64,000 nt of DNA, from positions 4,603 to 68,602 of the forward strand of contig FN647962.1 of assembly GCA_000310025.1 (NCBI GenBank), given 5' to 3'. Under the pieces are notes generated by a model. It saw nothing but the letters and a program-made list of their open reading frames with translations, was not told where the DNA came from and did not search any database. Shown here piece after piece: positions 1 to 64,000 of this stretch. The stretch is from Ectocarpus siliculosus. Lineage: Eukaryota > Sar > Phaeophyceae > Ectocarpales > Ectocarpaceae. Positions within the stretch are counted from its first letter, which is position 1. Each line of letters begins with the position of its first letter. The translations under genes were made by a program, and so were the position numbers.

Positions 1-470
1 TTTCCCCCTTCCCCCGCCACCGGGGGGGGGGGGGGGTAGCCCCAAGGTCTTCATTGTCAACCCTGTGTAACCCATACTACCTTGTAGGAGGCGCAACCCT
101 GACAAGGCCCCATGACCCAACCCGTACAGGGGGTGGTGATGTGTAGCAGGTTCATGACTGGTAACCCTAGCACGGCGCAGCACCTTGCCAAGACCCGAGC
201 CCCCACCTTGCTAACACCCCGACCCTAACAGGGTATGGACGAGAACCTACCCCAGGGTGTCGGAAGGTGCAAGGTAGAATGGGATGATGAACCTCGACCC
301 CCCACAACCTCGAAGACCTTACCAAGGTCTTTTCCGGTACCTTGTAGTCACTATGCACCCTGTGCAACCCCTCCACAGGGTGCCTACAGGGTTGACCACC
401 TTGCCAAGGGGTCCCCAAGGTTAGCCGTGGCCACCGGTGCGTGTAGCACACAGCACCAGCATTATTAGGT
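1..470. repeat. CCTTG/AACCCT-rich degenerate repeat region
   Basis: This stretch is built from reshuffled short words: AACCCT, ACCTTG, CCTTGCCAAG and ACAGGGT recur on both strands, often as small palindromes such as CCTTGCCAAGG. It starts beside a run of 14 G. Open frames here are low-complexity and show no splice-bounded exon. It looks like a decayed satellite or minisatellite. The AACCCT words resemble telomere-type repeats, but there is no regular array, so I do not call it telomeric. Confidence 0.45.
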
Positions 471-606
471 GATACTGTAGGGAAAAATGACAGACAGTAG
501 TAGTGGATGCTGTGACAGGAGGTTTGGTAAGCATTCCGCGATCGAGCACCTTTATTTCAGAGGCAGGCGCGTGCATCGAAGGGCCGCATGTTATTCAGCT
601 CATTCC

Positions 607-753
607 CTCCATGCGTCTGTCTTTGGTTCTTATACTCCCTGACGTTTTCTTCTTTCTGCAGCGCAGGTGTCTGTCTGTGCTCCATGCGTCTGTCTTTGGT
701 TCTTATACCCCCTGACGTTTTCTTTTTTTGGCAGCGCAGGTGTCTGTCTGTGC
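607..753 (+). repeat. 73-bp tandem duplication
   Basis: Two adjacent near-identical copies of a 73-bp unit begin with CTCCATGCGTCTGTCTTTGG at 607 and 680. They differ by a few substitutions and a longer T run in the second copy. The last words of the unit (CGCAGGTGTCTGTCTGTG) close both copies. It is a recent local duplication in non-coding DNA. Confidence 0.85.
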
Positions 754-2450
754 ACGAACTCTTCCTTCCTTGACGTTTGTTTGTCTTATTGATCAAATTC
801 ACCTCTGGTACCTCCCAGTCACTACTAGCAAAATACACATAAATCAGTTATATCGTACGCAGATATCGCCGAGAAAAGAAGCAAAGCAACAAACAGTGCG
901 CAAAACATCTGAAATTTGTACACGCATCATGTTGCATACTACGTACGTGCCGCATATTTACCGATGAATACTCGTCATCTTCATCCCTTGCCCAAGGAGA
1001 ACGGCGGGCGGCGGCAAAGGAGAGGGACCTACACAAGAGAGAGAGCAATCCGGGAGCAATATCCCACCTTTTGAGTTCTTGTGTCTTGGATTCATTAGAA
1101 AATAATATGTTTGTGCGTCTTTCTATGTCAGCAAGGAAACCGCATCGTCACACAAAACCGGTTTGGGCGATGATTCCTAGCAACCCTTGGGCGAATCCTC
1201 CGCTCTCCGTATCATACACAACGCCGTCCGTATGCTACGTCCCAGTAGCAAGTCCACAGCCAGTTAGCACTACTACAAGTGCACCTAAAACAGGATCCCC
1301 CCCCCCTCCTCAAGCCCTGCGGAACCCCCATCAGAATGACATAAGCAACACAGGAAAAATGAAAACTAACACCCTCAATCTCTCTCTACAAATACCAAGT
1401 CGAAATCATATCATTATTCCATCGAAACTCTAGCCGACTACCCTACACTTTACCGCGCGGCAAGCACACACAGTCGCGCGCACCGCCCGGTACACCCGAC
1501 AGACACCAAGGGCAAGTCGGACTCGCCCTGGCCGCACCCGTGGCTGGCTGCGAAATACATTCACAAAACATGTAAATGTCGTACGCACACCGAAACGCCT
1601 TCCATCGGTGCATGTCTATCCTACCTTAGGACATGCCGTAGGTTGCATTCGTTACTACCGCACCTCTTGGACCGAATTTCAAACTTCTCTTCATCCACAA
1701 CGAAGAGGATGCCGAAATAAAGAGATACCTTTTAGGAAAGCTGTTTTTCTGCCGAGTAATCGAGCTTTCAAAATCGATCCAGGGGGTGTGACATACTTTG
1801 CAACCTGCAACCTGCGGTAACAAAAGAGATAGATTGCCAACCAACCCCCCAAGAACAAAAACTACTGAAGTAGAAGGGCAGATGGAACAAAGGAAGAAAG
1901 AAGGGGTCCGCAGAACGATCGCACAACGACAAGTCGACGCTTCGCCACCACAGCTTCCATTCCGCGTGCGTAGCTCACCGAACAGCGCCAGGCACGAGCG
2001 ATCCCTGGTTCGACAAGGGAACGAGGAAGGGGAGGAAGGGGTGGGGGAAGAGGCAGGAGGTTGAGGGCGCGAAAGTAGGAACTCGATATCTCAAAATCCC
2101 TTGGATATGCTTTGCATTTGTGTGGAGGACACCTGTCGGAAGTATGCAACTAACCAACCAACCAACCATTTGTGCACGTACAAAGTAGGGAGGATACGAT
2201 CCATCGGGGTAACTTGCTGTCGGGAGAGTGACAAGTAACACATCGTTGAGATCAGTCTCTTCCATCCTCTTTGACCACCTGCCTAGAGTGGAGGCGGAGA
2301 GTCTTCGAGGTACCGCGCGTAGTGCGTACAACATAGACGCGGGACATGCTTGCCCGGGTGGAAACGCTTTCCGTAGAATGCTGCTGTAGCGATATCCATC
2401 AGAAGACTATTCCGGTAATACTCCTTAGGTGAATACCTACTTACTGTTGT
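754..2450. other. Gene-poor stretch left of the ABM gene
   Basis: Apart from the inverted-repeat element at 1636-1817 I see no exon with coding-type third-position bias and matched splice sites. Short open frames occur on both strands but are A/T-poor by chance and lack recognisable domains. The unresolved last exon or 3' untranslated region of the minus-strand ABM gene may reach into the right end of this stretch. Confidence 0.5.
1636..1817. mobile_element. MITE-like element, family 1, copy A (oldest)
   Basis: About 182 bp begins CCGTAGGTTGCATTC and ends with a degenerate inverted copy, CAACCTGCGG. Inside each end lies the family signature CACCCCCTGGACCGA or a variant of it, next to the words AATTTCAAA and TTTCAAAATCGATCC. 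Copies B (40350) and C (54359) share these ends and the internal GGAAAGCT word. The TA target duplication is kept only on the right (TG on the left), so this copy looks the most decayed. It encodes no protein and is presumably a non-autonomous DNA transposon. Confidence 0.6.
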
Positions 2451-2720
2451 TTACAGCAGTGCAAACTCTAATGACTGACATTGAGTATTCCAACAGACAG
2501 CACGCCCTAAATACACAACGAAAAGTGGGCGCTTCTACATGTAAGCGTACAGAGAGGCAATAGAGACAAGAGAGAGAGAGGGAGAGAGAGAAAAAGGACA
2601 GCGGCACGGCACACGCCGCCATCATCACATGCCACGTGCACACGGGAAGATCTCTGGCCAAGTGACTGTCAGCCGGCATCATCATATCACAGGCTTGTAC
2701 CATGCCAGGAATATACATAC

Positions 2721-5700
2721 CTGCAGGTTCGCCGGAGACGAGTAGATGGCGTCGTCGCGACCGCCCTCCCCTCCGGGACCGAACGGGTGCACGGGCTCGC
2801 CCAGCTTGCCCGATCGCTCGTTCACCATGTACAGCCCCATCGGCTCCGCGATGCATTCCTCCGCACCCTGCCGTCCATTGATTCACCCGCACACAGGTCC
2901 AGACCGAAGGCGAAGGCGGCCCCGTAGGAAAACGGGGGAGGGGGAGGGGGGGGAGGGGGGGGGATTGCCCATTGGTGCATGAAAAAAGACTCGAAATTCG
3001 TTCACGCCTTGGCTCACATATTCCACCCCGTCAACGTCGTCGCAAACGACTGCTTCGTTTATCCGGCAGTGCATGCACGATGGCGCTCACGACTTAGTTG
3101 TTTCGAGATGAGCTACAGCAGTAGCTCGCAACGGATCGGTGCGAGGCAACCAACAGCGACTTACATCCGTGAAGGACTGGAAGGTGTCGGTATTCTGGTA
3201 GCTAGACATGGCCTCGGGGCTGGGGAAGCGCTGCAGCATGAAGAACGCCGTGCGGTCCTCGGGGTCCTGATTATCCACAACAACACGCAAAAACAGGGCG
3301 TTAACGAGTGCAGGCAAAAGGAACTAAGCCAGATTCTACACAAAAAACAACTTACAGCACAAGTAGCGCACCACATTGTATGGCTCCTGTGATGCCCTGT
3401 TGGCACAGCACGCGCCAACCACACACAGCACGCGCCAACCCAACCGCTTTAGTACTGTTGAACGGCAACTGCGAGTACCGAATGCGTAGTCGCTGCTCAT
3501 GTGGACTTCTCGTACCACGAGTCAGGGGGAGAGAGCTGCAGCGGCCCAATCATAATTCAACAGATCAAACAAATCCCCAAGAAAGTGCCATTCTACGCAA
3601 GACACTGTGGGGCAAAAGTGGCAACTCCGACATGTCGCTTACACCGATCCAACCGGCTCGACAAAACGTCGGTTCTCGAGTCAAAACTAAACTCAGTCTC
3701 GCACAACACAGGGAGGGGGGGGGGAACAAGGTACCCGCAACAAGGCCCGCTGGACCAAGAGCAAGAAAAATTTCAGCGAGACACGTATCAATCAAAACAC
3801 AGGCAAGCAAGACAGAACGAGACACAACACAACAGCAAACCAAGACACAGCAGCAGCCATCCGTCACCTGGTTGACAGTGCAAGTGAACACGAGGTCCTT
3901 TTGGTTGTCCACAGTTTCTTCCACGAGGCTCTCCAGCAGGTTGCGCAGGGTGCCCTCGCGGCCCTTCTTGGCCTTGATCGAAGTGCTCAGCACGACGGCA
4001 CCCGGAGTCTGGCGGCCGGACAGCTCCAGCGTGTTGATCACCATGGACAGCGGCGGGGCCTTGCTCGCTGTGTCACGCGTGGAGGAAGCATCGGGTATAG
4101 CAGGGGCGAAGCAGAGTTAGCATTAGATGTACAGCGGAGGATCCGGTGAAAGGACTTGTGTATCGCGGAAAATACATATCGAAGTCGACGGTGTTCTGCG
4201 TTCTCCATTCCACCGCGATCATTCCCGCAAACAGTCATCACGATCAAGTACAGGATATAACCTTTTCGCGACGCTCAAGAATGTTTCATCTTCTAGCGCG
4301 CAACCTCCAAGCAGCAACTCAGTGGTGCACATACTGCTGGGGCCAATAGAGCTACACTAGAGAAATAAGATAGAACGCCCTACCAATGGTCTGTCATCTG
4401 TTCCGGCTAAAGATACCGCAATAATCCCATCACTGCGGTGGAATGCAGTGTACACGCTCGCTGCCCCAGTCTCTTGTACAAGTACTGAGCCGTACGCAAG
4501 AGGCAAGGTGCCGCGTGATATCTGCAAACACGGGGATGGGGGGCGGGGGCGGGGTGCTCACCAGCGATCGCCTCAAGCTCCTCTTGGTCAGGCATAGCCG
4601 CCACCTTCAGGAACCCTAGCGGACCAGTCTGCACGCAACGCAGCAAACATGTAGCAAGGAGGCCGGGTAAACAGACGGAAAGACATTCATCATCGTCGTG
4701 TCGGGAGTTACCCTAGACACATGGTGTCCGTCGACATCTGTCAACTGGATAGAGCGGCAGCCGCTTGTGTGTTTACTACGAAATTCTTGCGATACGCAAA
4801 GTGGTTCCCACGATTACGCCGTAACACCACGGTGCCACGGTAAATCTATTCACCGAACCCCGACACAGGTGGCGCGGGAATGCCATTGCGGTGTTTTGGT
4901 TGGCAATGGGCCAAGCTCTCCAGACACACAGTTAGTGAATGAAACGCAGGGACACGAGAGCGCAAAATCTACACGATGAATGAGACAGGCCACCCCACAA
5001 TTGGCCACCCCACAATTGACGATCTTCCTCGAAATACGAGACAGACGCACAAGTTTCAACTCCAACGAAATTTGGGAGCGCGTTACAGCCAAGGACGAAC
5101 CACCTGCTATTTAGAACGTGCCAAACTCACATCTGAAACGACTACTGCAAAAATCTCTATCCAAGCAAGCGCGACCCAGCGCGCACCGCCACTACCACTC
5201 CCGCGTCTACCTGCCCTACTACGTACCGCCAAGGTGATCATCGCCGCACCAATACCCTCCCCCTTCGCCTTGGCGATGAATCCCGCCGCGCCCGTCAAGA
5301 CCACATGCGCCGCCGCCGCGGTCAAGCACGCCGTTCGCGCCGTGTCTGCCGCCGCGTCGCTGAGGTAGCCCCTCGCCTGCCAGTCTCCGGAGAACCCCGC
5401 GTCCACGAGCCCCGCCAGCGCGACCACGAACACTGCCTGCGAACAGTATTTGAAACCAACAAAATAGAAGAGGGACAATACTCGTAACGGTAAATAATGA
5501 TGTAATCGACAGAGACAGGGGAGCACTGAGGCGCGGTTTTCAGGAACGAAGGGCCGGGGGACGTCCCAAGAGACGAACCAAAAGCAAGCAATGACCGACA
5601 GAATGCCAAGAGTTGCACCCAACGAGCTTAGAAACCGTGATGGTTTATAGTGTGCACGCGTGACAGGTGTGACAGGCACAACTACAGTAGCAAGGACGTG

Positions 5701-7126
5701 AGAGACGTGCTCACTTCACCAGACCTTTTGCGCCACTGGGTAAGCTTGGCAGAACTAAGCGGACCAATGAAAACATTGAGTCATGTCAGTAGCCGGATAG
5801 GACAGATCGACACCAGCCGCTAGCCCAGCCCCTTAGCCCACCTCACCAAAACTAAACTAACTTTATAGGCCGAACAACGACAACAAAGAGAAATCCTCAA
5901 GTCAGCAAGAATCCCAAGATACCCCTATCTCCCCGACACACCCCACACAAACAGACGCCTGTACAAGAGACGGCACGCACAGACGAAATCGAGACAACCT
6001 TCACAGCGGCAAAGGGCAGCGTCTACCACAAGCCAAATCAGGACAGAACGAGCAAGCGGGACGGCAAGGAGCGCGGAACCCGGTCCAGCGTCCGGCGACT
6101 ATACAGATGCATCTACGGTACCGCGCGCTCGCTACCTGGAGGCCATTGAAAATCGGTCCCTCAGTCAAGGGTCGGAGAGCAGCGAAAAAGTCAGTCCCCT
6201 CTTCCAAGTCCGGCACCGTCGCATCGCCCCCCATGGCACCGGCAGTCATGCTCAGAGCCGAGCACGATGACCGTCCTCGGCTGGTTCACGTGAGAAAAAA
6301 AACGCGTTTAGGAACGAGGCCATCCGAGACACAAAGGCATCAGCGGAGCGACGAAAGACCACCATAGACGAATGAGGGCATGACTTGCTGACAGCAAACC
6401 ATGGCAGAGTGAGAACGGACTTTGTGACGCCGATGGCAGATGGTCTTTGAAGGGCACCCGTCGCAACAGGGACATCACGACAAAACCACCGCACGCGGTA
6501 GGACATAAGCCAGCGGCGGGAAATCAGGAGGGGTATGGACAGCACCACACACAATTTTAGTAGAATAGCAATCCATGGACAAGGCGAGAGTGCGAGTCCC
6601 ACCGGCGTGGCATGACGGTCTGGGCGTAGCGCGCGTGTCGACGGTGCGACGAGGAACGTTTGCCGAAGCGACAGCTAGTACACGACCTCACCAAAGTTCC
6701 CTCGGCCATCCTGGGCACAAAACTACCCATCGCACTCACACCATACCCCCACACGCAAAAAAGGTAGACAGCAGCAATATCCAAAGCTCGACTTTCTACT
6801 GCTGTAGCGTTAACACCGGTGACGACAGTTGTAGACGTACTGACCCCGCAGACCGTACTCGCGTTATGCCGAAGCCTTGCCAACGGCAACAGGGGAGATT
6901 TCCACGAAATGTACAGCATAGGAGGTTTCATCGGGTGAGTGCACGTGATGGTGGCGACAACGACAAACGTGAGGTCTCACCATTCGGTCGTTGATCGAGC
7001 CCCGTCGGCCCACCGTTGCTGGGCCCTCGCTGCTTGTGTCCTGATCGGCAGCGGTGCCACGAAGCCCGAGGTCGGCAGCACAGCCGACGCCGCTAGGAAC
7101 AAGCACAGTCCGGACACCTTTCCCAT
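2721..7126 (-). CDS. Plastid-targeted membrane protein with ABM-like domain (3' end unresolved)
   Basis: Seven exons join in phase: 6981-7126, 6136-6250, 5227-5436, 4562-4628, 3868-4067, 3165-3266 and 2721-2867, giving 329 residues so far. Residues 1-25 form a hydrophobic signal peptide ending TSGFVAP, with Phe22 at the expected cleavage point. This is the bipartite presequence type of stramenopile plastid proteins, so import into the plastid is inferred. Exon 3 (residues 88-157) holds two hydrophobic, Ala-rich segments that are probably membrane-spanning. Residues about 195-280 (AVVLSTSIKAKKG, DRTAFFMLQRFPS, MSSYQNTDTFQSF) match the ferredoxin-like ABM or stress-responsive barrel fold, whose members are small monooxygenases or heme- and quinone-handling proteins. 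The substrate is unknown. The tail (MGLYMVNERSGKLGEP) is unfamiliar. The start is the ATG at 7126. The exon 7 donor (CAG|GTATGT) shows that at least one more exon follows; 2451-2534 is a weak candidate for it. Confidence 0.75.
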
Positions 7127-10100
7127 TGTGGAGATGATACGGGTACGTCGAGTCTGTTTCCCAAACCGCCCCGTTTTCAGTGTTGGCGATAATGTTGTAC
7201 GGTCACGACACGACGGTACGAGGAAGGAAGGGGGGGATTGTTGTCTGTGAACGGGGACGGTTGAATCATTGTAGCAAACAAGACTGCTGTGGAACAGAAC
7301 AAACAGGGTGAAAAGTAAAATGTTGCGTGACACTGCTGTCTGCTTCTACATATGCATGCATAGCCATCTTCGGCGGTGTTCCTATCGTCCTGCCACAAGA
7401 TGCCATGCCATATCTTGATGGCCAGGCCAAGAGTGTCGCTCTCTGTTCACGTGCTCAAGCGGCAGCATGTCTAAATGTACGGCAGTAGCAATCACACCGC
7501 GAACGACTACAGTACAGGTCCCTGTTTAGTAGTACAACCTGACATGTTCAACCCCATCACCGGTGGTACTGCCCCCCCGCCATGCCTACTACGGCAACGG
7601 CAGCAGGAAGTAACACGCTTGGGACCCGTACTACTACCAGCAGCAGCTGCAGCCACCGCCCCCGCCGGCGTTCCACCCAAAGCCTCGAGTGCTGGGATCT
7701 CATCGCCTCCTTGAACGTCTTCGCCACGGGCAGAGTGCTACGTATATAGCAGACACGAAGCAGCTTGGAACAGATCTGGAACCTCATCGGCGCGCCCAAT
7801 ACGTACGATTCCAGACCTGCCTCACTGCGGCTGCCAACGAGCTCTGTGTGCCCAAGACGGCCAAGGAGGCGATGAGGTCCCGGGACTCTATATATCCGTT
7901 GATAGAAGTCGAAATTTCTAAAGGGTCTGGGCACGGATCCCGCGATAGCACACAAGTGAAGTGCTGCTTGGTTGCTGGTTGCCCGGTTCGCTGTTGACCT
8001 TCAACCAGCTGCAAAGAGAGAGAATGTGTGTTCTCGTACACACTACATGTAAGACACATCATGCAAAGACTGCGGAGAACCCAACAGGCCGAGCGATATC
8101 ACACAAGAGGCCATATGTGGCGATGTTGCACACACACCCAAAGTGCAGCAAACTACACACCTCGTACCCCGCTGCGGTGTTGGTCGTTCTTTCGTCCGTG
8201 ATGCTGCATGTTTTGACGTTTTGACAGCCCCACACTTCAAGGAACCAACAGACAGCGGTCATGAACGCATACAGCAAGGCTGTAGCTTTTTTGCACAAGA
8301 AAGGAAATGCCTAAGCCCCTACCACAGCTTTGACGATGCGCTCCCTCTACGCGCCTGTCCCGTCCACCACGCACACCCGCCTGTTGCAGACAACCGCCGC
8401 CGTCTCAGCGGCTACTACTGTGGATGCGGGCTTCGCTTACCTTGGGCTGCCTCGATCAAGCAACGCCTCCTCTTTCCTCCCTTTGTTTCGCCTCGCGAAT
8501 TACCACCCGAATAGTTGACGCGTTGTGGAAGCACTGTGTGTTCTGAGGAGGGTGAAGTATGTGGAGTAGGCCGTGTCTTGGGTAGGGGTGATGGTGAGGC
8601 GAGCTGCTCGTTTGGAGGCTGTATGATGCGTGTATGACAAGTGGCCCAGTGTAGTGCCTCGATTTCGGATTTCGCGCGAGGGGGGTCGATGACTGGGAAT
8701 ACGAAGCTGAAGGGGTGCTTGCCTCTTTCTCGGGGCCTCTGGGGTCTCGCCGCATCATCATCACACACACAAACCAGGATCAAGCTCACAGCAGTACATG
8801 GTACCTAGCCGCTCTCTCTCTCAGGGGCCAGAGGGCGGTTCTGGCCTGGTGGTTCACAGCATCCGCAATGAACCGAAGAGAGAGAGGTGGTTCAAAGGGA
8901 GGCGTACTTGCATCTAACGCTGTTGGTGCACAAGACGAGCCAGAAGCTGCTCCTCAGCTTCGGGCACCTCGACATGGCGGTTGGAAGGGATCCAAGTCGG
9001 CGGGCGGTCGAGAGGCGCACATGCTGCGCGGCGAGCCGGGGTACCACTTGGGTGGGTGCTCGAACGAAATTGTTGGATAGGCCGTGGTGGTATCGGTGGT
9101 GATGTTTTCGTAGTGGACACGGAAGAACAGTAAATTGTTCAAATGTACAATGTAGCAGGTAAAGTGTAGGTTTGGATTGCTTGATCTACTGCTGCTGTAG
9201 AAACCCCGACGGCCGACACCTGCTGCTGGTTTGGTTCCGGAGGCGAGCGCAGCACCTTCTGCGGCGCTGTAGTTGCTTTGCAGCGACTTCGCTTTTCCAG
9301 CGTGCTCGCCTAGCGTTGGTGGACGGGAAGGCTCACCCTTCCGACGCGCTTGGGTTCGATTTTCGGCCTTGGGTTTGGTTGACTACGCTGCAGCTGCTGC
9401 AATGTTCGTGACGACGCAAGTACAGCGGTTCCGCATGTATCCAATACTTGGGAGACATTACAGCAGCAGTCCATGAATCCTATTATAGAGCAGTAGGTGA
9501 CCTCCGCCGACGAGGAATGGAAGGATTGGCATCTGCATCAAACATCGAACACAAAGCATCTGCGTTGTTCGCACCACAACTCGACCTAAACTCCTTAAGT
9601 CCAAGCTGATCTTGGCGTCAAATTCTTTCATCGCTTTCTTGGCGGCCGAAAGGTGGTGATGCTTGGAGTGGAGGTTGGGGGAAGATGGCCGAGTTCAGGT
9701 GCTCGGGCCGAGTTCAGGTGCTCGGGCCGAGTTCAGGTGCTCGCTGCCGAAGCCAGCACTGGACACGTCTCGTTCGCGTGTGTAGAGAGTCCGCGATTCT
9801 CTGCTGTTTTGTATGAGCAGTCACACAGCAGTAGTCACCACTCGAAGGGGACGGCTGATCAACCCATTCCGCCACACGCAGAAAGAGTATTGCAGAGTGC
9901 GGTTCATTTGTTCTTGGAGAAACGTCAAGGCACCACTGACCAACGTGCCCTCCGCGCCGTCCTCATCGCCGTGTGTTGGGGATGTGTTGGACAGATGTTA
10001 TGCTACCATCCACTCGACCGCGTTGGACACATGACGATTCCGACCATGTCTTCGGACCGACGGCACATACAAAAGCTACAAAATATCTGCGTATCAACAA

Positions 10101-10131
10101 TCCGCAATGGACCGATTAGTCCTTCCCGTGC
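7127..10131. other. Divergent intergenic stretch with uncertain coding fragments
   Basis: This lies between the starts of the ABM gene (minus) and the carboxylase gene (plus), so both promoters should be here. A 200-bp palindrome sits at 7687-7888. A plus-strand stretch at 8887-9000 (words LHLTLLVHKTSQKLLLSFGH) and one at 8330-8460 have coding-like composition, but I could not tie either to splice sites that join the downstream gene. They may be upstream exons or chance. A 20-bp unit (GAGTTCAGGTGCTCGGGCC) is repeated three times near 9692-9746. Confidence 0.45.
7687..7888. repeat. 200-bp imperfect palindrome (inverted duplication)
   Basis: The left arm (from 7687, GATCTCATCGCCTCCTTGAA) and right arm (to 7888) are inverted copies meeting at the perfect palindrome GGCGCGCC (7789-7796). 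Matches include CTCATCGCCTCCTTG against CAAGGAGGCGATGAG, GGGCAGAG against CTCTGTGTGCCC, and CAGATCTGGAA against TTCCAGACCTG. Read outward-in, both arms can encode DLIASL followed by a hydrophobic stretch, with codon-like differences. The transcript could fold into a long hairpin. Foldback element, inverted gene fragment and small-RNA precursor all remain possible. Confidence 0.65.
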
Positions 10132-13100
10132 ATGACTCGCTGTGGTCCATCGTCCCCCGCCCCCCTCTCATCGAACTTCCCACCTGACAAAAATAAAAAA
10201 ATCACGACCAACACAGGACTGTTCCGCATAGGCTACGGCATGCTCCTCGTCCAGCGCACCCTTGCGTTCATGAGCAGCGGCGCCGTCGACGCCTCCTTCG
10301 TTACCGGGGAAAGCCCCGCATCGTCCCCGGGAGGAGTGGCTCCCAAGAGCGTGATCAACTTCGGCCACGGCTTCCTGTTGCTCGGCGGGGAGCTGGGGTC
10401 CCCGACAGCGGACGCGGTGCGGACGGCGTGCTGGTGCCTGTGCGCCGCAGGTGCCGCCATCTCCGTGGGGTTCCGGCCGAATGCGATGGCGTTTGCCGCG
10501 TCGTTGATGCAGGTCTGTCTATTGTTGTCTTGTCTGCCTTGCCTGTGCATGAAAGCGACGCCTGGCTCCCATGGTCGAGCCGTTCCGGCCGCTGAATTCA
10601 CGTATTACGCGGCAGTTTGGCCGGGGCGGACGCAGACGAGAGAAGTCGGGGTCAGGGTGACGGCCGTCGAAAGCGTCCGCGAATTGCGACGTTTCTGTTT
10701 TATCATCGCTTTGAAGTTGGTCAGTGAATTCGCACGGGCTTCAGAGGGGGGACAGCGCTCAAGACTCTACGAACCTCTTTTCGCACATCATGACACCTTT
10801 CTTTCCTTGGATCGCAACGGGAATCGACCTCTCTTAATTCTCTGTGCCAAACATTTGTCGCGAAGCACAGCAATGTCTCGCCTATATTTGTCCACCAGGC
10901 CTACCACACTGCCCCAAATGACCGAGCTTCGGCAACGAAAAGCACGCCTTATCTTGAAGTGTTGGTCAACCAGGATGACCCTCTCTACATGCCCTCAACA
11001 TGTCTTGCCACTGCCCTCGCCCGCCCACGCGTCGCTCGTGTTTGCAAGCTTTTCCTGCTGCTGCTGGAGAAGAGCGTGTACACAGACGAGGCCTACCTTT
11101 TTGCCCTCGTTGGTCTCCTCCTATCCTGCACTGACTGCGGAAAGACCCTTGGGCTGGACGCCCCTGTCCTCGAGGAGGACGGTGCGGCCGGCAACGGCGT
11201 CGGTGGCGCTGGGCGGGGAGGGGCGACGCGGAGTCAACCGCCTGATACCGTGCCACACTGGCACGTGGTGCTGCTCAGGTTTCAGGTGCACAGCAAGAGA
11301 GCGGCTACTAAATACTCCCCATGTAGTCCCTCGCCTTTTTATGAGCATCTCGGGCGAGGTCTGCAAAGCTTTGAGTTACTGCATCTTGTGGCATTTGTAT
11401 TCGCGGACAGATATCCTTTGCATGATTCGCGATGCCGTTCAGTCCAAACAACACCGAGTGTCGTCCGGGTATTACACCCTCGAGATGTGGATGTGCTGTC
11501 AACTGAGGTGCGTGGTGGTGCGTGAACGTTCGATGTGGAGGTAGTTGTTGCGGTCGCCACTGACGGAAAACGAATTTCTTGGACTAGAGATGTATGGAAA
11601 CAGATGGTTCTTAAAATTAACGCCTAAAGAACACAATTATCAGTGAAAGTACGTTGTGTAATATTTTTTCGTGCTAGCTCTATTGGAAGTTGAGGACGAC
11701 CATTACATGCCAATCGCCCATGCACTTCGGCAGCGAAGTGGCTTGCCCTTCTCCGTGCGTTAACTGCATGCATCGTTCTTCACCTCTCCGCTAACATCGC
11801 GAATATTATTTACAACAGGTGTGCATCGTGCACATACACCGGGGGCTCGCGAAGGCTTCCACGCTGGACTGGCTTATCGGGGGGCAGCCACTCCTGCACA
11901 CAATAGAGACATTGCCTCCCGCGCACCTGGCGCGAAGGGCGGCTGAGTGGGCTGCAGCAAGCGAGATCCCAGGATTGGGTGGGGGTGGCATGCAGGTGGA
12001 TCCCCTTTCTGCCAGCTCTATTTTGATCAATTATTAATTTCAAGGAAGAACGAGCACGGGCACTTAAGAGTTGGTCGTTTGGATTGTCACTGGTTTGCTA
12101 GGTGCGGATTCGGTGACAAGGGCTATGTGCCACCTCCCTGACCATCACGATAGGGTATAGACTTCCGCTCAACAAATTTGCCATCTCCGATATGATAAGA
12201 CTCTCTGTTGGGCCTCTTCCATCTCCCCCTCTCTCCCAGCCCCGCCCCCTCCCCTCGCCCTCTGTCTCCGCTTTGACCGCTCTATACTTCCCCTCACTCG
12301 CACACGTACCTCCGATCTATTTACGCAAACAGGCGCTCGCGATACGCGCGAACGGCTCCATGATATTCCTCGACCTGTTCTTGGGCTTGTCGCTCTTGGC
12401 GTCGCCGCACTACCGGCCGGCCGCCGTCGTCCTCCAGACCGCCGTACACCTCGCCAGCGCAGTCTTCGGCAGGCCCGATGCTCGCGCGTGGCACCTCCTC
12501 ATCGTGGCTACGGGAGTGCTCTTCGTCGACCCGGCGGGCCTACAGGGTGCCCTCGAACGCGTGCAGGCTTGGCTGCAGCCGAAGGTTCCACGCGGCACTA
12601 GCGCGCGCTATGCTGCTGCGGCGCGGAGGGGGCGGGGCGGAGGAGCGCGCGGCGGGGGCGGCCGGCGCCGACCTTACGAGAGTAGAGGTGCCGGCAGCGG
12701 CGCGGATGGGAGCGGGCGTTCTGGAGCTGGCGGTGATGGTTCGAGGCACCAGCCAGGGCCATCGCCAATGGCTGGCACCGATGCAGGGAGTAACGGGCAA
12801 AACGGTGCCGGCGTTGCCGCTGCCGTGGGAGACGACACAGGGTTGAGAAGAAGCGGCGCGGGGGGCGCTGCCCCCCCCCCGAAGAAGAAACTCCCGCTCC
12901 AACCCAGGCCGTCCTCGCCCGTCGCGGCGCTGATATCCTTGTACGTGCTGCTGCAAGTGCTGCTGCCGCTGCGCCACGCCTTGGGCATTTTCCCCGTGGA
13001 GTGGAGTCGCGAGGGGCATGAGTTTTCCTGGCGCGCGGGCGGCGGGGTCGGCGGGCGTGGCGGCGGCGGGGGGCTCGTTCGGGAGGAATCGCTAGTGAGG

Positions 13101-14573
13101 GTCATGCATCGCCCTCGGGGCAGAGACGGCGGTGCGGGGAGGGGATCGGCGGCGGCTGGGGTGCAGACCATACGTCTGTACGGGGCGCCCCTGACGGCTC
13201 AGCAGGTGTGGTTTTTTGGGTGTTCGAAGGTGGGGGGGGGGGTCGGAGAGTTAGTCGTCGTTGTCTTTTGTTTTCACGATAGTATCATTTTTTTGCTCAA
13301 GTACAAAGTGCACCGTTGATTACTCTACCCCGGTGTCTGTCGCACTTCTCTTCTTTTTTTGTATAGCGACAGGCAGCCATTCTCACAGCAAGTCTACCGT
13401 GTAGGGCTTACTCAAACCACACCGATCTACAAGGTCCACCCTCCCCCCCAACGGCCTGATGGCATTCACCACGCGTACAAATCGCGCCAGGTGCTCCGCT
13501 TGGTGCTCGACCCAGACATGCTCCTGCAGTTCGCCAAGAAGACGGCCGAGATCAACGCGGCAGTCGGCCATGGCCAACAGCAGAAAGGGAAACCCCAACT
13601 CCCGGCCGCCTCTCACGTGGACGCGTGGAAATCCATCAACGGCAGACCCTTCACGCGCTGGATCGACCCTTCGGTGGACGTGTGGGACGCGCGTTTCGAG
13701 GGGGAAGGGCCTCCGAACGCGGAGTGGCTGCAGTTGCCTCCCTTGCAGGCGGAGCTGGATAGGGCGGCGGGGGTGATGGAGGTATGCCTTGCCCCCTGTG
13801 TGTGTGTGTGTACAGCACATTAGACACTCCTCGATATCGAGATCTGTTGCCGGCGATGGACCAACTGCCGTACTGTAAATCCGATCGAGTCGCCATGTCG
13901 CCGAAACACACTCTCCGCGTATCATGGATGTAGCTTGATGGCTTGCTCCGTGGTTCGCTTCGTTTGGCACGTGACCCGACTACGATGCCCCCCCACCCCC
14001 GTGCTCCGTTATCCTCTGTCCCTGCTCTGTGCTCGAATCCCGCCGGCCCGGAGCCAGGCGGTGCGCGTCAAGTGGGCCACGAAGGACCAGCGGGTCACCT
14101 TCTTCGCCGGGTACCCCGGACAGGCGAGCCTCTCCAACATCTTCCTCGGGGGATACGATCCCTCGAACTTCAACACCACCGAGCTCTGCGCCGTGCCCGC
14201 GCCGCCAAACGCCGAGGCTTCTGGTTCGGGGGAGGGTGGCGGGGTGCTGTTTGGGGTGGCGATGGGAGAGGTCCACCTCATGACGGACCCGAAGAACGGC
14301 CAGCCTCAGCCAGAGTCTCGGCTGCTCACGGTCGGGTCGGGGACTGTACTGGCTCCCGTGGGCCAAGGGCACACGGTTCGCCCCGGAGCGTCGTCGCCCG
14401 TGGCGGGGAAGCGCGCCGGGGGGCTCGCGGTCTGGTATTACGTGCACTCGTGCCCCGATGGCTTGTTCCACCTGTGCATCGGGTTTCTGAGCGGCACCGG
14501 CTGGGAACAGCTGTACCCCGGCCGCATGGGGACTAGGAGGGGCTGGACGATGGAGCACGGGGTGCCCAAGTGA
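10132..14573 (+). CDS. Vitamin K-dependent gamma-glutamyl carboxylase homologue (HTTM family)
   Basis: Six exons, all joined in phase 0: 10132-10512, 11049-11285, 11819-11995, 12333-13205, 13491-13781 and 14058-14573, giving 824 residues (human GGCX has 758). The enzyme family carboxylates protein glutamates in the ER membrane using reduced vitamin K. Family marks in order: GLFRIGYGMLL (29-39), LFLLLLEKSVYTDEAYLFAL (128-147), VPHWHVVLLRFQ (195-206), HIHRGLAKASTLDWLIGG (211-228) with the catalytic-type Lys at 218, LPLRHALGIFPVEW and HEFSWR (about 476-499), LDPDMLLQFAKK, and SINGRPFTRWIDPSVD (about 604-619). A beta-type C-terminal domain follows. A Gly/Arg-rich insert of some 85 residues (about 360-445) is not in GGCX. 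The position of human His160 appears to be Glu141. The first codon is uncertain: an acceptor at 10216 could instead join an unseen upstream exon. Family membership is clear, but the modified substrate is unknown. Confidence 0.85.
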
Positions 14574-16606
14574 TGGACGAGCGGGGGTGTGGGGGGGTTG
14601 GAAGAAGGGAGCAGAGCGGGGGGGGGTTGCGTGTGCCCTATTGGGTGCGGATTTGCCTGACACCGTGTGTACTACGTACTTCAGAGACAAATCTGTTGTC
14701 GGAAGTCTGTTGTAGAAAACGAAAATCAGTTTTGGGGTTGTTGCTCGTTGAATGCTTAGTAAGAGCATGCGGTGGAACTTGGTTGCTTGATCGGCCTCGA
14801 TGCGGTGACGCCGGTTTGTTCGGGTCGATCATGCCCGAACGCTCGAGTTGTATTTTCTCAACTCGTCGGATGCACCAACTGGACCTAACAGCGGACAAAT
14901 CGAACATGCGTCGGACTTACATACATTGGTCTCTTGATGCTTCCGGCAGCTTGATGGCGTACGGGCTGTTTGCGCATGCAAGGAGGGAGGACGACCAAGC
15001 TATCTATACCACTGCAATAGTTGGAGGAGATTTTGGTACATGATTGTCTAACGTCAACTCGTCGACCCCGTTGAGCGTTGGTCTTGACAGGAACCACTGG
15101 CAACCTGCCCGCTGCCATGCATGATCAGCCGTAACTTTCGACGAACCGTTGTTCCGATCTCATGTCAAACATTAACCTTCGCATGTGCGGAACACACATC
15201 ATCCTGTCCTGAACCTGAGTACCCTGCACAACTTTCACGTGAATTTCCCGCCCAACACTACTGTACGTCAACAGCACCGCACCTAAAGAGAGAAAACGAG
15301 GCTTTGGGGGCACCTGCCTGACACGCACCCTGTCCTGCGGCACCGCTCCGCAAGCGACCTACGCGGGTCGAAAAACATCAAAATAATTGAAGCAAATCAT
15401 GATATCGGAGCAGCACTACGGGCTATGGGAGTAACCTACCGTAAGAGTCGGAGAGATGGCACCCCCGTGTTAGCGTTTTTGTATAGCGTATTTCTCCACA
15501 ACCAGGGGGGTACCACTGCCGAAAAGGGTAGTTTTGGAAACATCTCGTCGAGGGCTTTCCTGAGAGGTATCGGTTGGGGTTCGCACCCTCCTAGTTGTGG
15601 AGAAATACGCTACAAAAGAACGCTAACAAGGGGTTGCCATCTCTCCAACTCTTACGGTAGTACGGCGTTGGGCATATGCGTAGGGACTAATAGATCCGGC
15701 GGATCCATACACCCAACAACCGACTACCACAAAACACAAACATAGACCAAACAAGCGATCCATCCGGAGTGGGCTCATGAGAGCACAGCGTCATCAAGGG
15801 GTGATGCAAGATGAAAAACAACGCAGGTGCAGCAGGACCAACCCACAGCTGGCTGCCAGCTGCAGTGTGACGTTTCGCAAGCCCAACAGCTCCCACAACT
15901 AACGCACGTGTGTTTTACTCGGAAGAGCTCAGAGAACTTCAACGAACCAAAGAGAAAAATTTACAAAATCTGTGTACAATCTTACATCCATAAAAACATC
16001 GTCTCAACTTTCTGATTCCGATTTGCGATTTAAATTGGCCCGATTAATCGGATGATGGAACTCAGACCGATTCACAATCCTAAGATCCAGACGAAAATAA
16101 ACGTTCCGGTCTCTATTGAGTGTTTTGTAATATCCGCGCCTTCCGTGGTCACATGCCAACCTACCCACAGAGGGTACACACTTGTAGAATCAAGTGGAAA
16201 ATAAAAATGGACTCAGAAAATCTTCAAACAAATGTAATCGCAGATCACAAATGCCGGACTGGGAGGCGGTCGAACCCGGAGAGCGAGAGAATTTAACAGA
16301 AAGACAGAAAAAAAGGAAACAGGGAGGCCCCATCCAGACATGTGACCTGTACAAAAGTGTATTCGCGCAAGGTGGGTGTTCGGTTGCAATTCAAACGAAA
16401 GGATGGCCCACGCAGCCGCAGAGTCGGCTATGTACTTTTATATCTGCAACACTACCCGGTTCTTCCCTCAAACTTCCACCGGAAGCATCAGCTGTCCTGT
16501 ACACCTGGGCTCGCGTTGCCGAATCGACAACACACCCGCCGTCCGTGTAACTTCGTGTAGCTTCCTACATATACCTCTTGTGCTTGTACGTGCTCGAGTT
16601 TTGCAT
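14574..16606. other. Convergent intergenic stretch
   Basis: This lies between the 3' ends of the carboxylase (plus) and cystinosin (minus) genes. Apart from the inverted-repeat element at 15439-15657 I see no exon-like stretch; open frames are short and lack third-position bias. Both 3' untranslated regions should fall here. Confidence 0.5.
15439..15657. mobile_element. MITE with 65-bp terminal inverted repeats and TA target duplication
   Basis: The left end CCGTAAGAGTCGGAGAGATG and the inverted right end CCGTAAGAGTTGGAGAGATG pair over about 65 bp (continuing through TGTTAGCGTT and AGCGTATTTCTCCACAAC) with few mismatches. Both ends are flanked by TA (15437-15438, 15658-15659). The 219-bp element has no coding capacity. 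The terminal CCGTAA and TA target are shared with the three-copy family, so both may be moved by the same Tc1/mariner-like transposase. The well-matched arms suggest a fairly recent insertion. Confidence 0.85.
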
Positions 16607-19600
16607 TTACTCTTCCCTGGTGGAAGATCCATCATCCTCCTCGTCAATCCACCAACCCTCGCCCCCCCCGCCAGGAGCCCCCTCTCGCAACAGTGGAGCA
16701 GACGCCGTCCCGCTCGGCAGGAACCCGTCCACTTTGATGACAGCCCTTGGTTGGGGGTACAAGACGTAGTGCTGCTTGCGCGAACGTGACAGGAAAACCA
16801 AGCGGGGGAGGGAAGGGTAATGGAGACAGCGGTACCACACAGTAGTAAAAAAAAAACACCGAAAACATAAACGAAGGTGTTTGTTGAATTTCGTCCGTCT
16901 CATCAGTTGATGATAATTATGAAACATTGCTCGGACTCAAGATCTTCTGAGTCGCTCTGGCAGCGGTAGTATGTAAATAGCGAGACGTCGAGAAGAGATG
17001 GTGTTGCGGTCGTCTGATGCGAGGGGAAGAATCGGAGGGGCAGAGGTTTCCAGAAAACCCGAAATCGTGTGTGAGTCAACCAGGACACGCCACGGTAATC
17101 ATTCGTCCTTTCCCTCTCCTCGGCCGCGCAGGAGAAAAAACTGCGACGTACTGCACCCGTCGCTGCAGCAGATACTTACGCCAATAAGAAAAAGGAAGCA
17201 TCCATGACTCGGCGGTCGGTTACCTGAAACAAGAATATGAGGTCGAAGAAGACGCTGACAAACCCGATTGCGAACTTGACCGGGTAGCCCGCGATGCCCC
17301 CCCAGTCCCCTGTATTCCAGCAGTCAAGCACCAGCTTCGACACACATGCACGGCGGGAGGGGTGGGGAGAATACAAGTGCAACGAAAGAGTCAAATCGAT
17401 CGGTGGGGACACACACACCATCGCGGGGGAAGATGCAAAGAACTCCGTCGGGTTTCCAGTTCGATTGCTGGACCCCCCCCCCCCCCCCCNNNNNNNNNNN
17501 NNNNNNNNNNNNNNNNNNNNNNNNNNNNNNNNNNNNNNNNNNNNNNNNCCCCCCCCCCCCCCCCCCCCCCCCCTTCCCCTGAGTAACATGGCCTCTCCAA
17601 CGTCTGTATCGCTCTAGACTATACATGATCATATTGTAGGAAGGAGAAATTTATCCACGGTTTCTCTGGAGAGCACAACCGGCGTGAGGGCGTGAGGGTG
17701 CGACAATGGGGCGCAAACCAAGTCGACCCACTTTCTACTTGTGGAACTTCTTACATCAACGTCTGCACTTCTACTTCTACTTCTCTTGAGTAGTAGACCC
17801 TGAGGTCGCCTCAGCAGCAGAGCTGCCGGCGTTCCGGACTCAAACCTTGTTCCGATTACCGTCAGGTACATTGGGATTCACATGCACCACATACCCGATA
17901 AAACCGTACTGAATGTTTTCGCAAGCGTTCGCGACAACGTAACTGGTAGATTCCGGGCCCTGTCTCGGTTAACCTCGGGTTACACGAGCCATGCCATGGG
18001 TGTGATGGACAAACTCCCTTTCGTTTCTCGACAGCTCTATTCTCGACAAGCACCCGTGGCTTCCATCCGCCGAAAACATGACGCTCTGTTTCTTCCTCTC
18101 TTGTGGGAAGCTTTGGGACACTCAAAAATTCGGGACGGTGAACCATCTCAGCTTGACGCACCTGAACAACGCTGAGGAGACCTCCCGTAAGGTCCAGGAT
18201 GACGTTCCAGATAGTCCACCCGGCCGTGGAGTGCCGCCGGATGTTGAGGATCACCTGGGGCACGTACTTGATGATCCCTGTCACCACCTGCTTGTGTTGC
18301 GCCGAGTGTGGGATGTGTGTCTTGTTGAGTTGCGCCACACGAGCACCGAGAAATCAGCAGGAATTTCTCGACGTGCCGGTACAAAATACGATACTCGCCG
18401 TAGTCCGCCCACACCGAGAACTGGAGTCCGCACTCGGCTCCTTCGATCTAGGCATGCTTGACAAAAAATAGTGCACATCTCTTGCTTGCGTTTTATGAAA
18501 GGAAATGGGATAGTCTCGAGCCCTGGCTAATCAGAGGCCGCCCGTCCCCCCATCTCTTTGCAAGGCGAACGCTTTCTCATGCCGAGGGCGCTACGCCCAG
18601 TCCAGACAAGTTAGGAAGTTGACGGAATTTGAGCCCGCCCTCCCGCAACCCCCACGACTTCGCACAATACAAAGGCGCGGAAACTCTAGGCGGGCACGCA
18701 CGCACGCACGTCGATCTCGCCGTATCTCCCTTCCGTTACCGTGCTATTACATGTGATACCCCCAGCACGATCGCACCTTCACGTACGAAAGGAAGTACAG
18801 AAAGTCCAACCAGTTCAGCAGCCCCCTATCGCTGCCATTGCCCCGCGTCGTTCGCCCGGCCCACACGGACAACGCGTAGGCCGAGGAAGACGCCAGGATG
18901 ACGCCGCAGACTGCCACCGCGGCGGAGGAGGGTCGCTGCTTTCGATCTCGCCAGTCGTAGTACACCACCTTCGGTTGTTGTTGTTGTTGTTGTTACTGTT
19001 GTTGTTGGTGGTGGTGCTGTTTATGAGTGACGGTGGTGGTGACAATCACGAGGATGCCGCCATGTGCTAGGGTCAAAACGTCCACTTTTCGGCCACGAAA
19101 TCGCACGCCCGGCGGTGTTGTGTTGTGTTCGTGACGTGATCTCATCAAGTAAAAAAAAATCACACCAACAAGGTTCCGTTTCTCGCTCCTTCATGCCGAC
19201 CCGTGGGAAGCGACATGTGCGTGAGAGAGGGAAATGTATAATATTCGAAGTAGAGTGCTAGAATAGTTCACCATCTTGGCGAAAAATAGCAGGCTATCTG
19301 CACACGTAAGCACCGCCGTAGAACACGCAATGACAGCACGGGAATGAAAGTCATGTGATGCTTTGTGATTGGATGGCTGAGTGCACGACAGTAGTGAAAT
19401 GAACGCTGTGACAGGTTGCACGACCGTGGAATTGGTTAATGCTCGGGAACCAACCCACGAATCCACGAGCACATGATGTTACCCTGCGACAGGTCACACA
19501 GAGACCAGAATGGTTTCTGATTCCAAGTATTACAACAAAAAACAACAACAACAATAACTGGGACGTACTGCAGGCAGAAGCGCGGGGAGTGGGTTTAACG

Positions 19601-22600
19601 CGCTACGCGTGCATCGGTGTACGCACCTGCGCCAGTGTGAAGAAGGACACGAAGGTAGCGTGCAAGGCGAAGACAGCATCGTTCAGCTGCACCTTGTTCG
19701 GCTGGCCCGCGTGCCGCTTGTCGTACGCCCGCTGCACGGACTTGGACCAATACAAAGAGCCTGTTGACAGCCACACCGACACACGCAGCATGGGCCACGG
19801 GCTGTGTCAAGCTTCAGGCTCCCTCGGTCAGACAGCTACGGTAGATCAACAGCGATCCTCGAATGAATATCACGAGAAGGCTTCGGGGTTGGGTCCCGTT
19901 CAACCGTGGCTGGTTCATAGCACGCGCGTGCAAGACCGGATAGGATGAAAAATTGAGCACGCTTGTCTACACACGCAAAACGATACATCGACCCCCGTAT
20001 TCGTGGGGACCAAACCCATCCCGGTTGATGATGGGAAACCTCCCTCTTTCACGAGGAAGCAATCAACTAAATTGTTTTCCTAAATGAATACTGTGCTTGT
20101 TGACGACGCAGGTGACTGGTCCAGAACTGGAGTTCCAGGCAAAGAGGCCGTTCCGCCGTCAAGCGAAGGTCAGGCCACAAACACAGCAGTCAGTCTATTT
20201 GCACGCCACCGGCCGTGGCTATCTTTACACAATGCTTCAGGACAAAAAACAACAAGGGTTTTGCCGATTGGTCCCCGAAACAAACGAAGGGTCTTACAGG
20301 TGAAAGCCGAGTAGCACGAAAAGGCCAGTACGTTGTAGAGGAGGAAGTCGAACGACAGGCCGACGCTCGTTTTCCTCCGGTAGTTAAGCAGGACTTGGGG
20401 GTAGAAGGACACGCTCCAGCTGCAAAGAGGACAGCAACATGTCAATGCACCAGTGGGGAGGGAGTCAAATTCAATACACGATTTGGTCCTCATATCGGAA
20501 TAAATTTGCGTCAAGGGGGGGGAGAGGGGGGGGGTACTCTTATGTTTTGTGCATGCCTTAGCGGTTAGACCATCGACCACGCGTCCTCGAGAGCACGGGG
20601 CATTGTTCCCACAGCACCCATCACCGATGGCCAATCGTTCTTTCCTGCTTTGCCGAAGGTGGCTCAAAAACGTTCTCCGTAGTCTATCTATCCTATCGAT
20701 ATCACTTCCCGCCTTTTCAACTCACTTCCTATGCCCCAGTACAGCTACCGTCTCCTCCTGGCCCTCTGCGTCATTTCATAGAAGCGACGCTTGTGTGCGA
20801 AGCACACCTTGCATGCACCAATTGAGAAACATCTGACAGCACTAAACACCACCCAATGCCACCTGGAAAAGATGGTAGCGAACGCGCGAGGGAAACATAG
20901 CGGTCTAGAGAGAGACGAGCACGTCCCACGTAGCGGCATCTGTATCGAACGACCACGATACTTAGGCGTTGACTGGCCTGCGTGTGCCAGAGGTGATGGG
21001 TTCGGTTACCCGATCATCGCAAACACGTCCGCCGTTCAACCTTGTTCCGGTGGATTCGCGGGTGGCCACAGGGTGATTCAGAACACATGTATGCAAACGT
21101 TGCCGGCTGTCGTTTGAGCCAAGGATGCTCCAATCACCAGTCAACAGAGCGCGCATGGCGCCGTCGGATCGACAAAGCTTTTCGGCCTCAATAACTTCGA
21201 TGGGCAACGCATGGTTTCGATTGCACGGACGCTGGATTTTTGACGCAAAAATAGCTCCGTCGGCACGTCCGTGGTGGCAATGACTTTTGACATTGCTGCT
21301 GTGAATCAGGAGCTTTTTCGTGAGCGAATAGAAGGCAAGCTTGGGGGACTGCTGACCTAGGGAATGTGTGTGTGTGTTGGTCCCATATACTCTGGCGCCG
21401 GTTTGCAGGCCTTTCGGCGTATATACCCGACGCATCTGCGGGGGTCACAAGAGGAAGGCCACACAGGAGCTTTTTTTCACATTTTTGTTTGTGTTATTGC
21501 CCCACTTTTCCCTCTGCGGTGCTTGCCTTGGTTTTTATCACGGGAAGTGTAGGGAATGGTCGGAAAGAAGGGCATACGGTATTGACCCCGGCTGATACAC
21601 CTTCAAGTTTTGGGGCATGTGAGGCGCCAACAGAAGCAGTACAGTAGGGGCTGAACAAAAAAAATCCACCGATTGTGGAAGAAAAAATTGCTGTGCGTTG
21701 GTACAGCAGCAGAGAGAAAAGGAAAAGGAAGGCATGCAGTTAGTTGTTGTCGGCAACTCTTTCCTTTACATGCAGTCCTAAATTTTGCAATGCGTAGTCT
21801 CTCTTTTGATGTTATGCACGTTTCTACCACAACCCTTGCAATGCACATATATGCATACGAGGGACATCCCTGTTTATGGCCGCCTATTTAAGGCCGGTTG
21901 CCCTATTTGAGGCCGGTAAAATCGCTTGGCACAGATGGAATATTCCAAGGGATTACTCGGGAACGGTTTTTTAGGCGGATATGTACGTTTTTGGCGGCAA
22001 TCACGTTTGGCGGTAATTGTATTGGCGGTAGGCGGTCATGCGTTTTTTGGCGGTATCAACTTTGGCGGAGGCGGTAACACAAATTTGGCGGTAATTTTTC
22101 GGCGGTATTTCCATTTAGCGGTAACTGTTTTGGTGGTAGGCGGTAATGCTTTTTTATGGCGGCAACGACTTTGGCGGAGGCGGCAAAACCAAGGTAATTT
22201 TTCGGTGGCTTTGCCATATGGCGGTAATTGAACATATTGGCCGTAGGCGGTAATGCGTTTTTCGGCGGTAACGACCTTGGGAGAGCGGTAAAACCAAAAA
22301 ACGGCGGTAAAACGGCAGACTACCGGGACCGCCAACCACGGCGGTAATTTGACGGCGGTAAAATTACCGAGTAAACCTTTGGAGTATTACAAAATTTGGC
22401 TCATGCCGCGTGATTTTCATTCAATAGATTCTCTTGTGCGGTGACGCGGAGGTGGATTTTCGAACGAAAAATATAGAAAAAGTGGGTACATTTCGGACAA
22501 AAGTGGGTTACAAAACAGACAAAGTGGGTACTACATGAAAAAAATCGTAGATTTTGGTGCGTATATGTGCCCACCGGAATTGACAGAATTGGGCAACCTG

Positions 22601-23638
22601 TTATGGCCTTGTGCGCCGCGGCGGTGCGTGGGGTGAAGACGCGCGCCCAGAGATCCGCAAAAAATGATGCTAACATGTTGTGCGTGGGCTTTCTTGCCCG
22701 TGTTGTCCAAGCATCGGAATGAGCTGTTGAGTGGTTCGGCCTTGTCAGGAGTGGTGTCCGGAAATCAATTTTTTGAGTACATCCAGCGGGTACTACCCAC
22801 TTTTGTCCGAGAAAACCACTTTTGTCTACTGTATTTTCCCAAAAGAAAGAGCGAAAACTCTAAATACTGCATGGTGAGGTACAACAGAAAGAATAATAAA
22901 TACAGGTGCTGTAACGACAGATGGCAAAAAAAGTGGGAAAAAAAACGAAAAGGCTTGCTGCATGCGGTGGGGTTCGAACCCACGAAACTCGAAGGTACCA
23001 AGTCTTAAGCTTGGCGCGTTTAACCACTCCGCAACACATGCATAATGATCTTCCGCGATCGTGAATTTTTGGTATCTAAATAGAGATGCCCAAGAAGAGG
23101 TATTCTCCCTCAGGTTGAAGAACTAAATACCAACCACAGCAGCAGTTCATCACAGCTGACCCAACAGCATTCAAGCAGTCCAGTGTCAACTTGCTGTGTT
23201 CAATCAACTACAGCAGTTTTCTCTGCGATAAGCATCAACTTTACTGGGTCGACTACTGCTGTTGGTCAGCCTCCTCCCCGAACATACGAAACCTTCACCT
23301 CTATTCACAAGGCAGCTCATCTGTCCGCAGCATCATGAAATGCACACAGGCTGCTTGCTGCACTGCTATCGTTCCACCTTGTACCTGCAGAAATAGGTCC
23401 ACCCAACGATGGCCGAGATCCGTCGGTAGGGACCATGAAGCTCGTCAGAAGCTGGTAGCACCGATCCCAGCGCCACACCAACAACGACAATCGACCCAAG
23501 AATCAGAGAGGCTAGCGCGGGGTCTCCTCTCCCACGAACCCAAGCACGCAACGAGCGGCATGCGGGTGCTCCTCCGGCCGAAATGTCCTCGGAAGTATCT
23601 AACAGGCAGCTTAGCGACCTCACATGGCTGAAAGGCAT
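16607..23638 (-). CDS. CTNS: Cystinosin orthologue, lysosomal cystine/proton symporter
   Basis: Seven exons join in phase: 23385-23638, 20298-20419, 19627-19760, 18777-18968, 18162-18287, 17224-17334 and 16607-16771. With the start at 23638 the product is 367 residues, the same length as human cystinosin. It should export cystine from the lysosome or vacuole with a proton. Both PQ loops are present: WSVSFYPQVLLNYRRKTSVG (Pro92) and IIKYVPQVILN (Pro244). Residues matching human Asp205 (LNDAVFALH, Asp153), Asp305 (NVILDLTGG, Asp266) and Lys335 (GYPVKFAIG, Lys296) are kept. The C-terminus lacks a GYDQL-type sorting signal and ends in an acidic tail (WWIDEEDDGSSTREE), so targeting may differ. The first exon's start is uncertain; its core is the hydrophobic LASLILGSIVVVGVALG and IVGWTYFC. 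Intron 1 is 2.9 kb and hosts a tRNA gene and a repeat array. Confidence 0.9.
17490..17548. other. Assembly gap inside a poly-C run
   Basis: Fifty-nine N lie between C runs of about 17 and 25 bases, inside a cystinosin intron (between the exons at 18162-18287 and 17224-17334). The true length is probably unknown and the run is likely a sequencing break in a C homopolymer. No exon is affected. Confidence 0.95.
18974..19019 (+). repeat. GTT/GGT trinucleotide microsatellite
   Basis: Six GTT repeats, a TACTGTT break, then further GTT and GGT repeats lie immediately upstream of a cystinosin exon on the minus strand. There they read as AAC/ACC repeats just before the acceptor. Length changes here would alter the branch-point and acceptor spacing. 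Confidence 0.85.
20535..20651 (-). repeat. Two-copy interspersed repeat with tRNA-like segment (copy 1)
   Basis: About 115 bp, from TACTCTTATGTTTTGTGCAT to the TTTCCTGCTTT word, recurs at 39109-39223 with roughly 90 percent identity. Both copies sit next to a G run. On the minus strand it contains GTGGTCAATGGTCTAACCGC then TAAGGCATGC (as in copy 2; copy 1 has one substitution), which resembles the D-arm (A box) of a tRNA. I found no matching B box. A tRNA-derived SINE fragment is the leading guess. It lies in cystinosin intron 1. Confidence 0.6.
21960..22365 (+). repeat. GGCGGTAA-rich tandem array, about 105-bp units
   Basis: GGCGGTAA or close variants occur more than 20 times. They are organised in about three higher-order units of 100-107 bp starting near 22011, 22117 and 22219. 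Each unit has the order GGCGGTAATTG, GGTAGGCGGTAATGCGTTTT, TTGGCGGAGGCGG, AATTTTTCGG. The right end degrades into GGCGGTAAAA words. The array is intronic in the cystinosin gene and non-coding. Confidence 0.8.
22486..22840. repeat. Inverted GACAAAAGTGGGTA repeats
   Basis: The left part (22486-22540) holds three spaced copies of a word near GACAAAAGTGGGTAC. The right part (22785-22840) holds inverted copies (GTACTACCCACTTTTGTC, then CCACTTTTGTC). About 245 bp lies between them. The arms could be the ends of a small element, but I found no clean target duplication. Confidence 0.4.
22959..23041 (-). tRNA. tRNA-Leu (anticodon UAA)
   Basis: On the minus strand a complete type II cloverleaf reads: acceptor GCATGTG pairing with CGCATGC and discriminator A; D-arm region GCGGAGTGGTTAAACGC; anticodon stem CCAAG / CTTGG around loop CTTAAGA, anticodon TAA; long variable arm TACCTTCGAGTTTC; T arm GTGGG-TTCGAAC-CCCAC. 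The long variable arm, A discriminator and anticodon agree on leucine (UUA codon). There is no encoded CCA and no intron. It lies in the first intron of the cystinosin gene on the same strand, with its own A and B boxes for RNA polymerase III. Confidence 0.95.
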
Positions 23639-24154
23639 TCTCTCTCTGCTCTGTGTTTTGTTGTTGTGGGAACAGGGGGCAGGCATGCGACGATGCGAAG
23701 ATGCGAAGCAAGAGCGGAGCGAGAGGATCCGCAGGGGAACGGGGCACCGCGGAGAAGAACTTACAACACGACCGCACGCATCATGCCTCTTTTCATCTCC
23801 TGTGTCGTCGGTCTTGCCAGTGCCAGGTAACAGCCTGAGCCAGCGTTGTGGAGAGGCGTGTCCGACCAAGATCGACAGAGTGACAGATCGACACGCTCTC
23901 GTCGAGAAAAAGGGGCGCTTGGCTGTCTAAGCCACTATTTCGAGGACTAATAAGCTGCAATACGCGGCACGAAGCCTCGGTGGGGTGATACTGGTGTGTA
24001 TGCCCGACGGGTTTGAATTTCAAATTTCAGCAAGCTTCAGACAGAGATAGCAGTTCAGAGACGGACAGCTTGCGCGGCCTGGCCCACTGGACAGCAGCCG
24101 CTGTGCCAGCCTTCGTCGTCACCTAGAGCAGCTCCCAGCGGCACAACGAACACT
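23639..24154. promoter_or_regulatory. Divergent promoter region, cystinosin / p31comet
   Basis: About 516 bp separates the proposed start of cystinosin (minus) from the ATG of p31comet (plus). No coding-like exon is seen inside. Transcription of both genes must begin here or slightly inside the flanking exons. I see no clear TATA box, so the shared-promoter reading rests on gene arrangement only. Confidence 0.5.
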
Positions 24155-27100
24155 ATGAACGAAGCAAGCACGGCAGGACCAACAGAAAGAAGGAGAGCTG
24201 TCCCTGGCCGGAAGAGCGGACTGGCAAGAAAACGTCAACATCCAGAGCAGCTAGAGGTTACAGTTCCAGTCGTGTTCAAGCAACACCTTCGGAGTGGAGA
24301 TGCGGCCCATGTTGTGATAGAGGTGAGAAGGTGTGCGGTTAGATGTGCAAAATGGAGTTCGTTGAGAAAGACGACATATTTGATCGACTGCTCATAAAAG
24401 CATGGTAGACAATACTGAGATGTCACGGCTCCGAGGGTGGCAGCAGTATTGTAGTCTTATGTACAGTGCCGGTGCAGGGGGCATTTTCCCTCGTCTGGAC
24501 CCATCTGGCCGCCGAGTGTATGTTGTAGTGAAAACAGCCAGCTTCTCGTATGATACGACCGTTGTCGGGAATATGCATCTGCTACCCCAGAAATATATAG
24601 GAATATGCTAGTGTTGCGTCGTTGACATGCCAACAACCACACAACACCCTCACGTTGTACTCGATTTTGTCCCCCAACAACCAGAGGCCCGAACATGGCC
24701 GTCACTTGAGCATCCAAATGTACTGCCTCTGCTGAAAACCTTCGTATGCACAACTTGGTACATTCTATTCGTCGTCACGACTTCGCACTGCTGTCCAGAA
24801 GCGCCAACTACGAAAGATTACGGTCTACACTACTCAGATGTTGAAAACCACGTTTGTCGCTCGCAGCACCTATTCATCCCGAGGAACCTCTACTCCTCTT
24901 TGTTGCGGCTGGCGCCGACTCCTGTTGTTATTCCGCCTTGCATGTACTGTAGTAGGGTGAATTTTTGATGGTTGTTGTTTCTCTCTGTTTCCTTGGTCAC
25001 TCGTTCCCTACATCTCTCCATGTTTGCCTTTGTTTGTGCGTGTATCTGGGTGCGGCAAGGTGCTGCGACACGTGCTCTTCATGAGAGGACAGCTGCCGAT
25101 GCCGTTCCAACAGCTTGTGAAGGTGAGGCGTGGCTCAATTTGCCGAAAAAACGTGATTCACGTGGGTGCATCCCTAGAGGCCAGTTGCACTTGGCGCAAG
25201 GTGAACTAAGCGTCTGTCCGCATGGTGATACGCTTCAATAACCCCGGTTGGGCGGGCAGCGCTTCTCAGCCGGTTTTCTACGTGTGGGCTTTGGTCATGA
25301 CAACCAGTGGCTTATTGTGGTTCGGTTCGGTTGGCGCGTGGTGTCTCTTCAGGTGCTAGACGAACGCGAAGAGCGGGACGAAGTCGACCGACAACAAAAG
25401 TCAGCGGCGGCGGCGGCAGCAGCAGCAGCATTGGCTGCCAGGGAAGGGAGGGGCAGGACGCGAGAGGGAGGAGACGCACTGGGTAGTGGTCTAACTGAAA
25501 CGGTTGGCAGGAGGAGGAGCAAAAAGGCCAAGAGCGGACGACCTCTGGCGAAAGCCCCTCGTGAGAAACTAAGACCAGATTACATTCGGACTTCTCGACC
25601 AGCTCGTTCGAGTTTAAGGTTACCGCAACTTATCTGATGTTCGACCCCCCCGCTCAGCTCCCTTTGTACGGACAAGGCCAATGCGAATGGACCCTTCAAG
25701 GCCGCCACTGATTGAGTATGGCCCACACACCCACCGCACCCTTCCTTGATGTGCTGCTTACGATCCAGCGCACCGTAGGGCACGGAAAAGCTTGCGGGCG
25801 TTGGCGGAGACTACCCTGGCCGTGGAAGAGGCGTTTGCGGACGCCGCCAGGAAGGGGCGTCCTGTGTTGGAAGCCCTCGTCCTGCTGGGAGCGTCGCACC
25901 TCTCTCCAAGGTTAGGTTGAAATGGTCGGCCACGTAGTATCTGGAAGTACAACAGCTACAACACCAACACCGCAACACCACAACAACGCCACAAACAAGG
26001 AGAAGACTGCGGACGAACTGCGGACTCTGGGCGCGCCTGGAGTATTTATGCTACCTCTTACACGCGTGCAGTGTCTCTGGCGTACCATGTGTGATTGTGG
26101 TGTGCGTTCATGTGGGTAGTGAATGCTGAATTCCTGACGTCCAAGAAGGACTCGGCACCGTTCCCACTATCTACGGGGTTACGTGTCACCACCCTTGATC
26201 TGTCAACTTGGAGGCCACCTAGTGAGGTCTTCCATGTGGTCTGAGAAGGTCCCGGCCACATTGACCCCTGCCCCCTGCCTGCTTGAACTGTCCACCACCC
26301 ATGACCCCTTTCTTCCCACGCCCCCAATTGCTCCGACCAGGGCAGCGGTGGATTTATATTTCTTGCATTTTGTTTTAGGCCAAAATTTTAATTTTTTCAA
26401 ACGTCCCACAGCAGTAAGCGATATGATCGCAGGTTGTGTCCCCCGCACGCCGTCTGCTGCCCCCCCCCCCCCTACCGGAAACACGCCGCTATCAGAAAGA
26501 TTTACTCCGTGACGTTTACCGGGTCTTCTCTCGATGAGAGCTCCGAGAGCAAGGACACTGCGACGAGGAATACTGCGAGCGGCGGTGATGTTCGGGGCAA
26601 GAGCAACCTAGCCGATGCGTACTCGCGAACATTGGTGAGAGATGGGGGTGTAGTTGTTTGGGGAATTGGTGATGTTGTCGCGAGAAGAGTAACTTGAAAG
26701 CACCACGCGGCAGATGGAATGTCTCGGAGATTGGGGTGTCCTACGGTTTGTTCCAAGACACCAATCCTGTTGCTTGTTTCGCCCCTTCGTTCGTGCTTCA
26801 ATTTGTGGCGTTTCGATGCTGTGCTCGGTGCTCCGCAATCCATCGAAAAGTATTTCTGCCATGGTGTTGTTTGCTTGCCCCGCCATCTGGTACAGGTGCG
26901 AAGTATGGTCGGGAAAATGTCCAGCATGCCACTTCGTGGGCTAGGATCATGCCGAGTGCACCTCTTCCTGCGAATCGCGGAGGGCCCCGTCCCGGACATT
27001 TGCACCGCCGTGCCTGTCGCGAACGAGACCATGGTCCCAGCTTCTTCGGCTCTGACAAGCAAGACGGTAATGATGGTGTTTACGCTGAAACGCTGCCGTA

Positions 27101-28253
27101 CTTTGGAAAAGCCCTTGGGAACGCAGGAGTAGAACTGACAACGGTTTGCCGACGACGCACAAAATCTGCTCACGTCAGATTCGGGTGGATATTCTTGGAC
27201 AAAAAACATTATTTTTTCTCGTTACTCGGTTTTGTACGTTGGTCGAGCCATTCGTGGTTGAATTATTAAAGGCCCGTGGCGCGCCGGACTAACATGCCGA
27301 AAGACAACTCTACAACCCTACTTATACAGCATCCATCATCAATCATTTCATCCATCAACGCTTCTTGGCTCTTCACTCCTTTCTCTGCCGCTTCAATCCC
27401 CCACGTCCTTGTCTCCCCCCCCCCCCCCCGGGGTTTTAACCAGATGGCGAGCACAGCAAGCACCAGGAGTAGTGTCAACAGCGGCGGCAGCAGCAGCACT
27501 GGCCCTTCCTCCGGCAATTCTATCGTCCAACGCCTTACACCTCGGCCTGGCTTCAAGATTCGGATTTCGCGTTCTCGCCCCGCCCCGAAGGTGAGAAACT
27601 GGAAAAAAAACTAGGAAATCAACATCAGGACCTTCGACAAAAAATCCCTGCCCTTCGAAGATGTGTGCCTGACAGAGCCGACTACGCGATACGGTGGAAT
27701 CTGATGGTGCTCTCCTCAAGCATTTATTGCTATGTTGAGACACGCTCCGATGCAAAAACACATGGGCGAGGCAAGCCGGGGGCGCCGTGGATGGAACCAT
27801 CTCTGGCTTAAGCATACTTTCAAAGCGGTTTGCATCCACACTTCTCCCTGTAGGTTTGTGAATTGACGAAAATATATGAAGTAAAACTCTCCTTCAAAGC
27901 TACGTAATCTGACATGACACCAAAACCACCAGGTATCCGTCGTGCTCTCCAAGCGACCACCAAACGTCAGAGATCAATCCCAGGGTACCGGCGCTTTAGG
28001 AACCTGTTCGGCGGGCAAGGCACGAGAGGGCCAACAGCAACAGGGGAAGGACGGCGCGTGGCGGCCTAAAGCTGTAAGAGACACACGGGGTGCGACAGCC
28101 ACGGACGAAGGAGGGGGGGAGCGGGGTGGGGAAGAGGAGGAGGTCATCATAGAGCAGCGGGGGGAAGAGCAGCAGAAACAGCGGGGCATGTGGCATCAGC
28201 TGGTGTGCCCTCGGCTAGCGGGGTTGAAAGGGTGTGACAGTTTAGCCGGCTAA
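24155..28253 (+). CDS. MAD2L1BP: p31comet (MAD2L1-binding protein), HORMA-domain checkpoint silencer
   Basis: Eight exons join in phase: 24155-24322, 25060-25122, 25353-25560, 25769-25910, 26496-26634, 26896-27066, 27444-27590 and 27933-28253, giving 452 residues (human protein 274). p31comet binds closed MAD2 and hands it to the AAA ATPase TRIP13, ending the spindle checkpoint. Blocks matching the human protein in order: LRHVLFMRGQLPMPFQQL (58-75; human LKHIMYQRQQLPLPYEQL), RKSLRALAETTLAVEEAF, ALVLLGASHLSP then KIYSV (human VLILLGGNALSP then EFYEL), AYSRTLVRSM, FKIRISRSRP (human HKLTVTLSCGRP) and the C-terminal MWHQLVCPRLAGLKG (human IWFQAPVTFKGF). The extra length lies in a poly-Ala and basic linker (about 95-147, RRRSKKAKSGRP, nuclear-signal-like), a Ser-rich stretch and a Gln/Glu-rich insert before the last strand. 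The exon 3 donor (C|GTGAGA) was chosen for strength and phase. Confidence 0.87.
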
Positions 28254-28717
28254 AACTTTGGGTATTTTGTGGCGCATCCGTTGGTGGTGGAGTGGGTGCG
28301 GCAGAGGCAGTTTTGGTTGGAGGTTCGCGCGGGATCTTGTTGGAGATGGGGGCATATAGCAGTGCTAGCTTGCGGTCGCAGCTTTGCAAGCGACGCGTAC
28401 GTGCACCTTCAGTGCGGCACACACATCATCATCAGCCGGAAATACCGATCTCACGCATCTGTAGGGCTGGGCGGGGCCCTCTCACGGTCTAGAAAAATCA
28501 ACAGCAGCACACAATTATGCACATACGATCCGACCTTCAACCTTCACGTGGTCACCTAACCGTGCCATCACCTGGAAGGAATGAAGGGCAGTGAGGGCAT
28601 TCCACCCTTCCCACGTAACGCTCTTGCCGCACACGTACAAGCGCTCCGCTATGGGCCGACTCCGCCGAGCATGCGCATGATCTCCGCAACGTCTGTGGCA
28701 TTTTGATCATTTGATCG

Positions 28718-31700
28718 TCACCGCGAGCGTGGGATGGTGAACGAGAACGCTGAAGCGATGTCAAGGGTAGGGCCCTTCCAGCGAGCTGGCTTGTACTCCA
28801 CGTGTCAGAAATAAACGTCAGTATTACTATCGCAATCGGCTACACTTGACGACGTACAAACCAAGCGAGCAAGGTACATGATCATTTTGGAGAGAACGGG
28901 TGGGAACAAGGATGGTCATCTCGCGGGCGGTTCTTGAAATCGATCGAGCCTTAAGCGTAGAGTCCATCTTCTATTTCATGGGATGTCCACATCTTCTGTA
29001 AAACACCCGCGTCTGCTGCAGCAGCAGTGCACTCGACCTTTATACGCCTTCACATCGGAACAGTATGTACCACAGGCGACACACGACAACATCCGCACAT
29101 ATTGTAGAGGCTGGAAAGCGACCTGAGAATGCCAAGTCCTCGAGGAAGAATCCGTCGCTGTAGCTGTGACACTATTGGGATCGTACAGCGGTACTTCTGT
29201 ATCGTGCCCACCTTCAACCTGCCAACAAGGCAAACTTGATGTTACGAGAAAATTAAGAACACATTCTTCTGCGGTGTCTGTCCCATTTCACTCACCGGGG
29301 TCCTCTGTCTTGTCACTGGGGGCTTTCAATGTCGCCGCGGGAGCTGAGGAGGGCTCGGCGGCCGCGCAAGCGCCTTTTGCTTTCCCCCCCTTCATCACGA
29401 TTTCTTGAACGTGCTTCTTTGCCAAGAGGTAGTAGCTGCCGACGCAAAAATGGAAACGTGCAACGTTGATAAGGGGTGGGAGTTTCTTGCTGTCGGCGTT
29501 GTTCGTTTCTAAAGGGGGAAACACGGGATGCTCTTGACGCACGGCGGCCTAGGGTGGGCCGCTCTTCTCCGCTCAAAACACGGTTCAAGAACGACACTTT
29601 GACTTTGTTTGGAACTTTGGATCGCTGGAAGATGGCCGTGGCTCACAAATCACCACCTGCTGGACACTACTTCGGCATACACGTTTGCTGTCCACAGCTG
29701 TGGCCGTCGATCAACCAACTCCTGCTCTGAAATAAACCGAACACAAGGGCGAACCACCGTTGCATGACCTGCTTGGGCCTCTCGCAGCTCTTGGGGAACA
29801 GGTGGCACAATGGTGTACCGCCGTGCAACAATCCCCACAACATCTTATCGCACCGGGCCGACACTATTGATACCATGCCGTCGCGAGAGTTCGCGCTGCC
29901 CAGTCTATCATGGAGACGGTGACCCCCGCTGCTGTCTTAGTCCAAAATACACATAAGTACCTGTGCAAGGCGTGATCCGCCGCGAGGAAACGGAAGAGGG
30001 CGTCCCTCCCATGCTGCATCTGAAATCGTTCCATGTGCCACCAAAAGGAAACCAAATGTCGAAGCAGCAGTCGTGCACAGGCAAGGCAGAGTTAGTTTCG
30101 GGGGAACACACGGATGTCCAACCACTCGCGGTGCGGTCGCAGCTGGCGTGCTGTGTAGACGATTCATGTCTTGCCGCAGCGGGGCAATCACACTGTCGCG
30201 ACGACGCCATGGATGGGATAATATGTATGTGATGCACTCAACACTCAACTGGCCCTGAGAGAACCCATTCAACGGCCACAAGCGCCAGAAGGTGGTGGCG
30301 ATAGGAAAATCGTATCAGAAAATCGAAACAACAGGCTCACATCCACTTGGGTTCATCCACTCAATGTCTAACATAGGTTTCGTTGTACGATTCGTCTACC
30401 AGCCCAACAGAGTCGTGAGGATGAAAGTGTTTTGCTTGGTGGGTCACTCGCCTTCATGAATGCTTCGAATCCCGGCACCTCTATCGTCTTTTCCGCCGTA
30501 TGGGCGATCACCAGCTGAATCTTCCTCGTGGGCGGCTGCAAATCAAACGCGTAGGGCAATGCATGTTTTTCACGGAAACAACCGCCATATGTGTTAGTAC
30601 ATGAACGAGTCGCCTATTTGAGACGGCAATCGGTCGCTTTTGAAGCAGCGTGCCTACTCGCGGCATCACTTTCCAAAACAAAGACGTTTCTAAATCACGG
30701 TAAGGAAGCAAATCTCCCAAGTGTCAACAAGAGGGCCACCCGAAACGGACAACCTCTGCGTCGAATCACATTCTGCGCGAGACAAATTTCAGGCGTAGGG
30801 CATTTACAACAGAGCTACAATATTTAGAGCAAGAGAAATTACACCGCCACCGATCACACAAATCACTGCTATATTGATCGAAAACTCGATCCCCCCCGTT
30901 TGGCACAAGGCGATCGTTTGGCACAGCAACGCAAGTTGTGCAGCAATCCATCATGACATACGCACCACAGACATTCCTCGCGGGACCAAGAACGGGGGCT
31001 CTGAAGGCTTGGTGGGAAGACGGTTTGCCCTCGCCGCTGCTTCTTGCTCCCCTGCCAACGCCATCCGAAGCCGTTTCCGAGGGAAAATGAACAGTGAGTG
31101 CTGCAAGACCACATGATCCCCTCTGCGCCCTAACAACCTACAACACATGCAATCGGTATAATTACGAATCAACTCGGGTTTTGGAGCGAGAATGAGTATA
31201 AGGGGGGAAAAATGAAACAGCGGCCAACATGTTGTGTATCGGTGTGCGTTCTCCCTCCCCGACGGGAAATGGGCATGTAGAGGCGTGTAGACCAGTCCCG
31301 AAACTCGTCGCTTCTCTGCGAATGAGTCATAGATTCGGCCCGTAAAACGTGGCGGCACGGCACGTCTGTGGCTCTTCTACTACCAGGATTATAGATGGGG
31401 GCGTTGGCCTTGTCGCTCGCCACCTCCCCAGATGAGTACGGTGCTGTGATAAATTTGTTTGTTGTTAGGCACCTGCATGGCAGCTTCCGATAAATGCGGC
31501 TTCAACATCGAGCTGCACGAAACAGGTAGAAGTGTACCAGCAGTGCTGCAGCAACTACTGTGGCTCCGTCAACGTTGTGAACTGAAAAGGAACGACCCGA
31601 CAAACTGCTGTCCCACAGTAACCAACCTGCGTAGCTTGCGATGAACGCGGCGACGCTCTCCAGTTCCACGTTCTCAGCAGTGCTACCGACGTCGTCGCTG

Positions 31701-32906
31701 ACAGCCACAGCCAACTCTTCTTCCTCAGATTCCTCTGCGGCTGCGGTCGGTGCTGGTGTTGGTTCTGCTTCGGGCAGGCCATCATCTTCTTCAACAACCG
31801 ATGTCGAAGGAGGAATAACCGTCGGAGCAAAGGACGCCCTTTGGGCCTGAATAGCTTCCAGCGTTCTGGCGTGCCTCTCGTTGGCGCTCGTCATTGCGTC
31901 TTCTAGTGATGATGCTGCTGCCTTTGATGCTGCCCTTGATGCTGGTGCTTCTGCTGATGCAGCAGCAGCTGCTGCTGTTGCTGCTGCTGATGTTGAGGCT
32001 GCTGAGGCTGTTGAGGAGGAGGAGGAGGAGGAGGAGGAGGAGGTGGAGGAGCATGGTGATGATGATGACGGTGGTGGCGATGATGGTGGTGGTGGTGATG
32101 ATGTTGACGGTGGTGGCGATGATGGTGGCGCTGGTGGTGACATTGAAGAAGACGTGCATGCGTTTCCAGGGCCCTTGTCCTCACTGCTGCTGCTGCTGCT
32201 GACAGCTACAGCCGGGGAAGGCGACATGCCTGCCAGCGCTGACAATGCCTCTCGTGGGCCGGAGCTGACTTCGAAAACCGCGTCCATGACGTCTGTATGT
32301 GGCCATGGACAGGCGTCCAGCATTCGGCGGATTCGAGCAAATGAGTACAAATGAAGGGGTCGTGTCAGATCGTGTACGCATGAGTCCATCGCGAATTCAT
32401 CCTTCACTTTTATCGGCGGACCCATGGAAACGCGGTTGTTTTGTCTTGGAACGAGGAAAGAAAAAGCTCTCCACCAGGTGAGTTGGTTTCGCGATGAACG
32501 CGGGGTGGCTGTGCGGTGCGCTACAGCGATATTGCGATGAAACTCAACTGTTCAGGTTTTCCTTCGCTCTTTCTCTCAGAGCCACCCTTCAAGCAGTGCA
32601 CAACCACCCGAGTGCCGTGCTATACTCAGATGACGATCTGGGGAATGATCGCAACACGTCAGTCAGCGGTAAGACCCCCCATTTCAACTAGGGCTCAGAT
32701 GGGCAAGCTGCGCGCCTCGACATCCCGATATCAAAACCGTATCTCTCCATCGCACCTTTGTCCAGCCACCCTGAAAAGTGATACGCGATCACCTGAAAAT
32801 CGGGCTCGAGTTCTCCGGCGAGGACCGCCGCCACGAACCCATTCCGCTCTGCGTCGGACACCAAACCTTTACCGCCGTGGTTGCCCGTGGCCCCGCGTGT
32901 TGGCAT
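28718..32906 (-). CDS. Unrecognised multi-exon gene (Ser/Pro/Ala-rich middle)
   Basis: Likely exons: 32793-32906 (ATG in a strong GCCGCC context), about 31627-32401, 30966-31100, 30452-30535, 29961-30013, an exon within 29667-29876, 29296-29435, 29123-29211 and 28718-28795 (ends in TGA). The last three join in phase; the middle junctions are not all settled, so an exon is probably missing. Blocks seen: FVAAVLAGELEPDFQ, LYSFARIRRMLDACPWPHTD, a 100-residue Ser/Pro/Ala low-complexity stretch, an acidic stretch (EESEEEELAVAVSDD), RKIQLVIAHTAEKTIEVPGF, RDALFRFLAADHALHR, KMLWGLLHGGTPLCHLFP, YYLLAKKHVQEIVMKGGKAK and ending LDIASAFSFTIPRSR. High third-position G+C in these blocks argues that they are translated. 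The 30452 exon ends in a GC donor (AAG|GCGAGT). I recognise no family and assign no function. Confidence 0.55.
31880..32205. repeat. Trinucleotide-repeat tract inside an exon
   Basis: GCT/GAT, GAGGAG, GGTGGTGGT and GATGAT runs follow each other. In the minus-strand gene they encode Ala, Ser and Pro/Ser runs. Every frame stays open over the tract, so several long overlapping open frames here are artefacts. The tract is expected to be length-variable. Confidence 0.85.
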
Positions 32907-35100
32907 GGCGGCGCGACAAATTCAAGACAACCTCCGGCAAGGTGCGAAGACACGTGGGGGGATACCACTATCGGCTTTCTTTGATCGGAGGCTGAGGTTG
33001 CGATGAGTGGTGCACAGCAACCGGATGATGGTGATACCTGCTGCCCCGATCAAACACGCTTCCAAAGCGTGGAAACCTGTCGGCCCTTGGTGGAATACTA
33101 TCGGTCGATTCGTCGACTCCCTCTTGGTCGTTGGGATACTGTAGTATGCTCAACTTCACGACGTTCTCCACCTTGGGTCGATGATACCGCCTTGCTTCGG
33201 TACGAAGATCGGGAGATGGAGGACGGGGCAAGGGAATTGTTCGTAACGAATGTATGCACAGTGGAAGGAATGGCTGCGCATATTTAGCATTTCCATGCGG
33301 CCCAACTAAATGCTGGTACTTGCAGCTGAAAGTTAAGGAAAATAAATACACACACAGAAAGACTACCCATTCGTTCCGAATGCTCTTGAGCGAAGTCCAG
33401 AATCATTATACTTCATATCTGCCGCATAGGGAATTCCACTTGCTCAGCGGCCATAATTATTGACTTGCCACCTACGAAACAACGATGAGCTAGAGCCAGT
33501 ACAACCGGGTGACAAGCTACAAGCGGTGGACGACAAGTGTGTATGCAACAGAAGTAGTCTAATACGCTGTGCATTTCAAACAGCAACACTGGTTGGATAT
33601 TCAACTGCAAGGGAGGCAACCCCGGCATGTTCACCTTGCCCACGTTTTCTCCGGGTGACTAGCAACAGGGCGGAGGACCTTTAGAAGGTGTGCTCAGCAG
33701 TCGCAGCAGTCGCAGCAGCAGCGGTGGACCTCTCTGCTGTGCTGCTGTGAATGAGGATCGGAGAACACAGCGGATGGTACTTTTCCAGGAAGGGGGCAGG
33801 GGGGTCCGCAATTTGCAGCGGGGAATGGGTCTTCTACACGGTCCTATCTACTGCCGTGTCGTAAAATTAGTGTAGGTTTTCACGGTCACTTCTCCGCTTC
33901 TGTCTGCAAAAATACGTGCGCACCAAATGATATCGTCCGACTAGCTATTTAGGAGGGCCCCGGGGGGTCTTTCGCATAGATAGATGCTTTGGTTTAGAAC
34001 GATGGCGACGCACTTCCTTGCATTTCAGTTTGTGTTGGAAGGCTTTAAGATTAGATTTTTATTTGCCCATGCAATGTATAAGCGAATGGGTGCATGTCTC
34101 GCTTCGTGCTGTATTTTCCTCGCACCATGCGGCAGCGGAGTGTGCCCCCTTGTCCTGGGTCTCCCATTCGGAGTGGTATTGGTGTTTGGAATGTTGGTCG
34201 ACATACAGGGCGAACAAAATAGGCTCCTCCAAGAGAGTGAGCCGCATACGTGCAAAAAAATGTAGGGCAAGAAAATGCCCCAATGCCATGTCTCGATGAT
34301 GATCGAGCTAGCTTATCCGCAAATGCGCGAACTTTCTGACTTCTGATGCATAGTCTAATGTTTCGTGCTCCGTGTCGGGGATCTACATATACCACACACG
34401 TTGCACAGAGTTTGCATCGCCCCCCCCGGCTGCCTGGGCGTTACTGCTATGCATACTAGGCACGTAGGTCGTCCTTAAAGTATCTGATGCTGCTGCTCGG
34501 TTGAACACGCCGGACATACAGCAGTAGCACGCAAGGGACCCCCTGAGGAAACAAATGTAGGGTGTCTGTGGGCACCACGCTTTATGCCTTGCTTTCGTCT
34601 TGGACTATGCTTGCCAGAGAGTGAGCTCGAAAGACCCACGACAATACTATACGAATGCCGACGTCCACACAGCGTTCGCAACTTCTTCGTTGGTTGGAAG
34701 TGTAGCTCCCGCTTCAAAAGTTGTTCCACAATTCTCTGATTGGCAAGCGCTACGTCAAGGCTAAAGGGGCCAATTGCGAGAGAGCTCTAACGTAGCCTAC
34801 AAAAACGACCGAGAGGTGTGTGTAGGACACGTGAAGCGTGCACAACATCTTGTCAACGCCCAGAAAATCCTTAACCGTATCTACAAATCCGCTTGGTATC
34901 GTTTATCTCGATCTCCTGGCAGCAGAAGCAGGTGACCCACCAACAGCCAATCGAGAAAAACACATGTACAGCAGTCGTTGGGGCGCGTGGTTGCCCGCGA
35001 CAGAAACAAAACTCCTGTCGGCACAAGGCCTCAGAGCACACACCAAATGCAAGTAGGTCGAGGACACACTCCCAAGCACCACCGCAATCAAAGACGGCAC
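32907..35100. other. Intergenic stretch between two minus-strand genes
   Basis: A minus-strand stretch at about 33060-33180 (words VENVVKLSILQ, DESTDSIPPRADRF) has mild coding bias and could be an upstream exon of the unrecognised gene, but I found no phase-matched link. Otherwise I see only short chance frames. The PPR gene's 3' untranslated region and the promoter of the unrecognised gene should lie here. Confidence 0.4.
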
Positions 35101-38100
35101 TCAAACCGTCGGAGTGGTGGCTGTACGTCGCAACGGCGCTGCTGCTGCTGCTTCTGATTCTTCTGCAGCTGCCTTTTGAGCATTACGCTCGGCTCTCAGC
35201 CTAACGCGTTCGCGCGTCTGTTCCACTTCCATGAGCACCCACGCTCTCTCCTTGACCTTCTTGTCTCGGCAGGTGTTGAAAACCCACCACAGCTTCTCCC
35301 CCGTCCTTCGCAAATTCATGCCCTCGGAGCGCATCTCCTCCAGCAAGGACAGAGCCCGCTCGTGCTGCTCAGCCTTTCCACACGCCTGGTGACACGCAAT
35401 ACGAGAAGAAAGACCGAGGATGTGTGTTGACCAAAACGTCCAGCGTTTGCCACCCAACAAATACGTTTCTGCAAAAGCTCTCCTTCTTTCCCCCCCCTGA
35501 AGTTCATTCAATGTGTAGCTTCAACCCTCCAACATCTCACCTCCACCATGGTGCGAAGGTCGGCAGTGTTGGGCTTGAGCTGGTATCTTCGAGCGTCTTC
35601 CAGAAGCCGCAGCGCCGACGCCCAGTCTCCTGCCCTGCAGTACGCATCCATCGCCGCGCGGAAGCTCGACATATTCGTCGAAACTCCCGGTGCTGAACAC
35701 ATCTGGAGCAGGAGCGATGACGCCTTCTCCGCCTGCAGGGAATCCCAGAAGATGACGAGAGAGCAAAAACAAAACAAAAACGGCGATCGCGGCGGTCAGT
35801 CATTTTCTGGAACCCCTCTAGACGTATCAGGATAACCAGAAGTCCCAGAAGTAAACAACAGCCCGTTTGGGAGCAGATTGTGTTGAACATTCTTCAAGGC
35901 ATGAAGAGAGAAAGAGAGAGAGAGCACGGACAATACCTGCCACACAAGTGGGGTACAGAATAGAAAGAACTTGGAAACCACACGTGAAAAGCACCGGACT
36001 TACAACCAAAGATGGGACAACCATAGGCAGTACCAGAAGGGAATATTCTTGCAAGCGGTTTTCCAAGAGTTTTCTGGGAAGGGGAACGCATAGGCGGGGA
36101 GGGGAGGGACGACCCTTGCCTTGTCAGCCTTTGCGCACGCCCTGATGGCGGCCGTATAGCACTGCTCAGTTGGTGCGATGCCGATGTCTTTCATTTCATC
36201 GAACAGCTTCAGCGCCTGCTCCCACTTGCCAACGCTCCCGCAAGCCTTCATCTGGGTGCACGGAATCAAGGCGTTGGGACGACGGACGGGAGGGGGTGCA
36301 AAGGATACACCGGAGCGTTTCAACGTCCGTGCAGGAGAGCCGTGGAAGGTATCAGACATGCAAGCACGCATGTATCGAAAGACGTACGAGCATATGGTGG
36401 GCATCCATCCCACATACGGAGTGGCGACGAAACGCTGTGTACGACAACGGTGGGGCGAACGAGTGTCATCATCCATTCAGTGGGCTTTGGATCCATGTCC
36501 ATTTAGGTCATCAGTCCGCAGAGAGGCCGATCACTCAGATTTCAGCTCACACATAACCAAGCGAATGAGCGGCACATGTAGCAGTCGAAAACAACTCAGC
36601 ACGATAGCTATTACGACGAGGGGTTATCCTCACCGCGGTGGTGTAGGTCGTTTCCATTGGGGGTATGCCATCTCTGCGCATGTCGTCCATCACAGCCAAC
36701 GCCTCTTCCCACCGACCGGCGTCGCCGCAGGCCTTCATCGCCACCACGAAGGTGCTGCCAAGAATCGAATGGTACACATAGAATGAAGTCATTGCGTTGT
36801 TTATGGCCAAATCGTATGCTATCGATGCAGCGATACTCTTCGCCCTGTGGCGTGCTCTCGCACGGCTTTGGGTATCGCAGGCGTCCATTTCTCCGTAGCG
36901 GGGGGGATGGCCTATCGATTCGGTTCTACTTGTACCAATATCCCGTCCGCGCACGACACACATGTCGAGAATGCCTGCGCCAAGACACAGTCACGATACG
37001 TTTCTGCCCTCAAGCCAACTACGAAAACAAAACCATGCCTCGCTATCCCAATAGAGCCCTCCGTGACGGTAGCAGATATGCTATTGCTATATTTCGCCTG
37101 TAGAACTAACTGCTTCGAATTCCCTTGTTCTCCCAGCGACCTCATCCGGATATCTCAAGATTCATCCGCACGTGTTCATACTACATTCCAGCACATTTGT
37201 CCCTCCGCTCCGTCCGACCCGTTGACGCTCAACACACACCTCTCAGACCGGTTGACGCCCGAAGCCCTCATGTCTTTGAGCATCCCGAGAGTCTTTTCCC
37301 ACAGCCCGGCATCGGCGCACGCCTTAAGCGCCATCACGTTACAGCCCTCGCCGGGCTCTACCCCGCTCGAGCGCATCTCGTCCATTAGCGCCAGGGAGTG
37401 CTCCCACTTCCCCGCTTTCCCACACGCCCTTTGCGCAAAAGGAATCAATGCAGCGCATAAAGTATCATCTTTTGTGGACTGTACTCTGATGCTGTACCAC
37501 AGCTACACCCCGGTGAAGAGACGGGGGTGTCTATCATGACATGCAACTGTCTATATGGGGCAAAAACCGTCGTCTAGTCCAATCATATCGACAGGTTCGT
37601 TAACGTCGCTTGCCAAGCCGTACGTATCAAACATCGTATCCATTCCGAGCCAGCAGGAACGCCCGTCGGGGCATACAGCTCGGCTCGTCAAGACTGCCGT
37701 CGCACCCATAGGATAAGCAAACAGAACAATCTAATCAAAGCCTGCTACCCATCGATCGTATAGGAGTTTGAGGCCGTAACGACTATTTTGGGCTTGTAAC
37801 AGACCTTCCCTTTGCCGTTGGTTGGCAAACGTTAGGGGCACGAGCACTACTCTTTTAACTGTTGCTTCCGCACCTGATGGCGCAGGCATAGGCCCCCGGG
37901 TGCGGCGCGTAGCCGGCCTCTCGCATACCGTCCAGAAGGTTGAGAGCACGTTCCCAGCTCTTGGTGTTGGCGGCCGCCTTCAACTCGGACAGGAAAAATT
38001 TTTCTCCGGGAGGCGTCTCTGCCGTCAGCAAAACGCCCACCTTATCGTCGCCGTCTGCCGCTGATGATGCGACAGCGTTTGAAAATGTTGGGCTCGATGT

Positions 38101-41100
38101 GAGATTCTTCGACGTTTCTTTCAGGTAAGCTTCGCGAAGAGGTGGAAGAATGTTCTCCGAAAATCTCCGACACGACGTAGACTGAAACTTGCAATTTTCC
38201 ATTCTGAAACTACTTAGGGCTTTCGGCGGTACCTCCACCAATACAGCACTACCTGCTGGTGACGACGCAGCAGTAGTCCCCACGTGGCGGAAGGTCCCCC
38301 TGCTATTGTTTTCCGACGGGCGGGCGCCCTTCCCACCTTTCCCGCTCGTGACCCTAACAACGCTCTTCACGCGCCTTTGTCGGAAATCCCGAACTGTAAA
38401 ATCACCACCGCCACCGCCACCGCCCTTGCGTAGTTGGTCTGGCGGTCGAAGGCCTTCCTCTGGCCCGAGGTCGGCTGATCGGAGACGTTCGAGCAAGCGC
38501 CGCACTCGATCCCTTGCCTCGCCTGCCTCGCCCGGAGCTGTGGTGAGCCGGCTTGGGCGCAGGTCAAGCGGCCTCATTCCTTGGAGTTCCATTTTCTCCA
38601 GCACCCCGTGCGCGACGTCCCATTTTTGGCATCGTAAGCAGCTTGCCACTTGATCACAGTCAGTATGGATGTAGGGGGGGAGAGAGACCAGGAGGTGAAC
38701 AACGCATGGTGGAGACAGTGGACAACGATGTGTTGCAATCAGATCGCTTGTCGCACATGGGTATGTATTTCTGAAAATCTGCCTCGAAACCCATACCGAG
38801 GGTTTGCTTCACATTTCGGCAGCCAGCACAGGCAACAGCTCGTGGCAACACTGGCTACATGGCGATGCCGTAGTGGGGGGTGACTGCTGTTGGCGACGTA
38901 AACCAGCCGCTGTCCTTGCATGGACTGCACTGCATAACGTCTAGCGGAAGGTCAGCATGACGGGCGAACCGGCTTGTCGCGAGACGACAGAACATAAGCA
39001 AAACTCACATGCACAAGGGAAAGGAAGGTGAGGAACCGAGACGGCTCTTTCGGCGTTGTAGTCAGTGCATCTCGCACAAGACATTGGTGAACATAAGCAG
39101 GGGGGCCGTACTCTTATGTTTGGCATGCCTTAGCGGTTAGACCATTGACCACGCGTCCTCGAGAGGACGGGGCATTGTTCCCACAGGACCGATCACCGAT
39201 GGCCAATCGTTCCTTCCTACTTTAATTATGGGGGGTCTTGATTGCTTCTCGACTGGCTCATACTTTTCGCATAGTCAAACATGACGAAAATACGCAGAAA
39301 ACGATATATCGCGCTTAGAGACGAGGAGGTAGGAAATCAGGCATAGGCCGGCTCACCGATCGCTGTAAGCGTGAAGCGGTCGGGAGCTATACGCTCCTCC
39401 TGCATCAAAATCAGCAGCCTCAGCGCGAACTTGCACCCTTCCTCGCAAGGAGCTACAGCGGTAATGGCCGCGCTGTTGAAGACAACAAACAGAAAACACA
39501 CATGCGAAGGGAGAGAGATGCCTTGCCGTGAGTGCCGCTCAAGAGACAAGTTTTGGCCTAACAACACATGATTGGATCGATTACAAGCACGTCGAGCAAG
39601 CTACCGAAACATGTGAGGCAGCTACAGCAGTGTATCGCCGAGTGCGGAGAGAAGTGAAGACGTACGAGGCAAGAAAGGTTGATGTTACAGTAGGCATGCG
39701 AGGCAGACAGTCGCAGCTCATGGCTGTCTTCGCTGAACGTAGGCAGAAGTCAACCACTTCCGAGCCGTCCCATTCACAAAGGGGCCCTGCTTGTCAGTGC
39801 GACCCTAAGACCCCTCGATGCGCGGTGAGGCAATACAATGCGAATGCTTCTTGATTTTCTTCGACAGGGTGTGAAGCCAAATCCGATCAGTCCGGGCCCT
39901 GAAAGTTTCCGACACACCCAACGCGTCCAAGTTACTTTCCCCACCGAGGTTCAACAACTGCCGTGGAAAAATACTCACTTGAACACCCGCAGACTCAAAG
40001 GATCCCCTCGCCCCTTTGCCGCTGCCAGAAGCTCTAGAACGTTCTGCGGCTGGCGCAGGTTTCCCAGCTTCCTCAGCTCTCGCCTTAGTCGACACTCTGC
40101 AGACACGCCAGCAACTGAGTCGTGCTGCCGCCGCCGCCGCCGCTGCTGCTGCAGTTCTCCGTCGAGCTTGTCCACCGTTACGTCTGCTACTCCTGATGTT
40201 GTCCGTCTTTCGGTTGGTCGCTGGTCGGGTGTTGCCACAGTGGTCATCTGAGGCGTGAGGGCCGGGTTTATGCGGAAAGAAGTTGAGGTTGAAGCAAGGT
40301 TTGAGACGTTGAGACTCAAAAGTAGAACAGCCTCATGGTACATGAAGTACCGTAAATACGACACAAGATAGTGCACACCCTGGACCGATTTTTAAAGGTC
40401 GATTGCTCCACGACCAAGAGAATGCATAAACGGAACGGTAGATACACTTTCGGAAAGCTCTCGACGAACGGCTTCAACGCCGCCGTTTTCGGCGCTGTGA
40501 CTCTTTCTGCTGTTGAAAAATCGAGCTTTGAAAATCGGTTCAGGGGGTGTGTTATCTTGTGTCGTTATACGGTAATAGCTGTGTACACGACGGCTGTAAA
40601 CGAACTCGATCACAAAACAGCCGTCGGTCTTTATTTGCTGCTGGAGAGGAACGAAAGAGGCACCCATCACCGCAATAGCATGGCTAGAAATGAGTGTTGG
40701 GACCTTTGGCAGTTGCTCATCTTCACTTCTTGGAAATGTGCAATGTGTGCGTTCTGTGCGCTACAGCAGCATGTACAGCAGTAGACCACACTGCAAATCT
40801 CTGCTGATACACCCACGGTACAGACATTTCAATGGGGTTAGTCCGCACCATGTGTTCATGTGTTCATGTGCTGTTTTGCTGCGGATGGATGATTCTGATG
40901 TTCGAATCTCCTGGAGAATGACTCTACAACACACACCCTTACGAGGCATCAGTAGCACGGCATCCTGCCAAGCCCCAAATTAGCCTCGTGATCTCGTGAT
41001 GTGCTGCAACCCGTACGAAGCTCCTCACCGCGATGGCTGCACCTGGAGCAACCTCCCTATTGTTTACAGATTCATAAACCACACCTGGGCTGCCGAACCA

Positions 41101-41348
41101 TCTCGGTGTCTCCGATGCCGTCGGCTCCCAACAGAGGGGTACCCATCCATCCCACGAACTCTCTCTCCAAATCTGCGTGAAGACAAAAGTTGGGAGTCAA
41201 TGATGCTGCTCCTGCTCGGTGCATGCAAGAGTGCGCATGAAGGAGCCGCGCCACTCTTCAGGCCATAAGCCACAGCTCCAACAGCCGGTATCGCGACGAA
41301 ACTAAGGGGAACGGCCCCCGTGAAGCCCTTCCTGTTTCGGCGAGGCAT
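35101..41348 (-). CDS. Pentatricopeptide repeat (PPR) protein, probably organellar
   Basis: Nine exons join in phase: 41085-41348, 39979-40247, 39357-39472, 37874-38648, 37240-37428, 36634-36754, 36120-36251, 35541-35732 and 35101-35385, giving 780 residues. PPR proteins bind organellar RNA in a base-specific way and act in its processing, editing or translation. Repeats with the helix-turn-helix pattern appear as RVFNAAITAV, WERALNLLDGMREAGYAPHP, ACGKAGKWEHSLALMDEMRS, ACADAGLWEKTLGMLKDMRA, ACGDAGRWEEALAVMDDMRR, ACGSVGKWEQALKLFDEMKD, YCRAGDWASALRLLEDARRY and ACGKAEQHERALSLLEEMRS. Introns often cut within a repeat next to the conserved A-C-G. The N-terminus is basic with a hydrophobic stretch (VPLSFVAIPAVGAVAYGL), consistent with organelle import. 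Exon 4 carries about 190 residues of Ser/Gly-rich non-repeat sequence (residues about 240-430). The C-terminus is a basic coiled-coil-like tail with no SMR, DYW or E domain. The intron after 36120 uses a GC donor (AAG|GCAAGG). Confidence 0.88.
39109..39223 (-). repeat. Two-copy interspersed repeat with tRNA-like segment (copy 2)
   Basis: Second copy of the 20535-20651 repeat, in the same orientation and again beside a G run. It lacks the short TTG insertion seen in copy 1 and ends in TTCCTACTTT. It lies in an intron of the PPR gene, whereas copy 1 lies in a cystinosin intron. Confidence 0.6.
40350..40572. mobile_element. MITE, family 1, copy B
   Basis: A 223-bp element with ends CCGTAAATACGACACAAGAT and (inverted) CCGTATAACGACACAAGATA, flanked by TA on both sides (40348-40349, 40573-40574). 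The signature CACACCCTGGACCGAT near the left end pairs with ATCGGTTCAGGGGGTGTG near the right. There is no coding capacity. It sits in the first intron of the PPR gene. Confidence 0.8.
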
Positions 41349-43440
41349 TTCGCGCTCGTTTTGGCGTCCACGCACTTTCTTTTGCGCTGTCTCGCGATCT
41401 CGGACTCGGTCTATAAATGTAGCGTTGCTCTTTGGCCTGCCTTTGGCCTTGCCCAAAGGTTGAAAGTTCGCTGATGGGGAATGTATACCCCCTGTCCTTT
41501 CATTCGTGGATGATACACGGGGAGATCGAGTTGAATTTCAACGTGCCGTGTGTGTGGCACGGAAAGATCATGAGATTGCCATCCGTGGCGAGTGGCCAAT
41601 GGGGCACAATCGAAAGATCCGTGTCTGCGATGGTGCATGCGTCCGCATCGTCATTCGAATTTCCATATACTACGCATATATGCATACGATGCATTGCATG
41701 GTAAATTTGATGATTCAATACTGTTTCAGGCTCTCTGCTACTATTTACTCTATCTACCCATATACGTACGGCAGAAATGTATGTATGTGCAGTGTGTTCG
41801 ACGTGTACACTCTACATGTAGGTTTGGCCTAGTGACGTATCTCTCCTGATGACTACCGCTACAAGAGGATTGTGTTCACTGATCGAGTGTTAGATTTAAA
41901 CAAACACACAACAACATAATTGTTTGGCCCTTTCACAAGGAAGTGTGTGTGTGTGAAAACTCCGATTGAGTGCGGGGGGGTTGGCAGGCGGGGTTGGTTA
42001 TGGGTTATGGACCTCGCGTGATAACCCTATCTACGGTATGCACTTATGCTTGAATGCGGGCGAAGGGAGAGGTTTGAAGGCAACGATTGGTGTACAAATG
42101 CATACCATACACTGAACCCGCAAACCCGTCTGTATTTGCCGACAGGACCCTATACGTACGTACCTACCCGGTTATCGTCTCGCTGCATCTATCTAGCCAC
42201 GAGAAGAGAGACCGAACCGAACCGATCGGTATTGATTGGTGACGTGACCATACCCACGACGACAAGCGATTGTAACGTAAGGCATTCACACGACCGTTGT
42301 CAACCGACAAGTTCGCATGCCTGTGAGGCTACCCGGCAGGTGATGTAACCCATTCGCGGGGTGGTCGGTCATGTTTACCTGCCGGCTCTTCGTCATGAAC
42401 GATCAACCGCGCATCTCCGCTATAACTTACGCTGAACCCACGCACACGGCGCCCCGGACTCGTTGGACGAGCAAGTGTCGTGCACCCCACAAATGTCACA
42501 CTAATACTTTTGCTTTGGCAATCTAGTTCTTTGTCGTGCCAAGAACACATCTACCGATTCCAGCTACTTTTATAGTGCACCAAACCAACAATGGTTTCCA
42601 TCCCCAGTCAGTTCCATCTTCTGCATCATCTCTCCTAATCAACGCCAGCACCTGACTTTTTCTCGGATCAAGTCTAGCTCAACCGGGTCGTCCTACAAAT
42701 CTATATCCATGCAGGAAGGGTTGCCAACGGAGGCACGTTCACTCCTCCATTGACCGACCAAACGACACAAGCCACCAGACCACACAGACAGCAGTCCATC
42801 GTCCACCAAGTTGCACTATTAATAGGCTTCATGACCGTAGACAAAAACATCAGACTAATCGTCCATCCGAGGGAGAGCTTCAACAGGCCTAGCGCGGGAA
42901 AAAGGTACGGGAAAAAAAGTTAAATGCTCAACTCCAATGTTCGGTGCCACAAGCACCTCAATCCCTCACCAAGATACGCTGGACTAAACCACACCAAGCT
43001 CATGCTCTGGACAATATGATACTCCTCCGGCACGTTGTGGTCGGCTATGCAAATAGCTTTTATGCATAGTACACCCATAAACCGGTGTGATTCACTCTGC
43101 ACATTCCAATAATTCCCAACGAAGGCAAAAAAGCACAGCAGTCCTGGGCCACACAGTCTCGCAAACGTTACCATCCCCTCCCCGCCGGTGCTCCGACCAG
43201 TTAAAACCAAAATATCGGATTCAGAGTCCGTGCTACCACGTAGTGCCTGCTGTTCTGCCTGCGTCGCGACCCGAACATGGCCAATGCACAACGAGCACAC
43301 AGACAGTCGGGCAGGTGTCATCAGCAATGAGAACCTAACCTTCGAGAAGGAAAAACAATCGTAATTCCATTTTTTATCTCTCGAAATCTGACACCGGCAA
43401 TATGTACGTTCTTCCCAACTCCATGGCGTCTTCGCCTGAC

Positions 43441-43594
<154 letters not shown>

Positions 43595-43742
43595 TTTGCC
43601 TACACCAGCGGTGGCCTCATTGCCAAGGGGGCTTACTCAACTTAAATTAAAACGCAGCTGCGATATCAACATGTGAAACGGGCAAAGCAAAACGTACGTT
43701 CGTGTCATATGCATTTTAATATGTACCAAGGACGCCGTTCTT

Positions 43743-44002
43743 CAATCTACTTCTAATAGGGTACCAACGACATCACCGTCTTCGTCATTTTTTCTGGAAT
43801 TTTCCCACACTTTTTGTGATTTTCGCCTTCCCAGCACAAGCACACTTCTGACTTGAAAAACTACAGCCTCTACAATCTACTTCTAATAGGGTACCAACGA
43901 CATCACCGTCTTCGTCATTTTTTCTGGAATTTTCCCACACTTTTTGTGATTTTCGCCTTCCCAGCACAAGCACACTTCTGACTTGAAAAACTACAGCCTC
44001 TA
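43743..44002 (+). repeat. Exact 130-bp tandem duplication
   Basis: A 130-bp unit starting CAATCTACTTCTAATAGGGT at 43743 is repeated at 43873 with no difference that I can see over its whole length. Perfect identity points to a very recent duplication, or to an assembly duplication. Confidence 0.93.
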
Positions 44003-45211
44003 CGGCGGCTGCGCAGCATGTCCAAAATACGAGACATTGACACAAATAGGATGCGGGCAACAGAGGGTGCACGGAGCCGACAATACCAAGCCCGACAATT
44101 AACGCTGCGGCTGCCCATGAAACCCTTACAAACGCGAGGACCACAAGACACCCCACCCTGTGTTATTTCTTGCTTTCAACTCCCAGCAGAAACAACAGTA
44201 GATCGAGCGGCACGCAACAGCGGTCAGTCTCCGCCGGTTCGGTAAAATGTGGCCTCAGTCGAACGATGTTGTGTCATGCGGCTATTGCATGGCAAACATC
44301 GAGGCATCGACGCATCGACGACACCTTTCCGAATCAAGAATACCAACACTGGCTCCGCGCCTTTATTGCCCCAGAAAGTAGAGCTCGCATCCATCACAAT
44401 CATAGCTAGCCCCCGTCAAAGACACGACACCCAGAAGGGCCGTACTGGCTAAGCGACAACAAGACTAGCAGTGACACTCAACACAAACAAACCCAACGCA
44501 ACCGGTCAATGCCTTCTGCAGCGTGGGCCGTGGTTGGTTCGTGCCAGTGTAAACTACAAAGACCTCATGTCACCAAAACCAGCAAGGTTGAGCGGCTGTA
44601 GACACTCCTCACATTCCCCACGGATCCAGTCAGCTACAATGGTGGTTCTATACTCCGTAGGTTCATCTGGTAGGAAAAGGCCGTCCCGCCTGGCTCAATA
44701 CTTGTAATTAACTCATACGTAGTGCTGTGTCCCTTCCTGACGGCACGATCAATACGCAAATGAAACTTGGGTGAACTTGAAGTACGACACAGTTCTCTCT
44801 TCTCGGAAAGCAGAAAGAAAATGGGTCCAGGGCGGAGCTTTGCTAGCTCACTAAAGTCCGATAGCTGCGGCGTTCGGCAGCACCCCCTCAAACGCCACTG
44901 TGAGGAGAACCGACACCATCGCGAACACCTTCACGGGAGACAGAGCCTTCTCCGGAGAAGACCACGCGGCTTCTCAATCCCGAGTAGAGTCGAGGAAAAT
45001 ATAAAGAGGAAGGTGAAAACGATGGGAGAAGAGAATAAGAGGAATCCACGACAAGATGAACAGAGGAGGGAGCGAAAGCACGACAAATGCGACAAGGGAC
45101 GGCGCGAGGGAGAAACACGACAAGGCGTTCGTCAATGGGCGATGGAAGGGGCGAGACTTAAGACACGCGACAGGAGGAGCTATGCACCGGGGTCGAGAAC
45201 ACTTAAACGAC

Positions 45212-47577
45212 CTAACACCGACCAACATCAGATGAAATCTCACCATCGTCCTTGATACTGCACAGAGCACGAGCTCGCTCTTCTTGCGCCCATCCCATCC
45301 CGGCACCCCCGAAGACCTGGTTGGGCAGCTTCCAGGCGTCGATCTCCGAGGCGAGGACGTGCTCACCAGCCACGTCGCAGCAGTCCGCATCCGCTTCCTC
45401 CATATCCTTCTGCTGTCGGCGGGGGCGTGATGTCGAGTCAGCGGGTATGCTACGTAACGGCATGACGCAGTGTCGTGTGCCTATGGTGACGTGAGCTACG
45501 TGCAAGAGCGAGGGCGGCCTCCAAGCTAACCAACAAGACAGCCACAGTGCCATAATCCACAGGCGAGGGGCGGCGTTCCTTCCATCGTTCCCATCTGGTG
45601 TCTCTCTACTACTCACGCGGGGAATTCATTGCGCATGCTGGGACGGAGAGAGGGCATCGATCTAAGTTAGATACGGACGGCGGAGGGCGTTTACATGGAA
45701 AAGGGCTATAATACACCACATGATGCTCAAAATTGAATATCGAGGTATGTCGATGCGGCACGTGGGCGCAAACGCTTATGCAAGGCATATTGGTTGTCGC
45801 TGCTGTCACCTGTAACTGCCGGGCTTGGCGTCGTGCAAGCCATCCCTTGAACGAGAAGAAGTCATCGCTGGAAGCAAGACTGCGACGCGGTTGACGTTCA
45901 CGTACAACAAGCAAGGACACACAGATATAAACAAAAAGGCATGAGGGTGTAAACATAAACAGTCTCGTGATGATGGGGTAAGAAACACAAGCTCTGTTAA
46001 AAACCAACTTTACAGTAAGAGCTCCGTGAAAAACCAACTTTAAGAGCTCTGTTAAAAACCAACTTTAAGAGCTCCGTGAAAAACCAACTTTAAGAGCTCC
46101 GTTAAAAACCAACTTTAAGAGCTCCGTTAAAAACCAACTTTAAGAGCTCTGTTAAAAACCAACTTTAAGAGCTCCGTTAAAAACCAACTTTAAGAGCTCT
46201 GTTAAAAACCAACTTAGAAGGATAAACATATGTCCAAAATGACCGCAAGCTGTCAAGAGAGTGAGTGAGGGATTTCAATGCATGCATACTTTGTCGTTCA
46301 TCAGCACCATTCCCACACAAGCTCGAACACTACCCAACTAAAGTACAAACAACAAGCCTGGTCACGACCATAGGCACGAACTTTTCGCCGTCAACCATCG
46401 CAAAGCACGCACACACGGGGGGTAGGCAGTAAGTACGTACCTCACGCGGGATCTCACACAATGCCTCAAACAGGCTGGTATTAGTTGCGCTATGGCCTGC
46501 AGTCGTCTCCACTGAAAGCAGCAAAAGTATAAACACCTGAGAGGATCGGAGCGTGCTTACCAGCCGAGAACAACTAACTACATCTTAATTTGCACACCTC
46601 GTGATGTCCGCCCACAGACCGCGCAATCCACGCCCGCCCTTGTCACCGATATTCCTCCGTGCCTTTAACGAACAAAATAGCACAATAGATAAACGAGCAC
46701 GTCATTAGTATGCGTGCGTCAAGCGGTGCAAACAAATCGGATACAAAGGGCATATTGTAGGTTTAGCATCCGAAGGATGCGTGGGAGTATGTACGATAGA
46801 ACCCAAGTCACCCTCTCGGCCAAATTGCATCGTGGGAGCTTGTCTGTCTTCACAAATGTCAGCATCGAGCATTAGCACAAACGCCTCATTATTCGCTACT
46901 ACCATGGTAAGGTCAAAGGGTAATCGCGGTCTTTTTCTTGTCTTGCCTTCCACAACTCTTGCCACGCATGGAAGCTATTATCTTCTACTAAAAGGTTGAA
47001 TGAAAAAATAACAGATAGCAACTGTGCATAGCCGCACACCCAAAGGCAGACGAGCAACCCCCCCCCCCCCCCCACCCCCTCCCCCCCTAAAGTGTTGGCA
47101 TCCCAACCATTTGAATGTATCTCATAAATGCTTAGAATGACCTGATGCCTCATAGCTGAACTCTCCCTAGGATACCTCTACAACCACTTCCCTAAAAGAA
47201 CGAGATTTCTTAAAGAAATCTTCCCAAACCCCAATCCCCTTTTTGCCCTCGACTTACACACTACATCCCAACTAACAAGATGATCTCTGGTACCTTCCCC
47301 AACNNNNNNNNNNNNNNNNNNNNNNNNNNNNNNNNNNNNNNNNNNNNNNNNNNNNNNNNNNNNNNNNNNNNNNNNNNNNNNNNNNNNNNNNNNNNNNNNN
47401 NNNCCCCCTTTTTTTCGTTTTCCACAGGGAAAGGGAAAAGGGAAATGGGGGTTTTTTTTTTTTTTTCCCTCCCCAAACTTTTCCCCCGCGGGGAAATTTT
47501 TTTTTTTTATAAAAAGGGGAAAAAAAAAAAAAAAAGAAGGAAAGGGGGGAAACCCCCCCCCCAAAAAGGGGGGGGAA

Positions 47578-47608
<31 letters not shown>

Positions 47609-50600
47609 GACCTCTCGCACCTCTTCTTCCCACTTCTGGCGCCTCTCTCGCCGAGCGGCCACCTCGAAGCGCCACCTGTTCGCGTAGGCAGAGTGAAGCT
47701 TGTCAACCGCCCAGCGCCTGTTGGCCACCTCCTGTCGCGCCCTCGCCGTCTCCACTCGCGCCGCAGCCACTCGCCGCTGCCAGCGCTGGATGACCATGGC
47801 CGCCGCTGCGGCTGTCCTCTTGGGGTTCTTGTTCCCCCTGTTGTTGGCGACGGTAATGTGTACCATATGTTGGTTCGGTTTTATTGCCGGGACAGATGAG
47901 AGTTTTCAAGGAAGGAGGTGAGAGGAGGGGACGAGCGAAGGCGAGCTCGAGACAGCGCATGAACGAACTGCTGTATCGGTGGGCCCAAGCAACGGGTACC
48001 ATACACAAACACGCTTCGTGGGAAGGGAATGCGTAACCTCTCTCTTGCCCCCTTCTTGTACGTACCATGGTACCGAATTGTCGCTATTGACAGGGTCACG
48101 CGGTGACATCACACAGAGTAAGTACATTCGAAGCAACCCCTTTCCCCTCTTCCTCCCGCCTGCTCGTTCACCTGTCCGGCATGCCGAACGAAATGCCCGA
48201 AAACACGCGGTCGAACCAGCTGGGTGACCCCTGCGGCTCTTCGCCGTCGTACGCTGGAGTTATCGACCCTCCACCAAACGAGTGGTCTTGTCCTCCCTCA
48301 CCCGCCGGCGAATCCTCTGACATGCGGATGGATGACGCCGCCGACGTGCGAGGGCTGATCCCCTGCATCACCTGCTCGTAGGGCAACAAAAGCGGCGATG
48401 GGGGTGGGGGGGTGGGGGTGTTGCTACTGGCTCATTGTAACATTGACTAGACGTAATCGACCGAGACTAACCGCACTCTTCCTGTTCCTATAGTACTTGT
48501 ACCAAAGTCGTCTCTCAAGTCGGAGAGATGAAAAAGATCACAATCAACAAGTGCTGCTGCACTGCTGTCCGTGGCAGCACCGCCGAGCGGTCGTCCACAC
48601 TTATTCATTTGTACCTTCTACCTTCGTACAGCACCACGCGATCGATCCGGCAAAGAAAGCCCAACCCGAAAATGGCACACACTTGAGTTCTTTAGCATCA
48701 TTGCAAGCTGGTCATAGGGCGTTGAATCAAGCTCACTCAGTACAGCACAAACCGGTGTACAGAATACGGTCTGTAGCCAAAAGCCCCCGTGTGTTGTTCT
48801 TACCTTGCTTCCCTTGAGGTTGGATCCATATGAGCCCTTCCAGAAGAACGCACAGAAGGGAAGGCGAAGGAGAAGGATAAGGATAAGGAGTAGACAGGGC
48901 GAAACAAAAAATCTAGTCAACGTACGGCCGGGCGAGAACTCAACAGAAATTGAAAAGCGAGCCGCTCACTGAACGCGCTCGTTATACCGCATGGCACCCT
49001 TGACGATCAAGAGTCGACATGAAGACAAGGCGACTATGGTATCAACCACGGCACAACGTGTACAAGCAAGCCACCCACGAAAGCAATAGGAAGCGCCACA
49101 AACTGATGCACGGGATTCCGTTTTTGATACAGAGCAACTATCACAATCACACGCTTTGAACCGTCGCACAGCTTACGTCCAACACGCCTCGAGTTGTCAA
49201 CAGCACACTGGACGACAACGCCCAGCCCTTGGCGCCCTATATCCTCCACAACCCATTTATCCCGTTCCAACCTCAACAACAATGAAGTGCGTACCCGGCG
49301 CCGTTGTTCCGCCAACAACAGGGGCAGGCCCCGAGACTCCAGCGCCTCGGAGACAGCCTGCCTGGTAGCCACTCCTCTCGCCAACGCCTGCATCGATCTC
49401 GCCGCGGCCGTTTCCTTCTCTCGCTGAAGAGCCGCAGCTTCCCGCTTGCGCTTGGCAGCCTGTCGGGCAGCTTTTGCCTCTGCTTGGTCCGCCAGACGCT
49501 TCGCCGCGAGGAACCTGGGTGATGCATCAACCCGATCCAAACAAACATTTAGAAAATATAACAGCTGCCACAAACTGAAAAAGACATCAAGCTACACTGC
49601 TGTCAAGTGCGCCGCAAGCACAATGTTGAACGAGCTGACGTTGAAAAAAGAGGAAGGACCGGCGCGAGGGAGGGCAGACAGGAGGAGTCTTCATCAACCG
49701 TGGGGGGGTATTTCAACACCGAAGCTCTCCTTCAAATAAACCTATCTCTGTACCAGACGTAACTCGGATTCCGGGGTCACGGTGGTTGTGGTTCATTCAA
49801 GAGATATTTCTCGACCGAGGTTTCGCTTCTATTGAGCGTGCTCACCTACCACTACTACATCAGAGCGTAACAACCGCCTGCGTGGTCAAAACGCCTCTCA
49901 ACACACCTGCTGAGCCTCGAACGAACCCACGTTTCCTACCTAGACACGATCATGAAATGATAACGCCAGGGCAAACGACGGGCGTTCCTAACCTAAAATT
50001 CTTACACATTGAAAAAAATAAAAAAAACTCGACTGCGCTCCCACCCCCCCACGAAGACAGCGCACCCGAGTCCAGGCAGACACAAACAGCAGTTACCTGC
50101 GATTCGCCGCGATCGCTCTCCCCTCGCCCCCTCTCCACAACGCCTGTAGAGCAGTCGCCGCTCGCAGTCGATTGCGGGCCGTCATCCACCTTCGGCACGC
50201 GCGTGTAAGCGTCTGAGCAGACCGCCGCCGCTCCTCCAACACTGGGTTGGTGCGCCGCATGACGCTCACCATGCGGAACCACGCCTGGTACGGAAGGCCA
50301 ATCACCGGAAGGAGTTTTGGGGGTGCGGGGGACGAGCAGACAGGCGTGAGCTACATGCAGGCGACGTTAACAGGGCAGACGAAGTGCATGCAGCTACTAC
50401 TTCCACATGATTCTTGATTCCCTTTCAGGCGACTTTCAACCATCAGCACGTTCACTCAGCCGTATTCGATACAACCGACCCGACACTAAATACTGCACCA
50501 GGCTACAGTATCTATCTTATCACCGCCGCCGCAAACCCAACCACAACCCCCAACAACCAACACCCGGCCTCAACTGACCTGCATGGTAACGGAAGCGTCC

Positions 50601-53600
50601 AGGTGGAGGCTCTCCCGGTGGATGCGAGGCCGCCTGTTGAGCAGCTGGGCCACGAACGCGATGTTGTACAGGTGGGCCTTGCCAGTGATGTGATTTGCGC
50701 GTATCAGGGGAGCCAGGCCGATCCCCTCTGCCCCGGAGATGACCAGGCACGCGCGGCGGAACTGCGCCCGCTTCGCGTCCTCTTCTTCGGTGGGATCCAC
50801 CTCCTCGCCCTTGAACTTGTCGTTCAGCTCCTGTCACATCACGTCAAAATCACGCCACATCATAGAGCCTACCGTCAACAATCTATCTTACGGAGACGTG
50901 GTGGTGGTGGTTGCGGTGGCGAACTCGGTGCATCAAACTTATACGCTCTGGCAAAGCTTCCCTCGAACGAGCGATTGTGCTACGGCAGCGGTAGTTCTTG
51001 TACGCGTGTTGATCACAACAACACTGCACGGTACAGGGCTGACTCTAACGAGAAGAGCCCTTTCGTTCAACTGATCGCAAGAGAAACATACGGCAAGCAT
51101 CATAGGACGGGGCGGGACCCAAGCAACAAAGTCCTACAGGGGCGTAGTCCGGTCAATCAAAGATGGAAAGATGACCATTTGACTAACCTTGATGAGAGTC
51201 ACGTAGCATCTGCCGTCCGCTAGATCATCGCCGAAATTGGCTACACGCCGCTCGCTTCCCCCCCACCTGAAAAACATAGAAATAGAGACACCAAAACAAA
51301 TGATGTCATCACAACAGGCCCAATAAAATCCACATGCAAGAGCGGCAATATCAAGAAACAACAGGAAAAACATCAGACCATACATCGCACACGTGTTGCG
51401 TATTTCTGTGACAAAACATTTCAGCCAGCACGCACATCGAGCAATGTGTCTCGTTTTTGCCCATGTTTACAACACGCCAAAACCAAATTTCTTGATGAAG
51501 ACAGCAGTACACAGATACGAAGTATGAAATTTACACTAGTGCTGTGGCTATCGCTGATCTTACAATAAATACCAAACGGGCACAGGCACAACAGCAGTCC
51601 CCCCCCCATAGCGCTGTGCTCCATCCGTCAGGCTGCCGTGCAACAAAGAAGCATATTGCTGTCGTCAAGAGCATGGAATATTCATGCACTCTCTCTCAAT
51701 AATCCTCTTCCCAGTGAGCAATAAAATATACAAGTTGTCGTCGTACCGGCTCTTGTTTCCCCTAAGACCGCCAAAACCTTACCGGAGGTGGTGGTTGAAC
51801 CAGCGCAGCAGCACCTCCTCCACGGGGAGCTCGAAGAAAGCCTCCTTCGACTCGCCCCCCTCCATTAGATGAATTAAGTCAGGACAACCCTAACTCGTCA
51901 TCAACACACGGCGCGCACACGACAAAGGGCACTTTTTAGTAGTGTTGACGTTGCTGCCAACCTAATCTGGGGGGAGGGGCACTCACTGCTGCCGCCTGCC
52001 TTGTTTCCAACACTCCGGAAGAACATTACTAGTAGGCGAGAGAAAGAGTGGGAGTCGGGGCATGTTTTTCAACCTCTGTCTTTTACATCAGGAAGGCTTG
52101 AATCGGGGGAAACTACCACCGCCGTTTCTCCCGACTGGAGGTTACACAATCTCGGACAAGCCTTGGTTGGGAAGCAAAAACAGCAACCCCAATCGGTGCT
52201 GCATGGATACCTTGAGGTTGATCTGTGCGAGGAGGTGGATCCGGATGAGCTGCCACGTGAGCCCTAGGATGCTCGCCGGCCGGCCTTGGATGATGTCCGT
52301 GGCCCCGATGTTGACGACTTGCAGTCCGTGTTTTTCCGCCGCTTCGAGGGCCACGTTCAGGTTCTCGTTGGCCTTGTACAGACTCAGGGGCTCGTCGTTC
52401 GTGGGTGTGTTGACGTTGGTGTCAGCTGCACAAGGGGCGGGCGGCATCATGGGAGGCAGGATAAAAGCGTCTTCATCATGTGACCTGACGATGCAACACA
52501 CAGGCGTGCTGACCGGTCAACAGAAAGGTTTCAATGTCGGTGTATGCATAGGACGAGCGCATATTGGTAATTCGAGTCCGAAGGTGGGGCAGCCGATTTT
52601 GGAACAACTCATGAGGAGTTGTAGTACGAAACTTACTGGTCGCTGCGGAGGAAGGCCGGCGCAAAGACACGTGGTACACCGATCCCCCGCGAACTAGGAA
52701 GCGCTTAACGCTACGATATCAAGGACGAACTTCGTTGACCCGGCTTGGCCGGTCAACGCTATACATATACCGCTGAAAACAACAGACATACACACACTCT
52801 GGTCCGAAAAATAAGCACTGCTCGCTATATACCGCTGTAAACAACAGACATACACTCTGGTCCGCAAAAAAAGGACTACTGTTGGGACTCAAATGTAAAT
52901 ATCTTATCTTATGACACAGAATTTTGCCATGTGTTCCCCGTGACCTGGTGCGGCGAAACAGGCTGAAATGGTCACTTTGCCGCATCTATGAGCCTGGCAC
53001 ATCTCCCGCAAGTTAGGGCAAACGGGCCTCGCTCCACAGATGACCTCGCTGGCTGTAGGAGCAACCTTTTTGTTTCCAAAACAATTTTAATACGGGAATG
53101 TCGTTTTAACCCGCGAACGCAATGCAACCCCCCCCGTCGAAAACCGTTATTTTCTGTCAATTTACATCGCACCCGTTGCTCTCCCCAGCCAACTCATGGC
53201 GATGAGTTCTGCGGCAGCTGCTCTGCTGCGGCTGCTACTAGAAAACTGCTGCTGGGTTTTTCCTCCTGGGCCCTTGGGTGGGATGCAACCCCGTATCATT
53301 TCATTTTGGGTGGTGTAACATCAGCCTGTGGTGCCGAAACGGGAAACGGCTTATATTTTGGAATATCTTGACGGTCCTTATATTTCCGACAAGAGTGGTG
53401 ACTGCGACGACCAGCCATGTACGTACAAGTACTACCCATGCTTGTTTACACCAAAAACAGCAACTCTTTGGGGCTGCAGAGCCTACGCTAAGTCGGGTAC
53501 AACATAGGTGAACACCGTAGTCGGCCAGCTTCGTCTCTCCAGTCAACTGATAAGAAGTACTTCACAACCAAGTGAAGTACTCAAGTGTGGTCAGAAATTG

Positions 53601-56227
53601 CATAACCAACGACTCAGCAATTGAAGTCCGAAGCAAACAAAGCGTTTTGAGAACGCTGCCCAGATACGAGCGTGAAATCATTCGAGTCCTTCATACCCAC
53701 CACACCCCATAAAACAGCACGTGTCCCTAAAACTAATTTGGTGGTGTGAGGGGGGAAGGAGCACGGCTATGTACGGGGATACGTGACAGCCAAGTAGTGT
53801 TCCATTTTTTATTTAGCCAATCGTTGCACCTATGGAGCCGGGAATGGCGAGGCAGACGATGCGGCACATGAGGACCCCGTCCTTGAAGCTGTCGAACAGG
53901 TCCGCGCCTCCCGGGTCGAGCGGCATCAGGTGGGTCAGGAACGGATCCCCCACCAAGTGAGCGTTGAGATGGCACGCAAAAACCGCCTGCGCCCACAATC
54001 GCAACAACCGACAGGTAACAACGTCTTTTTAAGGGAGGAGCACAGCAGGATCTAGAACGTACATGCACACGTTGTACTGAGCCGCGGAGCGAGAAGCGCG
54101 ACCGTTATTTTCCCTCCGTTCCGGGAGAGAAAAAACAGGATCTATCTATACTATACCAGAAGCCCAAGTTTCAATGAACGACCGCCTGAATTTTGAATTT
54201 TCGATCCCCTTCGACCAGCACGAGGTCTACAGAGCACTGATTGGCGATTTGCTGGCTTGTGAGGAACCAGAAAAATGGGGCGCTCTTCGTCACTCTGTGC
54301 AGAGAAACCACCGAAAACCCAAATCGGTGGGGGAAGCTGTGTATGACGTCTACCGTTACCGTAAATGACATGACGTAATATACCACACCCCCTGTACCGA
54401 TTGTTTAAGCTCGAGTACTCGACATCAAAGAGGATACATACACCCAGGGAGACGTTGTCGGAAAGCTCTCCACGAGACGGTTCCCAGATGACCGTTGTAG
54501 GCACCGCCACTCTTTGTGGTGTGGAGAAACCGATCTTTGAAATTGGTCCAGGGGGTGTGGTATCTTGTGTCACCTACGGTACTCTGTCTATATATGCACA
54601 CGCCAACACGCCAACGGCCGTTCGTTCCAGGAAGGAGCCTTTTTTTTTTGTTGATGACTCGTCGGATTCAAAATTCAAAATGATCGACAAACCACCCGCA
54701 CAAGAGCATCGCAAATACATACAGACTACTGCAAGATGTTGAGTCCGCTACCCCGCGGCTCATTACCCCACCCTATCTATTTTTAATAGCCTAAAGTTAT
54801 CGCTATTATTGTGATCGCCACGATTAGATCGAGAGAGGCCGGATACAACAAAGCTATGCAAACGGCAAGTGCGGGGCAAGCAGGTGAAGGGGTCCGCACG
54901 TGTGTGCTCGGAAACGGTCGCCGTAACAAGTGAACCAAAATGAAATTGGGACCCGACCCGCTTCCCCATCCCCAGGCAAGCACGAGATCCATGCGTGGAC
55001 TGAACAGATTCAACGACTCCTGAGAAAAAGAAAAGAAAAGCAGCTTTGGTTTTAACAGCGTTTATTTAATCTGTGTTCCACGGAGACGTAAACTTTTTCA
55101 TCTCCGGATTCCCCTGCAACCTTGCTGCAACAGGCGGTTGACTCCTGCGAAATTCATATTGCTCCGGAGTACCACATCACAAGCTCAAAGCGTGAGGGCC
55201 AGCAAAATAATGCATCGCGCCCAGGCAAGCTGCCCAAAACCAACGAGACTATGTATGTGGGCTTCAAGCTTCCGTCACGCGACGTGGAAACGGACGTCAC
55301 ACGACGTGGATATTATGTACGGTGGTAGATGGTAATCGCCAGCACCAGGAAACAAAAATCAAAAATCGTAATCTTTGAGTGCTGCCCGAAATGAAGGGCA
55401 CCTGCTTGTTGCAGTACACTGCTGTACAATTATCCTCGCCTTCCTATGTTACCTCTGCCCGACTCGTACCGGCAGCGAAGCGCGCAGACCCAGATCATGA
55501 TAACCATGGCGGTTCGGGCACACATCAGGAGCGGCGTGCAACCCTGCCCTACCCTCTCTCGAAAGAGACCAGAGCACCACAGCGGCTACGAGCGCTCTCT
55601 CAGGGTCCGCCAAAGAAACAGTTCGCGCAATAAACGGAGCAGGAAATATATAAACGTGCAACACGGGGAGACGATCCACCCAACCTTTGTCAATTCCCCA
55701 TATGCCCCCCCCGGCCTCTCTCAATGCGCAACAAGGATAACTCAACCTCAATCTAGCAACAGCCCCCCAACCCTATCGATAGAGAGTGAGAGTGTTGTTG
55801 GTGTTACAGTGCGCTCTCTTACCTTCTCCTCTGATGTGTAGGTGGTGATCGAGTCACCCTTGCCCCTCTTGGTGTCGAAGCTCCCGGACAAGGACTTCCT
55901 GTTGGAGATGATGTTTCTCAGGGCCGGCGAGGCCGTGACCGTGCTCAAGTCCTCCCCTTCCCCGTCGGTATCCGGCCCCAGGAGATCCGAGATGGATTGC
56001 CTGCGACTGGTCGGTGTAGGGGTGCACATGGGCGCGCTGCTGCTGTCGGCTCGCAGCGTCCCCAGGCGGAGCGTTCCAAGCCCCAAAGAGCCGCCGGCGC
56101 TCCCGCCCGGGGTGGAAACCTGCGACCGTTGGTCGGCAGCAGCAGACTTGGTGGGGGTTGGTTGCTGTGAGCCTACCTTCTTCTTCTTGGCCGAGCCATT
56201 CTTCTTCTTCCCCTTGGGCCACTTCAT
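45212..56227 (-). CDS. Fimbrin/plastin-type actin-binding protein with IQ motifs
   Basis: Exons: 55823-56227, 53830-53986, 52211-52425, 51783-51859, 51188-51266, 50579-50830, 50097-50284, 49177-49514, (48804-48836), 48172-48371, 47612-47837, 46441-46511, 45810-45867 and 45212-45412; about 830 residues. All phases carry through except around 48804-49177, where a small exon or another donor is missing. Residues 1-130 are basic and Ser-rich (KGKKKNGSAKKKK). Residues about 133-395 are a tandem calponin-homology actin-binding domain: TSEEKAVFACHLNAHL, DLFDSFKDGVLMCRIVCLAI, ENLNVALEAAEKHGLQVVNI, PVEEVLLRWFNHHL, VANFGDDLADGRCYVTLI and GKAHLYNIAFVAQLLNRRP, each matching plastin ABD1 blocks in order. 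Instead of a second actin-binding domain come IQ-like calmodulin sites (ATALQALWRGGEGR, ARSMQALARGVATRQ, AMVIQRWQRRVAAAR) and coiled coil. Actin binding with calmodulin control is inferred. The gene is head to head with CFAP45. Confidence 0.82.
45991..46215 (+). repeat. 25-bp minisatellite, nine copies
   Basis: Nine head-to-tail copies of a unit of the form AGAGCTCYGTKAAAAACCAA plus CTTTA. The first copy is longer and the last ends in CTTAG. Copies differ almost only at two sites (CTCCGT or CTCTGT; GTG or GTT). It lies in an intron near the 3' end of the fimbrin-like gene. Confidence 0.95.
47304..47403. other. Assembly gap (100 N) beside homopolymers
   Basis: Exactly 100 N, the usual size for a gap of unknown length, followed by mixed runs of C, T, G and A (47404-47608) that look like low-quality consensus. 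It lies in an intron of the fimbrin-like gene, just downstream of the exon ending at 47612. That exon's donor (GAG|GTCGGG) therefore rests on poor sequence. Confidence 0.95.
52766..52867 (+). repeat. 62-bp tandem duplication
   Basis: TATACCGCTG, AACAACAGACATACA and CTCTGGTCCG occur in the same order at 52766 and 52828, with a shorter ACAC run and a few changes in the second copy. Intronic in the fimbrin-like gene. Confidence 0.8.
53556..53581. repeat. Perfect 10-bp hairpin
   Basis: AGTACTTCAC and GTGAAGTACT flank a 6-nt AACCAA loop, with no mismatch. Each arm also contains the self-palindrome AGTACT. It is intronic in the fimbrin-like gene. No T run follows, so it is not a terminator-like structure. 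Confidence 0.85.
54359..54579. mobile_element. MITE, family 1, copy C
   Basis: A 221-bp element with ends CCGTAAATGACATGACGTAA and (inverted) CCGTAGGTGACACAAGATAC, flanked by TA (54357-54358, 54580-54581). TACCACACCCCCTGTACCGA at the left pairs with the inverted TACCACACCCCCTGGACCAA at the right. The flanks share a further short inverted match (AAATTCAAAAT) about 170 bp out on the left and 90 bp out on the right, so it may sit inside a larger element. It lies in the first intron of the fimbrin-like gene. Confidence 0.82.
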
Positions 56228-56746
56228 CCTGCTGGCTCCCAAAGCTGCGCCTCAAGAAAAATATCGTCTGCCCTTGTCCTCTCTGCTGTCGTGCTTCTTC
56301 GAAAGCACAACCCTGCCACAGCAGGCACCAACTTTTCTTGCTTATACACCCTCCACCGAAGCGGGGGGACTCGATCGGACAGAAGAGTCTCCTGCACGAC
56401 CTGAGTCTCCCCTTGATCTACGGAGGAGAAGTCGGGGTGCTCTCTAGCAACCTCGCGCTCGGCAGGGCACAGGGGCGCGGGGGGGGGTCGTTCAAGTGGC
56501 GGCTGGGTTCATGAGAACAAACTTGGTTGAATTTGAGGCAAATCAGCGTGCGTGTGAGTGAGGCATCTCTGTTTGGCGTCGACATGCGGTAGAGAATGAA
56601 ACCGTCGGTCGTATTTTTTTCTTTTTAAGGAACAATATTTTTCTTCTCGTATAGACGACGACCGTAGCTGTCGACGATAGTCTCCGTCTCTTTTCACAGA
56701 CCGAGACACGCGCGAACGCAGGGAGCGAAAAGCTCGCTTTGATAAT
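56228..56746. promoter_or_regulatory. Divergent promoter region, fimbrin-like gene / CFAP45
   Basis: 519 bp between the two proposed start codons. Open frames here are short and unsupported. The half near CFAP45 is AT-richer (TTTTTTTCTTTTTAAGG and AATATTTTTCTTC near 56614-56655) than the half near the fimbrin-like gene. A shared promoter is inferred from arrangement and spacing alone. Confidence 0.5.
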
Positions 56747-59700
56747 ATGGCTCTCGTGGCCTCAGACGCACGGAGCGAATCATCCGGTGGGTCAGGGTCG
56801 GCGCGGTCTGGTGGATCAAGGAAGTACAGGGTTGTCTCTCGCGGCAGCAATGTCGACGAGTCACTCTTCGGGTCGAGCAACTCCAAAGGACGCAAGAAGA
56901 GCACAGGGAGGAAGATACTCGAGGGAGAAGTAAGTGAGGCTCCCCTTGTTGGCGTCTGCCCGCACACATAAATGCAGCAAACAGGAGCGTAGACTAGTAG
57001 ACTATACATACATATGATACGCAAATAGATAGAGAACATGGTTCTTCATGGACATTTTGGTCAAACGGCGTCGGCTACAAGTACGCACGTACACTGCTGC
57101 TGGGGGGTTGGCTTTATCGTAGTGTACACGCGCCGCCTTGAGACATGGGGGGTTGGCTCCAAACAACCACCAAGTTCGAAATATGTGCGAGTGCAGAAAG
57201 CATCTGTATCTGTAGACTACATGCGCACACAACATGCAATACGACCGAAACGCCAAGAAAACACATTTAGAACTACATTGATTGGTACATGTTAGAATAC
57301 ACAGTTGAGTCATCCAAGGAACACCTGCCTGACCGGTTTTAAACAGTGCTCCAAATATGAAATAACCTATGTAGGAAACCTTTGGACCGTGAGTGATTTT
57401 CTGAGCAACAATCTCATCCAGCAACAGATGCGTGCGTGCTGGCACCTTGTACTACGAACTACAAGCATATGATTTTCTGAGCAACAATCTCATCCAGCAA
57501 CAGATGCGTGCGTGCTGGCACCTTGTACTACGAACTACAGCAGTATGTGTTTCCAGGAAGAGGTGTGCGATTCCCACTATGTAAGCAAGAATACAATATT
57601 GCCGTTGACCCTTGGTCTCGCAAGGGGAGGTTCGACAACATTTTTCGCCTCTGTAGTGCTGTAGATGGTGTTTCCAGAAAGCTGAAATTTGGTAGCAATC
57701 GCGGAAACCACAACAGCACATCAGATCGGAACCATAGAAGATGGGAATACTCTTTGGAGAGTTCGGGATGGCGCGGTCGATGCTACCCTAAAGTAGACAG
57801 ATATCGAAACAGAAACAATAAGTTATCGCCAGTGGCCATACCTAACAAATCGATACATTGTCGTAGAGTGTATCGTGAACGTAAGCAAACGTTACGGAAC
57901 ACAAACTCCTAGCATTGAGTTCACACCGATTCGCGTGTTCGACCCAACCACCCTTTTTCCTAAGGTCCCTCCTAAGGCCACGGTGATCACCGAGGAAGAG
58001 CTTGCTCAAATGAAACGACGGGCAATCATCACTTCGCTAGCTGACGAAGAGGCTGCAAGGGTGGGCAGGGAAAATATGCTCGAGGTGAGTGTTTCGTACT
58101 ACATACCGACATGGCTTGCTTTGTCGTATGTAATCATATTTTTCGGAAAACAGCATTGTAACAGGTGCTCCATTGAGAGCTTAGGATCCATGCGGACACA
58201 TTCAAAGTGGAAGAACCGATCCGTAGCAGCGTTCCGAGTATCATGGGAGCTTGGAAGATCAATGATAGATACGCAGATCTTCCAGTCAACTGTCTGGCAT
58301 GAGCGTGCGCACCACTCCTCGCACTGCCCTGCTCACTCTCGTTCTGGAACGTGCCTCCTTGCCCAAAACAACAGAGGAGATAACTAGTGAGCCTTGGATC
58401 CTTCTGCCACGTCGTCTACGGAAGAAGCCTTAGTCGTCACATATACAACCATTAGGATCAACATCAGACCAGCTGTGAAATGTCTTCATGTACCAACCGC
58501 ACACACACATAGTTATCTTTGAGTAACCGGAGCCGAACCAAGTCGCCGTTCTGGCATCAAAGGTTGTTGTCATGCCGATATTGGACTCAAAAAATGTTTC
58601 AAGCCCTCCTGGTGTGAAGAATAATCCGAATACAGGTAGGGTCCTACTCCGTTTCGGGGCCGTAGAAAAGACACCCGACCACAGACTTGAGCTGTTGCTG
58701 CTCTCCTTTTGTCGTTCTTCGCTTTGGGGGTTATTGGTATCGCCCCATGTCCGTCCGCCACACCCAATGCAACCCGTCACTGAATCAGATCAAACTAAAC
58801 GCTGCGTAACCCCGGCATATCTATGCCGCCTAACGGCGCAAGTGTTTACACTGACTCACTAACACACGTGCGGGGACGTTGGATGACAGTTGCCGTTGCG
58901 TGCCGTGTGCCAGTCACAGTGTTCCTAGTAAAGAAACGCGTGTTCTGAACTTATCGTTTCATTTAAGTCAGGTAGCGCAATGCCGGGCGAGGTACAGAAT
59001 CTTGACGGTATGCTAATCTTGCATGTTCCTAGGGAACGAAACTTGAACTAACTGCATATCGGCCCTTTCAGGTGTCACAGCAGCTCTTCAGAAAGGCGAG
59101 AGGAACCGACTTTGTCTCCTTGCCATCCCGCGTGTGATTCGACTGTACGCTTGTGGCCGCATAACAGGAGAGGCAGCGGGCAGCACGGGCGCGTAAACAA
59201 CGCATGCTGGAGATGGAGGTGGAAGCAAAGAAAAAAGCCCTAAAGAGCGACATTGAGGTGAAATCTTGTGTGCACGACTGCATGAATAAACCACCTCTAG
59301 ATCACCACAGCTTCATCTAGTTCTTCTCTGAAGTTAGTCTTCGTAGATCGTGCGCCTACGTGCCAACAACACCCATGTTGGCTAAAACAAAATGGTTCTT
59401 TGGCAGTTCAAAAGGTTCCTTTGGGCACGATCTGCATCAGATGTTCGACTGCACCTGCTACACTTGCGGACGAGGGGGTCATATCATGTACTTATAAATA
59501 GAAAAATACGTTTGAGTTTTTGAGGCTTCTTGCAAGGTCTAAAGTTTGAGCGCAAAAAAACTGAATAAAACCTCCAAACCATGTTTTACAGGGTTATCAA
59601 ACAGTCTTAGAACGATTTTTTCCCCGTTCAACCCTCGGGTACCCATCGCTGCGTTCCGAAACGCCACGGTTGTCCAGATTCTTCCCTCAAACTACGTGAT

Positions 59701-62700
59701 ATTCATCCCAACATATACGTAATATGCCTAGGTGGAGAGAATGGCGCACGATCAGATGGTGAAGAAGATGGCTACGGAAAAGCTTGACGCCAACAACGAC
59801 CTGGTCAAGATGCTCAACTCTCTCGGTGCTCGCGCAGCAGCATTCACCATCCGGGACAAGCAGGCAATAGAGTTGACAGGCGTACACATACATATTGTTG
59901 GTAAATAGTACTACATGACCTCCGTATTTTACCTGTGTTTCAGTAGAGTAGCTGCCCATGGACGAAAAGCTCTTGTTCAAAGAATGTGGATACGTTTTGA
60001 CATGGGCTTGGTGTTTGGGAAGACCAATATAGCAGAGGCTGACGAAGCGGATGGGCGAAAAGCTATTTTGTCATCAAAACCCGCCGGAGTAGTTTCCTTC
60101 CCTTACCAATACGACGAACGGATAGTTTTACCAAAAACTTCTTAACACATACTTCTGTCTTCTCTGCCCTCAGTACCTACTACCCCTTCATCTTGACGTC
60201 ACGACTACACACAACACGCTTGCTAAACCGACTGTATGCACAGCTTGCGGAAAAAGATAGGCGGGAGGGCTCAGAGAAGGTCTACGATGAGCGGATGGAT
60301 ATGATCATGGAGGTAAGTGCCCGTGCTATTCGTAAGGGGATACAGTTGCTCCTCCAAACGGCAGGAATCGTCCCGTAGTTTCTTTTAGCGTTCTTGACTC
60401 AAGCAATACAAAAAGCTTCGCGAATTGCTCTTACCGGTGTCTCATTTCGACAACACCTCTTCTTCTTCGATATCCCGTCTATCGCACTTGGCTGCAGCTG
60501 GATCGTCTCAAGGACCTCACAAAGAGGGATGCCGAAGAGCAGGCCAAGAAGTCCAAGCGAGTTGAGGATCGCAAAGTCATTACCGAACAGATTGAGGCTA
60601 GACAGAGGGCCAAGCTTATCCGGCTAGAGGCCAGGGAACAGGTGGGAGTCTTAATGAGTATAATTTGTATGATGTAGAGTTAAAAATAATTGTGTCTCCG
60701 AAGATTTCGCACATGAGGTAGGTCGAATACTGAGAGATGAAGCTAGTTCCTTTGGAGGAAAACCCCTAGGGGGCTGCAGGAGCTGTAAGACCAACGCACG
60801 TGTTGTCGGGGTGACGGTCGGGAGCTGATGATCAGTACAGGTTTGTCCAATGGTGAGTTGTCTGGCACACAGTAGTCCATCCGCACATGGATACTCGGTG
60901 TGGGCTACAGATTGTGGGCGACGTAGATCGTGATCTGTCCCATGTGTGGAAACGTTAACCCAGTGCGGGAGATTTCTTCGTCGGTACCGTGCACCTAGTC
61001 GCGAAGACCTTTGTCAAAGAAGTGTCGGCGAAATTGGATGCATGCATCGCCTTCACCGGAAGGGTCTCATTAACTCGATCTCTATTCATTCGTATGGTAC
61101 CATGACTAGGAACGTCTCAAAGTACCCGGTTTCTTCATTGCCGGAAAGGGGTTGTCGGGGTACGTGCCTCCACATTCCTGTCAAGGGCTATTGGCTGTAG
61201 TGACATAGAATACTTGTTCCGGGAACGAGGGATGGCCAGCTATTGCTCCAGTACCTCAAAGTTGAATAAACAGTAGTTGTGCTTGGTCGCCGTCCAAGCT
61301 GCTCTGATTTTGAGCACGGGACGATGAACAATGAGGTCCACCGGCGGTCGCAAGCCAGAACCAGAAATTCTTGTGCACGAATCACTAAAAATCTCGCTGG
61401 ACTTCCTGTGTGTTAACCTGTTCTACCCTTCCCAACTGCGTCGCGCGCTTCTCGTCAGGAAAACCGCGCTATGCTGGGCGTTATCCAACGCTACGCCGAC
61501 GAAGACAAGGCAACTGCGGAAAAGAAGGCCATAGAGGTATCCATGACAATTCTTCGGTAGCGTCTTAATCATTGCCGCCGAGAAAATACTGCGTCCTGTT
61601 CCACATAGAACGACAGCGCTGTCAAGCTGTAGGCCCCCTACCACGGGGCCAAGGACTAACGTATGGTGACATGACACGAATTGTCGAAACTGAATACGCG
61701 TCTATGTATCTTTGACCAGGTCCGGCAAGCTCGAGCGGCGGTCATGGCGGCCAATGAAGCGGCGATCGAGATGCGTCGCTCGGCCAGGCAGAGAGAGGTC
61801 GAGGAAGTAGAATCCATCCTGGCCTACCAAGCTATGAAGGTAGGAAAACGTTGGGGAGACGAGGCAACTACTGGTTTCCTAGAACACCGCAAGAACACGC
61901 AAAACTGCCACGGGACGAGGAGCAGAGTCTTCTGTGACGCAGGGCAATACTTTCTACCTCTGCTAACCTGGCATCGGTTGTCCTTAGTTCATCCACAATC
62001 TGTGGGTCTTTGTCTCCAAGCCCCTATATCTTTAACGTTTCTGGTCGTTCCATGCAATGTACGCGCAGGATGAAGAAATGCGACTTCGTGAAGTGGAGGA
62101 GGCCGAAAAGAAGCAGATGATGAAGGAAAGGCAGCAGAAACTCCTCGAGGGACAGCTGGTGAGACGAGGAGCGAGAACTGAGAGGCCTCGCGTGCCATAG
62201 CGTGACCCGCAATTCCGTTCCGATAACAGCTAAAGATCTCGCCCAAATACATGCTGTGACGCAATCACGTAGCCTGACATTGGCGATACGGTTCGACGAG
62301 AGTATGATCATCTATCCTGGACCTCACGACCTTGGTGTCCATCTCACTGAACTGATCCGACAAGGAGCGGTGTTTGCCTGCACCGTAGCGAAAACAGCAT
62401 TTATCGAACCAACCTCCTCTTACGACATGACGGTAAATATTGTCAAACCCGACTTTAACTTCACGATGCTGCAGAGGGACATGGACAAGCAGGCCGAGCT
62501 CGACGAGCTGAGGGCCAGACGCGCCGCGGAAGAAAAGGTGGGGTGCGGCCACATTGTCGCAGAGATAACGCAGTTGCCAGATTGAATAGGCAAAGGTATT
62601 GTCGTTCTTCTGTTTCCTCTGCTCTTGTGTTCTCAGTGTTCACCCCTTGCATTTTGTCGACAAGAGAGACTATCGCACAAGTGCTGTCGCAAAGTACTGG

Positions 62701-63737
62701 TAAACATGGTATTTGGTCGGCACCATTGGATTGGCTTACCTGGAGACTTACAAATCAAAGTATCTGCTCTTGTACAAGGTCATCGGGCGAGTCTGATATT
62801 TTGGTGCCTTGAGGACGCCGTTCGGACTGCCCTCTTGCTACTCAAATTCTTTGTTTACAAATACACCAATGTTTTAGAGCGGATATCTTTGGTCGTATAA
62901 CGCCCCTCATTTTTCGACGAGAGAAGAATGTTCCACAAGAGAAGTCAGCTCCCGAAACATGATCTTCCAGCACCCTGTCGATGAATCCAGTCAGCGTCCT
63001 TGATTTGTACAGAGCCTGCCGTTAAGGCGTACCTGGTACTTTGTTTCCATTTGGTTCTTGACGTGTTGACCTGTACACGTGCAAGTATCTGTCGGCGAAA
63101 GGGCCTCTCAAAATGAGTGCTGACGAATTCCCAAGTACACGTACACTCTGCAACACCTCACCCCGATCGAGTTTGGCCACGCTTGGTTACGCGGAATGAA
63201 TATCGTTCCACCCGTATTTTTGGTGATGGGCGTTGGGCAACAGGAGCGTGAGATGAGGCACCGCGAGAGGTTCGCCGCGGAGAAACGCCGGAAGGACGTG
63301 ACGCAACTTCAGGTGAATTAACTACCACCAACAACCGAAGTACAGCATCAACCTCGAACCTGACCATGCCTGCATTGTAGCCCAGTCAGGATTGACAGTG
63401 AATAGAAGACTCGATCAGGCCCATATTGATTGTGCACGAATAATGTAGCCTGCATCTGAGCTTCGTCGCACAGTTGAAACATGGCAAACTTAGTACACAT
63501 TGGGTTGTAATTCTCCTTCCATGGTCATGGTGCGCAGCTTCTGACGGTTGGTGGCTGCCCTCGAGTAAGAAGAAGAACACCCGTTTGCAGAAAACGAACC
63601 TGCTTTTGCTATTTTTTCAGGCGGATCGAAAGCGCCAGGCAGACATGAAGAAAGCTCAGCTAGCCAAAGAGGCGGAACTGGAAGAGGGAGAATACGAGGC
63701 AGCAGTCAGGTCAGAGCAAACCAATGTTTATTGCGAG
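56747..63737 (+). CDS. CFAP45: CFAP45 (CCDC19), ciliary microtubule inner protein; 3' end beyond the window
   Basis: Twelve exons, all in phase 0: 56747-56929, 57920-58084, 59168-59257, 59732-59863, 60244-60312, 60498-60641, 61459-61536, 61720-61839, 62069-62158, 62475-62537, 63244-63312 and 63621-63737, giving 440 residues before the window ends (human protein about 550). CFAP45 lies inside the doublet microtubules of motile cilia and flagella. A basic Ser-rich head (residues 1-61) is followed by continuous charged coiled coil with family words: TVITEEELAQMKR, NDLVKMLNSLGARAAAFTIR then DKQLAEKDRREG (human IRDAQLEEK), DERMDMIME, EEQAKKSKRVEDRKVITEQI, RAMLGVIQRYADEDKATAEK, AAVMAANEAAIEMRR, KQAELDELRARRAAEEK and ADRKRQADMKKAQLAKEAEL. 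The second exon's 5' border (ATTGAG|TTC) is weakly supported. The fourth exon ends in a GC donor (CAG|GCAATA). The last exon's donor (GAG|GTTAGT) indicates continuation to the right. Confidence 0.87.
57394..57545 (+). repeat. 76-bp tandem duplication
   Basis: TGATTTTCTGAGCAACAATC starts both copies (57394, 57470). The copies are identical to the end of the CCTTGTACTACGAACTACA word. It lies in the first intron of CFAP45 and is recent. Confidence 0.92.
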
Positions 63738-64000
63738 GTTAGTGCTATGAAAATTTCTTATCATTTCGGTTCATTGGACAAGTCTCCATTCACAGGGCAA
63801 AATCCTGCCGTAGTCCCGAAGAAGCAACACATCTAGCACCGGCAATAACGGGGGTTTTACAGCTGGGAGGCTCATTCGAGACGGTGCTGGTCCGATGTTT
63901 GCACGCTTTCGCTGTCGTCATGAGCACACGCATTCATCCCAATAAGGGATGAAGTGAGCCGTTGCACATGCGCGTGACAGCGCGGGCACGTCCGTTTTGT

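What the first reader, a model, noticed from the sequence alone, without database searches (positions are those of the whole stretch)
10132..14573. Gamma-glutamyl carboxylase homologue in an algal genome
The six-exon gene carries the HTTM membrane core and the C-terminal domain of vitamin K-dependent carboxylase, in the same order as human GGCX. The Lys in GLAKASTLDW aligns with catalytic Lys218. If active, it implies glutamate carboxylation using phylloquinone in a photosynthetic stramenopile, whose protein targets are unknown. Calcium-binding secreted or cell-wall proteins are an obvious but unproven class of target.
Basis: partly seen in the sequence, partly recalled or inferred. Interest (0 to 1): 0.8.

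Follow-up and report, generated by a model that had tools for sequence, protein, structure and literature searches.

The report
Algal carboxylase relative with altered pocket
A photosynthetic alga carries a single, intron-split gene related to the human vitamin K-dependent enzyme that activates clotting factors, but several residues that hold vitamin K and glutamate in the human enzyme are replaced, so it probably does not do the same job.

Summary
Joining the exons gives a protein that passes Pfam's cut-offs for HTTM (57.4 bits) and for the vitamin K carboxylase lumenal domain (55.5 bits), in the GGCX order. The catalytic lysine (human K218) is kept. It is the only lumenal-domain gene found in the 189-Mb genome. 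The genome also encodes an ER-type VKOR with all four redox cysteines and, by motif, a plastid-type one.

The functional inference is weakened. In 129 distinct prokaryotic relatives plus human GGCX, N159, H160, K218, F286, I296, G297 and F299 never vary and position 214 is always Ala or Gly. The alga keeps K218 but has Asp, Glu, Val, a gapped stretch without I-G-x-F, and Arg214. H160 is reported essential for carboxylation, and A214W severely impairs human GGCX. The algal branch is twice as long as the human one. The last exon shows no detectable homology to GGCX; the 5' end is unresolved.

Best reading: a real, highly diverged VKGC-family membrane protein, probably not a glutamate gamma-carboxylase: a changed-substrate enzyme or a pseudoenzyme. 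No other algal relatives could be searched.

The parts
10217..10512 (+). E1: first homologous exon, first helices of HTTM (LFRIGYG; R68, G72 and G132 equivalents kept); true 5' end unresolved, possible upstream exon
   Evidence: acceptor AG at 10215-10216, donor cag/GTCTGT at 10513. Weak on its own
11049..11285 (+). E2: HTTM TM4; carries T-D-E where human has N158-N159-H160; Y162 kept
   Evidence: weak HTTM match of this exon in the whole-genome search (E 0.162)
11819..11995 (+). E3: HTTM TM5; GLAK carries the K218 equivalent, Arg at position 214, Asp-Trp (222-223) kept after a one-residue insertion
12333..13205 (+). E4: TM6 to TM9 region, a Gly/Arg-rich insert of roughly 90 residues, and start of the lumenal domain (WSREGHEFSWR)
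13377..13781 (+). E5: carboxylase lumenal domain (DPDMLLQFA ... SINGR..IDPSVDV ... EWLQLPPL); acceptors giving starts at 13377 or 13389 both keep the phase
14058..14573 (+). E6: C-terminal exon with stop; no detectable homology

Best explanation
A single-copy nuclear gene for a membrane protein of the vitamin K-dependent gamma-carboxylase (VKGC/GGCX) family: HTTM membrane core plus lumenal domain. Shown: homology, domain order, retained equivalents of Lys218, Asp222-Trp223, His287, Trp399 and lumenal Asp442, Gln446, Asn474, Arg476 and Trp501, and replacement of residues that hold glutamate (N159D, H160E) and vitamin K (A214R, F286V, F299 region) in human GGCX. Inferred: the positively charged glutamate pocket has become acidic and the quinone tunnel blocked or polar, so the protein is probably not a glutamate gamma-carboxylase. 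It most likely works as a lumenal-facing membrane protein that still binds a protein or lipid partner through the conserved scaffold, either with a changed substrate or without catalysis.
For: Pfam HTTM 57.4 bits and VKGC_lumenal_dom 55.5 bits. N159, H160, K218, F286, I296, G297 and F299 are 80 of 80 in one prokaryotic set and 50 of 50 in a second set picked by the lumenal domain alone; position 214 is Ala/Gly in 80 of 80 and 50 of 50; one gene is in both sets, so 129 are distinct. Of 23 columns invariant in 32 cluster representatives plus human, the alga keeps 13; each of the 32 representatives, tested leave-one-out, keeps 23 of 23 or 23 of 24. Six of the ten lost columns (N159, H160, F286, N290, F299, M401) are residues that the human cryo-EM paper puts in the glutamate or vitamin K pocket; it reports A214W, M401W and the F286/294/299G triple mutant among severely impaired mutants, and H160A as compromising carboxylation (PMC12589487, parts 1 and 2 of 3 read). 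A review names Lys218 and His160 as essential for carboxylase activity (PMC9146348, passages). End branch of the alga 8.64 against 4.4 for human and a median of 0.72.
Against: K218, the base that starts the reaction, is kept, and an ER-type VKOR exists to recycle vitamin K, as expected of a working vitamin K cycle. Human GGCX, which works, itself keeps only 23 of the 29 columns invariant in the 32 representatives (the alga 18 of 29), so some drift is tolerated. N290 and M401 also vary in the second prokaryotic set and N290W human GGCX is partly active, so these two count for little; W315, lost too, varies there as well. The alignment in 286-299 needs gaps, so the I296/G297/F299 assignments are uncertain. 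The first set was found with a pattern covering 294-301. No eukaryotic relative except human could be compared; closer relatives might show that the changes are tolerated. No structure was computed.
Confidence: 0.62

Rival explanations
1. An active gamma-glutamyl carboxylase: it uses phylloquinone hydroquinone regenerated by the ER VKOR to carboxylate glutamates in secreted or wall proteins.
For: Domain order and K218; lumenal residues D442, Q446, R476, W501 kept; VKORC1-type VKOR with four cysteines.
Against: H160E, N159D, A214R, F286V and loss of the I296-F299 pattern, all invariant (214: Ala/Gly only) in 129 distinct prokaryotic relatives plus human; H160 reported essential. No Gla domain match in the genome, but no control genome rang in that search.
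Confidence: 0.15
2. A decaying gene (unitary pseudogene in early decay): frames still open but no longer constrained in the active site.
For: Longest branch in the tree, low-complexity insertions, unresolved 5' end.
Against: Five internal introns all GT..AG and phase 0, no stop in about 2.5 kb of joined coding sequence; K218 and other scaffold residues kept while pocket residues are lost, which plain decay would not favour.
Confidence: 0.1
3. Wrong gene model: alternative exons or junctions would restore the pocket.
For: No cDNA; the E5 acceptor and the 5' end are uncertain; E3 and E1 alone are not separable from noise in the window scan.
Against: The altered residues lie inside exons, in the same open frame as well-aligned flanks; the best frame outside the gene scores only 3.7 bits, against 36.6, 27.4 and 14.1 for the frames of E4, E5 and E2.
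Confidence: 0.05

Closest known systems
Human gamma-glutamyl carboxylase GGCX (PDB 9bum, 9l6q and others, listed)
   Same: HTTM core followed by lumenal domain; K218, D222, W223, H287, W399, D442, Q446, R476, W501 equivalents
   Different: N159D, H160E, A214R, F286V, F299 region not recognisable, M401A, K217A; Gly/Arg-rich insert; C-terminal exon without detectable similarity. The human enzyme was not found directly by single-sequence search, only through the family profile
Prokaryotic HTTM/VKGC proteins (e.g. Paracoccus albus WP_271073465.1, Bernardetia WP_338815710.1)
   Same: Same two Pfam domains; Ala217 and His395 as in many prokaryotes
   Different: All 129 distinct genes compared keep Asn-His, Lys and Phe286; the alga keeps only the Lys. 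Highest identity to the alga 28%
Leptospira VKGC orthologue (recalled, no call; said to have altered activity and not to carboxylate proteins)
   Same: Precedent for a family member that is not a protein carboxylase
   Different: Not compared here
SdpB-type HTTM proteins (NCBIfam TIGR04033)
   Same: Weak match over HTTM, 13.4 bits against a cut-off of 178.4
   Different: Far below cut-off; the algal protein has the VKGC lumenal domain

Membership tests
VKGC/GGCX family (Pfam sense) | HTTM domain PF05090 above cut-off | tested here: met
   57.4 bits, cut-off 27.7
VKGC/GGCX family (Pfam sense) | VKGC lumenal domain PF22777 above cut-off, C-terminal to HTTM | tested here: met
   55.5 bits, cut-off 27.7; also found exon by exon in the genome
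Functional gamma-glutamyl carboxylase | Lys218 base | tested here: met
   GLAK aligned; invariant in 80 of 80 and 50 of 50
Functional gamma-glutamyl carboxylase | Asn159-His160 in the glutamate pocket | tested here: not met
   Asp-Glu in the alga; invariant in 80 of 80 and 50 of 50 prokaryotic rows (129 distinct) plus human
Functional gamma-glutamyl carboxylase | Small residue at 214 and Phe286/Phe299 in the vitamin K pocket | tested here: not met
   Arg214, Val286; F299 column holds Arg in a gapped alignment
Functional gamma-glutamyl carboxylase | Gamma-carboxylation of glutamate with vitamin K epoxidation | not testable with these tools
   needs an assay or mass spectrometry
Vitamin K cycle | ER-type VKOR with four redox cysteines in the same genome | tested here: met
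   G000:C11:2951200-2955037 region; 144 aa joined by eye match a VKOR-like protein at 1.1e-23 and human VKORC1 at 4.4e-17, Pfam VKOR 97.1 bits
Animal-type GGCX | C-terminal part beyond the PF22777 domain similar to human | tested here: inconclusive
   No PDB or Pfam match; 96 of 5000 or 848 of 5000 shuffles score as well, by gap cost, against human letters recalled from memory

The most novel reading that the evidence does not exclude
A vitamin K-type base enzyme with a new substrate: the algal protein keeps the quinol-deprotonating lysine but has exchanged the positive glutamate pocket (Asn-His) for an acidic one (Asp-Glu), with an Arg at 214, so it may use lysine-initiated quinol oxygenation on a different, perhaps basic or neutral, target in the algal secretory pathway, with quinone recycled by the ER VKOR.
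Probability: 0.15. Interest if true: 0.8.

Novelty: new variant of a known kind. Interest (0 to 1): 0.42.

Why it matters
Vitamin K chemistry outside animals is hardly characterised. An alga with a VKORC1-type reductase but a carboxylase relative whose glutamate and quinone pocket is rewritten would mark either the loss of gamma-carboxylation in this lineage or a new use of the scaffold. It also warns that a domain hit plus the catalytic lysine is not enough to name a gene a gamma-glutamyl carboxylase.

Tried and rejected
Single-sequence PDB searches with the algal protein found nothing at E 1 or, for its C-terminal half, at E 10, although the family profile aligns it; the C-terminal part alone gave only a chance match to a TRIC channel. 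tblastn against plasmids found nothing at 0.01 and, with a further trimmed query at E 10, two bacterial HTTM proteins (3e-4 and 8) that opened the family. Viral contigs: no relative. A search for an upstream first exon with a phase-1 donor, filtered on a few endings, gave no convincing candidate. Gla domain in the own genome: none, but no control genome rang, so it says nothing. Own-genome search with the bacterial relative P0002 found nothing, without a control; the same with the algal protein did not complete, so further copies are excluded only by the PF22777 search and the HTTM searches, which ring weakly or not even at this gene's own HTTM exons. Considered and rejected: a sequencing error as cause of T-D-E (by eye: flanking codons in frame, no single indel gives Asn-His). 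Literature: no paper on a carboxylase of this family in algae was seen in the titles and abstract beginnings listed by searches; one search (VKOR with brown algae) held no paper. The lists are capped and subscription journals are mostly not held, so this is no proof of absence. PMC4555120 (VKOR phylogeny) was seen as passages only.

Full report
What is there. The window lies in contig 40 of a 189.5-Mb genome of 492 contigs. On the + strand, 10217-14573, six exons join into one frame; the five internal introns are GT..AG and phase 0. Pfam assigns HTTM (PF05090, 2.1e-15) and the vitamin K-dependent carboxylase lumenal domain (PF22777, 8.1e-15), both at about twice their curated cut-off. The PF22777 search of the whole genome rings only at this locus, in two exons. 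HTTM rings nowhere at 0.001 and at E 10 only in exon 2 of this gene (E 0.162). These searches work exon by exon, so another gene split differently could be missed. The organism is photosynthetic: 87 matches to the light-harvesting family. That it is a stramenopile was not tested.

How firm each exon is. With the family profile, the frames of E4, E5 and E2 stand out in the window (36.6, 27.4, 14.1 bits), E3 has 6.3 and E1 2.7, and the best unrelated frame has 3.7. E1 and E3 rest on the joined alignment, which runs on through the junctions (LLRFQ/VCIVHI).

The 5' end.

Building the comparison. tblastn against plasmids brought two bacterial proteins with the same two domains, one of which matches human GGCX chains in the PDB at 7e-37. 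A scan of 84,980 prokaryotic genomes gave 154 relatives, of which 80 were returned. I used 78 of these plus the two plasmid proteins, 80 in all. A second set of 50 came from 395 genomes of the phylum of a Saprospiraceae bin, 82 of which carry the lumenal domain; they were found by PF22777 alone, so no membrane-core motif was selected. One gene is in both sets, which leaves 129 distinct.

The active site. In human numbering, N159, H160, Y162, K218, W223, F286, I296, G297 and F299 are present in 80 of 80 and 50 of 50, although the first set was found with a pattern that covers 294-301; position 214 is Ala 72/Gly 8 and Ala 42/Gly 8. N290 and M401 are 80 of 80 in the first set but Thr in 35 of 50 and Val in 35 of 50 of the second, so their loss in the alga (Ser, Ala) carries little weight; the same goes for W315. 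The alga has T-D-E in place of N158-N159-H160, Arg at 214, Lys at 218, Asp-Trp after one extra residue, Val at 286 and His at 287; the 294-299 stretch aligns only with gaps and lacks the I-G-x-F pattern. Of 23 columns invariant in 32 cluster representatives and human, the alga keeps 13 (R68, G72, G132, Y162, K218, D222, W223, W236, H287, P378, W390, W399, N474) and loses ten (L64, N159, H160, F286, N290, I296, G297, F299, W315, M401); each representative in turn keeps 23 of 23 or 23 of 24. Against the columns invariant in the representatives alone, human keeps 23 of 29 and the alga 18 of 29, so the alga is worse than human, but human GGCX is not perfect either.

What those residues do. The cryo-EM study of human GGCX (PMC12589487; parts 1 and 2 of the 3 parts of the text read) places N159, H160 and Y395 on the substrate glutamate side chain in a positively charged pocket next to K218, and F286, F294, F299, H160, V210, M401 and W223 on the naphthoquinone ring, with A214, V254, V255, G258, G259 and N290 along the isoprenyl tunnel. 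Most pocket mutants (A214W, G259W, M401W, F286/294/299G) were severely impaired, N290W was partly active, and K218A abolished catalysis. A review (PMC9146348, passages) names Lys218 and His160 as essential. Asp159 and Glu160 in the alga reverse the charge of the glutamate pocket, and Arg214 puts a long charged side chain where the prokaryotes have only Ala or Gly. This is inference from position; no structure was computed.

The rest of the scaffold. Lumenal residues D442, Q446, N474, R476 and W501 are kept. The tree gives the alga an end branch of 8.64 against 4.4 for human and a median of 0.72; its place is unresolved, and its meeting with another long branch is flagged as possibly false. The algal row was trimmed of its insertions for this. 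Highest identity is 28%.

The vitamin K cycle. Two VKOR loci pass the Pfam cut-off. The one on contig 11 (locus L093) has four exon pieces that join by eye to a VKORC1-type protein with the pair of loop cysteines (CDVSERMSC) and CLIC; it matches a VKOR-like protein at 1.1e-23 and human VKORC1 at 4.4e-17. The one on contig 22 has PCPWC, which by recall is the plant and cyanobacterial (LTO1) type. An ER VKOR fits a vitamin K cycle but also disulfide formation, so it is not decisive. No Gla-domain match was found, but no control genome rang either.

Verdict. The finding is a real, divergent member of the VKGC family, for which I saw no paper in my searches (listings only). Membership by domains is met; the functional definition fails at the glutamate pocket. 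I put 0.62 on a protein that is not a glutamate gamma-carboxylase, 0.15 on an active carboxylase, and smaller odds on decay or a wrong model. Orthologues from other algae would settle most of this and could not be reached here.

Noticed in passing
G000:C11:2951200-2955037 (locus L093), outside the window: Animal-like ER-type VKORC1 homologue in four exon pieces with all four redox cysteines; human VKORC1 4.4e-17.
   Followed up: partly
G000:C22:2201655-2203056, outside the window: Second VKOR locus with a PCPWC motif, looks like the plastid/cyanobacterial type.
   Followed up: partly
window 15436-15511 and 15585-15660: Inverted repeat with 76-base arms, 89% complementary, 73 bases apart, just downstream of the gene; perhaps a small inverted-repeat element.
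   Followed up: partly
window 22957-23042, - strand: tRNA-Leu (taa), found by ARAGORN and Rfam.
   Followed up: no
window 5110-5715, - strand: 202-residue open frame with a match to DUF7887 just below cut-off (22.4 bits against 24). The nine other long open frames scanned there had no Pfam match.
   Followed up: no
L009:3543-3932 beside L009:4020-5411: In Paracoccus albus a DUF393 gene lies divergently next to the HTTM/VKGC gene.
   Followed up: no
prokaryotic genomes: The VKGC lumenal domain is common in the phylum of the Saprospiraceae bin: 82 of 395 genomes, some with two or three matches; in the 50 genes read, 35 have Thr for N290 and 35 Val for M401.
   Followed up: partly
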